The notes under the pieces are model-generated. The model did not search any database, was not told the DNA's origin, and worked only from the letters and a program-made list of their open reading frames with translations. Of a stretch of 64,000 nt of DNA, positions 1 to 64,000 are shown piece after piece. This stretch comes from an uncultured Planctomycetota bacterium (GTDB lineage: Bacteria; Planctomycetota; Phycisphaerae; Sedimentisphaerales; UBA12454). The stretch is taken from assembly GCA_903847315.1 (NCBI GenBank), contig CAINDG010000050.1, forward strand, positions 1 to 64,000, written 5' to 3'. Positions within the stretch are counted from its first letter, which is position 1, and each line of letters starts with the position of its first letter. Both the position numbers and the translations under genes were made by a program.

Positions 1-1456
1 AGCAAATTCTCGCTTCCGATTTTGAATCCGCGTTGCCGATTGCATACAAATATATAATCGCTATGAGCATAATCACATTTGTGATGACTCCAAGCACCGG
101 AATTATTCCGTGTTTGAAGAGACTGTAATCGGCACGTTTCCTGAACGCTACGATGGTCCACACGCAAGTCAGGCCGTAAAGCACAAATGTTCCGAAGTTA
201 GATGCCAGCGTAATGCCGGTAAGACCTACGACTGATTGTACGCCTATAGCGCCGATTATAGAGGTAACAATTACCAGCGTCCATAATGCCGTATGAGGTG
301 TGCTGTGTTTGCTGATAAAGCTGAGATATTTCGGCAGTTCGAGGTCTTCAGCCATACCGCAGGTTACTCGCACAGCGGTGTTCATACAGCTTAATGTTGT
401 ACCTATAACGGCGATTGCAACAGTGAGCGCCATAGAAATCATCAGTGCAAAGCCCAGACCCGGCACGAGGCTGTTGCCGATAATTTTTACCAGGTCTCCG
501 ATAGGAGCGCCTGATGCGGCAGCGGCAGCAATGCCGGTTACAGTTTGTGTACCGGCTGTACCGGTCAATTTATCGTTAATCATATAGCCTGCGCCGAAGT
601 ATTCCAGCAGGTATGCGAACAATCCTTGAATCACCAGCGATAAAATGATGGCTTTTGGAATTGTTGTTTTCGGTTCTTTCGTCTCAGCGGCAAGTGCGGT
701 GCAGCTTTCAAAACCGACCAGTATCAAAATCGCGAGGGTCGATTGAATCAGAACGCCGTTGAGCGAATGCGGCCGAATAACATCCCAACCGTTGCTGAAC
801 GCCCAGGTTGTCGCACCTTGAGGGTTATAGATACGGTACCAGATCGCCAGTGCCGTGAAAATAACCAGTGTGACAAGTTGTATGACGTTAATCCAGATCG
901 AAGTTTTTGTTGAGCCGGTTACGCCGCGGTAAGCTATGTATCCAGTGGCGAATGCGAACACAGTGCTGATCATTGCCAATGCCTCGGTCGATAAAATCTG
1001 TCCGCCGAATGCCGAGTAAAGATAACCAATAAGGTTTGCCATCATAGCTACCATAACTCCGGGATATACCCAGTAGAAAAGGTGTGCAGCCCATCCTGTA
1101 ACTATTTTCGCCATACGCGCTAAAGATGTAGGCGTTCCTCTTTTTACGCCGTCGCTGTCGAGAAACGCTTTTTCGGCAAAGTAGGTAACGCTTGCGAATC
1201 CGGCTTGCGGATATAATTTCGCAAGTTCTGAGTAGGAAATGGCAGTAAGAAAACATATAGCCAGCGCAACGACGATTCCCGCCCAGATATCGCTCGATAC
1301 CGAAGCGCCGCTCGGCGATGTGGCCGCGGCTTGCAGCTGATAGGTAATCCACAAAAACGCTCCCGGAGCAATCAGCGCCATAGCGTTTGCAGTTGCGCCG
1401 AACAAGCCTAATGTGGCTTTTATTTGCGGTTCCATCATTTTGTTTTCAGTTGACAC
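1..1456 (-). CDS. APC-family amino acid permease (3' end cut by window edge)
   Basis: Inner-membrane amino acid/polyamine transporter of the APC superfamily. About 485 codons lie in the window and no stop is reached. The translation is a series of hydrophobic helices. The N-terminal stretch GLFGATANAMALIAPGAF is the usual first APC helix, and a central GFESCTALAAETKEPKTTIP segment carries the family's conserved E(T)-x-P region. I chose a GTG start (reading VSTENKMMEPQIKA) because a GGAGA ribosome-binding site sits 6 bases upstream; an in-frame ATG lies six codons later. It follows the porin gene by 67 bp on the same strand and probably shares its sigma-54 promoter, suggesting coordinated amino acid uptake across both membranes. 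The substrate cannot be told from sequence alone. Confidence 0.85.
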   Translation of the reverse strand, partial: MSTENKMMEPQIKATLGLFGATANAMALIAPGAFLWITYQLQAAATSPSGASVSSDIWAGIVVALAICFLTAISYSELAKLYPQAGFASVTYFAEKAFLDSDGVKRGTPTSLARMAKIVTGWAAHLFYWVYPGVMVAMMANLIGYLYSAFGGQILSTEALAMISTVFAFATGYIAYRGVTGSTKTSIWINVIQLVTLVIFTALAIWYRIYNPQGATTWAFSNGWDVIRPHSLNGVLIQSTLAILILVGFESCTALAAETKEPKTTIPKAIILSLVIQGLFAYLLEYFGAGYMINDKLTGTAGTQTVTGIAAAAASGAPIGDLVKIIGNSLVPGLGFALMISMALTVAIAVIGTTLSCMNTAVRVTCGMAEDLELPKYLSFISKHSTPHTALWTLVIVTSIIGAIGVQSVVGLTGITLASNFGTFVLYGLTCVWTIVAFRKRADYSLFKHGIIPVLGVITNVIMLIAIIYLYAIGNADSKSEARIC

Positions 1457-1523
1457 GGGGTATCTCCTTATTATTAAATTTTTTTGTTTAAAATTGTTTT
1501 TACTTGTTACTTTTTAAGAAATC

Positions 1524-2294
1524 TTAGAATGTTTTCGTTATACTTACACCCGTAAAGAAATAGTCGCTTGACCTGGCATACAGATCTGAACTTCTTATCG
1601 CGCCATCAGTCAGCGTTACATAGTTAATGTTTGGTCTTACCGTCCATCCGCCCGGGAAACATATAGGCAGGGCAAGGGTAAATGCCAAATCATTCAGATG
1701 GGACCCGTTTACATTCCAATAATCCCTATTATATGTCCCATTGCCCCAGCCGAGGCTTGCACCCCATTGCAGGTTGCAGTAGCATTTATCAGTAAAAGTC
1801 ATAACTTTTTCATAAGTATGTCCGATGCTGGCATTTACATAAGTTCCATTTTCATTACCGAGGCCGTGATACACTTTAATAGCCGGGCTCAAAGGCACAT
1901 CGAAGTTGAATCCCCAGTAAATCTCGGTCGTATCAAAATTATTTGCCAAAGAGCCTGGAAAGTGATAATGTATCGTTCCAATAGAATAGCCGACTTTGCT
2001 ATCTTCGCTGAATTTGTTGCTGTAATCGAGTGTCAAATCATATTCGGTAACTTTGCCGCTTCGGTTACGATAATCTGTCATATCCGCATTCATCCATACA
2101 TTGGCAGTCCATTTTCCGTATGTTGCGGTAACGCTCGGCTGAAAAGCGGCGCCATTAGTAATCACTTGGCCGCGCCAGACGTACTTGGTGAAAAAATCGC
2201 TGCCGATGGAAAATCCAAGCTTGTCTTCACCTTCGGCTAGAACGGTTGAGCAGGTTATAAAAGAACATACAAGCACAATAACGCACCTTCTCAT
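1524..2294 (-). CDS. Outer-membrane beta-barrel protein, TorF/Gcw_chp-like putative porin
   Basis: A 256-residue exported protein with a clear signal peptide ending near residue 20 (...STVLA|E). The rest is rich in alternating aromatic/polar strands (YVWRG, TANVWMNADM, YDLTLDYS) and ends in phenylalanine (SITKTF), the classic outer-membrane barrel signature. The opening GFSIGSDFFTKYVWRG resembles the TorF/Gcw_chp putative porin family (TIGR02001-like); this is my recognition and was not searched. A strong RBS (GGAGGT) precedes the ATG. A perfect-looking sigma-54 promoter lies about 70 bp upstream, and the sigma-54 activator gene is next door. Likely role: nutrient diffusion pore working with the downstream amino acid permease. 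Confidence 0.75.
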   Translation of the reverse strand: MRRCVIVLVCSFITCSTVLAEGEDKLGFSIGSDFFTKYVWRGQVITNGAAFQPSVTATYGKWTANVWMNADMTDYRNRSGKVTEYDLTLDYSNKFSEDSKVGYSIGTIHYHFPGSLANNFDTTEIYWGFNFDVPLSPAIKVYHGLGNENGTYVNASIGHTYEKVMTFTDKCYCNLQWGASLGWGNGTYNRDYWNVNGSHLNDLAFTLALPICFPGGWTVRPNINYVTLTDGAIRSSDLYARSSDYFFTGVSITKTF

Positions 2295-2360
2295 TTTTTT
2301 ACCTCCATTATTAAATTTTGTGTTAGCGTCAAAATATAAGCAACTAACGGTACAACTAAA

Positions 2361-2375
2361 GCAATATCCGTGCCA
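2361..2375 (-). promoter_or_regulatory. Sigma-54 (RpoN) promoter of the porin-permease unit
   Basis: Read on the minus strand the bases are TGGCAC-GGATA-TTGC, an exact match to the -24/-12 consensus TGGCAC-N5-TTGC, continuing TTT. The expected start of transcription is near 2349, leaving a leader of about 55 bases before the porin ATG at 2294. The adjacent gene encodes a sigma-54-dependent activator. Confidence 0.85.
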
Positions 2376-2436
2376 GAAAAAATAATTTTATGATTAAAAC
2401 TATAACACTTTATCGTTAATAATCTTATGGATTATA

Positions 2437-2458
2437 ATAAAAAGCGTGCGCTTTTTTA
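2437..2458 (-). terminator. Short hairpin with T-run after the sigma-54 activator gene
   Basis: On the minus strand AAAAAGC-GCAC-GCTTTTT forms a 7-bp stem with a 4-base loop ending in a T-run, 60 bases past the activator's stop. It could end the activator transcript. Its near-perfect symmetry means a protein-binding site cannot be excluded. Confidence 0.4.
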
Positions 2459-2462
2459 TATT

Positions 2463-2507
2463 TTATACAAAAACGTATAAGTGAGATTTTTGTAGTACAT
2501 TTTCGTA
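2463..2507. promoter_or_regulatory. Two candidate enhancer sites (TACA-W4-YGTA-type palindromes)
   Basis: Two palindromic half-site pairs of form TAC-N6-GTA: TTATAC-AAAAAC-GTATAA at 2463-2480 and TAC-ATTTTC-GTA at 2496-2507. Their centres are 30 bp apart (about three helical turns), at roughly -122 and -152 from the predicted sigma-54 start, the usual place for activator binding sites. The same motif recurs in front of the activator's own gene. Binding by that protein is an inference. Confidence 0.5.
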
Positions 2508-2514
2508 TTTATGC

Positions 2515-4044
2515 CTATGAGAGCATTTTTGGGAAAATGCCGTATTTTTTGATTTTGTACCCAAGGATTCGCTCTGTCAATCCCAGTTCCTTTGCGGCTT
2601 TTCTTTGTTGTCCGCCGTATTTTTTAAGCGAGTCGATGATAAGCTCTTTTTCTTTGTTTTCGATAATTTCCGTAAGTGAGCGTCCCTGAGAAGTATCGCC
2701 TTTCTTAGTCATTTGCAGCGATGGCGGCAGATGTTCAGAGCGTATGACGTCTTCATTACATAAAAGAACGGCTCTTTCAATGCAGTTTTCCAGTTCCCTC
2801 ACGTTTCCGGGCCAGTGATAGCTTGTGAGCATTTCGATCGCCGGCGTCGATATCCTGGTAATACGCTTGGTATTTTCCTTGGACAGTTTTTCAAGAAAAT
2901 AATCGGCCAGGAGCATAATGTCGTCTTTTCGTTCTCTCAGCGGAGGCAGATAAATCGGAAAAACATTTATTCTGTAATATAGGTCTTCCCTGAAAAGTTT
3001 TTCCTTAATCTGTTCTTCAAGGTTCTTATTGGTAGCGACTATGATTCTTACATTCGCTTTTATAGTTTCAGTTCCGCCTACCCGTTCGATTTCTCTGAAC
3101 TGAATAACCCGCAGCAGTTTGACCTGCAGGTTCATTGAGAAATCGCCTATTTCATCGAGGAATATTGTGCCGCCGCTGGCTCTCTCGAATCTTCCGATTT
3201 TACGTTCGTTTGCCCCTGTGAAAGAGCCTTTTTCATGGCCGAAAAGCTCGCTTTCCAGCAGTGTTTCCGGCAGGGCGGTGCAGTTTACCTTTACGAAGGG
3301 TTTGCTTGCTCTTGTGCTGTTGTAATGTATTGCATGTGCGACAAGGTCTTTGCCGGTTCCGCTTTCGCCGCGAATCAGAACAGTCGCGGTGCTGTCTGCT
3401 ACTTTTTCGATGAGCCGGTAAATTTCTTTCATCGCATTGCTTGTACCGACCATATTATCGATATTGAAATGTGTTTTTAATTCCTGTCTGAGCCGCAGGT
3501 TTTCTTCCGAGAGCTGTCTTCTGTCCGACTCTACCAGTTTATTTAATTTTACAGCCTGCGCGACCATTGTCGCTATGACATTCAGGAAATTCAGGTTTGC
3601 TTCCACGTCATCGCCTTTTTGAACCTGCTTGTCAACGCTGAGAGTGCCGATAGTTCTGCTCTCGAGTTTTATGGGTACGCAGTAAAACGCCGTTTGTTTG
3701 CCCTGTATTTGTTTACGGGAATGTGTTTTATGAAGAAATCTGCTGTCCTTTGAAATGTCCGGCACAACGATTTCCTTTCCGGTCTGAACAACGGTGCCGG
3801 TGATGCCTTCGCCGATTTTATAACTGCCTAATTGCTTGGATTCTTCACTCAAACCGTGAGCCACTTTTATATGTATGGTTTCAGTTTGCGGCTCAAGAAG
3901 GGTAATAGTGCCTCGCTGCAGTTTCAGGTGCGTATCGAGCGATTTCAAAATCGCTTTTAACGTAAGTTCAAGGTCCAGCGACTCGGCAAGAGCCCTTGCC
4001 ATATCGCCCAATAACTGAACTTCTTTGGATAAATTTACAGCCAT
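2515..4044 (-). CDS. Sigma-54-dependent transcriptional activator, NifA-like (GAF-AAA+-Fis)
   Basis: A 509-residue enhancer-binding protein. The N-terminal ~170 residues form a GAF-type sensor domain resembling NifA ([18 protein letters not shown]). A linker leads to the AAA+ domain with Walker A GESGTGKD (about residue 228), the sigma-54 contact loop as GSFTGA (usual GAFTGA, second residue changed), Walker [12 protein letters not shown] and the [12 protein letters not shown]-type sensor region ([14 protein letters not shown]). The C-terminus is a Fis-type helix-turn-helix ([23 protein letters not shown]). No receiver domain is present, so a small ligand or redox signal at the GAF domain is expected rather than phosphorylation. 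It probably drives the sigma-54 promoter of the downstream porin-permease unit. No nif genes are nearby, so nifA itself is not claimed. Confidence 0.9.
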
Positions 4045-4061
4045 AATTGTCTATCCCATAT

Positions 4062-4106
4062 AATATACAAAATTGTAGGCAAAAAGTAAATAATTACAAT
4101 ATTGTT
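4062..4106. promoter_or_regulatory. Promoter of the sigma-54 activator overlapped by the same palindromes
   Basis: Minus-strand TTTACT (4085-4090), a 17-base spacer and TATATT (4062-4067) make a plausible sigma-70-type promoter about 20 bp before the ATG. A palindrome TACAAAATTGTA (4066-4077) lies in the spacer and overlaps the -10. A weaker copy TACAATATTGTT (4095-4106) lies 29 bp further upstream. This geometry suggests that the activator represses its own gene; that is inferred. Confidence 0.45.
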
Positions 4107-4221
4107 ATTTAATATTTTTTGGCTTATTAGGCAAGTTTTTTTTTGAAAATTTTGATAGTGAGGGAGCATAAGTTGCCCTGATTGTTTATATTGTGTATTT
4201 TGTCAATTGAGTTTATCAAGA

Positions 4222-4253
4222 AAGCCAGACCCCAAAAAATGAGAGTCTGGCTT
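4222..4253 (-). terminator. Inverted repeat ending the kdp transcript
   Basis: AAGCCAGAC (4222-4230) pairs with GTCTGGCTT (4245-4253): a perfect 9-bp stem with a 14-base loop. On the minus strand it is followed by TTTCTTG, a weak T-run. It is the only strong hairpin between kdpD and the next gene, so it is the likely end of the kdp operon. The rest of the ~460-bp gap holds the activator promoter and a possible small ORF. Confidence 0.45.
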
Positions 4254-4303
4254 CGGAGGAGGGTGATGAAAAGCTTGTGTATGCCGAGCAGCCAGTACTC
4301 GGT

Positions 4304-4474
4304 TTAATATCCAAAAACTCTATAGGAGAGAATTATTACATCCTCAAAAGGCAAATCAAGTAATTTTTGTAATTTTTTAGCAGAATTCACTTTTTTTAAT
4401 AATTTATAGCCGCCGATAGTATATTTTTTTCTAAGTTCTTCTGCCACAAAGATTAACAGTGAGAAAATAAACAA
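4304..4474 (-). CDS. Possible 56-residue small protein after kdpD
   Basis: An open frame directly after the kdpD stop reads a hydrophobic start (FIFSLLIFVAEELRKKY) and then a lysine-rich amphipathic segment ending VIILSYRVFGY. No ATG is available. The best start is TTG with GGGGA four bases upstream; a GTG ten codons in is an alternative. The composition looks coding and the frame precedes the operon's terminator. No family is recognised. It may be a small kdp-associated membrane protein or a decayed remnant of the missing KdpD kinase end, although it does not look like an HATPase domain. Confidence 0.3.
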   Translation of the reverse strand: MFIFSLLIFVAEELRKKYTIGGYKLLKKVNSAKKLQKLLDLPFEDVIILSYRVFGY

Positions 4475-4508
4475 TATTCCCCAGTCTGTTCGACCAATAC
4501 CTATGGTT

Positions 4509-6683
4509 TTAATTGTCCCAGTTAATTAGTTTCGGCAGTTCACTAACAAGATTATTTATACGTTCTATTTCGTCGCGCATTTTTTGAATTAAAATGGCGT
4601 GCTTTGAGGGGTCATTAATATTTTCAGGCTTTAACAATTCCGAGGCGGTTTGGGAAATAGATTTTAAAGGTTCGGGAAGCTCGTACGAAAAAGTGGTCAA
4701 AATCAAATCCCTGATTCGCTCATTTTTAACCTTGGATTCGGCTTCAAGAGCGGCTGCGGCAAGTTGTGCGCCTTCAACGGCCAAGGCAGTCTGGCCGACA
4801 AATACCTCAAGCAGATGAAATTGGTCGGGACCTGTAAACTGAGTATCATCGGATGAGAAAACGCCAATAACGCCAACAGTTTTTTCCAAACCAATAAAAG
4901 GCAAATAAACGCCGGTCGAGCCGGGCAAGGTGTCGGTATTTTTGCCGGCGATTTTTTTGTGCTCGTACGACCATTGAGCAACGGCAAACTCGGCGAGGTT
5001 CAAATCCGATTTTGAGGACAAGTCAAAACGAGTCTCAAGTTTATCACCGATGGGCGTTAAAATAATGGACTGACACTGAAAAAAATCCTGAATGTGTCTG
5101 ATAGCAATTTTAAAAAGTTCGTCGGGATAAGAACTTTTGGACAAATCACGTGTTAGGGCATACAGGGCCTGGGTGCGATCCTCACGAATACGCATAGCCA
5201 TAGTCTGGCGACGAAGGCGGCCTGTGAGGTGAGCAATGGAAAATCCAACGGCAAGCATTATCAGGAATGTTATAAAATATTCAGCATCCGAAACGGCGAT
5301 GGTAAAATATGGCGGGACAAAGAAGAAATCAAAAAACAAGACGCTTAAAAAGGAGGCTATTATCGACATCCGTCGGCCATAGCGATAAGCAATCCATGTT
5401 ACGCCGAGCAGATAGACCATAACCAAATTTACCGGAGTGATATATCGAAATATAAGCGAATTAACAAAAGTGCAAAGAGCAATTATGCAGATAGTCCAGA
5501 CTAAACTTGACCAGGGGAAAGCGCGAGCAGCAGGCGGTTCGGATTTTACAATATGCTTTGGGGATTCACCGCTGAGGAAATAAAGGTCGATTTCGCCGCA
5601 GTTTCGAGCCAATTTGTCAATGATGGAACCGAAAATAAACTCCTGCCAACGGGGCTTGCCGGGTTTGCCGACAATTATTTTTGTAACGTTTTTGGAGCGG
5701 GCATAAGAAATCAAAGTCTCGGCCACTTCCTGGCCGATAAGCGTTGTCGTCTGAGCGCCTAAACTTTCCGCCAGGCGAAGCATTTCAGATATTCTATTTC
5801 TATCTTCCACTGACATATGAGAAGGCGTTTCGACATGCGCGACAATCCATTCGACGCCTAAATCGGAGGCGATTCGTTTTCCGGCCCTGACGAGGCGTAC
5901 GGCGCCGGGATTCGAACTTACGCAAACAAGAAATCTGTCGCGGACGCCCCAGACTTTTGAAATCGAATGTGCCTGTTTGTATAAAAGCAATTTGGAATCG
6001 ATGCTGCGCTCTGTATAACGCAATGCAAGCTGACGCAACGCAATCAAATTTCCCGGCTGAAAGAAATGATGAGCGGCCCACTGGGCCTGCTCTCCGAGAT
6101 AAACTTTTCCTTCTTTGAGACGCTTTAAAAGCTCTTCGGTGGGGATATCCACAAGCTCTATTTCTTCCGCTCTTTCAATGAACGTATCAGATACGGTCTC
6201 GCGAACGGTTACACCGGTAACCTGAGCGACGATATCATTTGCACTTTCGCAGTGCTGGACGTTTAAAGTTGTGTAAACGTCAATACCAGCGTCGAGAAGC
6301 TCGTCAACGTCCTGCAGACGTTTGAGGTGGCGCGAGCCGGGGGCGTTGGAGTGTGCCAATTCGTCAACGAGAATAACGGCGGGTTTTCTTTTTAAAGCGG
6401 CGTCGATGTTAAATTCGCGAAGCTTGACATTCTTATAGTCGATGATTTTGGGCGGGAGAATCTCGAGACCTTCGAGAAGTGCCTCTGTCTCGGGGCGTTT
6501 GTGGGTTTCGATGTAGCCGACAATAATATCAACGCCTTCTTTTTTCAGGCGTCTGGCGGATTCGAGCATTTTGTAGGTTTTTCCCACGCCGGCGACGGCG
6601 CCAAAGAAGATTTTGAGTCTGCCGCGATGAGCATCCTGAGCTTTTACCTTTGCCAAAATTTCGTCGGGATTCGGCCTGTCCAT
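4509..6683 (-). CDS. kdpD: KdpD-type sensor protein lacking a functional histidine kinase core
   Basis: 724 residues against about 890 in E. coli KdpD. Present: the N-terminal KdpD domain with Walker A GAVAGVGKT (28-36), a universal-stress-protein domain (~250-370), four membrane helices (~395-490) and a GAF domain (~510-640). The C-terminus has a degenerate dimerisation helix: where the H-box histidine should be the sequence reads SYELPEPLKS, with Tyr667 replacing His. The protein then stops after a coiled-coil-like helix with no N, G1 or G2 boxes, so no ATPase domain exists. No kdpE response regulator occurs in the window. It closes the kdpFABC operon, 37 bp after kdpC. It is probably a non-kinase K+/c-di-AMP sensing or scaffold protein; the USP domain of other KdpDs binds c-di-AMP (known family fact). 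Confidence 0.9.
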   Translation of the reverse strand: MDRPNPDEILAKVKAQDAHRGRLKIFFGAVAGVGKTYKMLESARRLKKEGVDIIVGYIETHKRPETEALLEGLEILPPKIIDYKNVKLREFNIDAALKRKPAVILVDELAHSNAPGSRHLKRLQDVDELLDAGIDVYTTLNVQHCESANDIVAQVTGVTVRETVSDTFIERAEEIELVDIPTEELLKRLKEGKVYLGEQAQWAAHHFFQPGNLIALRQLALRYTERSIDSKLLLYKQAHSISKVWGVRDRFLVCVSSNPGAVRLVRAGKRIASDLGVEWIVAHVETPSHMSVEDRNRISEMLRLAESLGAQTTTLIGQEVAETLISYARSKNVTKIIVGKPGKPRWQEFIFGSIIDKLARNCGEIDLYFLSGESPKHIVKSEPPAARAFPWSSLVWTICIIALCTFVNSLIFRYITPVNLVMVYLLGVTWIAYRYGRRMSIIASFLSVLFFDFFFVPPYFTIAVSDAEYFITFLIMLAVGFSIAHLTGRLRRQTMAMRIREDRTQALYALTRDLSKSSYPDELFKIAIRHIQDFFQCQSIILTPIGDKLETRFDLSSKSDLNLAEFAVAQWSYEHKKIAGKNTDTLPGSTGVYLPFIGLEKTVGVIGVFSSDDTQFTGPDQFHLLEVFVGQTALAVEGAQLAAAALEAESKVKNERIRDLILTTFSYELPEPLKSISQTASELLKPENINDPSKHAILIQKMRDEIERINNLVSELPKLINWDN

Positions 6684-6720
6684 AACTTATTTAATACCTT
6701 TAAATCGGTTTTTATGCCAT

Positions 6721-7296
6721 TTATTTTTTATATTCATCCAACGCTAAATTAAGTTCCAGCACGTTTACCACCGGTTCGCCTAAAACTGACAGAAAGCGTT
6801 TATTAGTATGCCGAACGATAATTTCCTTGACTGTATTCTGCGATAAATTCCGCAGACGCGCGATGCGAGGAAGCTGATAATAGGCACCGGCCAAACTAAT
6901 ATGCGGGTCCAGGCCGCTTGCCGAAGAAGTAACAAGGTCGATGGGAACAGGGTTTGTATTGTTCGGGTCGGCGGCTTTGTATGCCTTGACGCGATTTTTT
7001 ATCGTTTCCGCCAGCGTGGGATTCGAGGGGCCGAGATTAGAACCTGACGAAGAGGCGGCGTTAAATGCGACCGGTGACGTTGCTGAAGGGCGAGGCCAGA
7101 AATATTTGGAGTCGTCGAAAGACTGGCCGATAAACGATGAGCCTACTGGTTTGCCGTTTCGATAAATCAGGCTGCCATCGGCTTTGCTATGAAAGAATAC
7201 CTGAGAAACTCCGGTAATAAAAAGCGGATAGAGAATTCCCGTGATGACTGTCAGAATCAGGAAAGTTAAAATCGCAGTTTTAAGTTCTTTAAACAT
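6721..7296 (-). CDS. kdpC: K+-transporting ATPase subunit C
   Basis: A 191-residue KdpC of ordinary length. An N-terminal membrane anchor (TAILTFLILTVITGILYPLFITGVSQVFF) is followed by the conserved periplasmic part with GSxLIG-type FIGQSFDDSKYFWPRPSAT and the SASGLDPHIS motif. KdpC stabilises nucleotide binding by KdpB in the KdpFABC high-affinity potassium pump. It lies 12 bp downstream of kdpB in the same operon. Confidence 0.97.
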   Translation of the reverse strand: MFKELKTAILTFLILTVITGILYPLFITGVSQVFFHSKADGSLIYRNGKPVGSSFIGQSFDDSKYFWPRPSATSPVAFNAASSSGSNLGPSNPTLAETIKNRVKAYKAADPNNTNPVPIDLVTSSASGLDPHISLAGAYYQLPRIARLRNLSQNTVKEIIVRHTNKRFLSVLGEPVVNVLELNLALDEYKK

Positions 7297-7308
7297 TTTT
7301 TCCGCCTG

Positions 7309-9387
7309 TCAAACCAAATGCAAAACAACCAGAATCATATCAATTAATTTAATTCCTATGAACGGAGCGATAATTCCGCCTACGCCGTAGATCAGCAGAT
7401 TATCCCGCAAAAGGCGGTTTGCCGGCATCGGCTTGTAAGCGACGCCTCGCAAGGCCAGCGGAATAAGAAATATAATAATAATCGCGTTAAAAATAACCGC
7501 TGATAATATAGCGCTATCAGGTGTGGCAAGACGCATAATATTAAGGGCCTTAAGAGCGGGATAAGTACCCACGAACGCGGCGGGAATAATCGCAAAATAT
7601 TTGGAGATGTCGTTGGCAATGCTGAAGGTTGTGAGCGAACCTCGTGTCATAAGAAGCTGCTTTCCGATTTCAACGATTTCGATGAGCTTAGTCGGATTGG
7701 AATCGAGATCAACCATATTTCCGGCCTCTTTCGCGGCCTGAGTTCCGGTATTCATAGCGACCGCGACATCGGCCTGCGCCAGAGCCGGGGCGTCATTGGT
7801 TCCATCACCGGTCATAGCGACGAGCCTGCCGCCGGCCTGCATTTCGCGGATAAGTTTAAGTTTTGTTTCCGGGGTGGCCTGTGCGAGAAAATTATCCATA
7901 CCGGCCTCTGCGGCAATCGCTGCCGCTGTCAGAGGGTTGTCTCCTGTAATCATTACAGTTTTAATTCCCATACTGCGAAGCTGTGCGAAACGCTCTTTTA
8001 TGCCACCTTTTACAATGTCCTTGAGGTGCACAACGCCAAGGACGTTTTTGTGTTCGGCGACGACCAGAGGAGTGCCGCCACTTCTGGAAATGGAATCGAT
8101 GGCGGATTTTAAATCATCTGGGAAGGAACCTCCAAGGTTCTTTATATAGTTCTCGATAGCATCAACGGCTCCTTTTCGGATTTGCTTGCCATCGCCCAAA
8201 TCCACGCCGCTCATCCGAGTTTGAGCCGTGAATGGAATGAATTTTGCCTGCAACTCGTGAATATTGCGCTCTCTTATGCCATATTTTTCTTTTGCCAAGA
8301 CGACAATACTTCGGCCTTCGGGAGTTTCATCGGATAAAGATGCAATCTGGGCGGCGTCGGCCAATGCTTCGACGGATATCCCGTAAGCAGGTATGAAAGC
8401 CGTGGCTTGGCGGTTGCCCAGGGTAATGGTTCCTGTTTTATCCAAAAGCAAAACGTCCACATCGCCGGCGGCTTCGACTGCACGGCCGGAAGTTGCGATG
8501 ACGTTTGCCTGAATCATCCTGTCCATACCTGCAATACCGATGGCCGGAAGCAGGCCGCCGATAGTGGTCGGGATAAGGCATACGAGCAGCGCAACCAGGA
8601 CGGTTATTGTTACAGGCTGGCCGAAACCTTCTGAGTTGACACTGTAAATGGAAAACGGCAGAAGTGTTACCGTAACTAATAGAAATATAAGAGTAAACAC
8701 TGCCAATAAAATATTAAGCGCGATTTCATTCGGGGTTTTCTGTCTCTTTGCGCCTTCGACCATAGCAATCATATGGTCAAGGAATGTTTCGCCGGGATTA
8801 GAACTGACACGAACTACAAGCCAATCTGAAAGAACGCGAGTTCCGCCTGTGACGGCGCTGCGATCTCCGCCGCTTTCGCGAATGACAGGAGCGCTTTCGC
8901 CGGTAATTGCGCTTTCATCTACAGAGGCCACTCCATCAATTACCTCGCCGTCCATCGGAATAAAATCGCCCGCCTCGACGAGAACAATGTCTCCTTTTCG
9001 GAGCGTTGTCGCGGAAACTGTCTGGTAAGGAGAGCCGTATTTGGGCTTTGAAAGTTTTTTTGCGGGAGTGTCTTTTCTGGCACGCCTGAGACTTGCGGCC
9101 TGAGCTTTGCCGCGACCTTCGGCCATAGCCTCGGAAAAATTGGCGAAAATCAGCGTAAACCACAGCCATAATGAGATGGCTAAAATAAACCACGCGGGCG
9201 CTTCGCCGTGATGCGAAAGAATCGCCTGAAGCCATAAGCCGGTAGTTAATATGCTGCCAATTAAAACCACAAACATCACGGGATTTTTGATTTGATGGCG
9301 AGGGTCTAATTTTCTGAGCGAATCAATGATTGCCGGGCCTATGATAGAGGGATCAAACAAAGATTTAGATTTATGAGATTTACTCAT
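7309..9387 (-). CDS. kdpB: K+-transporting P-type ATPase subunit B
   Basis: A 692-residue catalytic P-type ATPase subunit. Visible motifs: the TGES actuator loop ([20 protein letters not shown]), the phosphorylation site DKTGT ([13 protein letters not shown]), the hinge [18 protein letters not shown] and [21 protein letters not shown]. The family's Ser within TGES is present. It hydrolyses ATP to drive K+ import through KdpA. Its start codon overlaps the kdpA stop (ATGA), indicating translational coupling. Confidence 0.98.
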
Positions 9388-11135
9388 CGCAAACCTCCGG
9401 TCATCATTAAATGCTCGACAATTGGACCTAAAGCAAGGGCCGGGAAAAACGTAAGTGCCCCGACAATCAAAATAATCATAACAAGAAATAGAATAAACAA
9501 TGGCGTATGTGTCGGTAGAGTGCCATGGCTGGATGGCACAATTTTTTTCTTCGAAAGAGAACCGGCAATGGCAAGCATTGGTATCGCAAGCCAGTATCTC
9601 GCGAAAAACATCGCCAGGCCCAGCGCAATATTATAAAAAAGATTATTTGTGGATAAGCCTGCGAACGCGCTGCCGTTATTGTTTCCAGTGGAAGAAAAGG
9701 CGTAAAGCACTTCACTAAAGCCATGGGGCCCCGGGTTGAAGATTGCCGCTTTTGCCTGTGGTAAAACGACTGAGACAGCAGTGCCGGCAAGAACGAGAAT
9801 GGGCGGAATCAAAATCACAAGTGAGGCCATTTTCATCTCATAAGATTCTATTTTCTTGCCCAGATATTCGGGAGTGCGGCCAATCATAAGGCCTGAAATA
9901 AAAACGGCGATAATCACAAACGCAATCATACCATAAAAGCCGGAGCCTACGCCGCCGAAAATCACTTCTCCTAATTGCATAAGCCACATCGGAATCATAC
10001 CGCTAAGAGGCATAAAAGAATCATGCATTGAATTTACCGAGCCGTTGGAAGCGGCGGTAGTGGCTGTCGCCCAGATGGCGGAATTCACTATTCCAAAGCG
10101 AACTTCTTTTCCTTCCATATTTCCGCCTGACTGAAAAGCGGTAACGTTCTGGTCAACGCCCAAATGAGCTAACAGGGGATTGCTTTTTTGTTCGAAGTAT
10201 ATGCAGCAATAGAGACAGGGAATAAAAATTATCAGCATAGCCGCTAAAATCGCCCAGCCCTGGCGAGTGTCTGAAACCATAAGCCCAAACGTATAGCATA
10301 AAGCGGCCGATATAAGAAGTATCGCCAGAACTTCCATAAAATTCGATAATGGCGTTGGGTTTTCAAACGGATGAGCGGAGTTAACATTGAAAAATCCTCC
10401 GCCATTTGTGCCTAATTGTTTGATGGCAATCTGTGAAGCAGCCGGGCCAACAGCAAGTATTTGCTCTGAAACAATTTTTCCCTCTGCATCTTTTGTCGGC
10501 TGAAGTAATGAAACTTTCACACTGGGCTTAAAAGTCTGGACAACACCCTGCGAAACCAAAACCAGCGACAGTATAATCGCCAGAGGCATTAAGATATAAA
10601 GAGTTGACCTGACCAAATCGACCCAGAAGTTGCCTATAGTGTCGATTTGCTTTTGAACAAACCCTCTGATTAAGGCGACGAGGATTGCCATTCCTGTCGC
10701 AGCGGAGACAAAGTTCTGCACAGTCAATCCGAGCATCTGCGTAAGATAGCTTAAGGTTGTCTCGCCGCCGTAACTTTGCCAATTGGTATTGGTAGCGAAA
10801 CTAACCGCTGTATTGAACGCCAAATCCGGCGGGACGGCAGGTATCGACATCGGGTTTAAAACAAGGTGTGCCTGTAAACGCTGAAGAGCGTAAACAACTA
10901 TTAAGCCAATAATATTAAACAACATTACGGCAAAAGCATAAGTTTTCCAGGTCATACTTATTTGGGAGTTGACTGCCGAGAAGCGGTAAATCAATTTTTC
11001 CACCGGCGATAACCATACGTTCAAGCCGACAGGTTTTCCTTCATATATACGAGCCATATATATGCCGAGCGGCTTTACCAATAAAAGCAGTGCGGCCAGA
11101 AAAATAACGCTTTGTATAATATTATTCAAAGTCAT
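9384..11135 (-). CDS. kdpA: K+-transporting ATPase subunit A
   Basis: A 583-residue polytopic membrane protein of the SKT superfamily, carrying the selectivity-filter-like motifs of Kdp[33 protein letters not shown] and [15 protein letters not shown]. It forms the potassium pathway of the Kdp pump. The ATG overlaps the kdpF stop and its own stop overlaps kdpB, so kdpF-A-B are translationally coupled. Confidence 0.98.
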
Positions 11136-11224
11136 GAGAATATCTCCGGCTTTAAAAGGGCAACCAGCAGATAAATAAACAGCAGCAGTGAAACAACTGC
11201 GCCTATCCAGTAAATAATTGGCAT
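11132..11224 (-). CDS. kdpF: K+-transporting ATPase small subunit F
   Basis: A 30-residue single-helix peptide starting MPIIYWIGAVVS and ending [13 protein letters not shown]. It matches KdpF's usual size and its Y-L-x-x-A-L-x-x-x-E-x-F tail. An RBS GGGAGAAA precedes the ATG, and the TGA stop overlaps the kdpA ATG. KdpF stabilises the KdpFABC complex in the membrane. Confidence 0.9.
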   Translation of the reverse strand: MPIIYWIGAVVSLLLFIYLLVALLKPEIFS

Positions 11225-11237
11225 ATAGTATTTCTCC

Positions 11238-11318
11238 CTAAACCTTTTCGCACAACGCGATAAACGCAAAGGTTACTACAGACAGCAAAACTATTATCAG
11301 CAGAAAAAAGATATCCAT
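11238..11318 (-). CDS. 26-residue membrane micro-protein leading the kdp operon
   Basis: Reading MDIFFLLIIVLLSVVT followed by FAFIALCEKV: one hydrophobic helix with a short charged tail ending in Cys-Glu-Lys-Val. It sits 13 bp upstream of kdpF and downstream of the riboswitch terminator. From memory, short peptides with a C-[DE]-[KR]-[LV] tail precede kdpF/kdpA in other bacteria; this was not checked. It could be an additional Kdp subunit or a translated leader. The RBS is weak (GGAA). Confidence 0.5.
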   Translation of the reverse strand: MDIFFLLIIVLLSVVTFAFIALCEKV

Positions 11319-11447
11319 TTTTATTTTCCAAAAACAATCAAAGTATAAATTCTACCACCTGACTATTTATAAAACAACATCTGCAGCAAGAGAGGTATCC
11401 GCTTTTTTATCAAATCATATAAGTATTTCCCTTTATGGTGGGCATAG

Positions 11448-11478
11448 GGAAAACGAAAAACCGCCAGGCGGCAGTTTT
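11448..11478 (-). terminator. Terminator hairpin of the kdp riboswitch
   Basis: Minus-strand GCCGCC-TGGCGG hairpin followed by TTTTTCGTTTT, lying about 25 bases after the aptamer and 130 bases before the first kdp ORF. This is the expected expression platform of a transcription-terminating riboswitch; the usual ydaO response is shut-off when c-di-AMP is high. Confidence 0.6.
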
Positions 11479-11496
11479 GTATCCAGCCATTGCCCT

Positions 11497-11622
11497 TTCA
11501 AAAGCCTACGAGGTTAGCTGACGGGCGAGGACTTGAAAGTGTCCTTTTCTCCTGAAGGAGAAATTAGCCCCAAAATTTGGGTCCCCCGTATTTGTGCAAT
11601 TACGCACAAATCTCGGCTACAA
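11497..11622 (-). promoter_or_regulatory. ydaO/yuaA-type c-di-AMP riboswitch aptamer
   Basis: The minus-strand leader of the kdp operon contains the hallmark segments of this riboswitch class in order: GTAGCCGAGA, a variable hairpin (TTTGTGCG...GCACAAA), ACGGGGGACCCA, TTGGGGCTAAT, then CCCGTCAGCTAACCTCGTAGGC. The last block is the most diagnostic, and the outer GTAGCC and GGCTTT can pair as the P1 stem. ydaO riboswitches bind cyclic di-AMP and commonly control potassium uptake genes. It is followed by a terminator hairpin. A covariance-model (RF00379) search was not possible here; the match is by eye but dense. Confidence 0.88.
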
Positions 11623-11650
11623 TAACGTATATATTTTTTTTGTTGATATA

Positions 11651-11679
11651 ATGCTATATATGCTTTTTTTACGTGTCAA
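11651..11679 (-). promoter_or_regulatory. Promoter of the kdp operon
   Basis: Minus-strand TTGACA (11674-11679), 17-base spacer, TAGCAT (11651-11656). Transcription would start near 11644, just ahead of the riboswitch aptamer. The -35 is perfect. Confidence 0.6.
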
Positions 11680-11772
11680 GTCTTTTTTGTATCATTGTCG
11701 GCAGCGGCAGGATATCGATAAAATCTGCTTGCCAATCGGCTTTTTCTTGCATATCCTTAACTGGTCTGAAAT

Positions 11773-12600
11773 ATGAAGGTTACAATTTCAACATTACGCG
11801 ATGCCAAGGCTCAGGGGCGGAAGTTTGCCGCTGTGAGCTGTTATGATTATACAAGTGCGAAGCTTGTTGCCGCTGCCGGTGTGGAGGTTCTGTTTGTAGG
11901 CGACTCTGCTGCGCAGTTGATGCTTGGCTTCGACTCAACTTTGCCGGCAACGATGGACTTTATGGCTGCAATAACCGCGGCGGTCAAAAGGGCCGCTCCT
12001 GACAGGCTTATTGTCGCAGATTTACCTTATGAATCCTTTCAGGCCGGCACGGAGCGGATAGTAAAAGATTCGCAAAGATTTGTTAAAGAATGCAATGCCG
12101 ATATTGTAAAGATTGAGGCAAATGACATACCGATTGAGACAATAAAAGCGATTGTGAATACAGGAATTGCTGTAATGCCTCATTTGGGCATAAGGCCGCA
12201 GACCCTTCAATACAAGGCAAGGGGTACAACTGCCGATGATGCTGCGGAGCTTATAAAATTTGCTGAACGAATGTGCCAGGCAGGTGCGTCTATGCTTTTG
12301 CTGGAAGGCACCGCAAGGGAAGCTGCTAAAATTATTACGCAAAAACTTCCGATACCGGTCATAAGTTGCGGCTCCGGTCCTGATTGCGATGGTCAGGTAT
12401 TGATTATGCCGGACATATTAAATCTTAGCGATAGTCATAAGCCGAAATTTTCCAAGAGTTTTGCGAATATCGGCAAAGCCTGTACGGAGGCAGTTGCTTT
12501 GTATGCAGACCAGATTAAGCAGGGGCTTTTCCCTGACGACTCTCATAGTTATCATATGAAGAGCGGCGAATATGAAAAACTTCAAAAACTGATAGGCTGA
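11773..12600 (+). CDS. panB: 3-methyl-2-oxobutanoate hydroxymethyltransferase
   Basis: A 275-residue TIM-barrel enzyme making ketopantoate from 2-oxoisovalerate and methylene-tetrahydrofolate, the first step to pantothenate and CoA. Typical PanB sequences are seen: AVSCYDYTSAKL, VLFVGDSAAQLMLGFDSTLP (metal-binding Asp in VGDS), IVADLPYESFQ, AVMPHLGIRPQTL, LLEGTA and PVISCGSGPDCDGQVL. The usual GAGxxxDGQ glycines are partly changed (GSGPDCDGQ). It is followed four bases later by a glycosyltransferase gene. The RBS is weak. Confidence 0.93.
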   Translation: MKVTISTLRDAKAQGRKFAAVSCYDYTSAKLVAAAGVEVLFVGDSAAQLMLGFDSTLPATMDFMAAITAAVKRAAPDRLIVADLPYESFQAGTERIVKDSQRFVKECNADIVKIEANDIPIETIKAIVNTGIAVMPHLGIRPQTLQYKARGTTADDAAELIKFAERMCQAGASMLLLEGTAREAAKIITQKLPIPVISCGSGPDCDGQVLIMPDILNLSDSHKPKFSKSFANIGKACTEAVALYADQIKQGLFPDDSHSYHMKSGEYEKLQKLIG

Positions 12601-12604
12601 ATAT

Positions 12605-13705
12605 ATGCTGTTGAATGAACCGATAACAGACAGTCAAAACCAGGCGGTGGCTATTCGTCCATTGATTGTTTCGGATAGCGACACTATCAGGCAATATTGT
12701 TCGCCGTTTCGTCATTTGCTTTTTGGTTTTGAGGCTCAGGGCGTAACTTCTGCGATGGTTGTACCGCCGGCCAGCGATATCGAATCTCTTCTTTTCCCCG
12801 GTGCCGGGATAGTTGAGTATCCGGCTTTAAGATTCCCTTTGTTTTTCTTTCAGAACCGCAAACTGCTGCTTTCGCGGATGGAGGAAATCAATCCCAGCAT
12901 AATTCATTGTTATGGCATATCGAAAACGCTGCTGGCAAAATCGCTTTCGGAACATCTGGGCATACCGGCGGTAATCACCATAAACTCCGGCCATATCGGC
13001 GTCCTCGATAAAATGATTATAAATAAAAATTTTGAAAAGATTATCGTCCCATCGGCGCAGATTGCGGAGCAGTTAAGACAAAAAGGTTTTTCACAGGAGA
13101 AAATATCGCAGGTCAATGTCGGCACATTTGCGGATGAAAGTTGCGCCTGTTTCGCCAGGCCGGACAGACTGGCGAGTATGATAGTTCCCTGCTCTTTTGA
13201 TAAGTTTTCCGATTATGAACCGCTGCTGGGTGCAATCAGGCACTTGTCGGTTGACGGTTATGAATTTGTTGTTGTTTTTATGGGGCAGGGACGTGCCGAA
13301 GGTCAAATCCGTGATTTCATAAGGTCCACCGGCCTTGTTCAAACCGTTACCATTTCGCCGCAGATGAGGCCTTTGCGTTCTGTTTTTCGCGGCTGCGATA
13401 TACTCATTCATCCCTGCTGTTTTGACGGATATAATCCGGCGGTAATAGAGGCTGCCGCGGCAGGTCTGGCGATAGCCGCTGATAAAAATAATTCTGAGGA
13501 GTTTTTGCGGGACGGTTCCACTGCTGTTTTGTTCGATTGCAATGACGAATTAAGCATTTACTCGGCGATTCAGAGATTACTTGACAATAAAGAGTTAGCA
13601 AAATCAATTGCGCAGACCGCACAGGATTGCCTTCGCAGCAGCAATTCCGTCAGCTCAATGGTGGATAATTTGCTGAAAATATACCAGGCTGCGGCGCATC
13701 AGTGA
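12605..13705 (+). CDS. Glycosyltransferase, GT4-like
   Basis: A 366-residue GT-B fold glycosyltransferase. The N-terminal half holds a Rossmann-like domain (IIHCYGISKTLLAKSLSEHLGIPAVITI). The C-terminal half has the group-1/GT4 pattern: FVVVFMGQGRAEGQIRDFI, HPCCFDGYNPAVIEAAAAG (the acidic E-x7-E-type donor-sugar region) and FLRDGSTAVLF. The opening glycine-rich acceptor loop of typical GT4 proteins is replaced by a shorter N-terminus. Donor and acceptor are unknown. It probably shares a transcript with panB (4-bp gap), a pairing with no obvious functional link. Confidence 0.75.
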   Translation: MLLNEPITDSQNQAVAIRPLIVSDSDTIRQYCSPFRHLLFGFEAQGVTSAMVVPPASDIESLLFPGAGIVEYPALRFPLFFFQNRKLLLSRMEEINPSIIHCYGISKTLLAKSLSEHLGIPAVITINSGHIGVLDKMIINKNFEKIIVPSAQIAEQLRQKGFSQEKISQVNVGTFADESCACFARPDRLASMIVPCSFDKFSDYEPLLGAIRHLSVDGYEFVVVFMGQGRAEGQIRDFIRSTGLVQTVTISPQMRPLRSVFRGCDILIHPCCFDGYNPAVIEAAAAGLAIAADKNNSEEFLRDGSTAVLFDCNDELSIYSAIQRLLDNKELAKSIAQTAQDCLRSSNSVSSMVDNLLKIYQAAAHQ

Positions 13706-13721
13706 AAAAGCAGAAAACAAA

Positions 13722-14594
13722 TCAGACGTTCAGTCCGTAATCTTTCAGCAGTTTGCGCAGCGTTTCTTTCTGCGTATCGTCCAGCGGCGTCATAGGCAGA
13801 CGCATTTCTTCCGAAGCCATACCGAGCATCGCCATCGCAGCTTTTACCGGTATCGGGTTTGTCGCAAGAGATAACATTGTTTTGGAAAGTTTGAACAGTT
13901 TGTTATGCCATTTTCTCGCCGAAACGAAATCGCCTTCCAAAATCAAATCTGTCATCGCTTTCACATCGTTCGGAACAACATTGGCAACAACGCTGATTAC
14001 GCCTTTTCCGCCGACCGAACATATCGGCAGCGTCAGCGAATCGTCGCCGGACAGGATTGTTATATCACAAAGGTTCGCAATCTCGCTGGAAAAGTCTAAT
14101 TGGCCCGTCGCCTCTTTTACCGCGACGATATTTTCAATTTTGGAAAGCCTGGCTATAGTTTGAGGCGTCATTCCCGCTCCGCATCTGCCTGGTATATTAT
14201 AGAGTACTATCGGCAAATCGACTTCCTCGGCTATCGCCGAAAAATGCTGGAAGAATCCTTCCTGCGTCGGTTTGTTATAGTAGGGCGTTACCTGAAGCGA
14301 GGCGTCTGCTCCGACTTTTTTCGCAAAGGCGGTAAGTTCAATCGCTTCAGCCGTGCTGTTGGAGCCGGTACCTGCTATCACGGGTACTTTACCGTTAACA
14401 ACTTTTACCACCCGTTCGATAACCTGACGATGTTCCGGATGACTTAGCGTCGGCGATTCGCCTGTTGTGCCGCAGGGCACTATACCGTCGATGCCGCTTT
14501 TAAGTTGGAACTGCACAAGCTCTTCGAGCGTATTATAATCGACCTCACCGCTGTCAAACGGCGTTATAATCGCTACCATTGCTCCATTAAACAT
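13722..14594 (-). CDS. dapA: 4-hydroxy-tetrahydrodipicolinate synthase
   Basis: A 290-residue class I aldolase of lysine/diaminopimelate synthesis, condensing pyruvate with aspartate semialdehyde. Motifs: PCGTTGESPTL (pyruvate pocket), YNIPGRCGAGM (catalytic Tyr) and IVAVKEATGQL (Schiff-base Lys). Full length. pdxJ lies 18 bp upstream on the same strand, so the two may be co-transcribed. Confidence 0.96.
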   Translation of the reverse strand: MFNGAMVAIITPFDSGEVDYNTLEELVQFQLKSGIDGIVPCGTTGESPTLSHPEHRQVIERVVKVVNGKVPVIAGTGSNSTAEAIELTAFAKKVGADASLQVTPYYNKPTQEGFFQHFSAIAEEVDLPIVLYNIPGRCGAGMTPQTIARLSKIENIVAVKEATGQLDFSSEIANLCDITILSGDDSLTLPICSVGGKGVISVVANVVPNDVKAMTDLILEGDFVSARKWHNKLFKLSKTMLSLATNPIPVKAAMAMLGMASEEMRLPMTPLDDTQKETLRKLLKDYGLNV

Positions 14595-14612
14595 TTTTAT
14601 GACTCCTGATTT

Positions 14613-15356
14613 TTAGGAATTTTTTTCCAATATTTTACAATATTCTTTCACCGCATTTGCAAGTCCCATATCTATCGCATCAGATATCAATGCGTGTCCG
14701 ATTGAGACTTCCATTACCGGCTTTACATTCTCGCAGAAAAACGTCAGATTATCAAGATTTAAATCGTGCCCTGCGTTTACGCCAAGCCCGATTTCATCAG
14801 CTCTTTTCGCGGCGGCAGCGAATTTGGCGATAAGAGCTTCGAAATTTTTTTTCTTCGCGAAAGCCCTTGCGAAAGGCTCGGTATAAAGCTCGATGCGGTT
14901 TGCTCCGATTTGCTTTGCCGCCTCCACAGTTTCGAGCACAGGGTCCACGAAGAGACTTACCCTTATTCCAAGGTTATTTAGTTTATCTATTATTGGCGTA
15001 AGTTTCCTTATATTTTCTTTATTCAAATCCCAGCCGTGGTCGCTGGTTACCGCTCCGATTACGTCCGGCACAAGTGTCGCCTGCGTTGGTCTGATATCTG
15101 GCATTATTTCCATATACCTGCCTTCGAGCGGGTTGCCTTCGATATTAAATTCGACTTTGCTTACGATAGATTTCAATTCGTAAACATCGGAATATCTTAT
15201 ATGCCTTTCATCCGGCCGGGGATGGACTGTTATCCCGTACGCACCGGCCGCGATGCAGGTTCTTGCCGCCTTTGTTACGCTCGGAATACCCAGCGTGCGG
15301 GCATTGCGTACAAGGGCGATTTTATTCAAATTTACACTTAAATGGGTCATAATCAA
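14613..15356 (-). CDS. pdxJ: Pyridoxine 5'-phosphate synthase
   Basis: A 247-residue TIM barrel that closes the ring of vitamin B6 from 1-deoxyxylulose 5-phosphate and aminoacetone phosphate. Motifs: LSVNLNKIALVRNARTLG, GITVHPRPDERHIR, the EFNIEGNP strand, LGVNAGHDLNLDNL and EVSIGHALISDAI. Length fits the family. The 150 bp upstream carry a short coding-like remnant, described separately as a finding. Confidence 0.96.
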   Translation of the reverse strand: MIMTHLSVNLNKIALVRNARTLGIPSVTKAARTCIAAGAYGITVHPRPDERHIRYSDVYELKSIVSKVEFNIEGNPLEGRYMEIMPDIRPTQATLVPDVIGAVTSDHGWDLNKENIRKLTPIIDKLNNLGIRVSLFVDPVLETVEAAKQIGANRIELYTEPFARAFAKKKNFEALIAKFAAAAKRADEIGLGVNAGHDLNLDNLTFFCENVKPVMEVSIGHALISDAIDMGLANAVKEYCKILEKNS

Positions 15357-15510
15357 ATTCTTCCAATGAAATTATACTCAATTGAATATGCTCGGCAAGG
15401 GGAAAAGCTTTACATTGATTTTATAAGTTTAACATAGTCGCTGGTTTCATTTTCTTTAATCAGTGATTTATTGATAATCGCCAGATTTGATTTAAGAACG
15501 CTATCATGTT

Positions 15511-16224
15511 TTATGCGAGAGATTTTACAAATTGAACTGCCTGTTTAGTAAAAGCGCCGTCAACCCATCGCGTTGGGCTGCGTTGAATGCTTAGTTTCCC
15601 CCCAAAATCCCCAAAGATTTTTCGCATTTCAGGTGACAAAATCTTTAAAGGTTTGCCTGCTCGGTCCTGACCCATCGTGCTGATTAAAACCGCTTTACTC
15701 AACATGCGGCTGTTACGAGAACCCTTGACCAAAACAAGATTATTTTTTTGTTGCTCGTATATGCTTCTATGACGCACATGGAAATTATCGCCAAATAATT
15801 CCTGTATTTGAACAGGCGTAAATCCGCTCGCGTATCCAGCAGCAGAGATTTCAAAATACCCCATTAGATATAATGCTGGTTCAGACTTGTAATCCCATCC
15901 TTCCAAACCACAATAGAAAATCAAATAATCGCCTTGTTGCAAATGTCGCAAACCAGCTTTAGGCGAGGTCGGGTCCCCATATGTGAAAGTGACAAATTCA
16001 GGATCAAAGTGTATGGATTGATCGGCAACTTTAGCCTTGCGGGTTTCTGGAAAATAATCTACCAGCCTTTTGCCATGTTTGCCTATTGTGTTGCCATAAG
16101 TGCGTTCATCTTTTCTAAGGCCGTCAGGTATCGGGATGTACTCAAATGTACCATCCTGGAATAATGGCCCGTGTATACCTCCCGAACCAGTATCAATTCC
16201 TATTCTGACCAATGCGACTTTCAT
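15511..16224 (-). CDS. Nmad3-like protein (nucleotide-modification-associated domain 3)
   Basis: A 237-residue cytosolic protein with no signal or helices. Its start MKVALVRIGIDTGSGGIHGP and PIPDGL, then FDPEFVTFTYGDP, a LQQGDYLIFYCGL strand and YLMGYFEI match what I know of the Nmad3 family, defined by Iyer and co-workers from genes near DNA base-modification enzymes. Its biochemical activity is not established. It follows an Nmad2-like gene after 9 bp, so the two form a unit. Low GC and AT-rich codons compared with neighbouring dapA/pdxJ fit recent acquisition. The family call is by eye. Confidence 0.65.
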   Translation of the reverse strand: MKVALVRIGIDTGSGGIHGPLFQDGTFEYIPIPDGLRKDERTYGNTIGKHGKRLVDYFPETRKAKVADQSIHFDPEFVTFTYGDPTSPKAGLRHLQQGDYLIFYCGLEGWDYKSEPALYLMGYFEISAAGYASGFTPVQIQELFGDNFHVRHRSIYEQQKNNLVLVKGSRNSRMLSKAVLISTMGQDRAGKPLKILSPEMRKIFGDFGGKLSIQRSPTRWVDGAFTKQAVQFVKSLA

Positions 16225-16233
16225 AATTCACCC

Positions 16234-16953
16234 TTATTTCTGAAATGAAGCGAGCAAGTCTTGAAGATTATCTTTCTTTTGCCCACGAGAAAGTTGACTC
16301 GGATAAAACAACATCGGTTTATTCCACAGGAAGCTGTATTGCGTGTCCCCTATCAATAGTGCCGCCTTACGACCACTTACACCCTTTTCATAATTTATAT
16401 CCTTATGCCAATTGTTTGGATTCTTTGGATTGGCGTGAACATGATTCTGAATTGGCGGGTGGTAGTTCTGAGGATTAAAGACCTCCTTGTCAATCAGCTT
16501 GCTCTTAGGTTGAAATATATCTCCAAACTTATTTCTATGGGCTAATTTAGCCTGTTTTACGGTATCAGGTAATTTATCTGAATACCATAGTTCGTAATAA
16601 GATTTGAAGGCAATTCCGACTTTCATAAGATAAATTAAAGCGTTTCTTCCTTTTCCTTCCTTTTTTCCAGTAAATCCTGCAACCCAAATATTATCGCACC
16701 ACTTATCTATAGTCCGAAATGTACGCATCCAATGTTTACACGTACAAAGCGATATAACATCGTCTTGAAAGTTAGGGGCACTTCCTTTTTGAACGAAATC
16801 ACCTTCATGATTTTTGACAGTATCAACGATGTAACTATACACAATTGCCTTAGTTGCATCTATCTTCAAGCACAAGGCACCAAGCGAGAGATTTAGGTTT
16901 TGCCCAGTTTGAGGAAAGGGCTGGGAAAAGTCGGATATACAACTCATTGTCAA
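16234..16953 (-). CDS. Nmad2-like protein (nucleotide-modification-associated domain 2)
   Basis: A 239-residue soluble protein. The pattern VYSYIVDT...GSAPN...SLCTCKHWMR, the strand IWVAGFTG, IYLMKVGIAFKSYYELWYS, HRNKFGDIFQPK and the C-terminal ALLIGDTQYSFLWNKP parallels the Nmad2 layout (YSYVV, APN, C-TCK, L-Y-M-V, GD-IY, LIS-FWYFG). Nmad2 and Nmad3 were described as components of systems linked to modified DNA bases; what they do is unknown. It is the first gene of the pair, with a long leader containing inverted repeats. Confidence 0.55.
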   Translation of the reverse strand: MTMSCISDFSQPFPQTGQNLNLSLGALCLKIDATKAIVYSYIVDTVKNHEGDFVQKGSAPNFQDDVISLCTCKHWMRTFRTIDKWCDNIWVAGFTGKKEGKGRNALIYLMKVGIAFKSYYELWYSDKLPDTVKQAKLAHRNKFGDIFQPKSKLIDKEVFNPQNYHPPIQNHVHANPKNPNNWHKDINYEKGVSGRKAALLIGDTQYSFLWNKPMLFYPSQLSRGQKKDNLQDLLASFQK

Positions 16954-16989
16954 ATTCCTTTTGATAAAAGGCGTCTAACACTGCTTATG

Positions 16990-17046
16990 CAGTCTGTCTA
17001 AAACGGGAAACCTTGTCCCCGCATGCCTCTGGCGGGGAACAGACTG
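16990..17046. repeat. 57-bp nested inverted repeat upstream of the Nmad pair
   Basis: The outer arms CAGTCTGT (16990-16997) and ACAGACTG (17039-17046) and the inner arms TCCCCGC (17016-17022) and GCGGGGA (17032-17038) are all perfect. It lies 37 bp upstream of the Nmad2-like start. It could be a recombination-site fold, a regulatory hairpin in the leader, or the remnant of a miniature element. The surrounding gap (16954-17222) shows no gene. Confidence 0.5.
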
Positions 17047-17222
17047 TTTCTGCCAGTATAACAAGTTCCTGTTGCAATTCCTCGTTGCTCCGCAAGAATT
17101 ATATCTCTTTTTCTTTTCAAACTCAACTTATTTTACATACTTAAATATATCCGCAAAATCCACGTAATCCGTGGTTAAAAATCCTCTTTTCATTATCTTA
17201 AATCGCGGTTAATATAGTTCTT

Positions 17223-17323
17223 GTCATTTCGAGCGTAGCCCCTTAGGGGCGAAGTCGAGAAATCTGTTTAAAGTAGATTTCTCCACTTCATTCCCCCTTA
17301 GGGGTCATTCCGGTCGAAATGAC
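17223..17323. repeat. MITE-like 101-bp inverted-repeat element
   Basis: It begins GTCATTTCGA and ends TCGAAATGAC, perfect 10-bp terminal inverted repeats. Internally, AGAAATCT and AGATTTCT and two CCCCTTAGGGG blocks also mirror each other. This is the look of a miniature inverted-repeat element; similar GTCATTTCGAGC elements are common in environmental genomes (from memory). Its right end runs into the start codon of the following SDR gene. Confidence 0.7.
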
Positions 17324-18074
17324 TATTGATATGAATATTAAGGGCAAAACAGCGATAATCACAGGCGCTACAGGCCGGCTTGCCGAGTCGATAGTTCTGT
17401 CTCTTGCAAAGGCAGGGACAAACTGTATCTGCATATATCATAAGAATAGTACACAAGCAAAAAAACTTCATACAGCCTTAAAAAAACTGAAAACAAAGAG
17501 TCTTTTTATTCAGACCGACTTAACAAAGCCGCAAAATATCGAAAACATCTTTGCTTGTTTGGGAAAGTTCGCAAAACCGCAAATACTGATCAATGCCGCT
17601 GCGGTTTTTGAGAAAAAACCTGTCGAAGACATTACATTTGAGTATATCAGGCAAACTCTTGATGTTAATTTCTCCGCTGCGATGATGATGACGAAAAAAT
17701 TTGTTGAAGTTGTCAGCCGGAAGACAAAGAACAAGCAAAAACCAATTGCCAAAATAGTAAATATCGCCGACATTGTCGCGCAAAAGTCTCCTGCCGGTTT
17801 TAGTGTTTATTCAGCATCTAAGGCGGCTCTTGTCGCTGCGACAAAATCGCTTGCCAAAGAGCTTGCTCCTGATTTTACTGTAAATGCTGTTTCGCCTGGA
17901 ATTATAAACTGGCACAAAGGCATATCCGCAGAAAAGAAGAAAAAGATTATTTCGCATATTCCAGCAGGACGGACCGGTACGCCCGCCGAAGTTGCCGGTG
18001 CGGTAAAATTTCTCATCGAAAACGACTATATCACAGGCCAGGTTATTAATATTGATGGGGGCAGGACTATATGA
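17319..18074 (+). CDS. Short-chain dehydrogenase/reductase
   Basis: A 251-residue classical SDR (FabG/FolM-like). It has the cofactor motif TGATGRLAESI (TG-x3-G-x-G slightly altered), an NAA strand-4 motif (ILINAAAVF), the catalytic Tyr-Lys pair in YSASKAAL and a C-terminal TGQVINIDGG. The electron donor is probably NADPH; the substrate is unknown. The first ATG overlaps the end of an inverted-repeat element, and a second ATG 12 bases on (MNIKGK) is equally plausible. Neither has a good RBS. Its stop overlaps the next gene by 4 bases. Confidence 0.85.
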   Translation: MTIDMNIKGKTAIITGATGRLAESIVLSLAKAGTNCICIYHKNSTQAKKLHTALKKLKTKSLFIQTDLTKPQNIENIFACLGKFAKPQILINAAAVFEKKPVEDITFEYIRQTLDVNFSAAMMMTKKFVEVVSRKTKNKQKPIAKIVNIADIVAQKSPAGFSVYSASKAALVAATKSLAKELAPDFTVNAVSPGIINWHKGISAEKKKKIISHIPAGRTGTPAEVAGAVKFLIENDYITGQVINIDGGRTI

Positions 18075-18673
18075 CCCTTAATCATGCCAACAAGATAACG
18101 ATTTTGCGGATACTGCTGATTGCCCCTTTTGTTATTTGTATGCTCAAGGACGAACACCCGACGCTGGGTGTTCCTATGCGATATATATCGCTATTGCTTT
18201 TTTTGATTATGGCTTTCAGCGACGCTTACGACGGCTATATCGCCAGAAAGAAAAAGCAGATAACGCAGCTCGGTTCGTTCCTTGACCCGATGGCCGACAA
18301 ACTTCTTATGGCCTGTGCCTGTGTACTTTTGTCGATTGATAAAACGGCGGTTCCCGGTTTTCGTCTGCCGCCGACCGTTGCCGTTTTGATTATCGGCAAG
18401 GATTTCTTTCTTCTGCTGGGCTTTTTGATACTTTATTTCCTGACCCTTCGGGTTAAGATATTCCCTGCTTTCATAGGAAGAGTCGCGACTGTTCTGCAGC
18501 TTACTATGGTTGCCGCGGTTTTAATTGCGCCGGAAATGTCTAATATTCTAACCGGCTGGATATGGTTTTTGAGATTCCTGTGGTGGTCGGCGGCAGGAGT
18601 TGCTATCCTCGCAACGCTTATTTACATCCGGGCCGGAACAAGGTATATTGAGAGTTTCGAAGAAAAGCATTAA
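18071..18673 (+). CDS. pgsA: CDP-alcohol phosphatidyltransferase, PgsA-like
   Basis: A 200-residue inner-membrane enzyme with about six helices and the full CDP-alcohol motif D-x2-DG-x2-AR-x8-G-x3-D-x3-D in [18 protein letters not shown] and the following FLDPMADKL. It most likely makes phosphatidylglycerol phosphate from CDP-diacylglycerol and glycerol 3-phosphate, though other CDP-alcohol enzymes share the motif. It is translationally coupled to the SDR gene (ATGA overlap), and ribBA follows after 11 bp. Confidence 0.85.
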
Positions 18674-18684
18674 TCGAAAGTTTT

Positions 18685-19923
18685 ATGACTAATTTCAGCG
18701 AAATTCCGGAAATACTCAAAGACCTTAAAAAAGGTAAAATGATAGTTCTCGTTGACGATGAAGACAGGGAGAACGAAGGCGACCTTGTCTGCGCAGCCGA
18801 GTCTGTAACGCCTGAGATAATAAATTTTATGGCGACGCACGGCAGGGGGCTTATCTGCCTGCCTTTGACGGGCGAAAAATGCGATTCGCTCAATCTTCAT
18901 CCGCAGGCATCCGAGAATACCGCCCGGCTCGGCACAGCTTTTACCGTGAGCATCGATGCATCGGAAGGTACGACTACCGGCATAAGTGCCGCTGACCGCG
19001 CCCATACAATCAAAATTGCGATAGCGGATAAGACAAAATCGGCTGACCTTGTTCGGCCGGGGCATATTTTTCCGCTGCGGGCTAAAACCGGAGGCGTTCT
19101 TATCCGTGCAGGCCAAACCGAAGGGGCCGTCGATTTAACCAGACTTGCCGAGATGAAACCTGCCGGCGTTATCTGCGAAATTATGAACGAAGACGGTACT
19201 ATGGCCCGCGTTCCGCAGCTTTTGGAATTCTGCGATAAACATAATCTCAAAATTACCACTATAGCGAAACTGATTGAGTATCGTCTGCAGCGCGAAAGCC
19301 AGGTAAAACGCATACAATCTGTTTTTCTGCCGACCGATTACGGCCAGTTTCAGCTTATAGCCTACCAGTGCATAACGGATTCCGAACCGCACCTTGCCCT
19401 GTGCAAGGGCGATATAGGCAAACTCGACGAAAAAGGAAATCTGGTTATTATTAATGAGCCTGTTCTTGTTCGTGTTCATTCCGAATGTCTCACGGGCGAT
19501 TTGTTTCATTCACAAAGGTGCGAGTGCGGCTATCAGCTTATAACAGCGATGCAGATGATTGAAAAAGCCGGCCGAGGCGCCGTAATTTATCTCAGGCAGG
19601 AAGGCAGGGGCATCGGCCTTGCAAATAAACTTCACGCCTATAAACTGCAGGAGCAGGGGCTTGACACCATCGATGCGAATTTAAAGCTCGGTTTTCGCGC
19701 CGACAAACGCGATTACGGTATCGGCGCACAGATAATAAGGGATTTAGGCTTAAAACAGATAAAAATTCTTACCAACAATCCGAAAAAGATTTCCCGCCTT
19801 GAAGTTTATGGAATCAAGGTCGTCGAGCAAGTGCCGTTAATGGCTGAGCCCGGCCCGTATAATAAAAAATATCTCAAAACAAAGAAACATCGGTTTGGTC
19901 ATATACTTAATGAGGATTTATAA
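18685..19923 (+). CDS. ribBA: Bifunctional DHBP synthase / GTP cyclohydrolase II
   Basis: A 412-residue fusion of the two entry enzymes of riboflavin synthesis. The N-terminal RibB half has [16 protein letters not shown] and [11 protein letters not shown]. The C-terminal RibA half has the zinc site [18 protein letters not shown] and [13 protein letters not shown]. Both halves look intact. No FMN riboswitch is visible upstream; the gene sits inside an operon with the SDR and PgsA genes and overlaps the next ORF at its stop. Confidence 0.97.
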
Positions 19924-20408
19924 TGCGATTTACAAGTTATTTTGCTGTTGTTTTTATGTTTATTCTTTCCGGCTGCGAGGAAGTCCAGCAGAAGCAGTCG
20001 CCGGACTTTCATTCTAAAGGTTTTCAGAAAACCTGCCTTTTTAATCCTGAGAAGATTAGATTTAATCAGCTCACAGAATTTGCGCAGTCTGTTCATATTT
20101 CGGCTTATATTGATGTATTCGACCAGTTCGGCTCGAGGATAAAGGCGGCAGGTATTTGGCGTTTTGAATTATACGAGTATAATCCGCGTTCATCCGACCC
20201 GATGGGCAAACGCCTTTATATCTGGCCTGATATTGAGCTGACTGATGCGCAGATAAATAACAGTTCCTGGCAGGACTTTCTGCATTGCTATAAATTTGAT
20301 TTGAATATCGATATCGACCTTGCCGGCGGCAAAACTTATATCCTGCAGGTTGTCTGTTTCACCGCCGATGGCAAACGCATCACCGATACAATCGAATTGA
20401 AATCATAA
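19923..20408 (+). CDS. Hypothetical lipoprotein
   Basis: A 161-residue protein with a lipoprotein signal (FMFILSGC, Cys19 as the lipidation site). The mature part looks like an all-beta domain (VHISAYIDVFDQFGSRIKAAGIWRFELYEY...). No family is recognised. The ATG overlaps the ribBA stop by one base. Probably an envelope protein unrelated to riboflavin. Confidence 0.75.
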   Translation: MRFTSYFAVVFMFILSGCEEVQQKQSPDFHSKGFQKTCLFNPEKIRFNQLTEFAQSVHISAYIDVFDQFGSRIKAAGIWRFELYEYNPRSSDPMGKRLYIWPDIELTDAQINNSSWQDFLHCYKFDLNIDIDLAGGKTYILQVVCFTADGKRITDTIELKS

Positions 20409-20440
20409 TATATAGTTAAAATATTACCGAAGGATCGGTT

Positions 20441-21124
20441 ATGAAAAAGACGGTTTTTCTTTTTATTATCTTCTTCTCCTCCTCCTTAGCCTTTGCGGAG
20501 ACGGGGGAACCCAACATAATCGCGGAATTGCAGGACTCCATTAACCAGCTCAAGCTGCAGATATCCAACCTGCAAAAAATAATAGACTCGCAGGAAAAAG
20601 AGCTTGCCCGTTTGAAAAAAATATGTGCTGACGCTGGAATTGATATAACATCCGCAAAGCAAAAATCTGCCGGAATCAGCGAACCGATTTATGGCATATA
20701 TTTAGGCGAATCGCTCAAGACTTTAAAAACTCGCCTGACTGTTTCAAAAAGCAAATATGTTTTTGCAGGTAAAAATTCCCATGGACAAATCTGGTCCGTC
20801 CAAAATAACGACCCGGGCATAAAACATCTTTTGGTATGCACATTCAACGAGCAGGTTTGCGAGATAGATGTTGAATTTACAGATGCCGGCGAAGTGAACC
20901 GTCAGGAAATAAGAGCGCGATTGGAAAAAGATTATCAAACTATAGACCAGAATATTTTTGAAACTACAACCGATGGCGTGAATATAAGAATCGAATTAAG
21001 TTTCCGCGATGTTGCCGGAAAGAAAAGCGGGTTAACATTGACTTATATCCACGTCCCGATAGTAAAACAGATGTATGCCGAACTGGAAAAACAAAAAGCA
21101 GCTAAAACCGCGAAGAAGTTATAA
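20441..21124 (+). CDS. Secreted coiled-coil protein of unknown function
   Basis: 227 residues: a signal peptide (MKKTVFLFIIFFSSSLAFAE), a coiled coil at about 28-65 (LQDSINQLKLQISNLQKIID...), then a compact alpha/beta domain with GIYLGESLKTLKTRL. That domain resembles small periplasmic domains built around a YGIxLG motif. The C-terminus is lysine/alanine-rich. An RBS-like AAGGATCGG lies before the ATG. It converges with a PEP-CTERM gene. Confidence 0.7.
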   Translation: MKKTVFLFIIFFSSSLAFAETGEPNIIAELQDSINQLKLQISNLQKIIDSQEKELARLKKICADAGIDITSAKQKSAGISEPIYGIYLGESLKTLKTRLTVSKSKYVFAGKNSHGQIWSVQNNDPGIKHLLVCTFNEQVCEIDVEFTDAGEVNRQEIRARLEKDYQTIDQNIFETTTDGVNIRIELSFRDVAGKKSGLTLTYIHVPIVKQMYAELEKQKAAKTAKKL

Positions 21125-21205
21125 AAAACAGGCTCGAATCAGAGGTGTTGCCTCTAACTCGAGCCGTCTATATTGTATCAGTGCCGTCTTCTTCCTCGGC
21201 ACTGG
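21123..21205 (-). terminator. Double-hairpin 3' repeat, copy 1
   Basis: Two hairpins: CAGTGCCG/CGGCACTG (21179-21204) and GGCTCGA..AGAGG/CCTCT..TCGAGCC (21131-21165). On the minus strand the latter is followed by TGTTTTTT, so it should terminate the PEP-CTERM transcript. A nearly identical ~85-bp copy lies at 24914-24998, behind another PEP-CTERM gene. Confidence 0.75.
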
Positions 21206-21221
21206 CATCTGCTATAAAATT

Positions 21222-21932
21222 TTAAGCTGCGCGTTTTCTTAAAAGCAAACCGCCCAGAGCAAGTAGTGCCATTGTTGCCGGTTCAGGAACAGCATGGCTG
21301 GAATCAGCCCAGACAATCACTGAAACATTGGAAGATGCCCAGTCAGTCTGGTAATTAATCAGATTGCCGCTTGGCACACGATGAGCACTGGAAATTGCCG
21401 ATGTTATAGCGCTTTTGCCGTCAGTCGAGCCCCAGCCTACTCCGGAGCCCCAGAAAGCTGAATCGACATACAGGGTGCCCAGATCAAGAGTCACTTTTCC
21501 AATGCCGTTAACCTTGTTGGCAGAAAGTAGTGTCTCTTCCTGCTCCCTATACCAATCAGTCGTACCTGACAGGGATAACACAAGATGGCTTGCGTTGGCA
21601 GGGTCATAAAGCTGAACCAGCCATGTACCGCCGGAGAATGTAGCACTTGCTACTCCGGGGGGATTAGGACCGGAAGTGTCGGTTACTCCTGTGAAGGTGG
21701 ATACAAGGTTTGTTTTACTAAAGGTGTAAATGGTACCGTCATCGAGGAACACCTTGGCGCCATTAAGGCTTGTCAGGGTTTGAGTGCCTGCCGAAGCGAC
21801 AAAACTGCTCTTCATACCATATTCCAGGATATCATCAATCTGGACTCCAGCCAAACCAGCCATTGCGGGATAGATACCCACGATCATTATACACATAAAC
21901 ACTAATAAAAATCTTGCGAACATCTTTTGCAT
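21222..21932 (-). CDS. PEP-CTERM sorting-domain protein
   Basis: A 236-residue exported protein with a signal peptide (RFLLVFMCIMIVGIYPAMA) and a C-terminal PEP-CTERM anchor: VPEPATMALLALGGLLLRKR, that is, PEP, hydrophobic helix, Arg/Lys tail. Exosortase systems cut such tails and attach the protein to the envelope or extracellular matrix. The middle is a beta-rich domain with no recognised family. A strong RBS (GGAGGAAGG) precedes the ATG. No exosortase gene is in the window. Confidence 0.85.
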   Translation of the reverse strand: MQKMFARFLLVFMCIMIVGIYPAMAGLAGVQIDDILEYGMKSSFVASAGTQTLTSLNGAKVFLDDGTIYTFSKTNLVSTFTGVTDTSGPNPPGVASATFSGGTWLVQLYDPANASHLVLSLSGTTDWYREQEETLLSANKVNGIGKVTLDLGTLYVDSAFWGSGVGWGSTDGKSAITSAISSAHRVPSGNLINYQTDWASSNVSVIVWADSSHAVPEPATMALLALGGLLLRKRAA

Positions 21933-21974
21933 TGCCTTCCTCCTATTGAAATTGTTTGATTAAATTATTCCTTA

Positions 21975-22757
21975 TTAATTATTACTTTTCGTTTTTTTTA
22001 TTAATAGACCGGCCAATCCGAATAACAGCAGTGAAGCAGGTTCAGGCGCCGGTATCGGATAGTCTTCGTTAGAGTTAATCTGAACAATACTCGGCATAGC
22101 ATATCCTATATCAGTTGCAAAATCCTCCAAAGCTTGATTAACATTACCAAGCTGCGAACACCATCGTAATGTGACATCATTTATAAAGCTCCGGCCTAAA
22201 ACAAAACCCGACTGAGCACCGGTAAAGAATTCGCCTCCTGTTAAGTTAAATTGCATCTGTGCGTCAAGAAAATTGGGGATCCATTCCTCTTCGGCGTAGA
22301 AATCATCTGTAATTGTTGCTTGTATAAGTGTTCCACTGGCCAGAATCCGTTGGCCGCCAACGGTTGTCAGGTCGCCTGTTATAGTAAGTGTGGCGCCATT
22401 TTCAAAAAGGCCTGCGGCCTGACCTGGGTCGAGGCCGTAATTGGGATTCCCACTTATGTCGGAAAGCAATCTTGAAGGCGTCAAAGTTATTGAACCTTTC
22501 CGAATTTCGTAGTTATATTCGTCGTCGCCCTCAATTAGAATATTTCCCACGACATCAGTATCCAAGGTGTGGTCTTCACCAAGGAAAAATTCTCCATCAC
22601 CGCCATCTTTGTAAAAAGCATCACTGCTGTATAAGGTGTATTGAATTGCTACGACATGCTCGAAAGCGAGAGAAACTGAAGTACAATAAAATAACACTAC
22701 AACCCCCAGCAACCATGCTATCGCGCACCAACATGCACTTTGTTTTTGTGTTCTCAT
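21975..22757 (-). CDS. PEP-CTERM sorting-domain protein
   Basis: 260 residues with a signal peptide (AIAWLLGVVVLFYCTSVSLAF) and a C-terminal PEP-CTERM segment IPAPEPASLLLFGLAGLLIK ending in lysines. The mature domain contains several Asp/Gly-rich strands (GGDGEFFLGEDHTLDTD) and no recognised catalytic motif. It follows the TIGR03790-type gene on the same strand, with its own TTGCAA-18-TAATAT promoter candidate at 22855-22884 and an RBS GGGAGGAGG. Confidence 0.85.
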   Translation of the reverse strand: MRTQKQSACWCAIAWLLGVVVLFYCTSVSLAFEHVVAIQYTLYSSDAFYKDGGDGEFFLGEDHTLDTDVVGNILIEGDDEYNYEIRKGSITLTPSRLLSDISGNPNYGLDPGQAAGLFENGATLTITGDLTTVGGQRILASGTLIQATITDDFYAEEEWIPNFLDAQMQFNLTGGEFFTGAQSGFVLGRSFINDVTLRWCSQLGNVNQALEDFATDIGYAMPSIVQINSNEDYPIPAPEPASLLLFGLAGLLIKKTKSNN

Positions 22758-22943
22758 ATCCTCCTCCCTAGAGTTTACGAGTTTTAAATCTTCCTTCCTT
22801 GTTTGTTTATAGTACTTTTAATAGCGACGTTTCGTACGTCCTATATTAGTAATTATATTAAAACAAAACCGTTGGAATTGCAAGAAAAAACTGGAAATAA
22901 TTTATTTTAATGTTTTTAGTTTAACTCTTTTTGTAATAAGGGG

Positions 22944-24752
22944 TTATCGAGAAATTATGGCATAATCAAGGAGATTTATTTGCCCGTCATGGTTCAGGTC
23001 GCACAAGTCGTTATATCTTTCAAAAATTTGCGGGTCATTGGAATCAAGCGAGCCAAGGTAATTTTGGGTCCACAAATAGACATCGGTAATGTCCTTTTGG
23101 CCGTCGCCGTTAATGTCTCCCGGTACGATAGATTGTGCCTGACCGCCGGGTCCGTAAGCAATTCTCATTAGCGGGTCTCCAATAACGACTTCAGACCAGC
23201 TTACATACGGGATGCCGGTAAACGCGGCTTCGATAAAGGTCATATCGGCATATCCATCGCTATCGCTGTCGGCCAGCAGATTGTAGTAGAAAAATTCTGT
23301 ATCGATTGTCGCATCGGAAAGCGGCTCAAAGGAGTGACCGATTGCGCCGGTTCCGCCGATTTTTAAAAAGTCTATAATCTTGGCTTGCGCACTTGAGGCA
23401 TTAGAGAACATTGAAACGCCGTTGAAACTTTCTATAGAACAGAAGACCGCGCCGTAAGCCATATTGAACAAAGCGCCGCCTGAGGGACCTCCGTTAAGCA
23501 GATAATATTTATTGCTGCCTTCATCGCCGTTCATACCATAGCCGGCCAGGGCCGATACAAGTTTGCCCGCTGCCAGAGACGCCTGGTTCAATCGAACACT
23601 CGTCCTTTTGTCGCAGATTACATTCAAATTATGCGCGACACTCATCGAACCTGAATTAAGTACCTCCGTTGTCGCAGTCAAGCCTGTCATTTGATAAAAG
23701 CCGCTGTCGTAATCGTCGCGGGTTTCGGCGTAAGTTGTATCGGGCGGCTGCTGAACGCCGGACTGCCAGATTATGTAATTAACGTATTTGTTCAAATTAT
23801 AGATACGGTTGGAATTGTAGTTTGTCGCCAGAGGCGCATCGTCGAGTACTACAGTTGCCTGTGTCGGGTTGATGCCATAAGCAGGACTGGAAGCTCTTTT
23901 GGCCCTTTCAAGCATATCGCGAACGGCAAAAATTGCGCTTTGACCCTGATTTTTTGGACCGTCAAGTCTGCATGTAAGATATGTGTCTCCTGCTGAAAAA
24001 TGTCTTCCCTGTACACCCTCGTTTCTAGCACGGCTTCCTTCCATTAATGGCGGATAATGGCTGGCAGTCAATTTACGAGGTTTGAGCCAGACAAAATTGT
24101 CAAGGTTATTTATTATGTTGCGAACGAACAATTCTATACCGCTTCTGCGGTATCCCTGATAAGTATTAACTATCCTGTCAAAAGCGCCGACGGTATTGGA
24201 ATTGTTGGGGTCATTCTGAAACAGAACTGCCAGTTCTGATTCTACAGAAGCCGCATCTATGGAGGACGTAAGACTGGAAGCGTAACCTATACCGCCGGCC
24301 GGCATTACTATATTACTGTATGTTGTATCCGCAATCCGATATGGCAGACCGGCTGTAGTAATGATTAGACGTACAGAATTAACCATGTTATTTTGAACGA
24401 GATATTTCCTGACAGGGTTAGCGATGAGAGTTTCATATTCATCGCGGGATATTATCTCATCAGCGGCAGTGCTGTCAGTGCCGCTGCAGTCAGACAGATA
24501 CAGGTCGGGATAGGAAGGATTATTCGACAAATATAATATCTGTGAATCAGCTATTCCGGGATGATACTGCTGATAAAGTTTTGCTATGTAACGGCTGGTG
24601 GGGCTGTTCTGATTGACAAGAATAAGAACTTGATTTGGTTCAATAAGACCAAACAAAGTTGAACAAGACAGGCATATCACAAGCCCGCAAAATAATCCTT
24701 TGAGATTACCTGCTTCAGGCAAGAGCCTCATAGAACAACTTCTTCTTTCCAT
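22944..24752 (-). CDS. TIGR03790-family secreted protein with C-terminal dockerin-like module
   Basis: A 602-residue exported protein. A signal region (FCGLVICLSCSTLFG) is followed by the large domain beginning EPNQVLILVNQNSPTSRYIAKLYQQYH, which matches the TIGR03790 family (function unknown, common in planctomycetes and other PEP-CTERM producers). The last ~65 residues are dockerin-like: VPGDINGDGQKDITDVYLW and CDLNHDGQINLLDYAIIS, two calcium loops. Such modules in planctomycetes are usually found without cohesins, so a matrix- or wall-binding role is inferred. Confidence 0.8.
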   Translation of the reverse strand: MERRSCSMRLLPEAGNLKGLFCGLVICLSCSTLFGLIEPNQVLILVNQNSPTSRYIAKLYQQYHPGIADSQILYLSNNPSYPDLYLSDCSGTDSTAADEIISRDEYETLIANPVRKYLVQNNMVNSVRLIITTAGLPYRIADTTYSNIVMPAGGIGYASSLTSSIDAASVESELAVLFQNDPNNSNTVGAFDRIVNTYQGYRRSGIELFVRNIINNLDNFVWLKPRKLTASHYPPLMEGSRARNEGVQGRHFSAGDTYLTCRLDGPKNQGQSAIFAVRDMLERAKRASSPAYGINPTQATVVLDDAPLATNYNSNRIYNLNKYVNYIIWQSGVQQPPDTTYAETRDDYDSGFYQMTGLTATTEVLNSGSMSVAHNLNVICDKRTSVRLNQASLAAGKLVSALAGYGMNGDEGSNKYYLLNGGPSGGALFNMAYGAVFCSIESFNGVSMFSNASSAQAKIIDFLKIGGTGAIGHSFEPLSDATIDTEFFYYNLLADSDSDGYADMTFIEAAFTGIPYVSWSEVVIGDPLMRIAYGPGGQAQSIVPGDINGDGQKDITDVYLWTQNYLGSLDSNDPQIFERYNDLCDLNHDGQINLLDYAIISR

Positions 24753-24790
24753 CCAAAAATTATAGATTGTATGTACAACCTAACCTAAAA

Positions 24791-24819
24791 ATTCTACCAT
24801 GGAATAAGCATAAAGTCAA
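24791..24819 (-). promoter_or_regulatory. Promoter of the TIGR03790-family gene
   Basis: Minus-strand TTGACT (24814-24819), a 17-base spacer and TAGAAT (24791-24796), close to the sigma-70 consensus and about 40 bp before the ATG at 24752. Confidence 0.55.
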
Positions 24820-24913
24820 GACTTAAAAGGTGTTATATTGATTTTTATGTGCAATATAGGCCTGCTTTTGTTTATTATCACAATTTCGCTGCTTCTTTCA
24901 GTATTAGGCGATT

Positions 24914-24998
24914 AAAAAAAACAGGCTCGAATCAGAGGTGTTTCCTCCGACTCGAGCCGTCTATATTGTATCAGTGCCGTCTTCTTCCTCGGCACTGC
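24914..24998 (-). terminator. Double-hairpin 3' repeat, copy 2
   Basis: Same order and almost the same bases as copy 1: CAGTGCCG/CGGCACTG at 24972-24997, then GGCTCGA/TCGAGCC at 24924-24958 with a T-run on the minus strand. Like copy 1 it begins 16-17 bases after the stop of a PEP-CTERM gene. The few differences in the inner stem partly compensate (CCTCT changes to CCTCC opposite AGAGG). Confidence 0.75.
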
Positions 24999-25013
24999 AC
25001 CACTTTTTTTTTA

Positions 25014-25748
25014 TTAAGAGCGTTTTCTTAAAAGCAAACCGCCAAGTGCAAATAATGCCATTGTCGCCGGTTCAGGTGCTGCTGTTACCTCAACCACAAA
25101 GTCATTGTAATCTTTATTTGTACTGCTACTATTTATAAATATCACCCATACATTTTCTTTTTTAGTGATTTGTTCTGGGAGCTCCGTTATTTTGTACGTT
25201 ATCATAGAGTCTGCCGTGTCCGATGACCATAGCTTTTGGCCATTTGACTGAAAACCAAACAGAAAATCTCCTGTAACGGTAAGAAGAACCTCTTGACTAG
25301 TCGGTGTAAGCAATTCGTTATATGTAGTAGTTCCTGTTTCGCCTCCATTCCAGCCAAACGATATATCAGAAGTAGGATCACCCTTTACACTTATTGTCAT
25401 CGTTTCTGTATTAGCAGTCGTCCAGATTTGGTCCACATTAGACATAACATCTGAGTCTGAAGAGGTTAAATTTATTTTGTTATTACTGCTGGAATCAGAA
25501 TCGTAAATCCTCGTAGCCAGAACTCCATTGGTGCTTCTATAATTTCTCGACCCTCCTAGCGGGTCACTTCGCGACGTAAAATTACCGCCATAAAGTCCAC
25601 TAAGAATTTGAGCGCGAGATAAGGAGGAATTTGCAGTGGTATAACTCGGAGCACCAAAAACAGCGGAAACCGTAAAAACAATAACTCCTGCTATAGCTAC
25701 TATTCTTACGCTAGACCTACAAAGTCTATCTCTTCTTTCTTTCTTCAT
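25014..25748 (-). CDS. PEP-CTERM sorting-domain protein
   Basis: About 244 residues from the ATG reading MKKERRDRL, chosen because GGAGG lies seven bases upstream; a longer frame from 25775 has no RBS. Signal peptide IVAIAGVIVFTVSAVFGA. The C-terminus APEPATMALFALGGLLLRKR is nearly the same as in the first PEP-CTERM protein, and the similarity continues into the 3' hairpins. The mature part is Ser/Thr/Asp-rich with no recognised family. A TTGACA-18-TAATCT promoter lies upstream at about 25831-25863. Exosortase target by motif. Confidence 0.85.
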   Translation of the reverse strand: MKKERRDRLCRSSVRIVAIAGVIVFTVSAVFGAPSYTTANSSLSRAQILSGLYGGNFTSRSDPLGGSRNYRSTNGVLATRIYDSDSSSNNKINLTSSDSDVMSNVDQIWTTANTETMTISVKGDPTSDISFGWNGGETGTTTYNELLTPTSQEVLLTVTGDFLFGFQSNGQKLWSSDTADSMITYKITELPEQITKKENVWVIFINSSSTNKDYNDFVVEVTAAPEPATMALFALGGLLLRKRS

Positions 25749-26044
25749 TTTCTTCCTCCATCCGCAATATTCCAAGGTTCCAAACCTCGGCCCATCAATA
25801 CTGCGAATAAAATCCTTTTCTTCCTTAGGTGCGTAGATTAACCGCTACTACTAAATGCTGTCAAGAAAAAATTGCAGAAAAAACAGAAAATAACGATTTT
25901 ATAGGCCGATAGGGAAAAACCGGGAGCATATCTATACTTTAATGATACCTATATCTTTAATATCTACTACGTGATAGTGATTAAAATTTGCCAAGTCATT
26001 GTAAAATTATTTCCAGAAATGGGGGGGGTAATTCCGGCACTTTC

Positions 26045-27475
26045 TCAGGTATTTCTTGAAACCTTTATTTTTAAAATTTTCCGACTTTTAGTGTCCAATA
26101 TAGCTTCGCTGCTTCGTCGGATTGGCACGAGCCAAAGGATTTTTCCACTGTCGCATATAAGAAAGGTTTTTTTTCTCTGCTCCGGGTCGAGTTTTGCGGA
26201 TGTTATGAATTTGCCGATTCTTTTGGAATTGCCAAGTCCAAAAGGCTTGAACCTGTCGCCTTTTTGCCGGAATCGGACAACCAGAGGCGGTTTTATCTGT
26301 TCAAGGTCGAACCATTCGAGAAAATTATTTTTTTTATTTTTAATATTCTTAACATCTAAATTATCTGCGGTAAGAATTTCCGTTTCAATCTGCCAGTCCG
26401 CGAAAAGAGTTTTGCCGGGAACGGACAAGATAACCTCTTTTTGTATTTTGTCTGATTTCTGCAGCGGGGCGGCAATAAAAAACCTGTCGTGTCCTTTTGT
26501 TATTTTTATTTTTCCGGGCAAAGTCAGAATTTTGCTCTGCTGCGCGGATTTTACAAAGTCCATGATTTTTTTATAGTGTTCGGATGTAAATTTTTGCAGA
26601 CCGCCACCGAGCTGCGTCAAAGCGGATTGAATCAATTCTACCTGTACCGGTTGCGGCTGACTTAAAAATTTATTCAAGTCAACAGTTATTTGCGAATCAT
26701 CTCTGGAAATAATACAGGTTTGCACAGCGGTTTGTGTCATTTGTTCTATACTTGCTGTTAATTTCCCGCAGTGTTCCGATAGAGAAGAAATAAGCTCAAT
26801 TAGGTTAGGCGTGCTTTTCTCAAGATACGGCAGAACTTTGTGCCTTATACGGTTTCGTGTAAATCGGCAGTCTAAATTTGTATGGTCGTTTTGCCAGCGG
26901 ATACTCTGATTTTTGAGACATTCCTCTATTTCCTGACGAGTCAGACACAAAAGCGGCCTTATAAATGTTTTGTTGTTTATGATTGTTTTTGGCCTGATTC
27001 CGGCAAGACCTTTAAAGCCTGTGCCCCGAAGCATACGGTGAATTACCGTTTCTGCGTTGTCGTTTTTATGATGAGCCGTAGCGACGAATTGACAGTTGTT
27101 TTCATTCGCAATTCGGCATAAAGCGGCAAGTCTCAAACTGCGAGCTGCCGTTTCAATCGAAAGTTTGTTTTCCTGTGCATACTTTTTTACATCTACCCGT
27201 TCGATTGTTATTGGTAATTTGTATTTTTCAGCCATTGCCTTTACAAAATTCTCATCCTGCAGACTTTTTTCTCCCCGCAATTGATGATTTATATGTGCGA
27301 TGTGAAAATCATTATTTATTTTGTCGGAAAGTTTCAGGTTTAAAAGGATTTTCAAAAGCCCGACAGAATCAGCGCCGCCGGAAACGGCCAGCAGGGCTTT
27401 TGCCTTATCCGGCAACAGTTTACGAATATTGATGAAGTCTAATATTTTTTGTTCGGTTTTTTCCGGCATATTCAA
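26045..27475 (-). CDS. tilS: tRNA(Ile)-lysidine synthase
   Basis: A 476-residue N-type ATP pyrophosphatase that lysidinylates C34 of the tRNA-Ile(CAU) anticodon. It has the PP-loop AVSGGADSVGLL, HINHQLRGE, VATAHHKNDNAETVIHRMLRGTG and the RNRIRHKVLPYL motif, plus a C-terminal TilS domain ending PIRRSSEAILDTKS. Essential in most bacteria. The 270 bp on its downstream side hold only the upstream region of the neighbouring PEP-CTERM gene. Confidence 0.97.
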   Translation of the reverse strand: MNMPEKTEQKILDFINIRKLLPDKAKALLAVSGGADSVGLLKILLNLKLSDKINNDFHIAHINHQLRGEKSLQDENFVKAMAEKYKLPITIERVDVKKYAQENKLSIETAARSLRLAALCRIANENNCQFVATAHHKNDNAETVIHRMLRGTGFKGLAGIRPKTIINNKTFIRPLLCLTRQEIEECLKNQSIRWQNDHTNLDCRFTRNRIRHKVLPYLEKSTPNLIELISSLSEHCGKLTASIEQMTQTAVQTCIISRDDSQITVDLNKFLSQPQPVQVELIQSALTQLGGGLQKFTSEHYKKIMDFVKSAQQSKILTLPGKIKITKGHDRFFIAAPLQKSDKIQKEVILSVPGKTLFADWQIETEILTADNLDVKNIKNKKNNFLEWFDLEQIKPPLVVRFRQKGDRFKPFGLGNSKRIGKFITSAKLDPEQRKKTFLICDSGKILWLVPIRRSSEAILDTKSRKILKIKVSRNT

Positions 27476-27481
27476 ACCAGT

Positions 27482-27517
27482 AAAAAAAACAGGCCTGTAT
27501 CATAATTTACAGGCCTG
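27482..27517 (-). terminator. Terminator of the 262-residue TPR-like gene
   Basis: CAGGCCTGTA (27490-27499) and TACAGGCCTG (27508-27517) form a perfect 10-bp stem. On the minus strand a run of eight T follows. It is the last element of duplication unit 1; unit 2 has the same hairpin at 28513-28539. Confidence 0.85.
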
Positions 27518-27545
27518 CTGTTTATATCGCGAAAATTGAAACTAT

Positions 27546-28334
27546 CTATTTAACCGGTGTAGAATTCGGGTCGCCGCCTGCCAGCTCTGTAATTCTCTGC
27601 CATATTATGTCGCCGGCGCCTGCGTTGAGATACAACGCTTCCTTGTCAAGAGACGCCCTGTAAAGCTGTAAAGCCTGTGCTCTTTCGAACAACTGATAGT
27701 CGAGTAGTTTTGCCGCTCTGTAGCGGACAGCATATGGCGTCTCCGGATTCCACTCGAAAGCTCTTTTGTAGTACAGAACGGCAATGGAATAATCGCCGAA
27801 AAGCTCATGAATTCTGCCTGCCATATATGCCGCGTCGTCAATCTTATCGCTCGTCGGATACTTCTTTATCAGTTCGTTGCACTTATTGAGTGCAAGCTGC
27901 AGTTTACTTTTGCTGATGAACAACTGAATAAAGTTTGCACTTTTGAAAATTTCGTCGGCTTCGATATAAAGGTCGTCCGCCTTTGGTATGGAATCTTTGG
28001 CTATGAGCTTATCGCCGGCCACTTCTGCCTGAATGATATAGCGGTATCGCGGCGCTGCGTCCAGCGACTTCAGTTCCTTTTGAACCCATTCGAGTTTAAG
28101 CTGATTGCCGGCCTGCTCGTAAAAGGCCTTAAGTTTTTCAAGCTCTTTGTAGTAGGCAAGGCGTTTCTGTGCGACTTCCTCAGCAAGGGTGATTTCAGTA
28201 GCTGCCGCCGGAGACATCTGCTCAAAAACATCCGGCCCCGGTTTTTCCGTCATAAATCGTTTATCTTTAGCCCCGAAAACGGTGATTGCGAATGCGAGAA
28301 CAATAAAAGCTGCCGATAATGAAATCTTTTTCAT
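27546..28334 (-). CDS. Secreted TPR-like repeat protein (tandem paralogue A)
   Basis: A 262-residue exported protein. Signal peptide (LSAAFIVLAFAITVFGA), a conserved MTEKPGPDVFEQMSPAAATEI segment, then a helical region and TPR-like repeats (ADDLYIEADEIFKS, SDKIDDAAYMAGRIHELFGDYSIAVLYYKRAFEWNPETPYAVRYRAAKLLDY) like those in YfiO/BamD or outer-membrane assembly factors. It is the closest paralogue of the next gene upstream; even the 5' untranslated regions match. Function unknown, possibly a periplasmic scaffold. Confidence 0.75.
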   Translation of the reverse strand: MKKISLSAAFIVLAFAITVFGAKDKRFMTEKPGPDVFEQMSPAAATEITLAEEVAQKRLAYYKELEKLKAFYEQAGNQLKLEWVQKELKSLDAAPRYRYIIQAEVAGDKLIAKDSIPKADDLYIEADEIFKSANFIQLFISKSKLQLALNKCNELIKKYPTSDKIDDAAYMAGRIHELFGDYSIAVLYYKRAFEWNPETPYAVRYRAAKLLDYQLFERAQALQLYRASLDKEALYLNAGAGDIIWQRITELAGGDPNSTPVK

Positions 28335-28512
28335 CGTAAAATCCTTTCAAACTTCAATTTCCATATTCATTCATAAAATTAACAACTTCCAAATGCTTGT
28401 CAAGCAGATTTGCCCCCGTTTACAGCCACGATTTTATGCTGTCCCAGCCGTTTTGGCGCGGACAATAAAACAGAAAGTCATAGATTTGACAAAATTGCCT
28501 TATCAAAAAAAA

Positions 28513-28539
28513 CAGGCCTGTATTACGATTACAGGCCTG
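28513..28539 (-). terminator. Terminator of the 277-residue TPR-like gene
   Basis: CAGGCCTGTA and TACAGGCCTG with a 7-base loop, followed on the minus strand by eight T. It is the counterpart of the hairpin at 27490-27517. Confidence 0.85.
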
Positions 28540-28567
28540 ATGATTATATCTCAAAGGCAAGGGACAT

Positions 28568-29401
28568 TTATTTAATATCCACGGAGGAGTTTGGCTCAGG
28601 GGCCAGTTCCGCGATTCGCTGGCGTATCTGATCTGGATTGATATTATAATTTGATTCCTTGTCGAGAGCCTCTCGATAAAGCTGCAGCGCCTGTCCTCTT
28701 TCGGACAGTTTGTAGTCGAGAATTCTCGCTACCATGTAGCGGGCGGGATATGGCGTCTCCGAATTCCACTCGAAAGCTCTTTTGTAATACAGAACAGCGA
28801 TAGAATAATCGCCATAGTATTCATGAATTTCGCCGGCAAGGTAGGCTGCGTCGTCTATCTTATCGCTGGTCGGATAATCCCTTATCAGATCGTTGCATTT
28901 GTTCAGTGCCAGCTGCAATCTCTTTTTGCTTACATACATCGTAGGATGCTGAAGAGCTATATCTTCGTGTTTGACAAGCATAGGAATAGGAAAAATAAGG
29001 TCTGTGTGATTATAAATTTCTAAAGCTTCTTTGTAGAGTATATCGGCCTTTGGAATGGAATCTTTGGCTCTGAGATTGTCGCCAGCCACTTCAGCCTGAA
29101 GGACGTAGCGATACCGCGGTATCGAGTCCAGCGACTTAAGCTCTCTCTCTACCCATTCGATCTTGAGCTGATTGCCGCTCTGTTCGTAGAAAGATTTAAT
29201 TTTTTCAAGCTGCTTGTGATATGCCAGCCGCGTGGCTGCCAGTTCTTCAGCCATCGCGATTTCCGTCGCTGCCGACGGCGTTATCTTGTCGAATACTTCC
29301 GGGCCGGGTTTATCCACCATTAATTGCTTGTCGCGCATACCGTAAGCGGCAATTACTAATGCCAGGAGTATAAGAGTTGCAGAAAACAGAGCCTTTTTCA
29401 T
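28568..29401 (-). CDS. Secreted TPR-like repeat protein (tandem paralogue B)
   Basis: A 277-residue paralogue of the gene 234 bp downstream, aligning along its whole length (MVDKPGPEVFDKITPSAATEI, SDKIDDAAYLAGEIHEYYGDYSIAVLYYKRAFEWNSETPY). It differs by a ~15-residue insertion (FPIPMLVKHEDIALQHPTMY) before the TPR region and by its C-terminal tail. Signal peptide ATLILLALVIAAYG. A TTGACA-16-TAATGT promoter candidate lies in the shared upstream segment. Function unknown. Confidence 0.75.
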   Translation of the reverse strand: MKKALFSATLILLALVIAAYGMRDKQLMVDKPGPEVFDKITPSAATEIAMAEELAATRLAYHKQLEKIKSFYEQSGNQLKIEWVERELKSLDSIPRYRYVLQAEVAGDNLRAKDSIPKADILYKEALEIYNHTDLIFPIPMLVKHEDIALQHPTMYVSKKRLQLALNKCNDLIRDYPTSDKIDDAAYLAGEIHEYYGDYSIAVLYYKRAFEWNSETPYPARYMVARILDYKLSERGQALQLYREALDKESNYNINPDQIRQRIAELAPEPNSSVDIK

Positions 29402-29551
29402 CGTAGAATCCTTTCAAACTTCAATTTCCATATTTGTTTATAACATTAACAACTTCCAGATGCTTGTCAAGCAGATTCGCCCCCGTTTGAGCCTCAATTT
29501 TGTACTATCCCGGCCGTTTTGGCGAGGACAATAAAACAGAATGTTATAGAT

Positions 29552-29580
29552 TTGACAAAATTGCCTTTCAGCCGTATTCT
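29552..29580 (+). promoter_or_regulatory. Promoter of the 231-residue gene
   Basis: TTGACA (29552-29557), a 17-base spacer, TATTCT (29575-29580), 36 bp before the ATG at 29617. The -35 lies inside the duplicated segment while the -10 is outside it. Confidence 0.6.
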
Positions 29581-29616
29581 TTCCTATAGAAAAGACATCG
29601 AACAGGCGGTTAAATT

Positions 29617-30312
29617 ATGGCGTTACAAAAAATATTCAAATTTTTGGCATCTCTTCCGAGCATTATTTTCGGCATTGTGATTTGCGCAGCCATTTTACTC
29701 ATTGCAATTGGCGTTTATCGCGGCGGGTCTGCGATTGGCGAGATTTTTGCTCAAAATAAGATACTCAAACAGGCGCTGGCAAATCTTACCGATGAGAACA
29801 AAATCGGTTATGCGAAAGTTATCAGCCAGACAAAAGACGCAAACGGCGCCGTAATAAGTACGACATTGAAATTTGTCGAGACCGCCCGTGATAACGAACT
29901 GAATCAAATTCTCCAGCGTCAATACACAATCGAGGGAGACATCGTTTATTTTGACGCGCTGATTATCAAATTTTCAGACAAAATGGTAATGGACGGCAAA
30001 AAAAGAAGTATGTATCTGTGGCGAAGAGTTTACGGCGAAAAAATGACGCCGCAGGCAGGCTTTGCAATAGAAAAATTCGGCGCCGAACCGGACAGATACG
30101 CCGACCTTCTTAAGGAACTGCCTGTAAAAAAAAGAGAATTGTTCTGGTCGAGCATCTGGGATTTAGCCAATGCCCCGGATAAGTTAGCTCAATACGGCAT
30201 CACGGCGATTTACGGCACGGTTACATATACACAATTGAGGGAAGGGCTTGTTTATATTTTCCGCATAACTCCTACCGGCCAGCTTTATCCCGAAGTTATT
30301 CCGGAATTTTGA
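29617..30312 (+). CDS. Membrane-anchored hypothetical protein
   Basis: A 231-residue protein with one N-terminal helix (IIFGIVICAAILLIAIGVY) and a soluble, probably periplasmic remainder (AKVISQTKDANGAVISTTLKF...). No recognised family. The strands around DIVYFDALIIKFSDKMV suggest a small alpha/beta domain. It is alone between divergent and convergent neighbours and has its own promoter. Confidence 0.7.
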   Translation: MALQKIFKFLASLPSIIFGIVICAAILLIAIGVYRGGSAIGEIFAQNKILKQALANLTDENKIGYAKVISQTKDANGAVISTTLKFVETARDNELNQILQRQYTIEGDIVYFDALIIKFSDKMVMDGKKRSMYLWRRVYGEKMTPQAGFAIEKFGAEPDRYADLLKELPVKKRELFWSSIWDLANAPDKLAQYGITAIYGTVTYTQLREGLVYIFRITPTGQLYPEVIPEF

Positions 30313-30314
30313 TT

Positions 30315-31076
30315 TTACCACTGAGCTTCGCCGCCGTAAGGGCCGACGTAGCCTTCCTTTTTTGGCTTCGGGCGGGATTTAATTATCGCCTCGGCAATCG
30401 CGATGTCAGCCTTTGTGGTTATCTTGATATTCGACAAATCAGTCTCAACTATCGAAACTTTCTGTCCCAAAGCCTCGACAAGCTGCGAATCATCGCTTAT
30501 TTTTGTCTTGTCAAGTTTGCCCAGATTAGCGTAAGCCTTTTTGAGTAAATCTTTTTTGAATACCTGCGGCGTCTGTGCCTCGTAAAGACCTGTTCGGTCA
30601 ACGGTTTCGATAATTTGGCTGTCTTTTACTTTTTTCAGCGTTGCAACGACAGGACAGGCCAGCATTGCCGCGCCTGTCTTTTCAGCGAGTCTAAATACCT
30701 CGTCGAGCCATTCTTTTTTCAGGCAACACCTGACGGCATCATGAACCGCCACAATATCAATATCATCTTTGACAAGTTCAAGTGCCTTTGCGACGGTCTC
30801 GAATCTTTCAGAACCGCCCAGACAGAGCTTGACGCCGTGGAAACTAAGGTTTGCGCCGTGAGAGATTTTGAACATTTCCTCATCCTCGGCGGGAATTGAC
30901 ATTATTATTTGTTTAACGTTGTCTCTGCCTGCAAAAAATTCAACGCTTCGCAGAAAGGCAGGCCTGCCGGCGACGTCGGCGAATTGTTTTTTCCTCGCAG
31001 CTTCAAGATTATGCTGCTGCTCTTTAACAAATCTTTTGCTGCTGCCCGCAGCACAAATTATTACCGCTATATTCAT
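30315..31076 (-). CDS. ispD: 2-C-methyl-D-erythritol 4-phosphate cytidylyltransferase
   Basis: 253 residues. It transfers CMP to methylerythritol phosphate in the MEP isoprenoid pathway. Signature VIICAAGSSKRF (CTP-binding, with a longer loop than usual, KEQQHNLEAARKKQF), VAVHDAVRCCLKKEW, ATLKKVKD and LYEAQTPQVFKKDLL with DDSQLVEALG. The C-terminus extends ~20 residues beyond the core (KSRPKPKKEGYVGPYGG). It is followed downstream by a convergent gene two bases away. Confidence 0.94.
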   Translation of the reverse strand: MNIAVIICAAGSSKRFVKEQQHNLEAARKKQFADVAGRPAFLRSVEFFAGRDNVKQIIMSIPAEDEEMFKISHGANLSFHGVKLCLGGSERFETVAKALELVKDDIDIVAVHDAVRCCLKKEWLDEVFRLAEKTGAAMLACPVVATLKKVKDSQIIETVDRTGLYEAQTPQVFKKDLLKKAYANLGKLDKTKISDDSQLVEALGQKVSIVETDLSNIKITTKADIAIAEAIIKSRPKPKKEGYVGPYGGEAQW

Positions 31077-31090
31077 TTCTTTATGCCTTA

Positions 31091-31621
31091 TTAATATTCG
31101 ATGCCTTTTCTTGCTTTAATACTTTTCTTGAAAGGGTGCTTTACTTCTTTCATTTCTGTAACAAGGTCTGCGAGTTTAATAAGCTCCTTTGTCGTGCCTC
31201 TGCCGGTCATTATTATTTCGATATCAGGCTTTTTTGATTTTATGATATTTTTTATACATTGCAAACTAACAAGTTTTTCCCGGCAGCAATATATAATTTC
31301 ATCGAGGATTATTAAATCATATTTACCTTTTTTCGCTAAGGTTTGAATTTCTTTGCAGACCTGATTTATTTTTTTGCAAACCAATGCTGTATTATTTTTC
31401 TTCTGCATATTCCATTTTATATCGACCGGCACGATTTTAATTGGAAGTTTTGACTTTGTAATTGCCTTTCTTTCGCCGAGCACAAGGGAAGGGGGTTTTA
31501 GGAATTGATAAATGATTACTTTTTTACCCCAGCCTGCGGCGCGGATGGCAAGACCGAGGGCGGCAGTAGTTTTGCCTTTGCCGGAGCCTGTGTAAATCTG
31601 GACTAATCCTTTTGTCGCCAT
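31091..31621 (-). CDS. cobO: Cob(I)alamin adenosyltransferase, CobO/BtuR type
   Basis: A 176-residue P-loop enzyme that makes adenosylcobalamin. Walker A TGSGKGKTTAALGLAIRAAG, the YQFLKPP segment, LIILDEIIYC (Walker B) and IIMTGRGTTKELIKLADLVTEM are typical. It lies 14 bp upstream of ispD on the same strand. No cobalamin riboswitch is visible in the 130 bp before it. Confidence 0.93.
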   Translation of the reverse strand: MATKGLVQIYTGSGKGKTTAALGLAIRAAGWGKKVIIYQFLKPPSLVLGERKAITKSKLPIKIVPVDIKWNMQKKNNTALVCKKINQVCKEIQTLAKKGKYDLIILDEIIYCCREKLVSLQCIKNIIKSKKPDIEIIMTGRGTTKELIKLADLVTEMKEVKHPFKKSIKARKGIEY

Positions 31622-31751
31622 AGCTATATGATAAAAAAAAGGGGGTAAAAAGGCAAGATGCTTAAAATTTCATCGATTTTTTGCTTTAATTGCCTACGAA
31701 ATTGTCTATAATTTCCACAAAATTGAAATTACGACAAATATGTAGCTTTTC

Positions 31752-33275
31752 ATGGAGGATAAGATGCCAAGAAGAGACGACGTAACGAAAGTAATGATAA
31801 TAGGTTCCGGCCCGATTATTATCGGCCAGGCCTGCGAATTTGACTATTCCGGCACACAGGCCTGCAAAGCTCTGCGGAAGCTCGGCTACAAAATCGTTTT
31901 GGCCAATTCCAATCCCGCCACCATTATGACCGACCCCGGTATGGCGGATATTACATATATTGAAGCATTAACGCTGGATACGATGACGGAAATCATCAAA
32001 AAAGAACGTCCTGACGGTCTGCTTCCCAATCTCGGCGGCCAAAGCGGCCTTAACCTTGTCTCCGAATTGAGCAAGGCAGGCGTACTTGAAAAATACGGCG
32101 TCAAAGTTATCGGCGTCAATGTTGATGCGATTGAACGAGGCGAAGACCGTATCGCATTTAAAAACACTATGAATAAACTCGGCATTGATATGCCCGAGAG
32201 CGCACCGGCTTATACCGTCGAAGAAGCTGAAAAAGTTGCTGAGAAGCTCGGCTATCCCGTTGTTGTCCGGCCGGCATATACGATGGGCGGAACCGGCAGC
32301 GGGTTAGTATATAACGTCGAAGAGCTTCGTGTTATAGCGAGCAGGGGTATCTCAGCAAGTCTTGTCGGACAAATCCTGATTGAAGAATCCGTTCTCGGCT
32401 GGGAAGAGCTTGAACTGGAAGTTGTCCGCGACGCGAAGAATCAGATGATTACCGTTTGCTTTATCGAAAACGTCGATGCGATGGGCGTTCATACCGGCGA
32501 TTCCTACTGTACCGCTCCGATGCTGACCATCGACCCGAAACTCCAGAAAAAACTGCAAAAATATTCTTATGATATTGTCGAAGCGATACAGGTTATCGGC
32601 GGAACTAATATTCAGTTCGCCCACGACCCCAAAACCGGCAGGGTAGTCGTTATCGAAATCAATCCGCGAACCAGTCGTTCGAGTGCTCTTGCCTCGAAAG
32701 CGACAGGTTTCCCAATTGCTCTTGTCTCGTCAATGCTTGCCGGCGGCCTGACACTCGATGAAATCCCATACTGGAGAGACGGTACACTCGAAAAATACAC
32801 ACCAAGCGGCGATTATGTCGTTGTAAAGTTCTCGCGATGGGCATTTGAAAAGTTCAAAGGCGTTCAGGACAAGCTCGGCACACAGATGCGGGCGGTCGGC
32901 GAAGTGATGAGTATCGGTAAAACCTATAAGGAAGCGTTCCAGAAGTCTATCCGGTCATTGGAAAACGGCAGACACGGCCTGGGTTTTGCCAAGGACTTCA
33001 ACAAAAAATCACTGCCTGAACTTATGGATATGCTCCGAGACCCGACGAGCGAACGGCAGTTTATAATGTATGAAGCCATTAGAAAAGGCGCCGATATTCA
33101 GGCGCTCTACGAAAAAACATATATCAAGCCTTACTTCCTGCAGCAGATGAAGGAACTCGTCGAGCTTGAAGAGGAAATTCTCAAATATAAAGGCAAACAA
33201 CTGCCGGATAAACTACTGAGAAGGCCAAGAAAGACGGCTTTGCCGATAAATATCTCGCGCAGCTTCTTAATATAA
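31752..33275 (+). CDS. carB: Carbamoyl-phosphate synthase large chain, N-terminal half (frameshifted)
   Basis: The first 507 residues of CarB: ATP-grasp domain 1 (IIGSGPIIIGQACEFDYSG, PNLGGQSGLNL, RPAYTMGGTGSG, VIEINPRTSRSSALASKATG) and the start of the oligomerisation domain. The frame is lost near 33221: the sequence reads CTGAGAAGGCC where CTGAAGAAGGCC would keep the frame (Leu-Lys-Lys-Ala). The ORF then ends in an unrelated tail (RRPRKTALPINISRSFLI). One missing base joins it to the second half, giving about 1,070 residues, the normal CarB length. A sequencing or assembly error, a true mutation or a split gene are all possible. Confidence 0.9.
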   Translation: MEDKMPRRDDVTKVMIIGSGPIIIGQACEFDYSGTQACKALRKLGYKIVLANSNPATIMTDPGMADITYIEALTLDTMTEIIKKERPDGLLPNLGGQSGLNLVSELSKAGVLEKYGVKVIGVNVDAIERGEDRIAFKNTMNKLGIDMPESAPAYTVEEAEKVAEKLGYPVVVRPAYTMGGTGSGLVYNVEELRVIASRGISASLVGQILIEESVLGWEELELEVVRDAKNQMITVCFIENVDAMGVHTGDSYCTAPMLTIDPKLQKKLQKYSYDIVEAIQVIGGTNIQFAHDPKTGRVVVIEINPRTSRSSALASKATGFPIALVSSMLAGGLTLDEIPYWRDGTLEKYTPSGDYVVVKFSRWAFEKFKGVQDKLGTQMRAVGEVMSIGKTYKEAFQKSIRSLENGRHGLGFAKDFNKKSLPELMDMLRDPTSERQFIMYEAIRKGADIQALYEKTYIKPYFLQQMKELVELEEEILKYKGKQLPDKLLRRPRKTALPINISRSFLI

Positions 33276-33397
33276 AAGAAGAAAATATAAGGAAGCAGCG
33301 GACAGGTCTGGGCGTTGTCGAAGGCTGGCACGCCGTACCAGTCAGCGGCGTTGAAAATGCCGCCTATTATTATTCGAGCTACAATGCTCCGGATACC

Positions 33398-34963
33398 GTG
33401 TCGGTGAGCAAGAATAGGAAAATAATGGTGCTCGGCGGCGGACCAAACAGAATCGGACAGGGCATCGAATTCGACTACTGCTGTGTCCACGCGGCATTTG
33501 CCCTCCGCGACGAAAACTATGAAACAATTATGGTAAACTGCAACCCTGAGACTGTTTCCACCGATTACGATACAAGCGATAAACTTTACTTTGAGCCTTT
33601 AACGGTCGAAGATGTTTTGAGTATTTACCAAAAAGAAAAACCGTTAGGCGTAATCTGCCAGTTCGGCGGACAAACGCCGCTTAATATCGCGGCGGAATTG
33701 GAAAAAGCAGGCGTAAAAATTCTCGGCACAAGCGTCGAGAGCATCGACCTTGCCGAAGACCGCGACAGGTTCCGAAAGAAAATGGAATCCCTCGATATCC
33801 CGATGCCCGCTTCCGGTATGGCAAGCACATTCGAACAGGCCGCCAAAGTTACCGCCCAAATCGGCTATCCGTTGATGGTTCGGCCTTCTTATGTCCTCGG
33901 CGGTCGCGGTATGGAAGTTGTTCACGATGTCGAAATGCTCAAGCGATACGTTGACGCCGCCGTAGGTGTCACGCCTGAGCGGCCGATACTTATCGACAAA
34001 TTCCTCAAAGATGCGATTGAGTGCGAAGCCGATGCTCTCGCCGACGGCACTGATGCGTTTGTGCCTGCCGTTATGGAGCATATCGAGCTTGCCGGCATTC
34101 ACTCCGGCGACTCAGCCTGCGTCATTCCGCCAATCAGCATCCCGCAAAAGCACCTCGACACCATTTACGAATATACTCGAAAAATAGCGGTGAAACTTAA
34201 CGTCATCGGCCTGATGAATATGCAATATGCGATTGCTAAAGATAAGGTCTATGTCCTTGAGGCGAACCCAAGGGCATCAAGAACAGTTCCGCTGGTCTCG
34301 AAAGTCTGCGGAATACAAATGGCAAGACTCGCCACGCAATTAATGCTCGGCAAAAAAATCGCCGACCTCAAACTCAAGCCCAAAAAGTTCCCGCACTTCG
34401 GCGTAAAGGAATCGGTATTTCCGTTTAATATGTTCCCTGAAGTTGACCCGATTCTCGGCCCTGAGATGCGTTCGACCGGCGAAGTGCTCGGTATGGCCGA
34501 TTCCTTCGGCCTGGCGTTTTACAAGGCGGAAGATGCCGCAAAACAGACGCTGCCTTCAAAAGGAACGGTGCTTATCACCGTAAACGATGCCGATAAGTCC
34601 GGCGTTGTTAACGTCGCGAAAAGCTTTGCCAAACTTGGCTTTAAGATTTTAGCCACAGGCGGGACATATAAATATCTCGTTCAAAACGGCGTCAAGGCTG
34701 AGAAGATAAACAAAATGCAGGAAGGCAGGCCGAATATTGTCGATGCCATAAAGAACGGCGAAATTCAACTCGTGATAAATACGCCGGCTGGCAAAACCAG
34801 CCAATATGACGATTCGTATATCCGAAAATCCGCGATAAAACACAAAATTCCTTATATAACAACTATTGCCGCCGCGGTCGCAAGCGCAAAAGGAATCGAA
34901 GCCGTCCAAAAAGGTAAAGGAAAGATTAAATCGCTGCAGGAATACCACGCCGATATAAAGTAA
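33398..34963 (+). CDS. carB: Carbamoyl-phosphate synthase large chain, C-terminal half (frameshifted)
   Basis: 521 residues from a GTG: the second ATP-grasp domain (VLGGGPNRIGQGIEFDYCC, CQFGGQTPLN, RPSYVLGGRGMEVV, VLEANPRASRTVPLVSKVCG) and the MGS-like allosteric domain (ILATGGTYKYLVQNGV, INTPAGKTSQYDDSYIRKSAI). Reading the same frame back to about 33222 restores KAKKDGFADKYLAQLLN and GLGVVEGWHAVPVSGVENA, so the true coding region begins in the other ORF. The GTG has no RBS, which argues against natural independent translation. It is followed by a good terminator. Confidence 0.9.
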   Translation: MSVSKNRKIMVLGGGPNRIGQGIEFDYCCVHAAFALRDENYETIMVNCNPETVSTDYDTSDKLYFEPLTVEDVLSIYQKEKPLGVICQFGGQTPLNIAAELEKAGVKILGTSVESIDLAEDRDRFRKKMESLDIPMPASGMASTFEQAAKVTAQIGYPLMVRPSYVLGGRGMEVVHDVEMLKRYVDAAVGVTPERPILIDKFLKDAIECEADALADGTDAFVPAVMEHIELAGIHSGDSACVIPPISIPQKHLDTIYEYTRKIAVKLNVIGLMNMQYAIAKDKVYVLEANPRASRTVPLVSKVCGIQMARLATQLMLGKKIADLKLKPKKFPHFGVKESVFPFNMFPEVDPILGPEMRSTGEVLGMADSFGLAFYKAEDAAKQTLPSKGTVLITVNDADKSGVVNVAKSFAKLGFKILATGGTYKYLVQNGVKAEKINKMQEGRPNIVDAIKNGEIQLVINTPAGKTSQYDDSYIRKSAIKHKIPYITTIAAAVASAKGIEAVQKGKGKIKSLQEYHADIK

Positions 34964-34987
34964 GGACTTGAAATTTAAAATTCAAAA

Positions 34988-35025
34988 AATCCCGCGTCTG
35001 AAACGTCAGAAACGGGATTTTTTTA
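34988..35025 (+). terminator. Rho-independent terminator after carB
   Basis: AATCCCG...TCTGA-AACG-TCAGA...CGGGATT hairpin followed by TTTTTATTTTT, 25 bases past the carB stop. Confidence 0.85.
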
Positions 35026-35194
35026 TTTTTATGCAATATTCCATTTGCTAAAGACGTCTAAATAAAGGTATAACGCAAATTTTTGTTACGCAGAATGTGT
35101 TTTTACATAGAAAGAAAGGAAGGGACGAACCGGCAATAAAGAAAGCGTTGTAAGGTTAAAGTTAAGATAGTTAATTTAATAAGGAGTCTTAGAA

Positions 35195-35626
35195 GTGAAA
35201 AAGTCAATTATGTTAGTTGTTTTGGCAGCGATGGTCGAGTTTGTATTGGTTGGCGTTTCCAGCGCCGAGGAACCTAAACATCCCAGGTTCGACCCCAATA
35301 CGTTCGTAGGCAAAGTCATTGTCACTAAAGACGCAAACGGCGTCATTACCGCGGTGCAGTTGGAAAGCAGAAAACGCGGAACATACAATATTGTCCTCGA
35401 TGCAAAAGGCAAAGAGCTTGCCGAGAAAATGGCGGATAAATTTGTGGCAGTTACCGGCACAGTAGCGACTAAGGGTAACGCAAATTGGCTGACCGTCGAA
35501 AAATATAATGAGTTCCAAAGACCACGTGGTCCGGGTGACCCGAACAGGCCGCACGACCCGAATAGACCGCACGGTCATCATCCGGGTAGTCCTCCGTCTG
35601 GTGAAGGCGGCGGAGAGGGAAAGTAA
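35195..35626 (+). CDS. Small secreted protein with DPNRPH repeats
   Basis: 143 residues from a GTG with AAGGAG eight bases upstream. A signal peptide (VLAAMVEFVLVGVSSAE) is followed by a ~75-residue beta-type domain (FVGKVIVTKDANGVITAVQLESRKRGTYNI...), resembling small OB-like domains of planctomycete exported proteins, and a low-complexity tail with repeated DPNRPH and Gly/Pro/His residues that may bind metal. No family assigned. Confidence 0.7.
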   Translation: MKKSIMLVVLAAMVEFVLVGVSSAEEPKHPRFDPNTFVGKVIVTKDANGVITAVQLESRKRGTYNIVLDAKGKELAEKMADKFVAVTGTVATKGNANWLTVEKYNEFQRPRGPGDPNRPHDPNRPHGHHPGSPPSGEGGGEGK

Positions 35627-35686
35627 AAATTATTTATTGTCCGTTTTTGAAGGGTATCAGTAACAGGATTGTTTTTATATAAGCAG

Positions 35687-35740
35687 ACTCCACAGGGCAA
35701 AAGGGATTCTCGCCTCTTTCCTCTGTGGAGTTTGTTTTTA
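35687..35740 (+). terminator. Terminator after the DPNRPH protein gene
   Basis: ACTCCACAG (35687-35695) pairs with CTGTGGAGT (35723-35731), followed by TTGTTTTTATT. It touches the end of the convergent acetolactate decarboxylase gene and may serve both. Confidence 0.65.
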
Positions 35741-36496
35741 TTGCTCCGCTTTTTTAAGTTCCTCGGTTTTGTCTTTCGACAAATCGATATCTTTCAGCAA
35801 ATCGCCTTTCGGCAGAATGACCAAAAACTCGCTGCATTTATCTATCCGGCAATTTCCAGAACTCAATTCAAAATCAAGAATATGCCCGCCTTGTTTGAAA
35901 TCGCTTCTTAAAAAATGAAAATGACAGCCGGGGACGTTTATGCCTTTTGCAAAAGGAGGTGTCCTGAAACCGACAATTGTTCCCGTTACATCGTTCATCT
36001 CGAAGACCGGTTGAGTTTTGGCGACTTCCGCCAAAGGCGAATATGGTTTGTTCTGGGCAGGTACGCTTCTGACTTTTACGTGTTTGAACTGCCCTGAGAT
36101 TTCGACGGCTAAAAATTGATTCTGATTTGAAACTTTTTTGTTAATAATCGATTCGACAATTTTGAAATCCGCAGATTGTATTGCAAATTGAATGTCGGGT
36201 TTGAAATTGCATACTGTCGCGAAAGGTGTTTTAGTGTCGCCGGCAGGATTGTAAACCTTGCCATCGGATTTAACCTGATATATTTTGCCGTTCAGAACAG
36301 TCATTTCGCCGTCGAGTTTGTCAAATGTGCCGATTCCGAAATCGCCATAGCTTAATAACTGCCGGCAGGTTATTTGGCCGTCATAAGCGCCTGCAAGCAG
36401 GGCGTCGATAGTTGAGGTTTGAGTGATTCTGTCGGCCTGCCCCGTCAGGCACCCGCCGCAAAAGACCAGTACGAAAACCAGCAATAATTTTTTCAT
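35738..36496 (-). CDS. budA: Alpha-acetolactate decarboxylase with lipoprotein signal
   Basis: 252 residues from the ATG reading MKKLLLVF, preferred over a start 60 bases upstream because GGAG lies seven bases before it. The body matches acetolactate decarboxylase (acetolactate to acetoin): STIDALLAGAYDGQITCRQLLSYGDFGIGTFDKLDGEM, PFATVCNF, and zinc ligands in GCHFHFL and GGHILDFE. The N-terminus is a lipoprotein signal, VFVLVFCGGC, with a lipobox cysteine at about residue 17. That places the enzyme outside the cytoplasm, away from where acetolactate is made. No acetolactate synthase is nearby. Confidence 0.88.
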   Translation of the reverse strand: MKKLLLVFVLVFCGGCLTGQADRITQTSTIDALLAGAYDGQITCRQLLSYGDFGIGTFDKLDGEMTVLNGKIYQVKSDGKVYNPAGDTKTPFATVCNFKPDIQFAIQSADFKIVESIINKKVSNQNQFLAVEISGQFKHVKVRSVPAQNKPYSPLAEVAKTQPVFEMNDVTGTIVGFRTPPFAKGINVPGCHFHFLRSDFKQGGHILDFELSSGNCRIDKCSEFLVILPKGDLLKDIDLSKDKTEELKKAEQ

Positions 36497-36592
36497 TTTT
36501 ACTCCATAAGAATATGATATAGAATACAGTTGTCTCAATAAATCTTCAATATTCAATTTGTAATATCTGTTGGAGATACTTAAAATTAAGAT

Positions 36593-37099
36593 ATGATTTA
36601 TTTCTGGTTAATTCTTTTGATAATCGTTAACGCCTTCTGGCTTATGCTGGGGGTTTTCTCACTGCCGGGCAACTGGCTTATGATTATTACGACAATTCTT
36701 TTTGCCTTATGGCAGAAAAACATTTTCAGTGTCTATACAATAATCGCGGCAATAGTCTTGGCGGTTATCGGAGAGATTCTCGAATTTATCGCCGGTGCGG
36801 CAGGAACAAAGGCCGCGGGCGGCGGCAAAAAAGCTATGGCAGCGGCAATAATCGGCGCAATAGTCGGCGCTATCGTCGGCACTGTGATTATTCCAATCCC
36901 GATTTTTGGAACGCTGCTCGGTTCCGCGATAGGAGCGGCTCTGGCGGTTCTATTTGTTGAAAGAAAAGGCGGCAAAGAGTTAAAGCAATCCCTCAAAATC
37001 GCGACTGGTGCCGGGCTGGGACGATTTGTCGGATTAGGCGCGAAATTCATCGCGGGAGTTATTATCTGGCTGGTTTTTGCGATAGCGGCTTTTTTATAA
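36593..37099 (+). CDS. DUF456 membrane protein
   Basis: A 168-residue protein with four to five hydrophobic segments. FSLPGNWLMIITTILFALW, GEILEFIAGAAGTKAAGGGKKA and the glycine-zipper-like AAIIGAIVGAIVGTVIIPIPIFGTLLGSAIGAALAV are characteristic of DUF456. Function unknown. Divergent from the acetolactate decarboxylase gene. Confidence 0.88.
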   Translation: MIYFWLILLIIVNAFWLMLGVFSLPGNWLMIITTILFALWQKNIFSVYTIIAAIVLAVIGEILEFIAGAAGTKAAGGGKKAMAAAIIGAIVGAIVGTVIIPIPIFGTLLGSAIGAALAVLFVERKGGKELKQSLKIATGAGLGRFVGLGAKFIAGVIIWLVFAIAAFL

Positions 37100-37146
37100 A
37101 ATCTCTTGATTGTGCCGTTTTTTTTCGTATTATAAGGCTCAGCTTT

Positions 37147-37230
37147 GCCCAGGTGGCGGAATTGGCAGACGCGCCAGCTTGAGGGGCTGGTGGGCTTCGG
37201 CTCATGGAGGTTCAAGTCCTCTCCTGGGCA
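37147..37230 (+). tRNA. tRNA-Leu (anticodon GAG)
   Basis: An 84-base class II tRNA: acceptor GCCCAGG/CCTGGGC, D-arm GGCGGAATTGGCAGACGC, anticodon stem CCAGC-TTGAGGG-GCTGG with GAG at the centre, a long variable arm and T-arm GGTTCAAGTCC. Discriminator A is present; CCA is not encoded. Confidence 0.95.
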
Positions 37231-37241
37231 TTTCTTCTTTT

Positions 37242-37315
37242 AGCCACAAAGGCACCAAGACACTAAGTTTTTTATTATATATTTATTATTTTTGTGCCTT
37301 TGTGTCTTAGTGGCT
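37242..37315. repeat. Imperfect inverted repeat between tRNA-Leu and coaE
   Basis: AGCCAC...AAAGGCAC...AAGACACTAAG on the left mirrors GTGCCTTTGTGTCTTAGTGGCT on the right, around an AT-only centre. The arms pair with an offset, so the fold is imperfect. Similar AGCCACAAAGGCAC elements recur in many environmental genomes (from memory). It directly precedes coaE. Confidence 0.5.
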
Positions 37316-37327
37316 ATTTTTCCAAAA

Positions 37328-37936
37328 ATGAGCAAAAAACCAATAATCGGAATACTCGGCGGAATAGCATCGGGCAAAAGCACGGTCGCAAAAGAGCTCC
37401 AAAGCAGGGGCTGTGCTGTTATAGATGCCGATGCCATTGCCAAAGAGTTTCTCTATACCGACAATGTCAGGCAGCGGCTCGGCGCCAGGTTTGGCGACGG
37501 TATTTTTGACAAAGCCGGGATGGTGGACAAGGCCAAACTTGCTGATGCGGTTTTTAAAGATGAAATGGGCGTAAAGGCGATTAATGACATAATCCACCCT
37601 CTGGTTTTTAAGAGGACTGAGGAATTAATCGGGCAGTATCAGAATGACAAGGCGGTAAAGGCGGTGGTTCTGGATGTGCCTTTACTGGTCGAGGTCGGCT
37701 GGGAAAAAAGGTGCAATAAGCTTATTTTTGTTGATTGTGACGAGCAAAAAAGATTGAAAAGAGCCGAGAAAAAGGGGGTTTTTGACATAAATCAGCTAAA
37801 AAAAAGAGAAAATTTCCAAATTTCTCTGGACAAGAAGTCAAAGATATCTCATTATATATTAGACAATAATAATAGCCTTTCGGAGCTGACTAAACAGATC
37901 GGCGAGATTTTTCCCGCTTTAATATCAATAGCGTAA
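37328..37936 (+). CDS. coaE: Dephospho-CoA kinase
   Basis: 202 residues from ATG (MSKKPIIGILGGIASGKSTV); a longer frame from 37292 runs through the inverted repeat and is unlikely. P-loop GGIASGKS, VIDADAIAKEFLY (DAD acid motif), VLDVPLLVEVGW and LIFVDCDEQKRLKRAEKK are typical. It catalyses the last step of CoA synthesis. No clear RBS. The lid sequence is shorter than usual and ends HYILDNNNSLSELTKQI. Confidence 0.92.
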   Translation: MSKKPIIGILGGIASGKSTVAKELQSRGCAVIDADAIAKEFLYTDNVRQRLGARFGDGIFDKAGMVDKAKLADAVFKDEMGVKAINDIIHPLVFKRTEELIGQYQNDKAVKAVVLDVPLLVEVGWEKRCNKLIFVDCDEQKRLKRAEKKGVFDINQLKKRENFQISLDKKSKISHYILDNNNSLSELTKQIGEIFPALISIA

Positions 37937-38148
37937 GCGTTTAAAGTCGTATATAATTGCATTGGCGGGTCTGGTAAAATCCCATTTGGTTTTACATAAT
38001 ATAACGGCAAATCAGCAGACGTTTCCAAAATAATGATTTTGCCGTGTAAAGGTTTGTTGGGAGTTTAAACACAGAGAGAAAAAAAATTATTTTTAAACAT
38101 ATAAAAGTATCCAGCTTAACATAGAGAGAATTTCAGGAAGGAACTAAA

Positions 38149-39693
38149 ATGGCTAAGGCAATAGCAAAAGGCGACGACAAGGCCCCAAAAAAGCGAAGGA
38201 CTATAAAGAAAGACGGCGAGGACGAACAGCCGATTGAAGCCCAGCAGCCGGTTCAGGCCGAGCAGAAGCCTCAGCCTCAGCCCGCCCAGCAGGCAGTTGC
38301 TGTCGCGCAGCCTGTCAAGGAGCCGGAAAAGACAGTCGTCACCAACGGCCAAAATGGCGAAACTGCGGTAAACGGCGACAAGAAAAACGAATTCGAGTCC
38401 ACCCACGCCAAATACGAACGAATCAAACGCGGCAATCTTCATATAACCGACCTTCAGAAAATGGCGGTGGCAGAGCTTCACGAGGTATGCAAAAGAGAAG
38501 GCGTCGTCGAATATACAGGTATGAAGAAACAGGAGCTGATTTTCAAAATCCTGAAGGAAAGAATACAGCAAAACGGCCTTATGTATGGCGAAGGTGTCCT
38601 TGAGGTACTGCCTGACGGCTATGGCTTCCTGCGAAATCCTGAATACAATTACCTTTCCAGCCCGGACGATATTTACGTCTCTCCTTCCCAGATAAAAAGA
38701 TTCGGTCTTCGCACAGGTGCCGTAGTCAGCGGCCAAATTCGTCCGCCTAAAGAATCTGAAAAATATTTTGCTCTCCTTCGCGTCGAGGCCATAAATTTCG
38801 AAGAGCCGGACAAACTTTCCGAAAAAGTCAATTTCAGCGACCTTACGCCTCTGCACCCGGAGAGAAGATTAATACTTGAAACCCGTACCGACGAGCTCAA
38901 TATGCGTATAATCGATATGATTACACCCGTCGGCAAAGGCCAGCGTGGTCTCATCGTCGCTCCGCCCCGAACCGGCAAAACCATACTCCTGCAGAAAATC
39001 GCCAATTCAGTAAGCACCAATCATCCCGAAGTCAAACTGATTGTACTTCTTATAGATGAGCGTCCTGAGGAAGTTACCGAAATGGAGCGCAAAGTCGCCC
39101 GCGACGTCGAAGTCATAAGCTCGACATTTGATGAGCCTGCCTCAAGACACTGCCAGGTCGCCGAGATGGTTATCGAAAAGGCAAAGCGCCTCGTGGAATA
39201 CGGCGTGGACGTGGTAATTCTGCTCGATTCAATCACAAGGCTGGCACGTGCCTACAATACCGAAGTTCCGCATTCCGGCAAAATCCTCACCGGCGGCGTT
39301 GACGCAAACGCGATGCAGATGCCCAAGAAATTCTTCGGCGCTGCCCGAAATATCGAAGAGGGCGGCTCGCTTACAATATTCGCCACTGCTCTTGTCGATA
39401 CCGGCTCGAAGATGGACGAAGTTATTTTCGAAGAGTTCAAAGCCACAGGCAATATGGAGCTTCACCTCGACAGGCGTCTTGTCGATAGGCGTATTTGGCC
39501 TGCAATTGATATCAGCAAATCCGGCACACGAAGGGAAGAACTGCTTCTCGACGCAAAAGAGCTTGAGCTTGTTTACAGATTAAGAAGAGTTCTTAGCGAA
39601 TTGAATCCTGTCGAGGCCGTTGAACTGCTCAAGAGCAGATTGGCAAAGTGCCGTACAAACGCCGAGTTCTTAATGACTATGAAATTAGATTAA
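38149..39693 (+). CDS. rho: Transcription termination factor Rho
   Basis: 514 residues. An ~95-residue N-terminal extension, charged and Gln/Pro-rich ([20 protein letters not shown]), precedes the Rho_N domain ([18 protein letters not shown]), the RNA-binding OB domain ([20 protein letters not shown]) and the ATPase domain (Walker [60 protein letters not shown]). Insertions at this position are known in Rho of several phyla and can bind RNA or phase-separate. RBS AGGAAGG is good, and the ~200-bp leader would allow autogenous control. Confidence 0.97.
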
Positions 39694-39720
39694 AAATCCA
39701 ATTTCATATTTTCCAAAATC

Positions 39721-39756
39721 AAAAAGCCCCCAACTTTATGTTAGGGGCTTTTTATT
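39721..39756. terminator. Bidirectional terminator between rho and the LysM gene
   Basis: AAAAAGCCCC (39721-39730) pairs with GGGGCTTTTT (39744-39753): a 10-bp stem with T-runs on both strands, serving two convergent genes. Confidence 0.85.
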
Positions 39757-39797
39757 TATCGATTACTTCCCTAATTCTTTACTTCTTTACTTCCATT

Positions 39798-40271
39798 TTA
39801 TTTAGCCGGAATTGTCAACTTGCTGCCAACAACAAGAGTACTCTTAGCTGTAATCTTGGGATTCAGTTTGAGTATATCTTTGAAGCGGTCACCATTGCCG
39901 AGCTGCTTTTGAGCGATGGTCCAAAGACTGTCTCCGCTTTTTATAGTATATGTCGTTGTACCTGCTGGGGCGGAATTATCGGCTGGTGCAGCGGCGGTCT
40001 GTCCATTTGCTGCCGGGGCGGTTGCTGCGCCCTCTGCTGCCGAGGCCGGCGTTTTAAGTTTTTCAAGTTCGACATTAGCCTGCTGCAGTTCACTGCTCAA
40101 TCGAGTTACAAGGGTGTCGTAATTACGACTTTTCTCCTCTGACTGCCGTATCTTTGATTCCAAATCGGCAATCGCTGGTTTGTTCTTTGAATTTGTTATT
40201 ATGATACCAGCTGCCAGTCCGACTCCGAGTGCAACTATTACGATAATTATCAGTACGACTTTTTGTTTCAT
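39798..40271 (-). CDS. LysM-domain membrane-anchored protein
   Basis: 157 residues: one N-terminal helix (VVLIIIVIVALGVGLAAGIII), a coiled coil (ADLESKIRQSEEKSRNYDTLVTRLSSELQQAN), an Ala/Thr/Pro linker and a C-terminal LysM domain (YTIKSGDSLWTIAQKQLGNGDRFKDILKLN). LysM binds N-acetylglucosamine polymers, so a peptidoglycan-attached envelope role is likely. Confidence 0.85.
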   Translation of the reverse strand: MKQKVVLIIIVIVALGVGLAAGIIITNSKNKPAIADLESKIRQSEEKSRNYDTLVTRLSSELQQANVELEKLKTPASAAEGAATAPAANGQTAAAPADNSAPAGTTTYTIKSGDSLWTIAQKQLGNGDRFKDILKLNPKITAKSTLVVGSKLTIPAK

Positions 40272-40368
40272 CTTTAACTTCCTTCAAAAATCTTCCCTGA
40301 ATTCTTTGCCAGATTGTATCTGACGTTTTACATATAGCCAGATAGAATATCAATACTATTTAAAAACA

Positions 40369-40746
40369 TCAAATAAATCTTTGATTTTTAAGTTCCCGAT
40401 TTTCATTTATCAGTTTTTTTGCCTTACTGAAAAGATAAACAATCAAAAAAAAGGCCAGCAGTACCAGCAGGATGGCTATGCCGAAGTTATATGGTTGAAA
40501 CTCGCCATTTTCATCGTAACTGCCCCATTTTTCAGGGATAAAAAACATGTAAATCCGCAACATCTGGAATATCATTAACACTGCGGAGAAAAAAGACATT
40601 ATATATATGGCTGCGCAGATAGTTTTGTGTTTTGGATAATAATTTTCATGGGCACGGGAATTGAAAAACCAATAAATAGCTATAAGCGGACAAACCGTCA
40701 GACCGACAAAGAGAACATAAAGTATAATTTCAATAAATTCCCACAT
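40369..40746 (-). CDS. Hypothetical three-helix membrane protein
   Basis: 125 residues with three hydrophobic segments (FIEIILYVLFVGLTVCPLIAIYWFF; TICAAIYIMSFFSAVLMIF; GIAILLVLLAFFLIVYLF) and a charged C-terminus. No family recognised. It lies alone between the LysM gene and tRNA-Pro. Confidence 0.6.
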   Translation of the reverse strand: MWEFIEIILYVLFVGLTVCPLIAIYWFFNSRAHENYYPKHKTICAAIYIMSFFSAVLMIFQMLRIYMFFIPEKWGSYDENGEFQPYNFGIAILLVLLAFFLIVYLFSKAKKLINENRELKNQRFI

Positions 40747-40842
40747 TTCGCTGTCTTTCTTTAATGCAATTTGCTATAATCACTTGTAAATAAAGGACTT
40801 AAGCTGAAATGGCTTGCTTTTGCTTTCTATTTTGAGCAAAAA

Positions 40843-40917
40843 TCGGGGTGATAGGATTCGAACCTACGGCCTCCTGGTCCCAAACCAGGCGCTCTAGCCA
40901 AACTGAGCTACACCCCG
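40843..40917 (-). tRNA. tRNA-Pro (anticodon TGG)
   Basis: On the minus strand: acceptor CGGGGTG/CACCCCG, D-arm AGCTCAGTTTGGCTAGAGC, anticodon stem CCTGG-TTTGGGA-CCAGG with TGG, T-arm GTAGGTTCGAATCCTAT, discriminator A. CCA is not encoded. The D-loop is one base longer than usual. Confidence 0.95.
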
Positions 40918-41049
40918 AACAAATACGCGATACAATATGTATTATGGTTAGTTCGTTTTTTCTGCCGTCCGCTTGGCAGATTTAAGTATCCTATGAATAA
41001 TACTATACTTGCGGCCGATTTGCAAGGGCAGATTGGTTATTTACCCCTT

Positions 41050-41143
41050 CACCAATTTATATTATGAGGTAAAACTTGAAAAAATGCTCAAGATTGCTTT
41101 GATTTAGGATGTAAAACGTTCGATATTTAAGTATAAATTGGTG
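41050..41143. repeat. 12-bp inverted repeat pair upstream of glmS
   Basis: CACCAATTTATA (41050-41061) and TATAAATTGGTG (41132-41143) are exact reverse complements, 70 bp apart. This gap (40918-41231) shows no ORF and no glmS-ribozyme pattern. It could be the ends of a small element or a regulatory fold. Confidence 0.4.
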
Positions 41144-41231
41144 TTGGGGTTTACAGGCGATTTTTAACCGATATAATAGCTTAAATATCTATCGAATACC
41201 GTTTCTAAATACTATTTGAGGTAACTAACCT

Positions 41232-43100
41232 ATGTGCGGAATTGTAGCGTATCTTGGCAAGAAACCGGCCCAGCCGATACTTATTGAGGGTTTGAAACGT
41301 CTCGAATACAGAGGATACGACTCTGCGGGCGTAGCCCTGATAAATCCTGATAAAGGCGGAATAAGAGTAATCAAATCCAGCGGCAGAATCAGTGTGCTCG
41401 AAGAACTGCTCAGCGAGCCGGATCCGAAAGAAGTAGTCGGCATCGGCCACACACGCTGGGCGACGCATGGCGAACCAAATACGATAAACGCCCATCCGCA
41501 TCTCGACTACACAGGCAAAATCGCAATCGCTCATAACGGCATTATCGAAAATTACAGCACATTAAAAACCTGGCTCATAACCAAAGGCTGTAAATTCGTC
41601 AGCGAGACCGACACCGAAGTTATCGCCAATCTTATCGGCTATTTATATTCCAACACGGACGGCGAGGATGCGCCGCGTGACGGACAGAACAGATTCGAAT
41701 GGGCGGTTCAGCACGCCCTGAACGAACTTGTCGGCACTTATGGTCTTGCCATAGTTTGTACGGATTTTCCCGATATGCTCATCGGAGCGAAAAAGGGAAG
41801 TCCCTTGATATTCGGCCTGGGCAAAAATGAATATCTAATCGCGTCCGATGCTGCTGCAATCGTTGAGCATACCACGCAGGTGATTTATCTTGCGGATAAC
41901 GAAATGGTTACCATAACTCCGAAAGGCTTTCATACCAAGACAATCGATAACATTGAAATACACAAGGAACTCAAACAAATTGAATTTTCGCTTAGTGCAA
42001 TCGAGCTGGATGGTTTCAAGCATTATATGCTCAAGGAAATCTACGAACAGCCCAAGGCCCTGAATATGTGTCTTGGCGGAAGACTCGATATGAGGGACGG
42101 CAGAATCGTATTGGGCGGAATAAGCAAATACTGGCGGGAATTTACACGAGCAAAGAGAATTGTTATCAACGCCTGCGGCACAGCATGGCACGCCGGTCTC
42201 ATCGGAGAATATCTTATTGAACAACTCGCCAGAATCAACACTGAAACGCATTACGCGAGCGAATTTCGATACAGAAATCCCATTATCGAAGACGACACGG
42301 TAGTTATCGCCATCAGCCAATCGGGCGAAACAGCCGATACTCTTGCTGCCGTTGAGCAGGCCAAAGAACGCGGCGCGGTAACGCTCGGCATCGTTAATGT
42401 TGTCGGCTCAACTATTGCCAGGACTACCGATGCTGGCGTTTATCTGAGAGTCGGGCCGGAAATAGGCGTCGCGAGCACAAAGGCGTTTACTGCTCAGGTG
42501 GCTGTGCTTGCTATGCTGGCAATTGAGCTTGGCAGAAGGAGACATCTTTCGACTGAGCAGGTCAGATTTTATATCGAGGAGCTTTCCAAAATACCTGCGA
42601 AAATCGAAGAGGTTCTTTCTCTTTCTGAACATATAAAGAAAATTGCTGAGGCGACTTGTGACAGAGAAAACTGGCTGTTTTTAGGCAGGGGATTCAACTA
42701 TCCGGTCGCTTTGGAAGGTGCGCTTAAACTAAAAGAGATAAGTTATATTCACGCTGAAGGTCTGCCTGCCGCGGAGATGAAGCACGGCCCAATCGCTCTT
42801 ATTACAAAGGGTATGCCTGCGGTCTTTATTGCGACGAAATGTTCGCAATACGAAAAGATTATAGGCAATATTGAGGAAGTCAGGGCTCGCGGCGGCAGAA
42901 CCATTATTGTTGCAAGTCAGGGCGATGAGAATATCAAGCAATACGCTGATTTTCTTATATCGGTGCCGGATGTGCCGGAAGAATTGCAGCCGATGGTTAC
43001 CGTAGTACCGCTGCAGATTTTAGCCTATCACGCCGCTGTCCTTCGCGGCCACGATGTCGATAAACCCCGAAACCTGGCTAAAAGCGTTACAGTTGAATAA
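41232..43100 (+). CDS. glmS: Glutamine-fructose-6-phosphate aminotransferase (isomerising)
   Basis: 622 residues. The N-terminal glutaminase has the Cys2 nucleophile (MCGIVAYLG), with RGYDSAGVA, HTRWATHGEPN and AHNGIIENY. Two SIS domains follow (INACGTAWHAGLIGEYLIE, AISQSGETADTLAAVEQAKE, RGFNYPVALEGALKLKEI, AEGLPAAEMKHGPIALI), and the tail ends AKSVTVE. It makes glucosamine 6-phosphate for peptidoglycan and LPS. Full length and apparently monocistronic. Confidence 0.98.
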   Translation: MCGIVAYLGKKPAQPILIEGLKRLEYRGYDSAGVALINPDKGGIRVIKSSGRISVLEELLSEPDPKEVVGIGHTRWATHGEPNTINAHPHLDYTGKIAIAHNGIIENYSTLKTWLITKGCKFVSETDTEVIANLIGYLYSNTDGEDAPRDGQNRFEWAVQHALNELVGTYGLAIVCTDFPDMLIGAKKGSPLIFGLGKNEYLIASDAAAIVEHTTQVIYLADNEMVTITPKGFHTKTIDNIEIHKELKQIEFSLSAIELDGFKHYMLKEIYEQPKALNMCLGGRLDMRDGRIVLGGISKYWREFTRAKRIVINACGTAWHAGLIGEYLIEQLARINTETHYASEFRYRNPIIEDDTVVIAISQSGETADTLAAVEQAKERGAVTLGIVNVVGSTIARTTDAGVYLRVGPEIGVASTKAFTAQVAVLAMLAIELGRRRHLSTEQVRFYIEELSKIPAKIEEVLSLSEHIKKIAEATCDRENWLFLGRGFNYPVALEGALKLKEISYIHAEGLPAAEMKHGPIALITKGMPAVFIATKCSQYEKIIGNIEEVRARGGRTIIVASQGDENIKQYADFLISVPDVPEELQPMVTVVPLQILAYHAAVLRGHDVDKPRNLAKSVTVE

Positions 43101-43120
43101 AAAACCGCGGGTAGTTGCAG

Positions 43121-43477
43121 TTAAACATCCTCTACCAGAATCGCTTTAGCTGTATCTGTAAGCACTTTAGCTTTGTGTTTTTTCCCTGCCGGTATAAAGA
43201 CGCCATCTCCCTGGCCGAGAGTTATTACTTTTCCATCGAAATTTATTTCCATTTGTCCTTCAAGTAAATAGCCGATATGCCCTTTTGTGCACCAGTCTTT
43301 CTCGATGAATTCTTTTGTATATTCTACTAACCGCATTTTCCTGCCGTTTTGTTCAAAGGTTTTAAACCTGACGCCGGTCTGAGGAGATTGCCATTCCATC
43401 GATTCAAAATCTATCTTGTATTGTTCCATATAGCCATTTCCCAACGCGTGGTATTTGCGAAATTTTATTCTAACCAC
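43121..43477 (-). CDS. Small cupin-domain protein
   Basis: 118 residues (103 if the internal ATG reading MEQYKIDF is used). A single cupin barrel with motif 1 changed (CTKGHIGYLLEGQMEINFDG) and motif 2 GDGVFIPAGKKHKAKV. At most two of the usual metal-binding His remain, so metal binding is uncertain. The longer start overlaps the upstream DUF885 gene by 13 bases, suggesting co-translation. Confidence 0.75.
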   Translation of the reverse strand: MVRIKFRKYHALGNGYMEQYKIDFESMEWQSPQTGVRFKTFEQNGRKMRLVEYTKEFIEKDWCTKGHIGYLLEGQMEINFDGKVITLGQGDGVFIPAGKKHKAKVLTDTAKAILVEDV

Positions 43478-45225
43478 TTATGAACATTATTTTCCAGAAT
43501 GTCGAGCGGGACGGCGCCGTTGCTTAAAATGACATTGTGGAATTGGCGGATGTCAAAATTTCGCCCGAGTTTTTTTTCCGCCAGCCGGCGGAGTTCCATT
43601 ATTTTCATTTCGCCGATTTTATAACTCAGCGCCTGCCCCGGCCAGACGATGTAGCGGTCCACTTCAATGGTAATGTTCTCTTTGTCCAAAGATGTATTTT
43701 CAAGCATATAATCGATAGCCTTCTGGCGTGACCAGCCGAAGTGATGAATGCCGGTATCGACTACTAATCGGCAGGCTCGCCAAATTTCACTATCTAATTT
43801 GCCGAATCTGCTGTAGTCGTCCTCATATAATTCCATTTCTTCGCCAAGTTGTTCGGCATATAGCGCCCAGCCTTCAGTATAAGCGGTAAAACCGGTCATC
43901 TTTCTAAACGGCGGCAAATCTTCCAGTTCCTGCTGAATGGCAATTTGAAGATGATGGCCGGGATTTGTTTCGTGCAGCGTTGTCGCGGTCAGGTTATATA
44001 AAGATTTATTTTTGATGTTGTATGTATTTATATAGTAGAAGCCTGCTATTGTTTTGTCCATAGTTGGGCCATTGTAATATGCAGTCGGGCTTTTTGCTTC
44101 GACATATTGCGGCACCTTTTTAAGTCCGACCGGCGTACGCGGCAGATGATTGAAATATTTTGGCAATTGACCATCCGTCTTTTTCATTATCCATGCGGCC
44201 TCTTTAAGCAGTTGCTCGGGACTATCGACTCGAAAACGGGCATCGGTCTGAAGAAATTTTCTAAAGCCGGCCAAATCGCCTTTGAAACCGGTTCGTGCGA
44301 CCAGCTCGGTCATTTGGCCGTGTATTCTTTCGACTTCTTTCTGCCCGGTTTGAAAAATCTGTTCAGGCGATAGATTCAATGTAGTGTAATAATGTATGCA
44401 GTGCTGATAATATTCCTTGCCGTTAGGCAGAGAATATATAGAAATATTATCTTTACCGGCGGGGATATATTCCTGCCTGATAAATTCGAGCAGTTGTTGA
44501 TAAGCCGGCCTTACAGATTGTTTAATTGCCTCTCGACCGGTTTCACTAAGACGCTCTTGTTCTGCCTGGCTGAATATTTGCGGGTATTTTTTAAATGGCT
44601 CGAAAAGTTTGCTGTCGTTTATATCCTCTGCAATCAGCGATTCGAGGGATTGAGGTATTTCTTCGAGAATTATTTTCGGTGGTGTCATTCCTTCCTTAAT
44701 GCCGGTACGCATTAATTCGATGTACTGCTGTGTATATAATCTGAATGCGTTTAATCTTGCGATATAATTTTCATAATCCCTGATAGTATTAAGCGTCAAA
44801 TTATCTGGCAGTTGGGCAAACTGTGTGTAAAATCCGCCCATTTGACTTATCGGCATAAGGTAGGAATGTAACTGGTTCCATTTTATGCCGTTTTCGAGTT
44901 CGCGTTTAAAGATATCGTAATTAGTTTTATCGCCTGATGAAAGTTTATTTCTATCGATGCCGTTGAGTCTTTCGAGAAAGACGGTCGTCTGTTTTGCCCT
45001 TTGATTAATGTCGTCCAGCGAGACTTGCGGCAGTTTGTCATCGAAACGATGGTCGCCGTAAAAAGTCGCAAACAGCGGGTCTTGGCGCAGACTGAATTCG
45101 AGATCATCTTCAAACAGTTTGTTCAGTTGTTTTGATGTGGAATCCTGTTTTTTGCCGAATCCCAATGAAGCCAGGCACATCAAAATAGTTAATGTAATCA
45201 GTAATTTTCGCATAGTAACCTTCAT
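43465..45225 (-). CDS. Secreted DUF885 family protein, zinc-peptidase-like
   Basis: 586 residues with a signal peptide (KLLITLTILMCLASLGFG); an ATG four codons in is an alternative start. The DUF885 family resembles M32-type carboxypeptidases. Here the zinc-site region reads TTLHETNPGHHLQIAIQQE, followed by GFTAYTEGWALYAEQLGEEM. Other conserved parts are QDPLFATFYGDHRFDD near the N-terminus and YIVWPGQALSYKIGEMKI near the C-terminus. Probably a periplasmic peptidase. Confidence 0.88.
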   Translation of the reverse strand: MKVTMRKLLITLTILMCLASLGFGKKQDSTSKQLNKLFEDDLEFSLRQDPLFATFYGDHRFDDKLPQVSLDDINQRAKQTTVFLERLNGIDRNKLSSGDKTNYDIFKRELENGIKWNQLHSYLMPISQMGGFYTQFAQLPDNLTLNTIRDYENYIARLNAFRLYTQQYIELMRTGIKEGMTPPKIILEEIPQSLESLIAEDINDSKLFEPFKKYPQIFSQAEQERLSETGREAIKQSVRPAYQQLLEFIRQEYIPAGKDNISIYSLPNGKEYYQHCIHYYTTLNLSPEQIFQTGQKEVERIHGQMTELVARTGFKGDLAGFRKFLQTDARFRVDSPEQLLKEAAWIMKKTDGQLPKYFNHLPRTPVGLKKVPQYVEAKSPTAYYNGPTMDKTIAGFYYINTYNIKNKSLYNLTATTLHETNPGHHLQIAIQQELEDLPPFRKMTGFTAYTEGWALYAEQLGEEMELYEDDYSRFGKLDSEIWRACRLVVDTGIHHFGWSRQKAIDYMLENTSLDKENITIEVDRYIVWPGQALSYKIGEMKIMELRRLAEKKLGRNFDIRQFHNVILSNGAVPLDILENNVHKWLE

Positions 45226-45318
45226 TTTTAATTATCTCCCTTTGCTGATTCCTTTTGTCATCATAATTATATCCGCTCGTTCTTGCAATATTCATATTTG
45301 TTCCATCTTTAAGCTTTT

Positions 45319-45774
45319 TTACCCCGACTGCTTTCCTGTCATATTATCGATTTCGACCTTTACGATGGTCGTATTTTTTACAGCCTGCTCCGGATATTCA
45401 AAGGTCTCTTCTGAAAAATGCTGCATAATAATATCAAGAGCCTTACGTTTCCAATCTATATCTTCTATGAATACAGCCTTGCCGAATCCGATAACGCTTT
45501 TGTATTTCATACCCCAGTTGCACGGCCGCTCGTCTTTTACAAGTTCCAGGTCGATATCGAACTCAAAGCAGACATTGTTATTCTTTCTGATTATGTCCAG
45601 CTTTTTGCCTTGCCCGGCACAATGAAAATACAAAGTATTATCTTTATAACCAAAGCAAAGCGGAACTATGTATGGTTGATCATTTTCACACAAGCCTAGT
45701 CTGCACACTGAAGCATTGCTAAGGATATCTTCAATTGCTGCGACATCCTTTATTTCCTTATCTTTTTTCTGCAT
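45319..45774 (-). CDS. Pyridoxamine 5'-phosphate oxidase-like flavoprotein
   Basis: A 151-residue split-barrel FMN-binding protein of the NimA/PNPOx-like group: VCRLGLCENDQPYIVPLCFGY, LYFHCAGQGKKLDIIRKN and CFEFDIDLE, ending in VVKVEIDNMTGKQSG. It lacks the active-site set of true PdxH and is more like the nitroimidazole-resistance/flavin reductase type. It is the last gene of a short run with two methyltransferases and a GNAT. Confidence 0.85.
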   Translation of the reverse strand: MQKKDKEIKDVAAIEDILSNASVCRLGLCENDQPYIVPLCFGYKDNTLYFHCAGQGKKLDIIRKNNNVCFEFDIDLELVKDERPCNWGMKYKSVIGFGKAVFIEDIDWKRKALDIIMQHFSEETFEYPEQAVKNTTIVKVEIDNMTGKQSG

Positions 45775-45836
45775 AAAGCACCTTTATTTTAGTTCCCTGT
45801 TAGCAATTTTTCCATTTTTATATTCTCTAAAAATAT

Positions 45837-46529
45837 TTATTTAATCGCGTAAAATCCTGCCTGCATCTGCGAATACCAAAACAATTCAGCGATACGAAAG
45901 CCGCATTTCTTAAGTAAATCCTGATGTTCATCAATAGTGATAGGGAAATATTCTTTATCAAATCGTTTCAGATGTTCTTCGACAGCAGATAAACTTCTGC
46001 CCTGGGACATTTGAAATCTTTTCCAGCGTTCCAAACCAGCTTCGGTTGCCTCTCTACTATGCGGACGTATATTCTCAAAAGTAATATACAGTCCCTGTGG
46101 AGCAAGCAGGTCAAAACAAACGGCAGTAGCATCATACCTTTTTTGCGGCTTCAAATAATGGTGGCACATGATAGCGGTTATGACCTCCGGCTGCATGTTG
46201 AGCTTTGCCGGTAAGTCTTCACTGCCTGCACAATCAATAAATCTGACTTGCTTAGTCCCAATTCCCTGCAAACGTTTTTTTGCCTCAATCAGCATACCCT
46301 CCGACGGGTCTGCTAATACAAAAGACGTATAGGGAAAATGCACAAATGCCCTTTCCACAAGATAGCCTGTTCCGCAGCCGGTATCCAGCCATGTCTTTGC
46401 CTGTGGTTTTAGTGACTTGACTAAATCGATAGTCTCAGCATGAAATAATTCATAAAACGGTATAGTTTTCCTGACATTATTATCATACTCACAAGCATTG
46501 TATGGCGTTGTGTTATCTGACTGTTTCAT
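45837..46529 (-). CDS. Class I SAM-dependent methyltransferase
   Basis: 230 residues. Motif I is WLDTGCGTGYLVERA, the acidic loop SFVLADPSEGMLIEAKKRL and motif IV PEVITAIMCHHYLKPQKR. Substrate unknown. No membrane segments. It lies 28 bp downstream of a GNAT gene on the same strand. Confidence 0.88.
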   Translation of the reverse strand: MKQSDNTTPYNACEYDNNVRKTIPFYELFHAETIDLVKSLKPQAKTWLDTGCGTGYLVERAFVHFPYTSFVLADPSEGMLIEAKKRLQGIGTKQVRFIDCAGSEDLPAKLNMQPEVITAIMCHHYLKPQKRYDATAVCFDLLAPQGLYITFENIRPHSREATEAGLERWKRFQMSQGRSLSAVEEHLKRFDKEYFPITIDEHQDLLKKCGFRIAELFWYSQMQAGFYAIK

Positions 46530-46557
46530 TTTTTAACCCTTGATTTTTATTAGTTCT

Positions 46558-46977
46558 TCACTTAATATCTTTTGCCATCATAATTATGTCCGGCCATTCT
46601 GTCCAGCCGATATATCTCCAGAACTTTCGGCCGGCACGGTTTTTCACAAAGGCGCATAGAGTACATTTAGAAAAACCTATGGCGCCCAATTTTGACAGTG
46701 CCCGATTTACCAGGGCTTTCCCAATTCCCTTTTTACGATAGGAACGGTCAACCGCCAAATGATACAGATGGCCGCGTCTGCCGTCGTGCCCGCACAAAAC
46801 AGTGCCGACTATCTTTTTATTATCACGAGCGACAAAACTTAAACCCGGATTACGCCGCAGGTATCTTGCAATTCCTTTTCTGGAGTCCGACTGTTTATGC
46901 AGTCCCATACCTTCGGTGTTTTTCCAAAGCGCAAAAACCTCATCGTAATCTGTAATTTTCATTTCTGTAATTTTCAT
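46558..46977 (-). CDS. GNAT-family N-acetyltransferase
   Basis: 139 residues with the acetyl-CoA site HLAVDRSYRKKGIGKALVNRAL (the R/Q-x-x-G-x-G/A motif) and the preceding strand IVGTVLCGHDGRRGHLYHL. Substrate unknown. It is 11 bp downstream of a methyltransferase gene, so the two are probably co-expressed. Confidence 0.9.
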   Translation of the reverse strand: MKITEMKITDYDEVFALWKNTEGMGLHKQSDSRKGIARYLRRNPGLSFVARDNKKIVGTVLCGHDGRRGHLYHLAVDRSYRKKGIGKALVNRALSKLGAIGFSKCTLCAFVKNRAGRKFWRYIGWTEWPDIIMMAKDIK

Positions 46978-46988
46978 ATTCTTTTCCT

Positions 46989-47750
46989 TTATTTTTTAGC
47001 AACAGCTATCAATCTTTTTGCGTTATGGTCATAATCTGCGCCGGTCAAATCGCCGTAAATTCTAACAGAACTAAAACCGCAGTCTTTCAGCAGGCCGGTT
47101 AATTCAGCAGCAGAATAGATTCTATGGCCGAACCTGAACTCTCGCCGTTTGCCATTTTCGAGTATAATCCACCTGTTGTCAATCCACGACCAGTCCTGCC
47201 GTATCTTACGTTCCTGCAGAAAAATTCTTCCGTTATCTTCATCCCAGTGTCGCCGGCAAAAGATTCGTGCGATTATTTCTTTTCCCACAACATCTATAAT
47301 CAGCGTTCCGCCTTTGCGCAGTGAATAATATATGTTAGTTAAAACACGCCTGTCATCTGCCGGATTTTCAAAATATCCGAAAGCTGTAAACATATTAATT
47401 GCCGCGTCGAAGTAATCGAGTTGGCAGAATCGCCTCATATCATCTCTGATAAACTGAACATTCAGACCCTGGGCCCGGGCTTTTCTGCGAGCCTTGTCTA
47501 TATATTCTTCTGTCAGGTCAACGCCGATGACATTAAAGCCTCGCCGTGCCAGTTCAACTGAATGTCTGCCGATTCCGCAGCATAAATCGAGGACTTTTGC
47601 TCCTTTGCGGATGCCTGAAAGTTTTACTGCTTGTTTTACTTCCTCGGCGGCTGTTTCTATACATTTCTGATTGAACAGCAGGGGCGCAACGCCTTTCCAG
47701 AGTTTTTCATCTTCATACCAAATCTTTTGTTTTTCCTGTATTTTTCTCAT
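46989..47750 (-). CDS. Class I SAM-dependent methyltransferase
   Basis: 253 residues. Motif I VLDLCCGIGRHSVELARRG, motif II VIGVDLTEEYIDKARRKA, then DYFDAAINMFTAFGYFENPADD and GGTLIIDVVGKEIIARIF. This is the broad UbiE/Methyltransf_25 type; the GYF segment is common in this subgroup. Substrate unknown. First gene of a likely methyltransferase-GNAT-methyltransferase operon, with RBS AAAGGAG. Confidence 0.9.
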   Translation of the reverse strand: MRKIQEKQKIWYEDEKLWKGVAPLLFNQKCIETAAEEVKQAVKLSGIRKGAKVLDLCCGIGRHSVELARRGFNVIGVDLTEEYIDKARRKARAQGLNVQFIRDDMRRFCQLDYFDAAINMFTAFGYFENPADDRRVLTNIYYSLRKGGTLIIDVVGKEIIARIFCRRHWDEDNGRIFLQERKIRQDWSWIDNRWIILENGKRREFRFGHRIYSAAELTGLLKDCGFSSVRIYGDLTGADYDHNAKRLIAVAKK

Positions 47751-47776
47751 TAATGGCTCCTTTCCACAGCCAACAA

Positions 47777-47812
47777 AAAAGCCCTGCAGTTTTTATTCCC
47801 TGCAAGGCTTTT
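47777..47812 (-). terminator. Hairpin with T-run ahead of the methyltransferase operon
   Basis: AAAAGCC(C)TGCAG and CTGCA(A)GGCTTTT pair over 13 positions with one mismatch; on the minus strand TTTTTTG follows. It probably ends the long transporter-STAS-ACT transcript. It lies only 27 bp before the next start codon, so attenuation is possible. Confidence 0.6.
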
Positions 47813-47837
47813 AAAATTCATAATATAAAAAAGTCTT

Positions 47838-47966
47838 TTAGGGAGTATTCTCCTTAATCTTCGGCATAATGCATACAAACATTGCTATGCTGTTTGTGTG
47901 CATAAACAATGCGTCCGCTACGCGGCCTGCGTTATTGTTTTGCCTGTTTTTATCAGTTTTAAACAT
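47838..47966 (-). CDS. Doubtful 42-residue ORF
   Basis: An ATG with GGAG seven bases upstream opens a 42-codon frame (MFKTDKNRQNNNAGRVADAL...KIKENTP) in the 300-bp gap between the ACT gene and the methyltransferase operon. It passes through partly palindromic DNA (CCGCTACGCGG) and matches nothing I know. It could be a leader peptide for the hairpin 25 bp downstream or chance. Nothing else is seen in this gap. Confidence 0.2.
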   Translation of the reverse strand: MFKTDKNRQNNNAGRVADALFMHTNSIAMFVCIMPKIKENTP

Positions 47967-48054
47967 TAAAAAACTCCAATACTAAAATTATCTAAACCCT
48001 AATGCTATCTTTTAACAGGGCGAATGTCAAGAATTAATTTTGACTGTAAACGAA

Positions 48055-48516
48055 TCAGCCTTGTCTTGAGGAAGGCGAACGCCTCTCTGCCAGTCGCGAG
48101 TCGCTATCCGATTCGACAGAATCAGCGAGTATCTTCATTGCCTTTTTGACATCAGCGACTTTGAGTACCGCGGTTGTTTTGCCGCCTTTAGCACCGGCCG
48201 TAACATAGGCATAAGCTATATTGATGTGGGCCTTTGCCAGTTTCTCCGCTACCGCCGCGAAGGCGCCGGGCCTGTTGGGCAGTGTAACGCAAAGCACTTC
48301 CGTTTCGTTGTACTGCATATTGATATGATTTAGAACATCCCGCATCTTGTCCGCTGATTCCGGGACAACCCGTAATACGCCATGCTCGACGGAGTCCATC
48401 ACGGTAAGAGCGGTTATATTTATTTTTGCCCTGGCGAATTCGGAAAGAATCTGGGCCATAATGCCGGGCTTGTTTACCATAAAAATCGAAAACTGCTTTT
48501 CAATATTCATACTCAT
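48055..48516 (-). CDS. Tandem ACT-domain protein
   Basis: 153 residues with two ACT domains: FSIFMVNKPGIMAQILSEFARAKINITAL and LCVTLPNRPGAFAAVAEKLAKAHINIAYA. ACT pairs usually bind amino acids and regulate; no enzyme domain is attached. The last ~20 residues are disordered (SDSDSRLAERRSPSSRQG). It lies five bases after the STAS gene. Confidence 0.9.
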   Translation of the reverse strand: MSMNIEKQFSIFMVNKPGIMAQILSEFARAKINITALTVMDSVEHGVLRVVPESADKMRDVLNHINMQYNETEVLCVTLPNRPGAFAAVAEKLAKAHINIAYAYVTAGAKGGKTTAVLKVADVKKAMKILADSVESDSDSRLAERRSPSSRQG

Positions 48517-48521
48517 CCTCT

Positions 48522-48896
48522 CTAATTAGATTTTTGGAGTTTTTTCAAATCGCTTATCGCAGCCTTGGCGTCAGGATAAAATTTGAATATCTTGTCGAGA
48601 TTTGTGATTTTAAAAACGCGATAAAGCTGCGGGTTTATACCGCTGATTATTACGTTTCCCTTCAGGGCGGATAGTTTTTTCTTCGCGTCGAGAAGTATGC
48701 CCAGCGCCTGAGACGAGAAAAATTTAACGCCGGTAAAATCGATAAGAAGATTTTTGGGTTTTTGGTTTTTTATAACTTCTGAAATCTGCTGTGTGACTTC
48801 CTCCAACCCCTGGTCGGTAGTCAGGCTTGCGACATTAAAGGATACCGTCGTAACGATGGCCTCGGTTGTTATTTTTGTTATGTTATAATCGGTCAT
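48522..48896 (-). CDS. STAS-domain anti-sigma factor antagonist-like protein
   Basis: A 124-residue single STAS domain (SpoIIAA-like): KNLLIDFTGVKFFSSQALGILLDAKKKLSALKGNVIISGINPQLYRVFKI. The Ser-Ser in KFFSSQALG is at the position phosphorylated in anti-anti-sigma factors. No partner kinase or phosphatase is nearby. It sits between the peptide ABC operon and the ACT gene. Confidence 0.9.
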   Translation of the reverse strand: MTDYNITKITTEAIVTTVSFNVASLTTDQGLEEVTQQISEVIKNQKPKNLLIDFTGVKFFSSQALGILLDAKKKLSALKGNVIISGINPQLYRVFKITNLDKIFKFYPDAKAAISDLKKLQKSN

Positions 48897-48947
48897 ATTG
48901 AATCTGACGTATTATACACTTATATCGGTATAAAAGTCGAGAAGCTT

Positions 48948-49916
48948 TTATACTTTAAAACAGGCGGTTTTATGGCCAGAGGCCTTTTCTTCGAGCGGCG
49001 GGACGTTTTTCCTGCAAAAATCATCGCCAATGGGGCATCTGCCGTAAAACGGACAACCCGCCGAAGCCTCCGCTTCCAGCACCAGTGCGTGAACTGACGT
49101 TTTTTTCCTTTGCGGTATGGCAAGCGGAATTGCGCTGAGCAGAAGTTTCGTATAAGGATGTAAAGGTTTTTCGTATAAAACCGGCGCCGGCGCAATCTCG
49201 ACAATTTTGCCGAGATACATCACCGCCACATTATCGCTTATAAATTCGACTACCGACAAATCGTGGGCGATAAAAAGATACGTCAGATGGAACTGGTCCT
49301 GAAGGTCTTTAAGGAGATTTAAAATCTGCGACTGAATTGAAACATCCAATGCGCTTACAGGCTCATCGCAAATTACCATTTTCGGCTCGAGAGCCAGCGC
49401 CCGTGCGATTCCGATTCGCTGCCGCTGACCGCCGGAAAATTCGTGAGGATAACGATTGATATGAGATGCCGACAGGCCGACTTTTTCCAGCAGAGTCGCT
49501 ATCCGGCCCATAAGCTCCGAACCTTTTGCGATTTTGTGAATTTTCAAAGGCTCAGCGAGAATCGAACCTACCGTCATTCTCGGATTTAGCGAACTGTAAG
49601 GGTCCTGAAAAACCATCGATATGTCTTTGCGGATTCTTCGCAGTTCCGATTGGTGCAGAGGCAGGACATCTTCGCCATTAAAGTAAACTTTTCCGCTTGT
49701 TGCGTGAACAAGTCTTGCAATCGTTCTTGCCGCAGTTGTTTTGCCTGAGCCGCTTTCGCCGACAAGACCGAAAGTGCTGCCCTTTGGTATCTGAAAACTT
49801 ATATCATCGACAGCTCTGACAAAGCCGGCAGTCTTTCTGAGAAGACCTTTTTTGATGGGAAACCAGGTCTTGAGATTTTCAACATTTAATAAATAATTAT
49901 TCATTTTATTTTTCAT
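48948..49916 (-). CDS. Peptide ABC transporter ATP-binding protein (DppF/OppF type)
   Basis: About 322 residues. Walker A GLVGESGSGKTTAARTI, Q-loop MVFQDPYSSLNP, signature FSGGQRQRIGIARAL, Walker B MVICDEPVSALDVSIQ and the C-terminal oligopeptide/dipeptide domain with cysteines (GCPFYGRCPIGDDFCRK). The start is uncertain: in-frame ATGs at 49943, 49916 and 49904 all overlap or adjoin the upstream gene; the sequence conserved with the family begins at MNNYLLNVENLKTWFP. Confidence 0.93.
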   Translation of the reverse strand: MKNKMNNYLLNVENLKTWFPIKKGLLRKTAGFVRAVDDISFQIPKGSTFGLVGESGSGKTTAARTIARLVHATSGKVYFNGEDVLPLHQSELRRIRKDISMVFQDPYSSLNPRMTVGSILAEPLKIHKIAKGSELMGRIATLLEKVGLSASHINRYPHEFSGGQRQRIGIARALALEPKMVICDEPVSALDVSIQSQILNLLKDLQDQFHLTYLFIAHDLSVVEFISDNVAVMYLGKIVEIAPAPVLYEKPLHPYTKLLLSAIPLAIPQRKKTSVHALVLEAEASAGCPFYGRCPIGDDFCRKNVPPLEEKASGHKTACFKV

Positions 49917-50898
49917 ATCCCTCTGCATACCAGCAGGCGGCAAAATGATTTTTTGAAACTTCTTTTAATGCAGGTTCTGCGGTTTGGCATCTTTTATCGT
50001 TGCAGCCAATCGGGCATCGGGGATGAAATTTGCAGCCTGACGGAAAATTAAGAGGTTCGGGAACATTACCCGCGATAGTATTCAATCTGTTTTGTCTTGT
50101 GCCGAGCTGAGGCAATGAATTTAAAAGACCTTTCGTATAAGGATGTAAAGGTTTATTAAAAAGTTCCATGCAGGAACACTGTTCGGCAATTCTCGAAGCG
50201 TACATTACCGCGACGTTATCGGCTCGCTGAGCGACGACGCCGAGGTCGTGAGTAATTAAAAGAATGCTCATATCTTCGCTTTGCTGAAGTTCATCGAGCA
50301 AATCGAGTATCTGTGCCTGAATCGTAACGTCCAGCGCCGTTGTCGGCTCATCGGCAATCAGCAGCGAAGGTTTGCAGGATATTGCCATCGCAATCATAAC
50401 CCGCTGCCTCATCCCGCCCGAAAGCAAATGCGGATACTCAAACATTCTTCTGGCAGGCTCTGGAATATGAACCTTTGCGAGCATTTCCTCGGCCATTTGC
50501 CACGCTTGTTCGTAAGTCTTTTTCTGGTGAAGAGTTATCGCTTCAACAATCTGGTCTCCGATGGTATAAACAGGGTTTAAACTTGTCATCGGCTCCTGAA
50601 AAATCATAGCGATTTTATCGCCGCGGATTAGCCGCATTTTTTTTTCAGGAAGTTCGAGGATGTTATGGTTTTTGAAAAATATTTTTCCCGCTGCTATTTC
50701 CCCCGGCGGCGATGGAATCAAACGCATTATCGAAAGGGCGGTAACGCTTTTTCCGCAGCCGCTTTCGCCGACAAGGGCGAGGGTCTGTCCCTTTTTAATA
50801 TCGAAAGAAACATCCTGCACTGCCTTTGCCGTACCTTGTTCGGTATCGAAAAAGGTTGAAAGGTTCTGAACCGATAAAATTATACCGTTATCCGTCAT
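49906..50898 (-). CDS. Peptide ABC transporter ATP-binding protein (DppD/OppD type)
   Basis: 330 residues: Walker A LALVGESGCGKSVTALSI, Q-loop MIFQEPMTSLNP, signature LSGGMRQRVMIAMAI, Walker B LLIADEPTTALDVTIQ and the C-terminal cysteine-containing oligopeptide domain (GCKFHPRCPIGCNDKRCQ). Together with the next gene it forms the ATPase heterodimer of the importer. Its start overlaps the DppC stop by four bases. Confidence 0.95.
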   Translation of the reverse strand: MTDNGIILSVQNLSTFFDTEQGTAKAVQDVSFDIKKGQTLALVGESGCGKSVTALSIMRLIPSPPGEIAAGKIFFKNHNILELPEKKMRLIRGDKIAMIFQEPMTSLNPVYTIGDQIVEAITLHQKKTYEQAWQMAEEMLAKVHIPEPARRMFEYPHLLSGGMRQRVMIAMAISCKPSLLIADEPTTALDVTIQAQILDLLDELQQSEDMSILLITHDLGVVAQRADNVAVMYASRIAEQCSCMELFNKPLHPYTKGLLNSLPQLGTRQNRLNTIAGNVPEPLNFPSGCKFHPRCPIGCNDKRCQTAEPALKEVSKNHFAACWYAEGYEK

Positions 50899-52091
50899 AC
50901 TGCCTTTCTAAGTTTCGGGTCGATTGCATCACGCAGTCCTTCGCCGAGAAGATTATATGCTGTTACAGTGAAGAATATCGCCGTGCCGGGGAATAAAGAC
51001 AGCCACCACAAAAATTGGCCGCTGGTGCTTACACCTGTGCTTAACATCTGTCCCCAACTCGGTGTCGGCGGCGCTACTCCAAAGCCGAGAAAACTCAATG
51101 CCGATTCGATAAATATCGCACCGGCGACTCCGAAAGTTATACTGACCAGGACAGGGGCGACGCCGTTTGGGAGCATATGACGAAACAGAATGCTTCTCAA
51201 AGGCAGCCCCAGCGAGATTGCCGCCTGGACAAAATCCTGATTGCGAAGCTTGAAGAATTCCGCGCGGATGAATCTTGCATCGTCTGTCCAGCTTGTTATT
51301 CCGATGATAACCATTATATTAAAAAGACTCCGCGGGAAAAATGCGACAATAGTGATAATTAGAAAGAATGTCGGCACTGACATCATAATTTCGAGCAGCC
51401 TCATACCGAGAAAGTCGATTTTGCCGCCGAAGTAGCCCATTATCGCGCCGAAAACAATACCGATAATGCTCGAAATGCCGACCGCTACAAATCCGACAGA
51501 CAGCGAAACGCGTGTTCCGTGGATAAGTCTGCACAAAACGTCCGAACCGACGTCATCTGTGCCGAGCCAGTGTTCCCTGCTGGGAGGTTGCTGGCTGACT
51601 TTTATGTCCGTTCTACCGTAGCCGTAAGGAACCAGCGGGAAAATCGCATCGGTTGCCTTGCTGTCGGCGAGCATTGCGTTGTAATCGGTTGCGTCGAGTT
51701 TGCGAGGTGTGAAAATCTGCAGAAGCGATATGCCTATGAGCAAGATTACTGCGCAGATGGATATTTGTTTCCACAATACAGCCGAGCGAAGAAATGGGTC
51801 AACCTTAAGGCTGTTTCGCCTAATCAGGAAAAGCAGAGTAATGCCGATGATAGCAGTCAGAAACACCGAGTAATCATTTGCTGTAAGGGTGCTAAAGAGC
51901 GGAAAGCATAGTTTGTTTTCAATGCGAATTACAAAAGGTTTATCGTTGGCGATGAGCGGCGCGAAAACCGCCATTGTAAAAAGAACCATTATAAAACACA
52001 GACAGAAAAGATTTGTCCGGTTTCTTGTGAACTGCTGCCAGACAAGCTGCCCGTAAGATGTGCCCCAGTTTTTATTATTTATTTCATTCAT
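50895..52091 (-). CDS. Peptide ABC transporter permease (DppC/OppC type, enlarged)
   Basis: 398 residues, about 100 more than usual. The OppC N-terminal helix (NLFCLCFIMVLFTMAVFAPLIAND) is followed by an inserted region with two further hydrophobic segments (YSVFLTAIIGITLLFLI; QISICAVILLIGISLLQIF), then the conserved core: HWLGTDDVGSDVLCRLIHGTRVSL and the EAA loop region (EFFKLRNQDFVQAAISLGLP). Inner-membrane channel half. It overlaps DppB by one base. Confidence 0.93.
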   Translation of the reverse strand: MNEINNKNWGTSYGQLVWQQFTRNRTNLFCLCFIMVLFTMAVFAPLIANDKPFVIRIENKLCFPLFSTLTANDYSVFLTAIIGITLLFLIRRNSLKVDPFLRSAVLWKQISICAVILLIGISLLQIFTPRKLDATDYNAMLADSKATDAIFPLVPYGYGRTDIKVSQQPPSREHWLGTDDVGSDVLCRLIHGTRVSLSVGFVAVGISSIIGIVFGAIMGYFGGKIDFLGMRLLEIMMSVPTFFLIITIVAFFPRSLFNIMVIIGITSWTDDARFIRAEFFKLRNQDFVQAAISLGLPLRSILFRHMLPNGVAPVLVSITFGVAGAIFIESALSFLGFGVAPPTPSWGQMLSTGVSTSGQFLWWLSLFPGTAIFFTVTAYNLLGEGLRDAIDPKLRKAV

Positions 52092-53089
52092 TATTCAATT
52101 CGCTCAAAACTTATTCTCGGGTCTGCGATTGCGTAAGCGATATCGGCCAGCAGCAGGCCGACAAGGTCGAGAAATCCTGCTGTTGTCGCGACTGCCATCA
52201 CTACGTTATAATCTCGCGTGGTAATCGCCTCGAACGCAAGTCTGCCCATTCCCGGTATGCTGAAAATACTTTCGATAATGACCGAGCCGCCAATCATCGC
52301 CGGCAGCAATGTTGCCATTATTGTAATTATCGGTATGACACTATTCCTGAAAGCGTGTCTGAATGTTACTGTCCAGTTATCGAGTCCCTTTGCCCTTGCC
52401 GTGCGGATATAATCGCTTCGCAGATTGTCGAGCATTCCCGCCCGCACCTGTTTTGTCAGGTACGCAAAGCCGGAATAGCTCAGGCAAATTACCGGCAGGA
52501 CAAGATGCCAGAGTCTGTCAGCCAGCCAGGGGAAAAACGGCAGGGCATCGGCGTAATTACTGCTTATGCCCGCCGGCGGAAACCAGTTTTTAAAAGTCGG
52601 TCCGCAAAAATAACCTATCAGCATTTGTCCTGCCCACATACTCGGCAGTGACCAGAGCATAAAGAGAATCACAGAACTTGCCTTGTCAGAAAATCTGCCC
52701 TGCCTGGTTGCCGTGAAAATTCCCAGCGGAATCGAAATCGCGTAAATAATTATTATCGAAATAACATTTAACGTAATAGTAATCGGCAGCCGCTCGGCTA
52801 TAAGGCTGATGACAGGGCGGTGATGTTTGATTGAATCGCCGAAATCCAGTTTGACAACGCGTTTCAGCCAGATTGCGTATTGAACGGGTATTGGCTTGTC
52901 TAAGCCATAAAGAGCCATACGCACTTTCCGCACATCAGCGGCCCGCTGGGCATCCATCTGCCCGCCGGGGCCCATTGACAAACTTACAGGGTCGCCCGGC
53001 GCAAGTCGGCTTATGGCAAAAACCATTATGGTTATGCCCAGAATCGTCGGTATCATTAACAATATTCTGCGTATTATATAAGTTATCAT
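52091..53089 (-). CDS. Peptide ABC transporter permease (DppB/OppB type)
   Basis: 332 residues with six helices. MITYIIRRILLMIPTILGITIMVFAISRLAPGDPV is the standard OppB start. A KHHRPVISLIAERLPITI segment and the EAA loop (DYIRTARAKGLDNWTVTFRHAFRNSVIPIIT) are present. Translationally coupled to the upstream substrate-binding protein (4-bp overlap). Confidence 0.95.
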   Translation of the reverse strand: MITYIIRRILLMIPTILGITIMVFAISRLAPGDPVSLSMGPGGQMDAQRAADVRKVRMALYGLDKPIPVQYAIWLKRVVKLDFGDSIKHHRPVISLIAERLPITITLNVISIIIIYAISIPLGIFTATRQGRFSDKASSVILFMLWSLPSMWAGQMLIGYFCGPTFKNWFPPAGISSNYADALPFFPWLADRLWHLVLPVICLSYSGFAYLTKQVRAGMLDNLRSDYIRTARAKGLDNWTVTFRHAFRNSVIPIITIMATLLPAMIGGSVIIESIFSIPGMGRLAFEAITTRDYNVVMAVATTAGFLDLVGLLLADIAYAIADPRISFERIE

Positions 53090-54825
53090 TTATATCGCTG
53101 CTTGTCTTTGGGCACATACCATTCGAACGGGTCGATGCCGAGTTTATGGGCTATTACATTTTCGAATCGCTTGTCGATGAAATAATATCGTGGCCGAGTC
53201 ATTAAAAAAGTATATGGTTGTTCATCTTGTAGCAGCTTATGCAATTGGTGATACAAAGCATATCTTTTTCCCTCGTTAAGTTCCCGTCTTGCCTGCTCCA
53301 TAAGCTTGTCAGCGGCGGGATTGTTAAAAGACACGTAATTACTGCCATGTTCGCCAATCTGGGAAGAATGGAATATCTGATAAGGGTCTTCTTCGATAAC
53401 CCCGGCCCACATTGACTCGACAGCATCGAAGTTACGCTCATGCAGGTTTCCTATAAATATAGACCACTCCGTAGGATTAGGAATGACTTCAATCCCGACT
53501 TTTGCAGCATTGTCTTTAAGCCATCTTGCCATTTGCTCTGCCGAAGTTCCTCCGGCAGGATAAGATTGCTTAAATCTGAATGGCACCCCGTCTTTATCAC
53601 GGATTCCATCGCCGTCGTGGTCTATCCAGCCCGCCTCGTCGAGAAGTTGTGCCGCCTTTTGCAGGTCATAAGGCCAGGGCTGGATATTCGGGTCGTTTTG
53701 TTTGCCGTGAATATAAAATGGTCCTGTTATTATCGTGCCTTTACCTTTGGTAAGCTGTTCAACTATTGCCTTGCGATCGGTAAGACAGGTCATAGCCTGC
53801 CGGACTTTTTTGTCTTTGAAAAACGGCTTGGCCTCATTCCAGCCGAAATACCAGTAACCGAATGCCGGCTCCCAGAATATTATGGTGTTAAATTCCTTTG
53901 CGAACTGCGGGTCTTTCGGCAAATCCGTAACCTGTTCCGAGCCGGGCTCAAAAATATCAATATCGTGCGATCTTAATGCCTGAAGGGCGGCAACACCATT
54001 TGAGATAAATTTATATATAACTTTTTCTATTTTCGGTTTTGGACCCCAGTAATTTTCATTGCGTTTCAGGACTATCTGTTGTCCGACATCCCATTTTTCA
54101 AAAACGTACGGCCCGCTTCCCACTGGGTTTGATATGCGTTTATTAAATTCGTTAGGGTCTTTGAATTGATAAATATGTTTTGGAAGCACTTCTAACACGC
54201 CGACGGATTCGAGGCTTTTCCAATAAAGTTCGTTAAAGATAAATTTAACGGTCTTGTCGTCTATTTTAACGACTTTTTTAATGTTTTGATAATAATTTCT
54301 TTGAGTAGAAGCATCCACGCCGGGATTCATTATAGTTTCATAAGTGAAAATGACATCATCTGCGGTAACCGGTTTGCCGTCGGAAAACCATATATTTTTT
54401 TTCAGTTTAACGACCATTTCAAGGCCGTCGTCTGATACAGTCAAGCTTTCAGCTAATACCGGCTTGAGTTTAACCCCGTCGAAGTCCAAATCATAATAGA
54501 ATAAAGGTTCAATAATGTTGTTGAAACATACTGATAGAGTTTCCATAGTGGCATCAACGGTCAGAAGATTTAATGTGCGGACTTCTCCGGCCATAGCCCA
54601 TATCAGCCAGTCGCCCTCATCGCCGGGATGTGTGTCCGATGTCTGTGCAGTTGGATTTGCTTCAGTTCTGTTCGGAGCAGATTGCCTGCCGGATATATTT
54701 TCCAGAAGGAAATTCAGTCTCTCGTACAGCCTGTCCGATTGTATCATCGACAGAATCTGCATCGCTATCATTGCCAAAAGCAGTAAAAACAGCAAAAACG
54801 TAAATAATCCAGACCGGTTATTCAT
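53086..54825 (-). CDS. Peptide ABC transporter substrate-binding protein, membrane-anchored (copy 1)
   Basis: 579 residues from the ATG reading MNNRSGLFT, chosen for its GGAG five bases upstream (a longer frame starts at 54870). Instead of a lipobox it has an uncleaved-looking N-terminal helix (LFTFLLFLLLLAMIAMQILSMI) and a short coiled coil. The SBP_bac_5 domain follows: GDWLIWAMAGEVRTLNLL, NRFSNPVGSGPY-type ISNPVGSGPYVFEKWDVGQQ, and AAQLLDEAGWIDHDGDGIRD. It is a close paralogue of the gene before it. Binds peptides or similar solutes in the periplasm. Confidence 0.92.
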   Translation of the reverse strand: MNNRSGLFTFLLFLLLLAMIAMQILSMIQSDRLYERLNFLLENISGRQSAPNRTEANPTAQTSDTHPGDEGDWLIWAMAGEVRTLNLLTVDATMETLSVCFNNIIEPLFYYDLDFDGVKLKPVLAESLTVSDDGLEMVVKLKKNIWFSDGKPVTADDVIFTYETIMNPGVDASTQRNYYQNIKKVVKIDDKTVKFIFNELYWKSLESVGVLEVLPKHIYQFKDPNEFNKRISNPVGSGPYVFEKWDVGQQIVLKRNENYWGPKPKIEKVIYKFISNGVAALQALRSHDIDIFEPGSEQVTDLPKDPQFAKEFNTIIFWEPAFGYWYFGWNEAKPFFKDKKVRQAMTCLTDRKAIVEQLTKGKGTIITGPFYIHGKQNDPNIQPWPYDLQKAAQLLDEAGWIDHDGDGIRDKDGVPFRFKQSYPAGGTSAEQMARWLKDNAAKVGIEVIPNPTEWSIFIGNLHERNFDAVESMWAGVIEEDPYQIFHSSQIGEHGSNYVSFNNPAADKLMEQARRELNEGKRYALYHQLHKLLQDEQPYTFLMTRPRYYFIDKRFENVIAHKLGIDPFEWYVPKDKQRYK

Positions 54826-54846
54826 AAAAACTCCTGTAAAATATCC

Positions 54847-54863
54847 ATCAGCCGGAGGCTGAT
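54847..54863 (-). other. Intercistronic hairpin between the two binding-protein genes
   Basis: ATCAGCC-GGA-GGCTGAT is a perfect 7-bp stem with a 3-base loop and no T-run, just ahead of the copy 1 RBS. It may protect or set off the upstream cistron's mRNA rather than terminate it. Confidence 0.35.
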
Positions 54864-54898
54864 TCCGCAATTTTAAGTTTTAATTTTTAAATTTTAAG

Positions 54899-56638
54899 TT
54901 AATTTTTATACTTCTGTTTATCTTTCGGCACAAACCATTCTTCTTCTTTAAGACCGAGCTTATGAATTATTACATTCTCAAATCTCGGTGCGACAATGCG
55001 ATATGTCGGCTTGGAAAACAAAAAAGTGTAAGGCTGCTCATAGTGAAGCAGGCGGTGAAGCTGCCGGCTCAACTCTATACGTTTTTCATCATCCATAGTG
55101 CCTCTTATCTGCTCCATCAGGCTGTCGGCTTCGGCATTTCTAAAGCCCACGTAATTTGTGCCGTGGTTGCCGAGTTGCGATGAATGAAAAATCTGGTACT
55201 GGTCTTCGGCTATAGCGCCGCCCAGGCCCATAATCACCGATTCGAATTTCCGGTCGTTGAGTTTTGTTACCATTATGGACCATTCCATCGGGTCAGGAAT
55301 GACTTCTATACCGAGTTTGGCGGCACAGTCCTTCAGAGTGCTGACTATGTTCTGATATAAAACATAATCGGCGGAATATGATAATTTGAATTTGAAAGGA
55401 ATACCGTTTTTGTCCCGGATACCGTCGCCGTCAGTATCTTTCCAGCCGGCCTCGTCGAGAAGTTGCGCCGCCTTTTGCGGGTCATAAGGCCAGGGCCCAA
55501 TGTTCGGGTCGTTTTCTTTGCTGAATATAAAAAACGGCCCGGTTATTTCCATACCGCTGCCCTTGAGAAGATGTTTGATAAGAGCCTGTCGGTCTAACAT
55601 TTGGGTCATCGCGAGTCTTACGCGTCTGTCTGCAAAGAAGGGCATATCCTCATTCCAGCCGATAAAGTAATATGGCACTCCGGGGTCCCAATAAGACAGG
55701 CATCTGAAGCTTTTTTTAAAGTTTTCGTCTTTTATCAGGTCGGCAAACTGCTCCGGCGCCGGAATAATTATATCTACATCTCCGCTGCGAAGGGCCTGAA
55801 GCCTTGCCTTGTCGTTGATAATAAATTTATATATGACTTTTTCTATTTTCGGTTTCGGGCCCCAGTAATTTTCATTTCTGCGGAATACAACCTTGTCTCC
55901 TGTGTCCCATTTTTCAAAAACATAAGGTCCGCTGCCGATTGGATTGGACACGCGTTTGTTAAATTCCTCCCTGGTCTTGAAATCGTATATATGTTTCGGA
56001 TATACACCCACATCCCAGAAAGCAGCGATTTCCAGTGCGAGGAAATAAGGCTTTTTCATAACAAACTTAACTCTTTTTTCGTCGATGCGTTCGACCCTGT
56101 CAACATCAATGTAGGATTGAGCTATATTGGCCGCATCGGTTTGCGGATTGATAATGGTTTGGTAAGTAAAAATAACATCGTCGGCCGTAACCGGTACGCC
56201 GTCGGAAAAACAAATATCATCTCTTAATGTAAATGTTATCTCCAAACCATCATCAGAAATCTGGTAGCTCTTGGCTAAACAGGGTTTCAGTTTTATTTCA
56301 TCATAATCATAACTTAAAAGCGGCTCAAAGACTGTTTCAAATGTTATCCATCTTGAGTAGAGGTCGGTATCGGCGGAAAGCTGGTTAAGGGTTTTAGGCT
56401 CGACGGCGAATGCCCATATCAGCCAGTCGCCTTCGTCGCCGGGATAGCCTTCTTTGGCTGCGGAGTGTTGTCCTGTTGAGGTTTTACCTGATATCGGATT
56501 ATTCAGCAGATTTTTTTCGAGGGAATCTAATCTTTTTATAAAACGGCTTGTTTGTGTTTTAGATAACAGTTGTAAAAATACGATGACAAACAGCAGAATG
56601 AACAAAAAGACGGTCTTTGGTGTAGAACGGCTGTTCAT
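54899..56638 (-). CDS. Peptide ABC transporter substrate-binding protein, membrane-anchored (copy 2)
   Basis: 579 residues with the same design as copy 1: N-terminal helix (TVFLFILLFVIVFLQLL), coiled coil (FIKRLDSLEKNLLNN), then the SBP_bac_5 domain (GDWLIWAFAVEPKTLNQL, NPIGSGPYVFEKWDTGDK, AAQLLDEAGWKDTDGDGIRD). Both contain a calcium-loop-like DTDGDGIRD segment. The two proteins differ in the ligand-facing middle part, so they may recognise different solutes for one shared permease. Confidence 0.92.
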   Translation of the reverse strand: MNSRSTPKTVFLFILLFVIVFLQLLSKTQTSRFIKRLDSLEKNLLNNPISGKTSTGQHSAAKEGYPGDEGDWLIWAFAVEPKTLNQLSADTDLYSRWITFETVFEPLLSYDYDEIKLKPCLAKSYQISDDGLEITFTLRDDICFSDGVPVTADDVIFTYQTIINPQTDAANIAQSYIDVDRVERIDEKRVKFVMKKPYFLALEIAAFWDVGVYPKHIYDFKTREEFNKRVSNPIGSGPYVFEKWDTGDKVVFRRNENYWGPKPKIEKVIYKFIINDKARLQALRSGDVDIIIPAPEQFADLIKDENFKKSFRCLSYWDPGVPYYFIGWNEDMPFFADRRVRLAMTQMLDRQALIKHLLKGSGMEITGPFFIFSKENDPNIGPWPYDPQKAAQLLDEAGWKDTDGDGIRDKNGIPFKFKLSYSADYVLYQNIVSTLKDCAAKLGIEVIPDPMEWSIMVTKLNDRKFESVIMGLGGAIAEDQYQIFHSSQLGNHGTNYVGFRNAEADSLMEQIRGTMDDEKRIELSRQLHRLLHYEQPYTFLFSKPTYRIVAPRFENVIIHKLGLKEEEWFVPKDKQKYKN

Positions 56639-56671
56639 CTGGACAAACCTCCAATGTCTGTCTGATATTTT

Positions 56672-57907
56672 TTAAGGTGTCTTCGGTGTTTTGGGTGTCT
56701 TGTTTTCCGCCTGTGGTTTTTCCGTTTGCGGCTTTGCCGTCGACGGTTTTTCTGTCGATGGTTTTGCTGTCGGCTGTTTTTCTACCGGCGGTTTTTCTAC
56801 TGCCGGCTTGGGCAGTGTCGGCGGGGCGGTCTTGACAGTACCGTCAGGATTTTTGCCGTAATCGAAACCCAATGCGGTCGGTAGTTTTCCAGGGACGCTC
56901 GAAGTACCAAGAAGCGAGTCGTGAGTGGCAAGCAGGGTGGCGCCGCCGCCTCCTTTTTCAAGCGATCTTTTTAACGCATCCTGCCAGTCAGGGATAAAGC
57001 TGGGCAAAAGTTTTTCAGACTGAGTAATAACCGATACAAGGTTAGTCCTGCTTGTCTCGCTAAGGCTCTGCTCGCCCACTACATACTTTTGTATCACCAG
57101 CGAATATAGAATAGCGAAATTTTTAGCCATTAGCCGAGCGCTATCTGAGTCAGTCTTGGCCCTGTCGGCAAAAGCCTGTAATATCGATTCTTCTATCAGT
57201 TCATCATTGGCTTTCCAGCCCATATAGAGGTCTATTCTTTTTTGTGCGATTGCCGTCAGGATATCATTTGCCGCAGGCTGTTTCACGCCTGATGCGAATT
57301 TGGCCAGAAAGATAAGAATATCGCTGGATTGTTCCGTTTGGGCTAAAGCCAAAAGCTGCTTGGTGATTTCCACTGCCAGCTGGCGGTTTTCTTCTGAGTC
57401 GTAGTTAAGCTGCTTAATAATATTATCGTTACTAAGCGAGTTCACCGCCCAATAGCGCACTATGATATTAGGATTTTGAAGATAATCAAGAGCCGCTTTT
57501 GCTATTTCGATATTAGCAAGGTCATTGACCAAAATTAGTAAATTTGTTGTCAAAATGGTCTTGTGATAGCCTTCGCCAAGGGCGTTTATTTTTTGGAAAG
57601 TACTGGAGATTTCTTTCTGGGCGGTTGCGATAAATCGTGGTCCATATTGAATTTGACCGCTTTCGATGGTTGATGTACTTTTGCTTACAATTGTGGCCCG
57701 TAGAGTTGCGATATCTGAAAAGTCGGTTTTTGCGACAAATTCCGCAAAAGCATCGCTTAAAAACTCCTCTATAACAGCTGTATCTGCCTCGGCTAATGTT
57801 TCCTTGTTCCGGACAACGTCAATTTTCGCGGTATTGACGGCGGCAAAAACAGGGCTAAATACTGATAATAATACCAATCCGCATAAAACGATATAAATGT
57901 TACGCAT
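56672..57907 (-). CDS. Secreted HEAT-like protein with Lys/Pro-rich tail
   Basis: 411 residues: signal peptide (IYIVLCGLVLLSVFSPVFAA), a long alpha-helical region (IAKAALDYLQNPNIIVRYWAVNSLSNDNIIKQL is HEAT-like) and a ~55-residue tail of KPxxEKP-type repeats (PAVEKPPVEKQPTAKPSTEK). No known family. It is the first gene of the transporter run, 33 bp before binding-protein copy 2; the tail may contact the cell wall or other envelope proteins. Confidence 0.75.
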   Translation of the reverse strand: MRNIYIVLCGLVLLSVFSPVFAAVNTAKIDVVRNKETLAEADTAVIEEFLSDAFAEFVAKTDFSDIATLRATIVSKSTSTIESGQIQYGPRFIATAQKEISSTFQKINALGEGYHKTILTTNLLILVNDLANIEIAKAALDYLQNPNIIVRYWAVNSLSNDNIIKQLNYDSEENRQLAVEITKQLLALAQTEQSSDILIFLAKFASGVKQPAANDILTAIAQKRIDLYMGWKANDELIEESILQAFADRAKTDSDSARLMAKNFAILYSLVIQKYVVGEQSLSETSRTNLVSVITQSEKLLPSFIPDWQDALKRSLEKGGGGATLLATHDSLLGTSSVPGKLPTALGFDYGKNPDGTVKTAPPTLPKPAVEKPPVEKQPTAKPSTEKPSTAKPQTEKPQAENKTPKTPKTP

Positions 57908-58110
57908 AGTTCATAAAACCTGAAAAAAACTGAAAATAGGTAAAATTAACACCTTAAAAAGTAAACAAAACAGCCGCTTCTGTCAAGGTTATTTCAGAAT
58001 TCGTGGTCTTACTTCGGGATAGGCAACTTTTGACTGGCAATCGGGATTAAAATCATTAGAATCATAGGATTATAAATTGAACGGGATGAAAATTGAATAA
58101 TTGGAAAGAT

Positions 58111-59121
58111 ATGAAATATTTCAGGTTAATTATAGTGCTGTTTCTGGCCGTTGTCTGCGTCGGGCACTGTCGTGGTGAAGGAACAAACAGGACTGCTGCG
58201 GCAATTGCCAAAAGGCAGGGCGATGTAAATTCGCCGGCAAAACGCGAGACGGCAAATAAAAAATCCGAGCCAAATGACGGCAATAGCAGCGAGCTTGTAA
58301 ATGCTGCGGAAGTTGAAGGACCGAATACCCTCGGTGGATATATTAGCGGCGATGCGTTCAATCTCGGTTTTGCCGGAATTTTAAAGGAATATGTTAATGA
58401 ACAGGGGCTTGTAAAATATTCCAAATTGAGGAGATTGCGAATCGGTTTGAATGATGCTATTGAAAAACTTTCCAATCTCAAGCCGGAAGTGTACATCACA
58501 TGGTCGAGAAATGAAAAAATAGCGTTCTGGATAAATGCCTATAATGTCTGTACTTTGAAGGGTATCGTTGAGAATTATCCTATAAAACCTTCGAGATTTA
58601 TGTTGTTCTTTTATCCCGCCAACAGTGTTATGCATATCCGGGGGCTCAGAACCGAAACATATTTTATGATAATGGGAATACAATATACTCTCGATGAAAT
58701 TGGAAAAGACGTCCTTCTCGGCAGGTTCGACGAACCCAGAATTTGCTTTGCGCTCAGTTGCGGTACTATGGGAAGCGCTCCGCTCAGAAATGAACCTTAT
58801 GTAGGAAAGGTCCTCGAAAAACAGCTTGATGAGCAGGTGCGAAATTATTTTGCACGCCCCGACGGTCTGCGGATTGATGAAACCAATAAAGTAGTTTATC
58901 TTTCGCCGATATTCAGAATGTATAAATGGCATGAGGATGCGTTTTTAAAACAGTATGGAACCAACAAGCTTTTCAGGGAACGGGAGCCTGTTGACAGGGC
59001 AATACTTAACTTTGTGAAGGATTTTGTCTCAGAAACCAATGCGGATTTCCTTAAAAAAAGAGAATATTCAATTGAGTATATAAAATACAACTGGCAGCTT
59101 AATGATCTGCAAACGGAATAA
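58111..59121 (+). CDS. Secreted DUF547 protein
   Basis: 336 residues from ATG (MKYFRLIIVLF) with GGAAAG upstream; a TTG six codons earlier is an alternative. Signal peptide, a low-complexity Asn/Lys linker, then DUF547: FAGILKEYVNEQGLVKYSKLR, EKIAFWINAYNVCTLKGIVENYP, ARICFALSCGTMGSAPLRNEPY-type RICFALSCGTMGSAPLR and SPIFRMYKWHEDAFLKQYG. The Cys/His-containing motifs suggest a papain-like fold, but no activity is proven for the family. metK follows after 24 bp. Confidence 0.88.
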   Translation: MKYFRLIIVLFLAVVCVGHCRGEGTNRTAAAIAKRQGDVNSPAKRETANKKSEPNDGNSSELVNAAEVEGPNTLGGYISGDAFNLGFAGILKEYVNEQGLVKYSKLRRLRIGLNDAIEKLSNLKPEVYITWSRNEKIAFWINAYNVCTLKGIVENYPIKPSRFMLFFYPANSVMHIRGLRTETYFMIMGIQYTLDEIGKDVLLGRFDEPRICFALSCGTMGSAPLRNEPYVGKVLEKQLDEQVRNYFARPDGLRIDETNKVVYLSPIFRMYKWHEDAFLKQYGTNKLFREREPVDRAILNFVKDFVSETNADFLKKREYSIEYIKYNWQLNDLQTE

Positions 59122-59145
59122 AAAAATAAATTTTGAAGGATTTAT

Positions 59146-60354
59146 ATGACAAAGAAGAAGAATCGTAAGAATTTAAACTACAGCAATGATAATTTTCTGT
59201 TCACGAGTGAATCTGTGACGATGGGACATCCCGACAAAGTCGCAGACCATATATCCGATGCCATTCTTGATGCGCATCTTGAACAGGACCCGTACAGCAG
59301 GGTAGCCTGCGAAACGCTTGTGAAAACGGGTATGGTTATGGTTGCCGGCGAAATCACATCGAATGCGGTGGTGGATGTGCCCGCTGTGGTTCGACAGGTA
59401 ATAAAGGAAATAGGCTACACAGAACCCGAAATGGGTTTCGATTACGACAACTGCGCCGTTCTTGTGGGGCTTGGCAAACAAAGTCCCGATATCTCGCAGG
59501 GCGTAACCGAAGGCAAGGGCCTGCACAAGGAGCAGGGTGCCGGCGACCAGGGTATTATGTTCGGCTATGCCTGCAAAGACACGCCTCAGCTTATGCCTAT
59601 GCCGATTCAGCTTGCCCATCTGCTTGTCGCCAAACTCGCGGAAATGCGCCAAAACAAAAAACTGCCTTGGCTGCGGCCAGATGGCAAAAGTCAAGTAACA
59701 GTTGAATACCGAAACGGCAAACCTTACAGGATTCATACCGTTATCGTTTCGACTCAGCATTCGCCGGACATAAAATACGGCAAACTCCGCAGCGAAATAA
59801 TTAAAAAAGTCATTCTGCCTGTGCTGCCGAAGAAAATGGTCGATAAAAATATTATCTACCACATCAATCCGACCGGCAGATTCGTCATCGGCGGTCCGAA
59901 AGGCGATTGCGGACTTACCGGCAGGAAGATTATCGTCGATACTTACGGCGGTATGGGACATCATGGCGGCGGCGCGTTCAGCGGGAAAGACCCGTCGAAG
60001 GTTGACCGCTCCGCAAGTTATATGGGAAGATATATCGCAAAGAATGTAGTCGCGGCAGACCTCGCGGATATCTGCGAAATACAGGTCTCTTACGCAATCG
60101 GCGTTGCCGAGCCTGTGTCGGTACACGTTGATACCAGAGGCACAGCCAAGGTCAATGAAAAGGACCTGCAGAAAGCCATAAGAGAAGTTTTTCCGCTTAC
60201 GCCGAAGGGGATTATTGACCATCTTAAACTTAAACGGCCGATTTACGCGGCCACTTCATATCACGGCCATTTCGGCAGAACAGGCGATAATTTCACCTGG
60301 GAAAAAATTGATATGGTTGGCAAATTGAGAAAGGCTTTAGGACTAAAGAAATAA
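59146..60354 (+). CDS. metK: S-adenosylmethionine synthetase
   Basis: 402 residues. It forms SAM from methionine and ATP. Motifs: [33 protein letters not shown] and [20 protein letters not shown]. An N-terminal ~20-residue basic extension ([14 protein letters not shown]) precedes the conserved [13 protein letters not shown]. No SAM riboswitch fits in the 24-bp gap upstream. A 349-codon antisense frame here is a shadow. Confidence 0.98.
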
Positions 60355-60408
60355 AGTTTAGCCCACACCCCTGTGGTGGGGGTTCAGAGTAAAACGAAAG
60401 GCAAATAG

Positions 60409-61818
60409 ATGTCTTCTGAATTTATTTACACTGATTTTCTTCTGCAGACCGAAACAGCGAAGCGGCTCTATCACCAGCACGCGGCGAAAATGCCCATTTA
60501 CGATTATCACTGCCATTTGCCCGTCCAGCAGGTTGCCGATGATGTCAGGTTCGAAAATATGACGCAAATCTGGCTCTACGGCGACCATTACAAATGGCGG
60601 GCGATGAGAACCAACGGCATCGATGAGCGGTTCTGCACCGGCGATGCGAGCGATTGGGAAAAATTCCAGATGTGGGCGCATACCGTACCTTTCTGTTTCC
60701 GCAATCCGCTGTATCACTGGACGCATATGGAATTAAAAAGGCCGTTCGACATCAACGGTCTGCTCTGTCCCGAAACGGCAGGGGAAATTTATGCCAGATG
60801 TAACGAGCTTTTAAAATCGCCGAAGTTCAGCACACGCGGAATAATGCGGCAGATGAATGTAAAACTCGTTTGCACGACCGACGACCCGATTGACGACCTG
60901 AAGCATCACAGAAAAATCGCGGCCGACGGCTTTGAAATTAAAGTTTATCCCGCTTGGCGGCCTGACAAGGGAATGGCTGTTGAAAATATCAAGGCGTTGA
61001 ACGAATGGATAGATAAATTGCAGCAGGCCTCCGATACCCAAATAAAAGATTTTGACGATTATCTTGATGCGTTGAAAAAAAGACACAAATTTTTCCACGA
61101 TAACAACTGCCGATTGAGCGACCACGGTATTGAAACTGCTTTCGCGGAAGATTATACCGACAGCGAAATCAAAAAAATCTTTGCCAAAATACGAAGCGGC
61201 AAAGAGCTTGATATTAATGAAATGCTCAAGTTCAAATCGGCTATGATGTATGAATTTGGCCTGATGGATGCTGAAAAAGGCTGGACCCAGCAGCTTCATC
61301 TGGGCGCATTGCGGAATAACAATAGCAGACTATTTAAAACGCTCGGCCCCGATACCGGTTTTGATTCCATCGGCGATTTTGAAATCGCCAAACCCCTCGT
61401 AAAATTCCTCGACAGGCTCGATTCGCAAAACAAGCTCCCGAAAACAATTCTTTACAATCTCAATCCTCGCGACAATGAGCTTTTGGCTACGATAATGGGA
61501 AGTTTCCAGGACGGCTCTGTCCCCGGCAAGATACAGCTTGGCTCCGGCTGGTGGTTCCTCGACCAGAGAGATGGAATGGAAAAGCAAATGACCGCATTAT
61601 CGAATCTCGGTCTTTTAAGCAGGTTCGTCGGAATGCTTACCGATTCGAGAAGCTTTCTTTCCTATCCCAGACACGAATATTTCCGCAGAATTTTATGCAA
61701 TATCCTCGGCAACGATGTAGAAGCGGGACTGATACCGAAAGATGCGAAACTTCTCGGCCAAATGGTCGAGAATATCTGCTTTAATAACGCCAAAAACTAC
61801 TTTGGTATGAAACTGTAG
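60409..61818 (+). CDS. uxaC: Glucuronate isomerase
   Basis: 469 residues of the amidohydrolase-fold uronate isomerase family (glucuronate to fructuronate, galacturonate to tagaturonate). Motifs: PIYDYHCHLPVQQVADD (HxH metal site), TQIWLYGDHYKWRAMR, CTTDDPIDDLKHHRKI, WTQQLHLGALRNNNSR and GMLTDSRSFLSYPRHEYFRRIL. A weak G/C hairpin lies between it and metK. It fits the next gene in uronate use from pectin or similar polymers. Confidence 0.97.
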   Translation: MSSEFIYTDFLLQTETAKRLYHQHAAKMPIYDYHCHLPVQQVADDVRFENMTQIWLYGDHYKWRAMRTNGIDERFCTGDASDWEKFQMWAHTVPFCFRNPLYHWTHMELKRPFDINGLLCPETAGEIYARCNELLKSPKFSTRGIMRQMNVKLVCTTDDPIDDLKHHRKIAADGFEIKVYPAWRPDKGMAVENIKALNEWIDKLQQASDTQIKDFDDYLDALKKRHKFFHDNNCRLSDHGIETAFAEDYTDSEIKKIFAKIRSGKELDINEMLKFKSAMMYEFGLMDAEKGWTQQLHLGALRNNNSRLFKTLGPDTGFDSIGDFEIAKPLVKFLDRLDSQNKLPKTILYNLNPRDNELLATIMGSFQDGSVPGKIQLGSGWWFLDQRDGMEKQMTALSNLGLLSRFVGMLTDSRSFLSYPRHEYFRRILCNILGNDVEAGLIPKDAKLLGQMVENICFNNAKNYFGMKL

Positions 61819-61913
61819 TTTATTCGCCTGTATCAGGAAACGCCTTGACATCATACCTGCGTTTTTGTATAATGAATGGCGTAATTTCTCATGTTAGGAC
61901 GGTGAAAATATAG

Positions 61914-63335
61914 GTGGTGATTAGCCCTCTAAAATCAACTGCACGCTGCGGCTTTTTATTTCTTTGTGCATCCTGTCTGTTGTTTATTAATTCCTCTGTA
62001 TTTGCGGAAAACTTATATAATTTCACCGACTTCGCTTCTTTCGCAAATCAATGGCTTCACACCGGCTGCACCTCCGCAAATGGCTGGTGCGGCGGCTACG
62101 ATTATGACATCAGCGGAAAAGTCGATGTTAAAGACCTCTACTTGTTCGGCGAAAATTGGCTCACTCCCAAAGGGCCTTTTCGTTCCGATGATATCGCCGC
62201 CTGGATTATCAAAACCGGCAATGTCCCGCAAACGTGGAACTATGACAGAGGATTCGTTCTCTTGTCTCTGTACGAAAAATATCAGCGATGCCACAACCCG
62301 ACCTACCTTAGCTGTATAAAGAGTTGGGTCGATGCGCTTGTTAATTCCTCCGGCGTTATTACCGGCTACAATAAAGCTAACTACATCCTCGACCACGTCC
62401 AGCCCGGAAATCTCTGCCTGATTATGTACAAACACTTCGGCACCGCCAAATACAAAACCGCCGCCGATACGCTCATCTCGCAGCTCGTTGACCAGCCGAC
62501 GACATTCGATGACGGGTTCTGGCACAAACAATCTTATCCTCGCCAGATGTGGCTCGACGGCATTTATATGGCTGAGCCTTTTGCCGTCCGATACGCAAGT
62601 ATGTTCGGCGACGCGAGTTGGTACGACGTTGCTGGTTATCAATGCACCCTCATCGCCACGCATACGCAGCATTCGCAGATTTATGGAAGCGGAACAGGTC
62701 TCCTCTACCACGGCTGGGATAGCTCCAAGTTTGAAACCCCGCCTCTGACTCCACAAGGATGGGCCCAGCCTACGTATGGCCATTCTCCGGAATACTGGGG
62801 CCGAGCCATCGGCTGGTATGCAATGGCACTTGTCGATTGTCTCGATTATATTCCTGACGATGACCCTTGCCGTCCGCAGATGATTTCTATTTTAGGCGAC
62901 CTCGCCGCAGATCTGCAGACCTATCAGGACCCCAACAACGGCCCGGACGCCAACAATGGTATGTGGTGGCAGGTCGTCGATAAAGGTTATCCTCGCACGA
63001 CATATCCAACCAATTATACCGAAACTTCCTGCACTGCTATGTTCTCTTATGCTCTCGCAAAGGCCGTCGAAAAAGGCTATCTGCCTGCTGACCCGTATCT
63101 TGCCGTCTCACGCGCCGGCTACGAAGGTCTCGTCGCCAACAAACTTACTTACGTCAGCGGATATATAAGCCTTAAAGACACCGTAGGAGTTGGCAGTCTC
63201 GGCGGCTACACCACCTACAGCGGTGGTTATGCTTATTACATGGATCGTAATAAATGCCCGCTTGTCATAAATGACCTCAAAGGCGTCGGCGCCTTTATGC
63301 GTGCCGCTCTCCAATACGAAAAAATGTCCCCTTAA
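61914..63335 (+). CDS. Secreted GH105-type unsaturated glycuronyl hydrolase with N-terminal dockerin-like module
   Basis: 473 residues from GTG. Signal peptide (CGFLFLCASCLLFINSSVFAE). Residues ~32-80 form a planctomycete-style dockerin-like module: FTDFASFANQWLHTGC and the calcium loop DYDISGKVDVKDLYLFGENWL. The catalytic alpha/alpha barrel follows, with WNYDRGFVLLSLYEKY, QMWLDGIYMAEPFAVRYA (catalytic Asp region), GWDSSKFETPPLTPQGWAQP, EYWGRAIGWYAMALVDCLDYIP and MWWQVVDKG. GH105/YteR enzymes remove the 4,5-unsaturated uronic acid from lyase-cut rhamnogalacturonan. uxaC just upstream would handle the uronates. Confidence 0.88.
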   Translation: MVISPLKSTARCGFLFLCASCLLFINSSVFAENLYNFTDFASFANQWLHTGCTSANGWCGGYDYDISGKVDVKDLYLFGENWLTPKGPFRSDDIAAWIIKTGNVPQTWNYDRGFVLLSLYEKYQRCHNPTYLSCIKSWVDALVNSSGVITGYNKANYILDHVQPGNLCLIMYKHFGTAKYKTAADTLISQLVDQPTTFDDGFWHKQSYPRQMWLDGIYMAEPFAVRYASMFGDASWYDVAGYQCTLIATHTQHSQIYGSGTGLLYHGWDSSKFETPPLTPQGWAQPTYGHSPEYWGRAIGWYAMALVDCLDYIPDDDPCRPQMISILGDLAADLQTYQDPNNGPDANNGMWWQVVDKGYPRTTYPTNYTETSCTAMFSYALAKAVEKGYLPADPYLAVSRAGYEGLVANKLTYVSGYISLKDTVGVGSLGGYTTYSGGYAYYMDRNKCPLVINDLKGVGAFMRAALQYEKMSP

Positions 63336-63348
63336 TCCGTTGCTCGTT

Positions 63349-63531
63349 TCAGCTTAAGTAATCCTGATTGATGCGCCAGCCCACATATACCCCAACCATA
63401 TTGCCGATGCCGCTAACCACGATGCCGGTCATGAGTCCGAATCGGTATCCTATCCACCAGCCGATCCAGCCAAAGACCGTCATACCGACAAAAATACAGA
63501 GTCTGCTCATATCTTTAATTGTACTCGGCAA
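63349..63531 (-). CDS. Small two-helix membrane protein
   Basis: 60 residues with two hydrophobic segments (LCIFVGMTVFGWIGWWIGYRFG; TGIVVSGIGNMVGVYVGWRI) separated by a short loop, with glycine-zipper spacing. It recalls AtpZ/AtpI-like small proteins, but there are no ATP synthase genes here. Convergent with the GH105 gene and six bases downstream of the HNH gene. Confidence 0.65.
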   Translation of the reverse strand: MPSTIKDMSRLCIFVGMTVFGWIGWWIGYRFGLMTGIVVSGIGNMVGVYVGWRINQDYLS

Positions 63532-63537
63532 AGATTC

Positions 63538-64000
63538 TCATTGCAATCTTTCATTCTTTCCCCGCATCTCGTATAAATCGCTCTTTAGCAAAAAAGTCTT
63601 AAATGGTTCTTCTTTGAATATCGTAAAATTCAGCGGCGAATATTCTTCATCTCCGTTTTCGATAACGAATTTATCTCTTGCCATCGCCGCCAGAATCAGG
63701 CCGTTAGGCGTAAATGGACTATAGAAGCAAAGCCGTCCGTTTTCCGCCGTGTATATTGCGCAGTATTTAGGTTTGTCTTTTGTTTTTCTTCTTATGCCCA
63801 CACCGATGAATCCCGTCGAATTTTTTAAAATTCGGTTAAGCATATTTTGCCGATGTGTTACGATTCTTAGATTGCTCCTGCGGTTATCTAATGCGTTTCT
63901 GTTTTTATGGTCAACTGTTTGTCCTTTTTTCGCTTTGAGGATTATCCTCGCAAGTGCGGTAGTTTTTCGTGTCTTTCGGTTACGGACAAATACCTGTCCT
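63538..64000 (-). CDS. HNH endonuclease (5' end cut by window edge)
   Basis: The frame continues from the internal ATG at 63843 to the window edge without a stop. It reads ARIILKAKKGQTVDHKNRNA then LDNRRSNLRIVTHRQNMLNR, the DH-x-N-x2-x-LDNRxSNLR core of HNH_3-type endonucleases, then an AP2-like DNA-binding part (TGFIGVGIRRKTKDKPKYCA). At least 153 residues. Such genes are often free-standing homing-type or phage-derived nucleases. The missing N-terminus should hold the rest of the nuclease domain. Confidence 0.85.
   Translation of the reverse strand, partial: GQVFVRNRKTRKTTALARIILKAKKGQTVDHKNRNALDNRRSNLRIVTHRQNMLNRILKNSTGFIGVGIRRKTKDKPKYCAIYTAENGRLCFYSPFTPNGLILAAMARDKFVIENGDEEYSPLNFTIFKEEPFKTFLLKSDLYEMRGKNERLQ

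Follow-up and report, generated by a model that had tools for sequence, protein, structure and literature searches.

The window analyzed here, i.e., the whole stretch of 64,000 nucleotides from an uncultured member of the Planctomycetota, carries a kdp operon on its minus strand and, in the leader of that operon, a c-di-AMP (ydaO, RF00379) riboswitch aptamer at 11488..11628. Below, G000 denotes the genome of the window (2.4 Mb), G003 a genome of the same genus, and the remaining G and L numbers comparison genomes and loci. The aptamer was recovered with cmscan (Rfam 15) at 11628-11488(-) with 86.9 bits (E 6.9e-19) against a curated gathering score of 38 bits for RF00379, the match spans the model from end to end (1-134 of 134, not truncated), and it is the only RF00379 copy in the genome. 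A first-pass annotation made from the letters of the sequence had called a ydaO aptamer here and suggested an Infernal run with RF00379 as a check; the significant covariance-model match bears out both the call and its placement. The aptamer sits 5' of kdp on the same strand (352 nt to kdpA, 169 nt to the first small ORF), and the leader folded 3.9 standard deviations better than its shuffles. Two marks of the RF00379 class were found, i.e., a 5' leader position before a gene for K+/osmolyte transport or the cell wall on the same strand, and an expression platform, here a conserved terminator at 11478-11449. Judged by its sequence, the RNA is a true member of the known c-di-AMP riboswitch class, and it is predicted to bind the ligand.

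The operon, which had been taken as the controlled unit and indeed follows the switch on the same strand, runs kdpF-A-B-C-D. kdpF (11132..11224 (-), 30 aa) was matched by PF09604 (E 6.6e-9) and, over the cut-off, by TIGR02115, kdpA (9384..11135 (-)) by PF03814 (E 9e-246) and TIGR00680, kdpB (7309..9387 (-)) by TIGR01497 (1094 bits), with the DKTGT and TGES motifs intact, and kdpC (6721..7296 (-)) by PF02669 and TIGR00681; the TGES motif of KdpB (reading TGESAPV) is the equivalent of E. coli S162. Before kdpF lies a hydrophobic ORF of 26 aa (11238..11318 (-)) that is conserved in this position in many kdp operons and had no family match in Pfam or NCBIfam. Single-span hydrophobic peptides of 26-28 aa with a pattern like MDxLFxxII...SFAFIxLCxKx occur ~90 nt 5' of kdpF in several phyla, and were also seen upstream of kdpF/kdpA at L114-L116, L118-L122, L124-L126, L138, L156, L161, and L174; possibly, this peptide is an unannotated Kdp subunit. 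The genes downstream of the kdp block encode a NifA-like GAF/sigma-54 activator (2515-4044(-)), a 256-aa protein without a Pfam match (1524-2294(-)), and an amino-acid-permease-like protein (2-1456(-)). At L193, a secreted protein encoded between kdpA and kdpB (5534-6356) looks by eye like the 256-aa product.

Upstream of the aptamer, a near-consensus sigma-70-like promoter (TTGACA-17-TAGCAT, 10/12 consensus matches) was located at 11651..11679 (-), and an intrinsic terminator with a 9-bp stem, a 4-nt loop, and a U tract follows the aptamer at 11449..11478 (-), so that the promoter and terminator of the first-pass annotation both stand. A TTGACA box is present 43-51 nt 5' of the aptamer in G003, G009, and G002 as well, in G003 at the same position as in the window. 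The terminator reads AAAACTGCCGCCTGGCGGTTTT-T-CGTTTT, its hairpin was estimated at approximately -12.6 kcal/mol, and the stem is kept in G009 and also in G003, where a U-G pair is replaced by U-A. Folding the RNA up to the 5' arm of the terminator gave weak alternative pairs and no clear antiterminator. Past the terminator, a possible second promoter (TTGTTT-17-TGG/TAGAAT, with an extended -10) can be read at 11349..11377 (-), and this extended -10-like box could bypass the switch. If so, the riboswitch would be real, kdp would also or mainly be transcribed from 11377-11349, and c-di-AMP would modulate only part of the expression. In favor of such a bypass are the extended -10-like TGGTAGAAT with its 17-nt spacer, which is well conserved between G000 and G003 while the neighboring leader diverges, and the extra leader of ~107 nt that is missing in L114, whose leader is short and without the candidate box. 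However, its -35 matches the consensus at only 3/6 positions, the box fell under the threshold of the consensus scanner and was not listed by it, and the promoter 5' of the aptamer, itself conserved, is the stronger of the two, which makes this the less likely route to kdp expression, and by a good way.

The last gene of the operon, kdpD (4509..6683 (-), 724 aa), encodes a kinase-less protein in which KdpD-N, Usp, DUF4118 transmembrane, and GAF domains are followed by a DHp stub, neither HisKA nor HATPase being matched with Pfam. Its H-box region reads FSYELPEPL, compared with SHDLRTPL in histidine kinases, and the phospho-acceptor histidine is therefore gone. As this is the sole KdpD (PF02702) in the genome, a kinase half surviving as a separate second KdpD was rejected. 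A frameshift or assembly error behind the loss is unlikely because the G003 protein has the same end (90% identity), those of L114 and others are of similar length, and the next ORF lies 464 nt downstream. No KdpE was found beside kdp, and one hidden elsewhere in the genome was rejected, since the best match there shares only 40% identity with E. coli KdpE and adjoins another, unrelated histidine kinase; with the same query, which was checked against annotated kdpE genes, full-length KdpE-like regulators beside comparison kdp operons were mostly 48-62% identical to KdpE (41% at L127). The operon thus departs from the canonical KdpDE-controlled type on both counts, with a KdpD that lacks the His and HATPase parts and no KdpE found.

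KdpD has been described as an atypical serine kinase of KdpB S162, and kinase-less KdpD as occurring in species without KdpE (PMC11018627). The window resembles that system in its KdpD-N domain (PF02702, E 8e-92) with the nucleotide-binding motif FFGAVAGVGKT and its AGVGKT loop, in the Usp domain, and in the TGES target serine of KdpB. It differs in that most of the c-di-AMP motif, (A/G/C)XSXSX2N (PMC8214093; for KdpD also PMC4686210), is missing from Usp, which reads CVSSNPGA and agrees with the motif only at the C and the first S. It is therefore unlikely that c-di-AMP has a further point of entry in KdpD, and regulation of a KdpD serine kinase by K+, through the retained TM/GAF domains, appears more likely. 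By analogy, the sole function left to KdpD is probably that of a KdpB serine kinase, in which it would do no more than inhibit the pump by phosphorylating the TGES serine.

Traces of the origin of this arrangement were found at the yidC-mnmE site of related genomes. G002 (L042) has riboswitch-ktrB at this site, G009 (L040) riboswitch-ktrB-P-type ATPase (EIIA-fused), and G003 (L041) riboswitch-kdpFABCD, and in other relatives yidC adjoins mnmE with no switch between them. In the G009 ktrB operon, the P-type cation ATPase (L040:8327-11548(-)) carries a PTS EIIA_2 domain at its N terminus as a fusion. In the genome of the window, yidC and mnmE are adjacent elsewhere, and the riboswitch-kdp block now stands beside panB. 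Directly after kdpD lies a remnant of 98 bp (4412..4509 (-)), consisting of the 3' end of the P-type ATPase gene (its last ~90 bp) and the first mnmE bases; it reads TIGIG.TDW...FSLLIF.AEELRKK and reached a local score of 96 against G009, the shuffle maximum being 25. This remnant suggests an order of events in which ktrB-ATPase came first, kdp second, and the relocation third, a direction that is read from one remnant and three flanking loci. A ktrB remnant was also sought in the kdp leader, where none scored above shuffles. TrkH is missing in G000 and G003 and present in most of the relatives searched, and among 40 relatives kdp was found in G000 and G003 only, apart from a weak partial KdpA match in G034. 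Between these two genomes the kdp cassette is more alike (KdpB 95%, KdpA 89%, KdpD 90% identity) than YidC (75%) and MnmE (70%), so a transfer between the lineages is possible.

In the history that we favor, the switch was the older resident and served a channel of the TrkH/KtrB type in the gap between yidC and mnmE. A kdp operon with kinase-less KdpD then came in and took the place of the channel genes immediately after the terminator, and the whole riboswitch-kdp block later moved beside panB in the lineage of the window. Alternatively, a donor akin to Omnitrophota or Phycisphaerales could have passed on riboswitch and kdp together as one horizontal unit, in which case the likeness to the ktrB switch would be secondary; the riboswitches seen elsewhere in the kinase-less kdp clade, which spans several phyla, would fit such a joint arrival. 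Compared over the aptamer plus 50 nt, however, the G009 ktrB switch shares 92% identity with the switch of G003 and 86% with that of the window, but the kdp switch of L114 only 66-68% with these two, although the KdpA proteins of the window and L114 share 85% identity. The homology to G009 runs from the aptamer and stops just 5' of the ktrB start codon, and both operons are flanked by yidC and mnmE. We consider joint arrival distinctly improbable, and retain the exchange of a channel for kdp behind a resident switch.

The genome has a single gene for a CdaA-type diadenylate cyclase (L047:6264-7133, G000 C34; DAC domain E 1.2e-37), together with one for a 7TM-HD (PgpH-type) phosphodiesterase homologue, and from this gene content the host is predicted to make c-di-AMP. 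The active site of CdaA reads HDLA, where most homologues have HDGA; HDLA or HDMA is found clade-wide, and GSRHRA is intact. Among named genomes, the protein is closest to CdaA of two Phycisphaerales (61% and 57% identity), followed by that of another planctomycete (47%) and those of anammox bacteria and Omnitrophota (mostly up to 39%), an order that points to the class Phycisphaerae within the Planctomycetota. Since the cyclase, which the first-pass annotation had asked to be looked for, and the covariance-model match are both present, neither of the two outcomes that it had named as speaking against its reading (no significant match to the model, or no diadenylate cyclase in the genome) occurred.

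In B. thuringiensis BMB171, a c-di-AMP riboswitch controls kdpFABC, and c-di-AMP promotes termination, as established by experiment (PMC6488665). By analogy with that operon, we propose an OFF switch. When K+ is plentiful, CdaA would make c-di-AMP, which would stabilize the aptamer, so that the terminator hairpin at 11478-11449 is formed and the transcript ends short of kdpF; at low K+ and low c-di-AMP, the polymerase would run on into the operon, and the high-affinity pump would be made. In transcriptional control, the switch would in this way stand in for the missing KdpDE two-component system. Control at the level of translation, or an ON switch in place of a terminating OFF switch, to which the want of a clear antiterminator might point, is very improbable: a canonical terminator stands directly after the aptamer and ~130 nt 5' of the first ORF, no ribosome-binding site is overlapped, and the layout is that of the B. 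thuringiensis kdp leader, where termination is promoted by c-di-AMP (PMC6488665). A decayed aptamer that has lost c-di-AMP binding is scarcely credible, as the match scores 86.9 bits across the full RF00379 model, the core blocks are intact in the window and identical in G003 and G009, and the G003 aptamer as a whole is nearly identical. All in all, we are confident of the reading as a whole, namely an OFF switch on kdpFABC-kdpD that replaces KdpDE, and a resident switch under which a channel was swapped for kdp before the block was relocated.

In order to place the pairing of riboswitch and kdp in a wider frame, a model was built here and run over the loci of the 80 KdpA proteins of GTDB genomes that are most closely related to that of the window, and Rfam was run as well on the closest among them. 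RF00379 was found directly 5' of kdp at L114 (Phycisphaerales), L117, L118, L120, L121, and L124 (Omnitrophota), L123 (Desantisbacteria), and L125 (Atribacterota), and the model built here added a riboswitch at L193 (Phycisphaerales). At L190, 4.8 kb separate the riboswitch from kdpA further downstream, and it was rejected as a kdp leader. At L123 (9463-9860, Desantisbacteria), two c-di-AMP aptamers stand in tandem before kdp. When loci were tallied that had a readable KdpD and either a riboswitch or 600 nt or more of upstream sequence, the switch was present at 8/14 loci with kinase-less KdpD and at 0/28 with full-length KdpD (Fisher p 2.5e-5, for rows that are not independent). The kinase-less loci L115, L116, L122, and L126 yielded no weak riboswitch even at E 1. 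L119 and L132 have a kinase-less KdpD, no switch, and a KdpE-like regulator upstream, which fits a mutual exclusion of riboswitch and KdpDE; L125 is ambiguous, with a switch and a partial regulator match (43%) at the contig edge. In the KdpA tree, all riboswitch loci but one fall into a single multi-phylum cluster. The exception, L193, is placed among loci with full-length KdpD, and its own KdpD ends after the GAF domain, a position and truncation that together suggest an independent second case.

Within the Planctomycetota, RF00379 was present in 46 of the 392 sampled genomes, nearly all copies lying before genes for K+ or other transporters. For 58 riboswitches, including that of the window, the 2.6 kb behind each were compared with seven representative proteins: TrkH/KtrB types accounted for 23 clients, KimA-like APC permeases for 17, a second APC-like permease with a Usp domain for 6, a band-7 protein for 3, Kup and Kdp for 2 each, and none was found for 5. 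The switches before APC-like permeases include those at L079-L082, L085, and L089 (the L081 protein, which was scanned, matched Pfam only at its C-terminal Usp), and those at L048, L063, and L078 precede the gene of a large band-7/SPFH (flotillin-like) protein, which is not an obvious K+ transporter. By these counts, the window switch is nothing out of the ordinary within a K+-transport regulon, and Kdp is the unusual client. The first-pass annotation had named Firmicutes, Actinobacteria, and a few other groups as the main holders of ydaO riboswitches; in this phylum they are not rare, and it is kdp as a client of the class that is rare there. The majority of copies precede TrkH/KtrB and KimA-like permeases, as among the known K+-uptake riboswitches of the same class, from which the window differs in that the controlled operon is the Kdp P-type ATPase.

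As riboswitch control of kdp was previously shown in B. thuringiensis (PMC6488665), only the phylum is new in the original observation. The introduction of that study lists predictions before K+ transporter genes, including kdp, in several phyla, Planctomycetota and Omnitrophota not being among them, and it describes the riboswitch-kdp arrangement as restricted to Bacillales, with KdpD reduced to its N-terminal part; riboswitch together with kinase-less KdpD was noted elsewhere only for some Bacillota (PMC11018627). Searches of open-access literature turned up no account of riboswitch-kdp in Planctomycetota or Omnitrophota. The B. thuringiensis operon (PMC6488665) and that of the window share an RF00379 aptamer and an intrinsic terminator in the kdpFABC leader, the lack of KdpE, and a KdpD without kinase domain. 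They differ in that the K+-responsive OFF logic is experimental there and proposed by analogy here, that the KdpD of the window retains transmembrane, GAF, and DHp-stub regions, and that in the window, which belongs to the Planctomycetota, the switch served ktrB/trkH earlier. The aptamer class and its control of kdp were already known; what is new is the additional phyla, the link to kinase-less KdpD, and the transporter swap. The first-pass annotation had mentioned neither the B. thuringiensis precedent nor the missing kinase half of KdpD nor the swap.

A broader generalization, which we put forward tentatively and give slightly less than an even chance, is that the switch serves as a control port that stays in place while whole K+ uptake systems are exchanged under it, and that kdp capture with loss of the KdpD kinase happened independently at least three times (the Bacillus cereus group, the multi-phylum kdp clade of the window, and L193), so that RNA control substitutes for the two-component system. 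Riboswitch control of Kdp, as predicted here, would widen from Bacillales to Planctomycetota, Omnitrophota, Desantisbacteria, and Atribacterota, and the distribution supports, beyond Bacillota, a mutual exclusion of the RNA switch and KdpDE. The kinase-less, membrane-anchored KdpDs offer material for asking whether the serine-kinase function survives alone, and the molecular fossil behind kdpD records the rewiring of a second-messenger circuit in which the RNA sensor was kept and the transporter exchanged.
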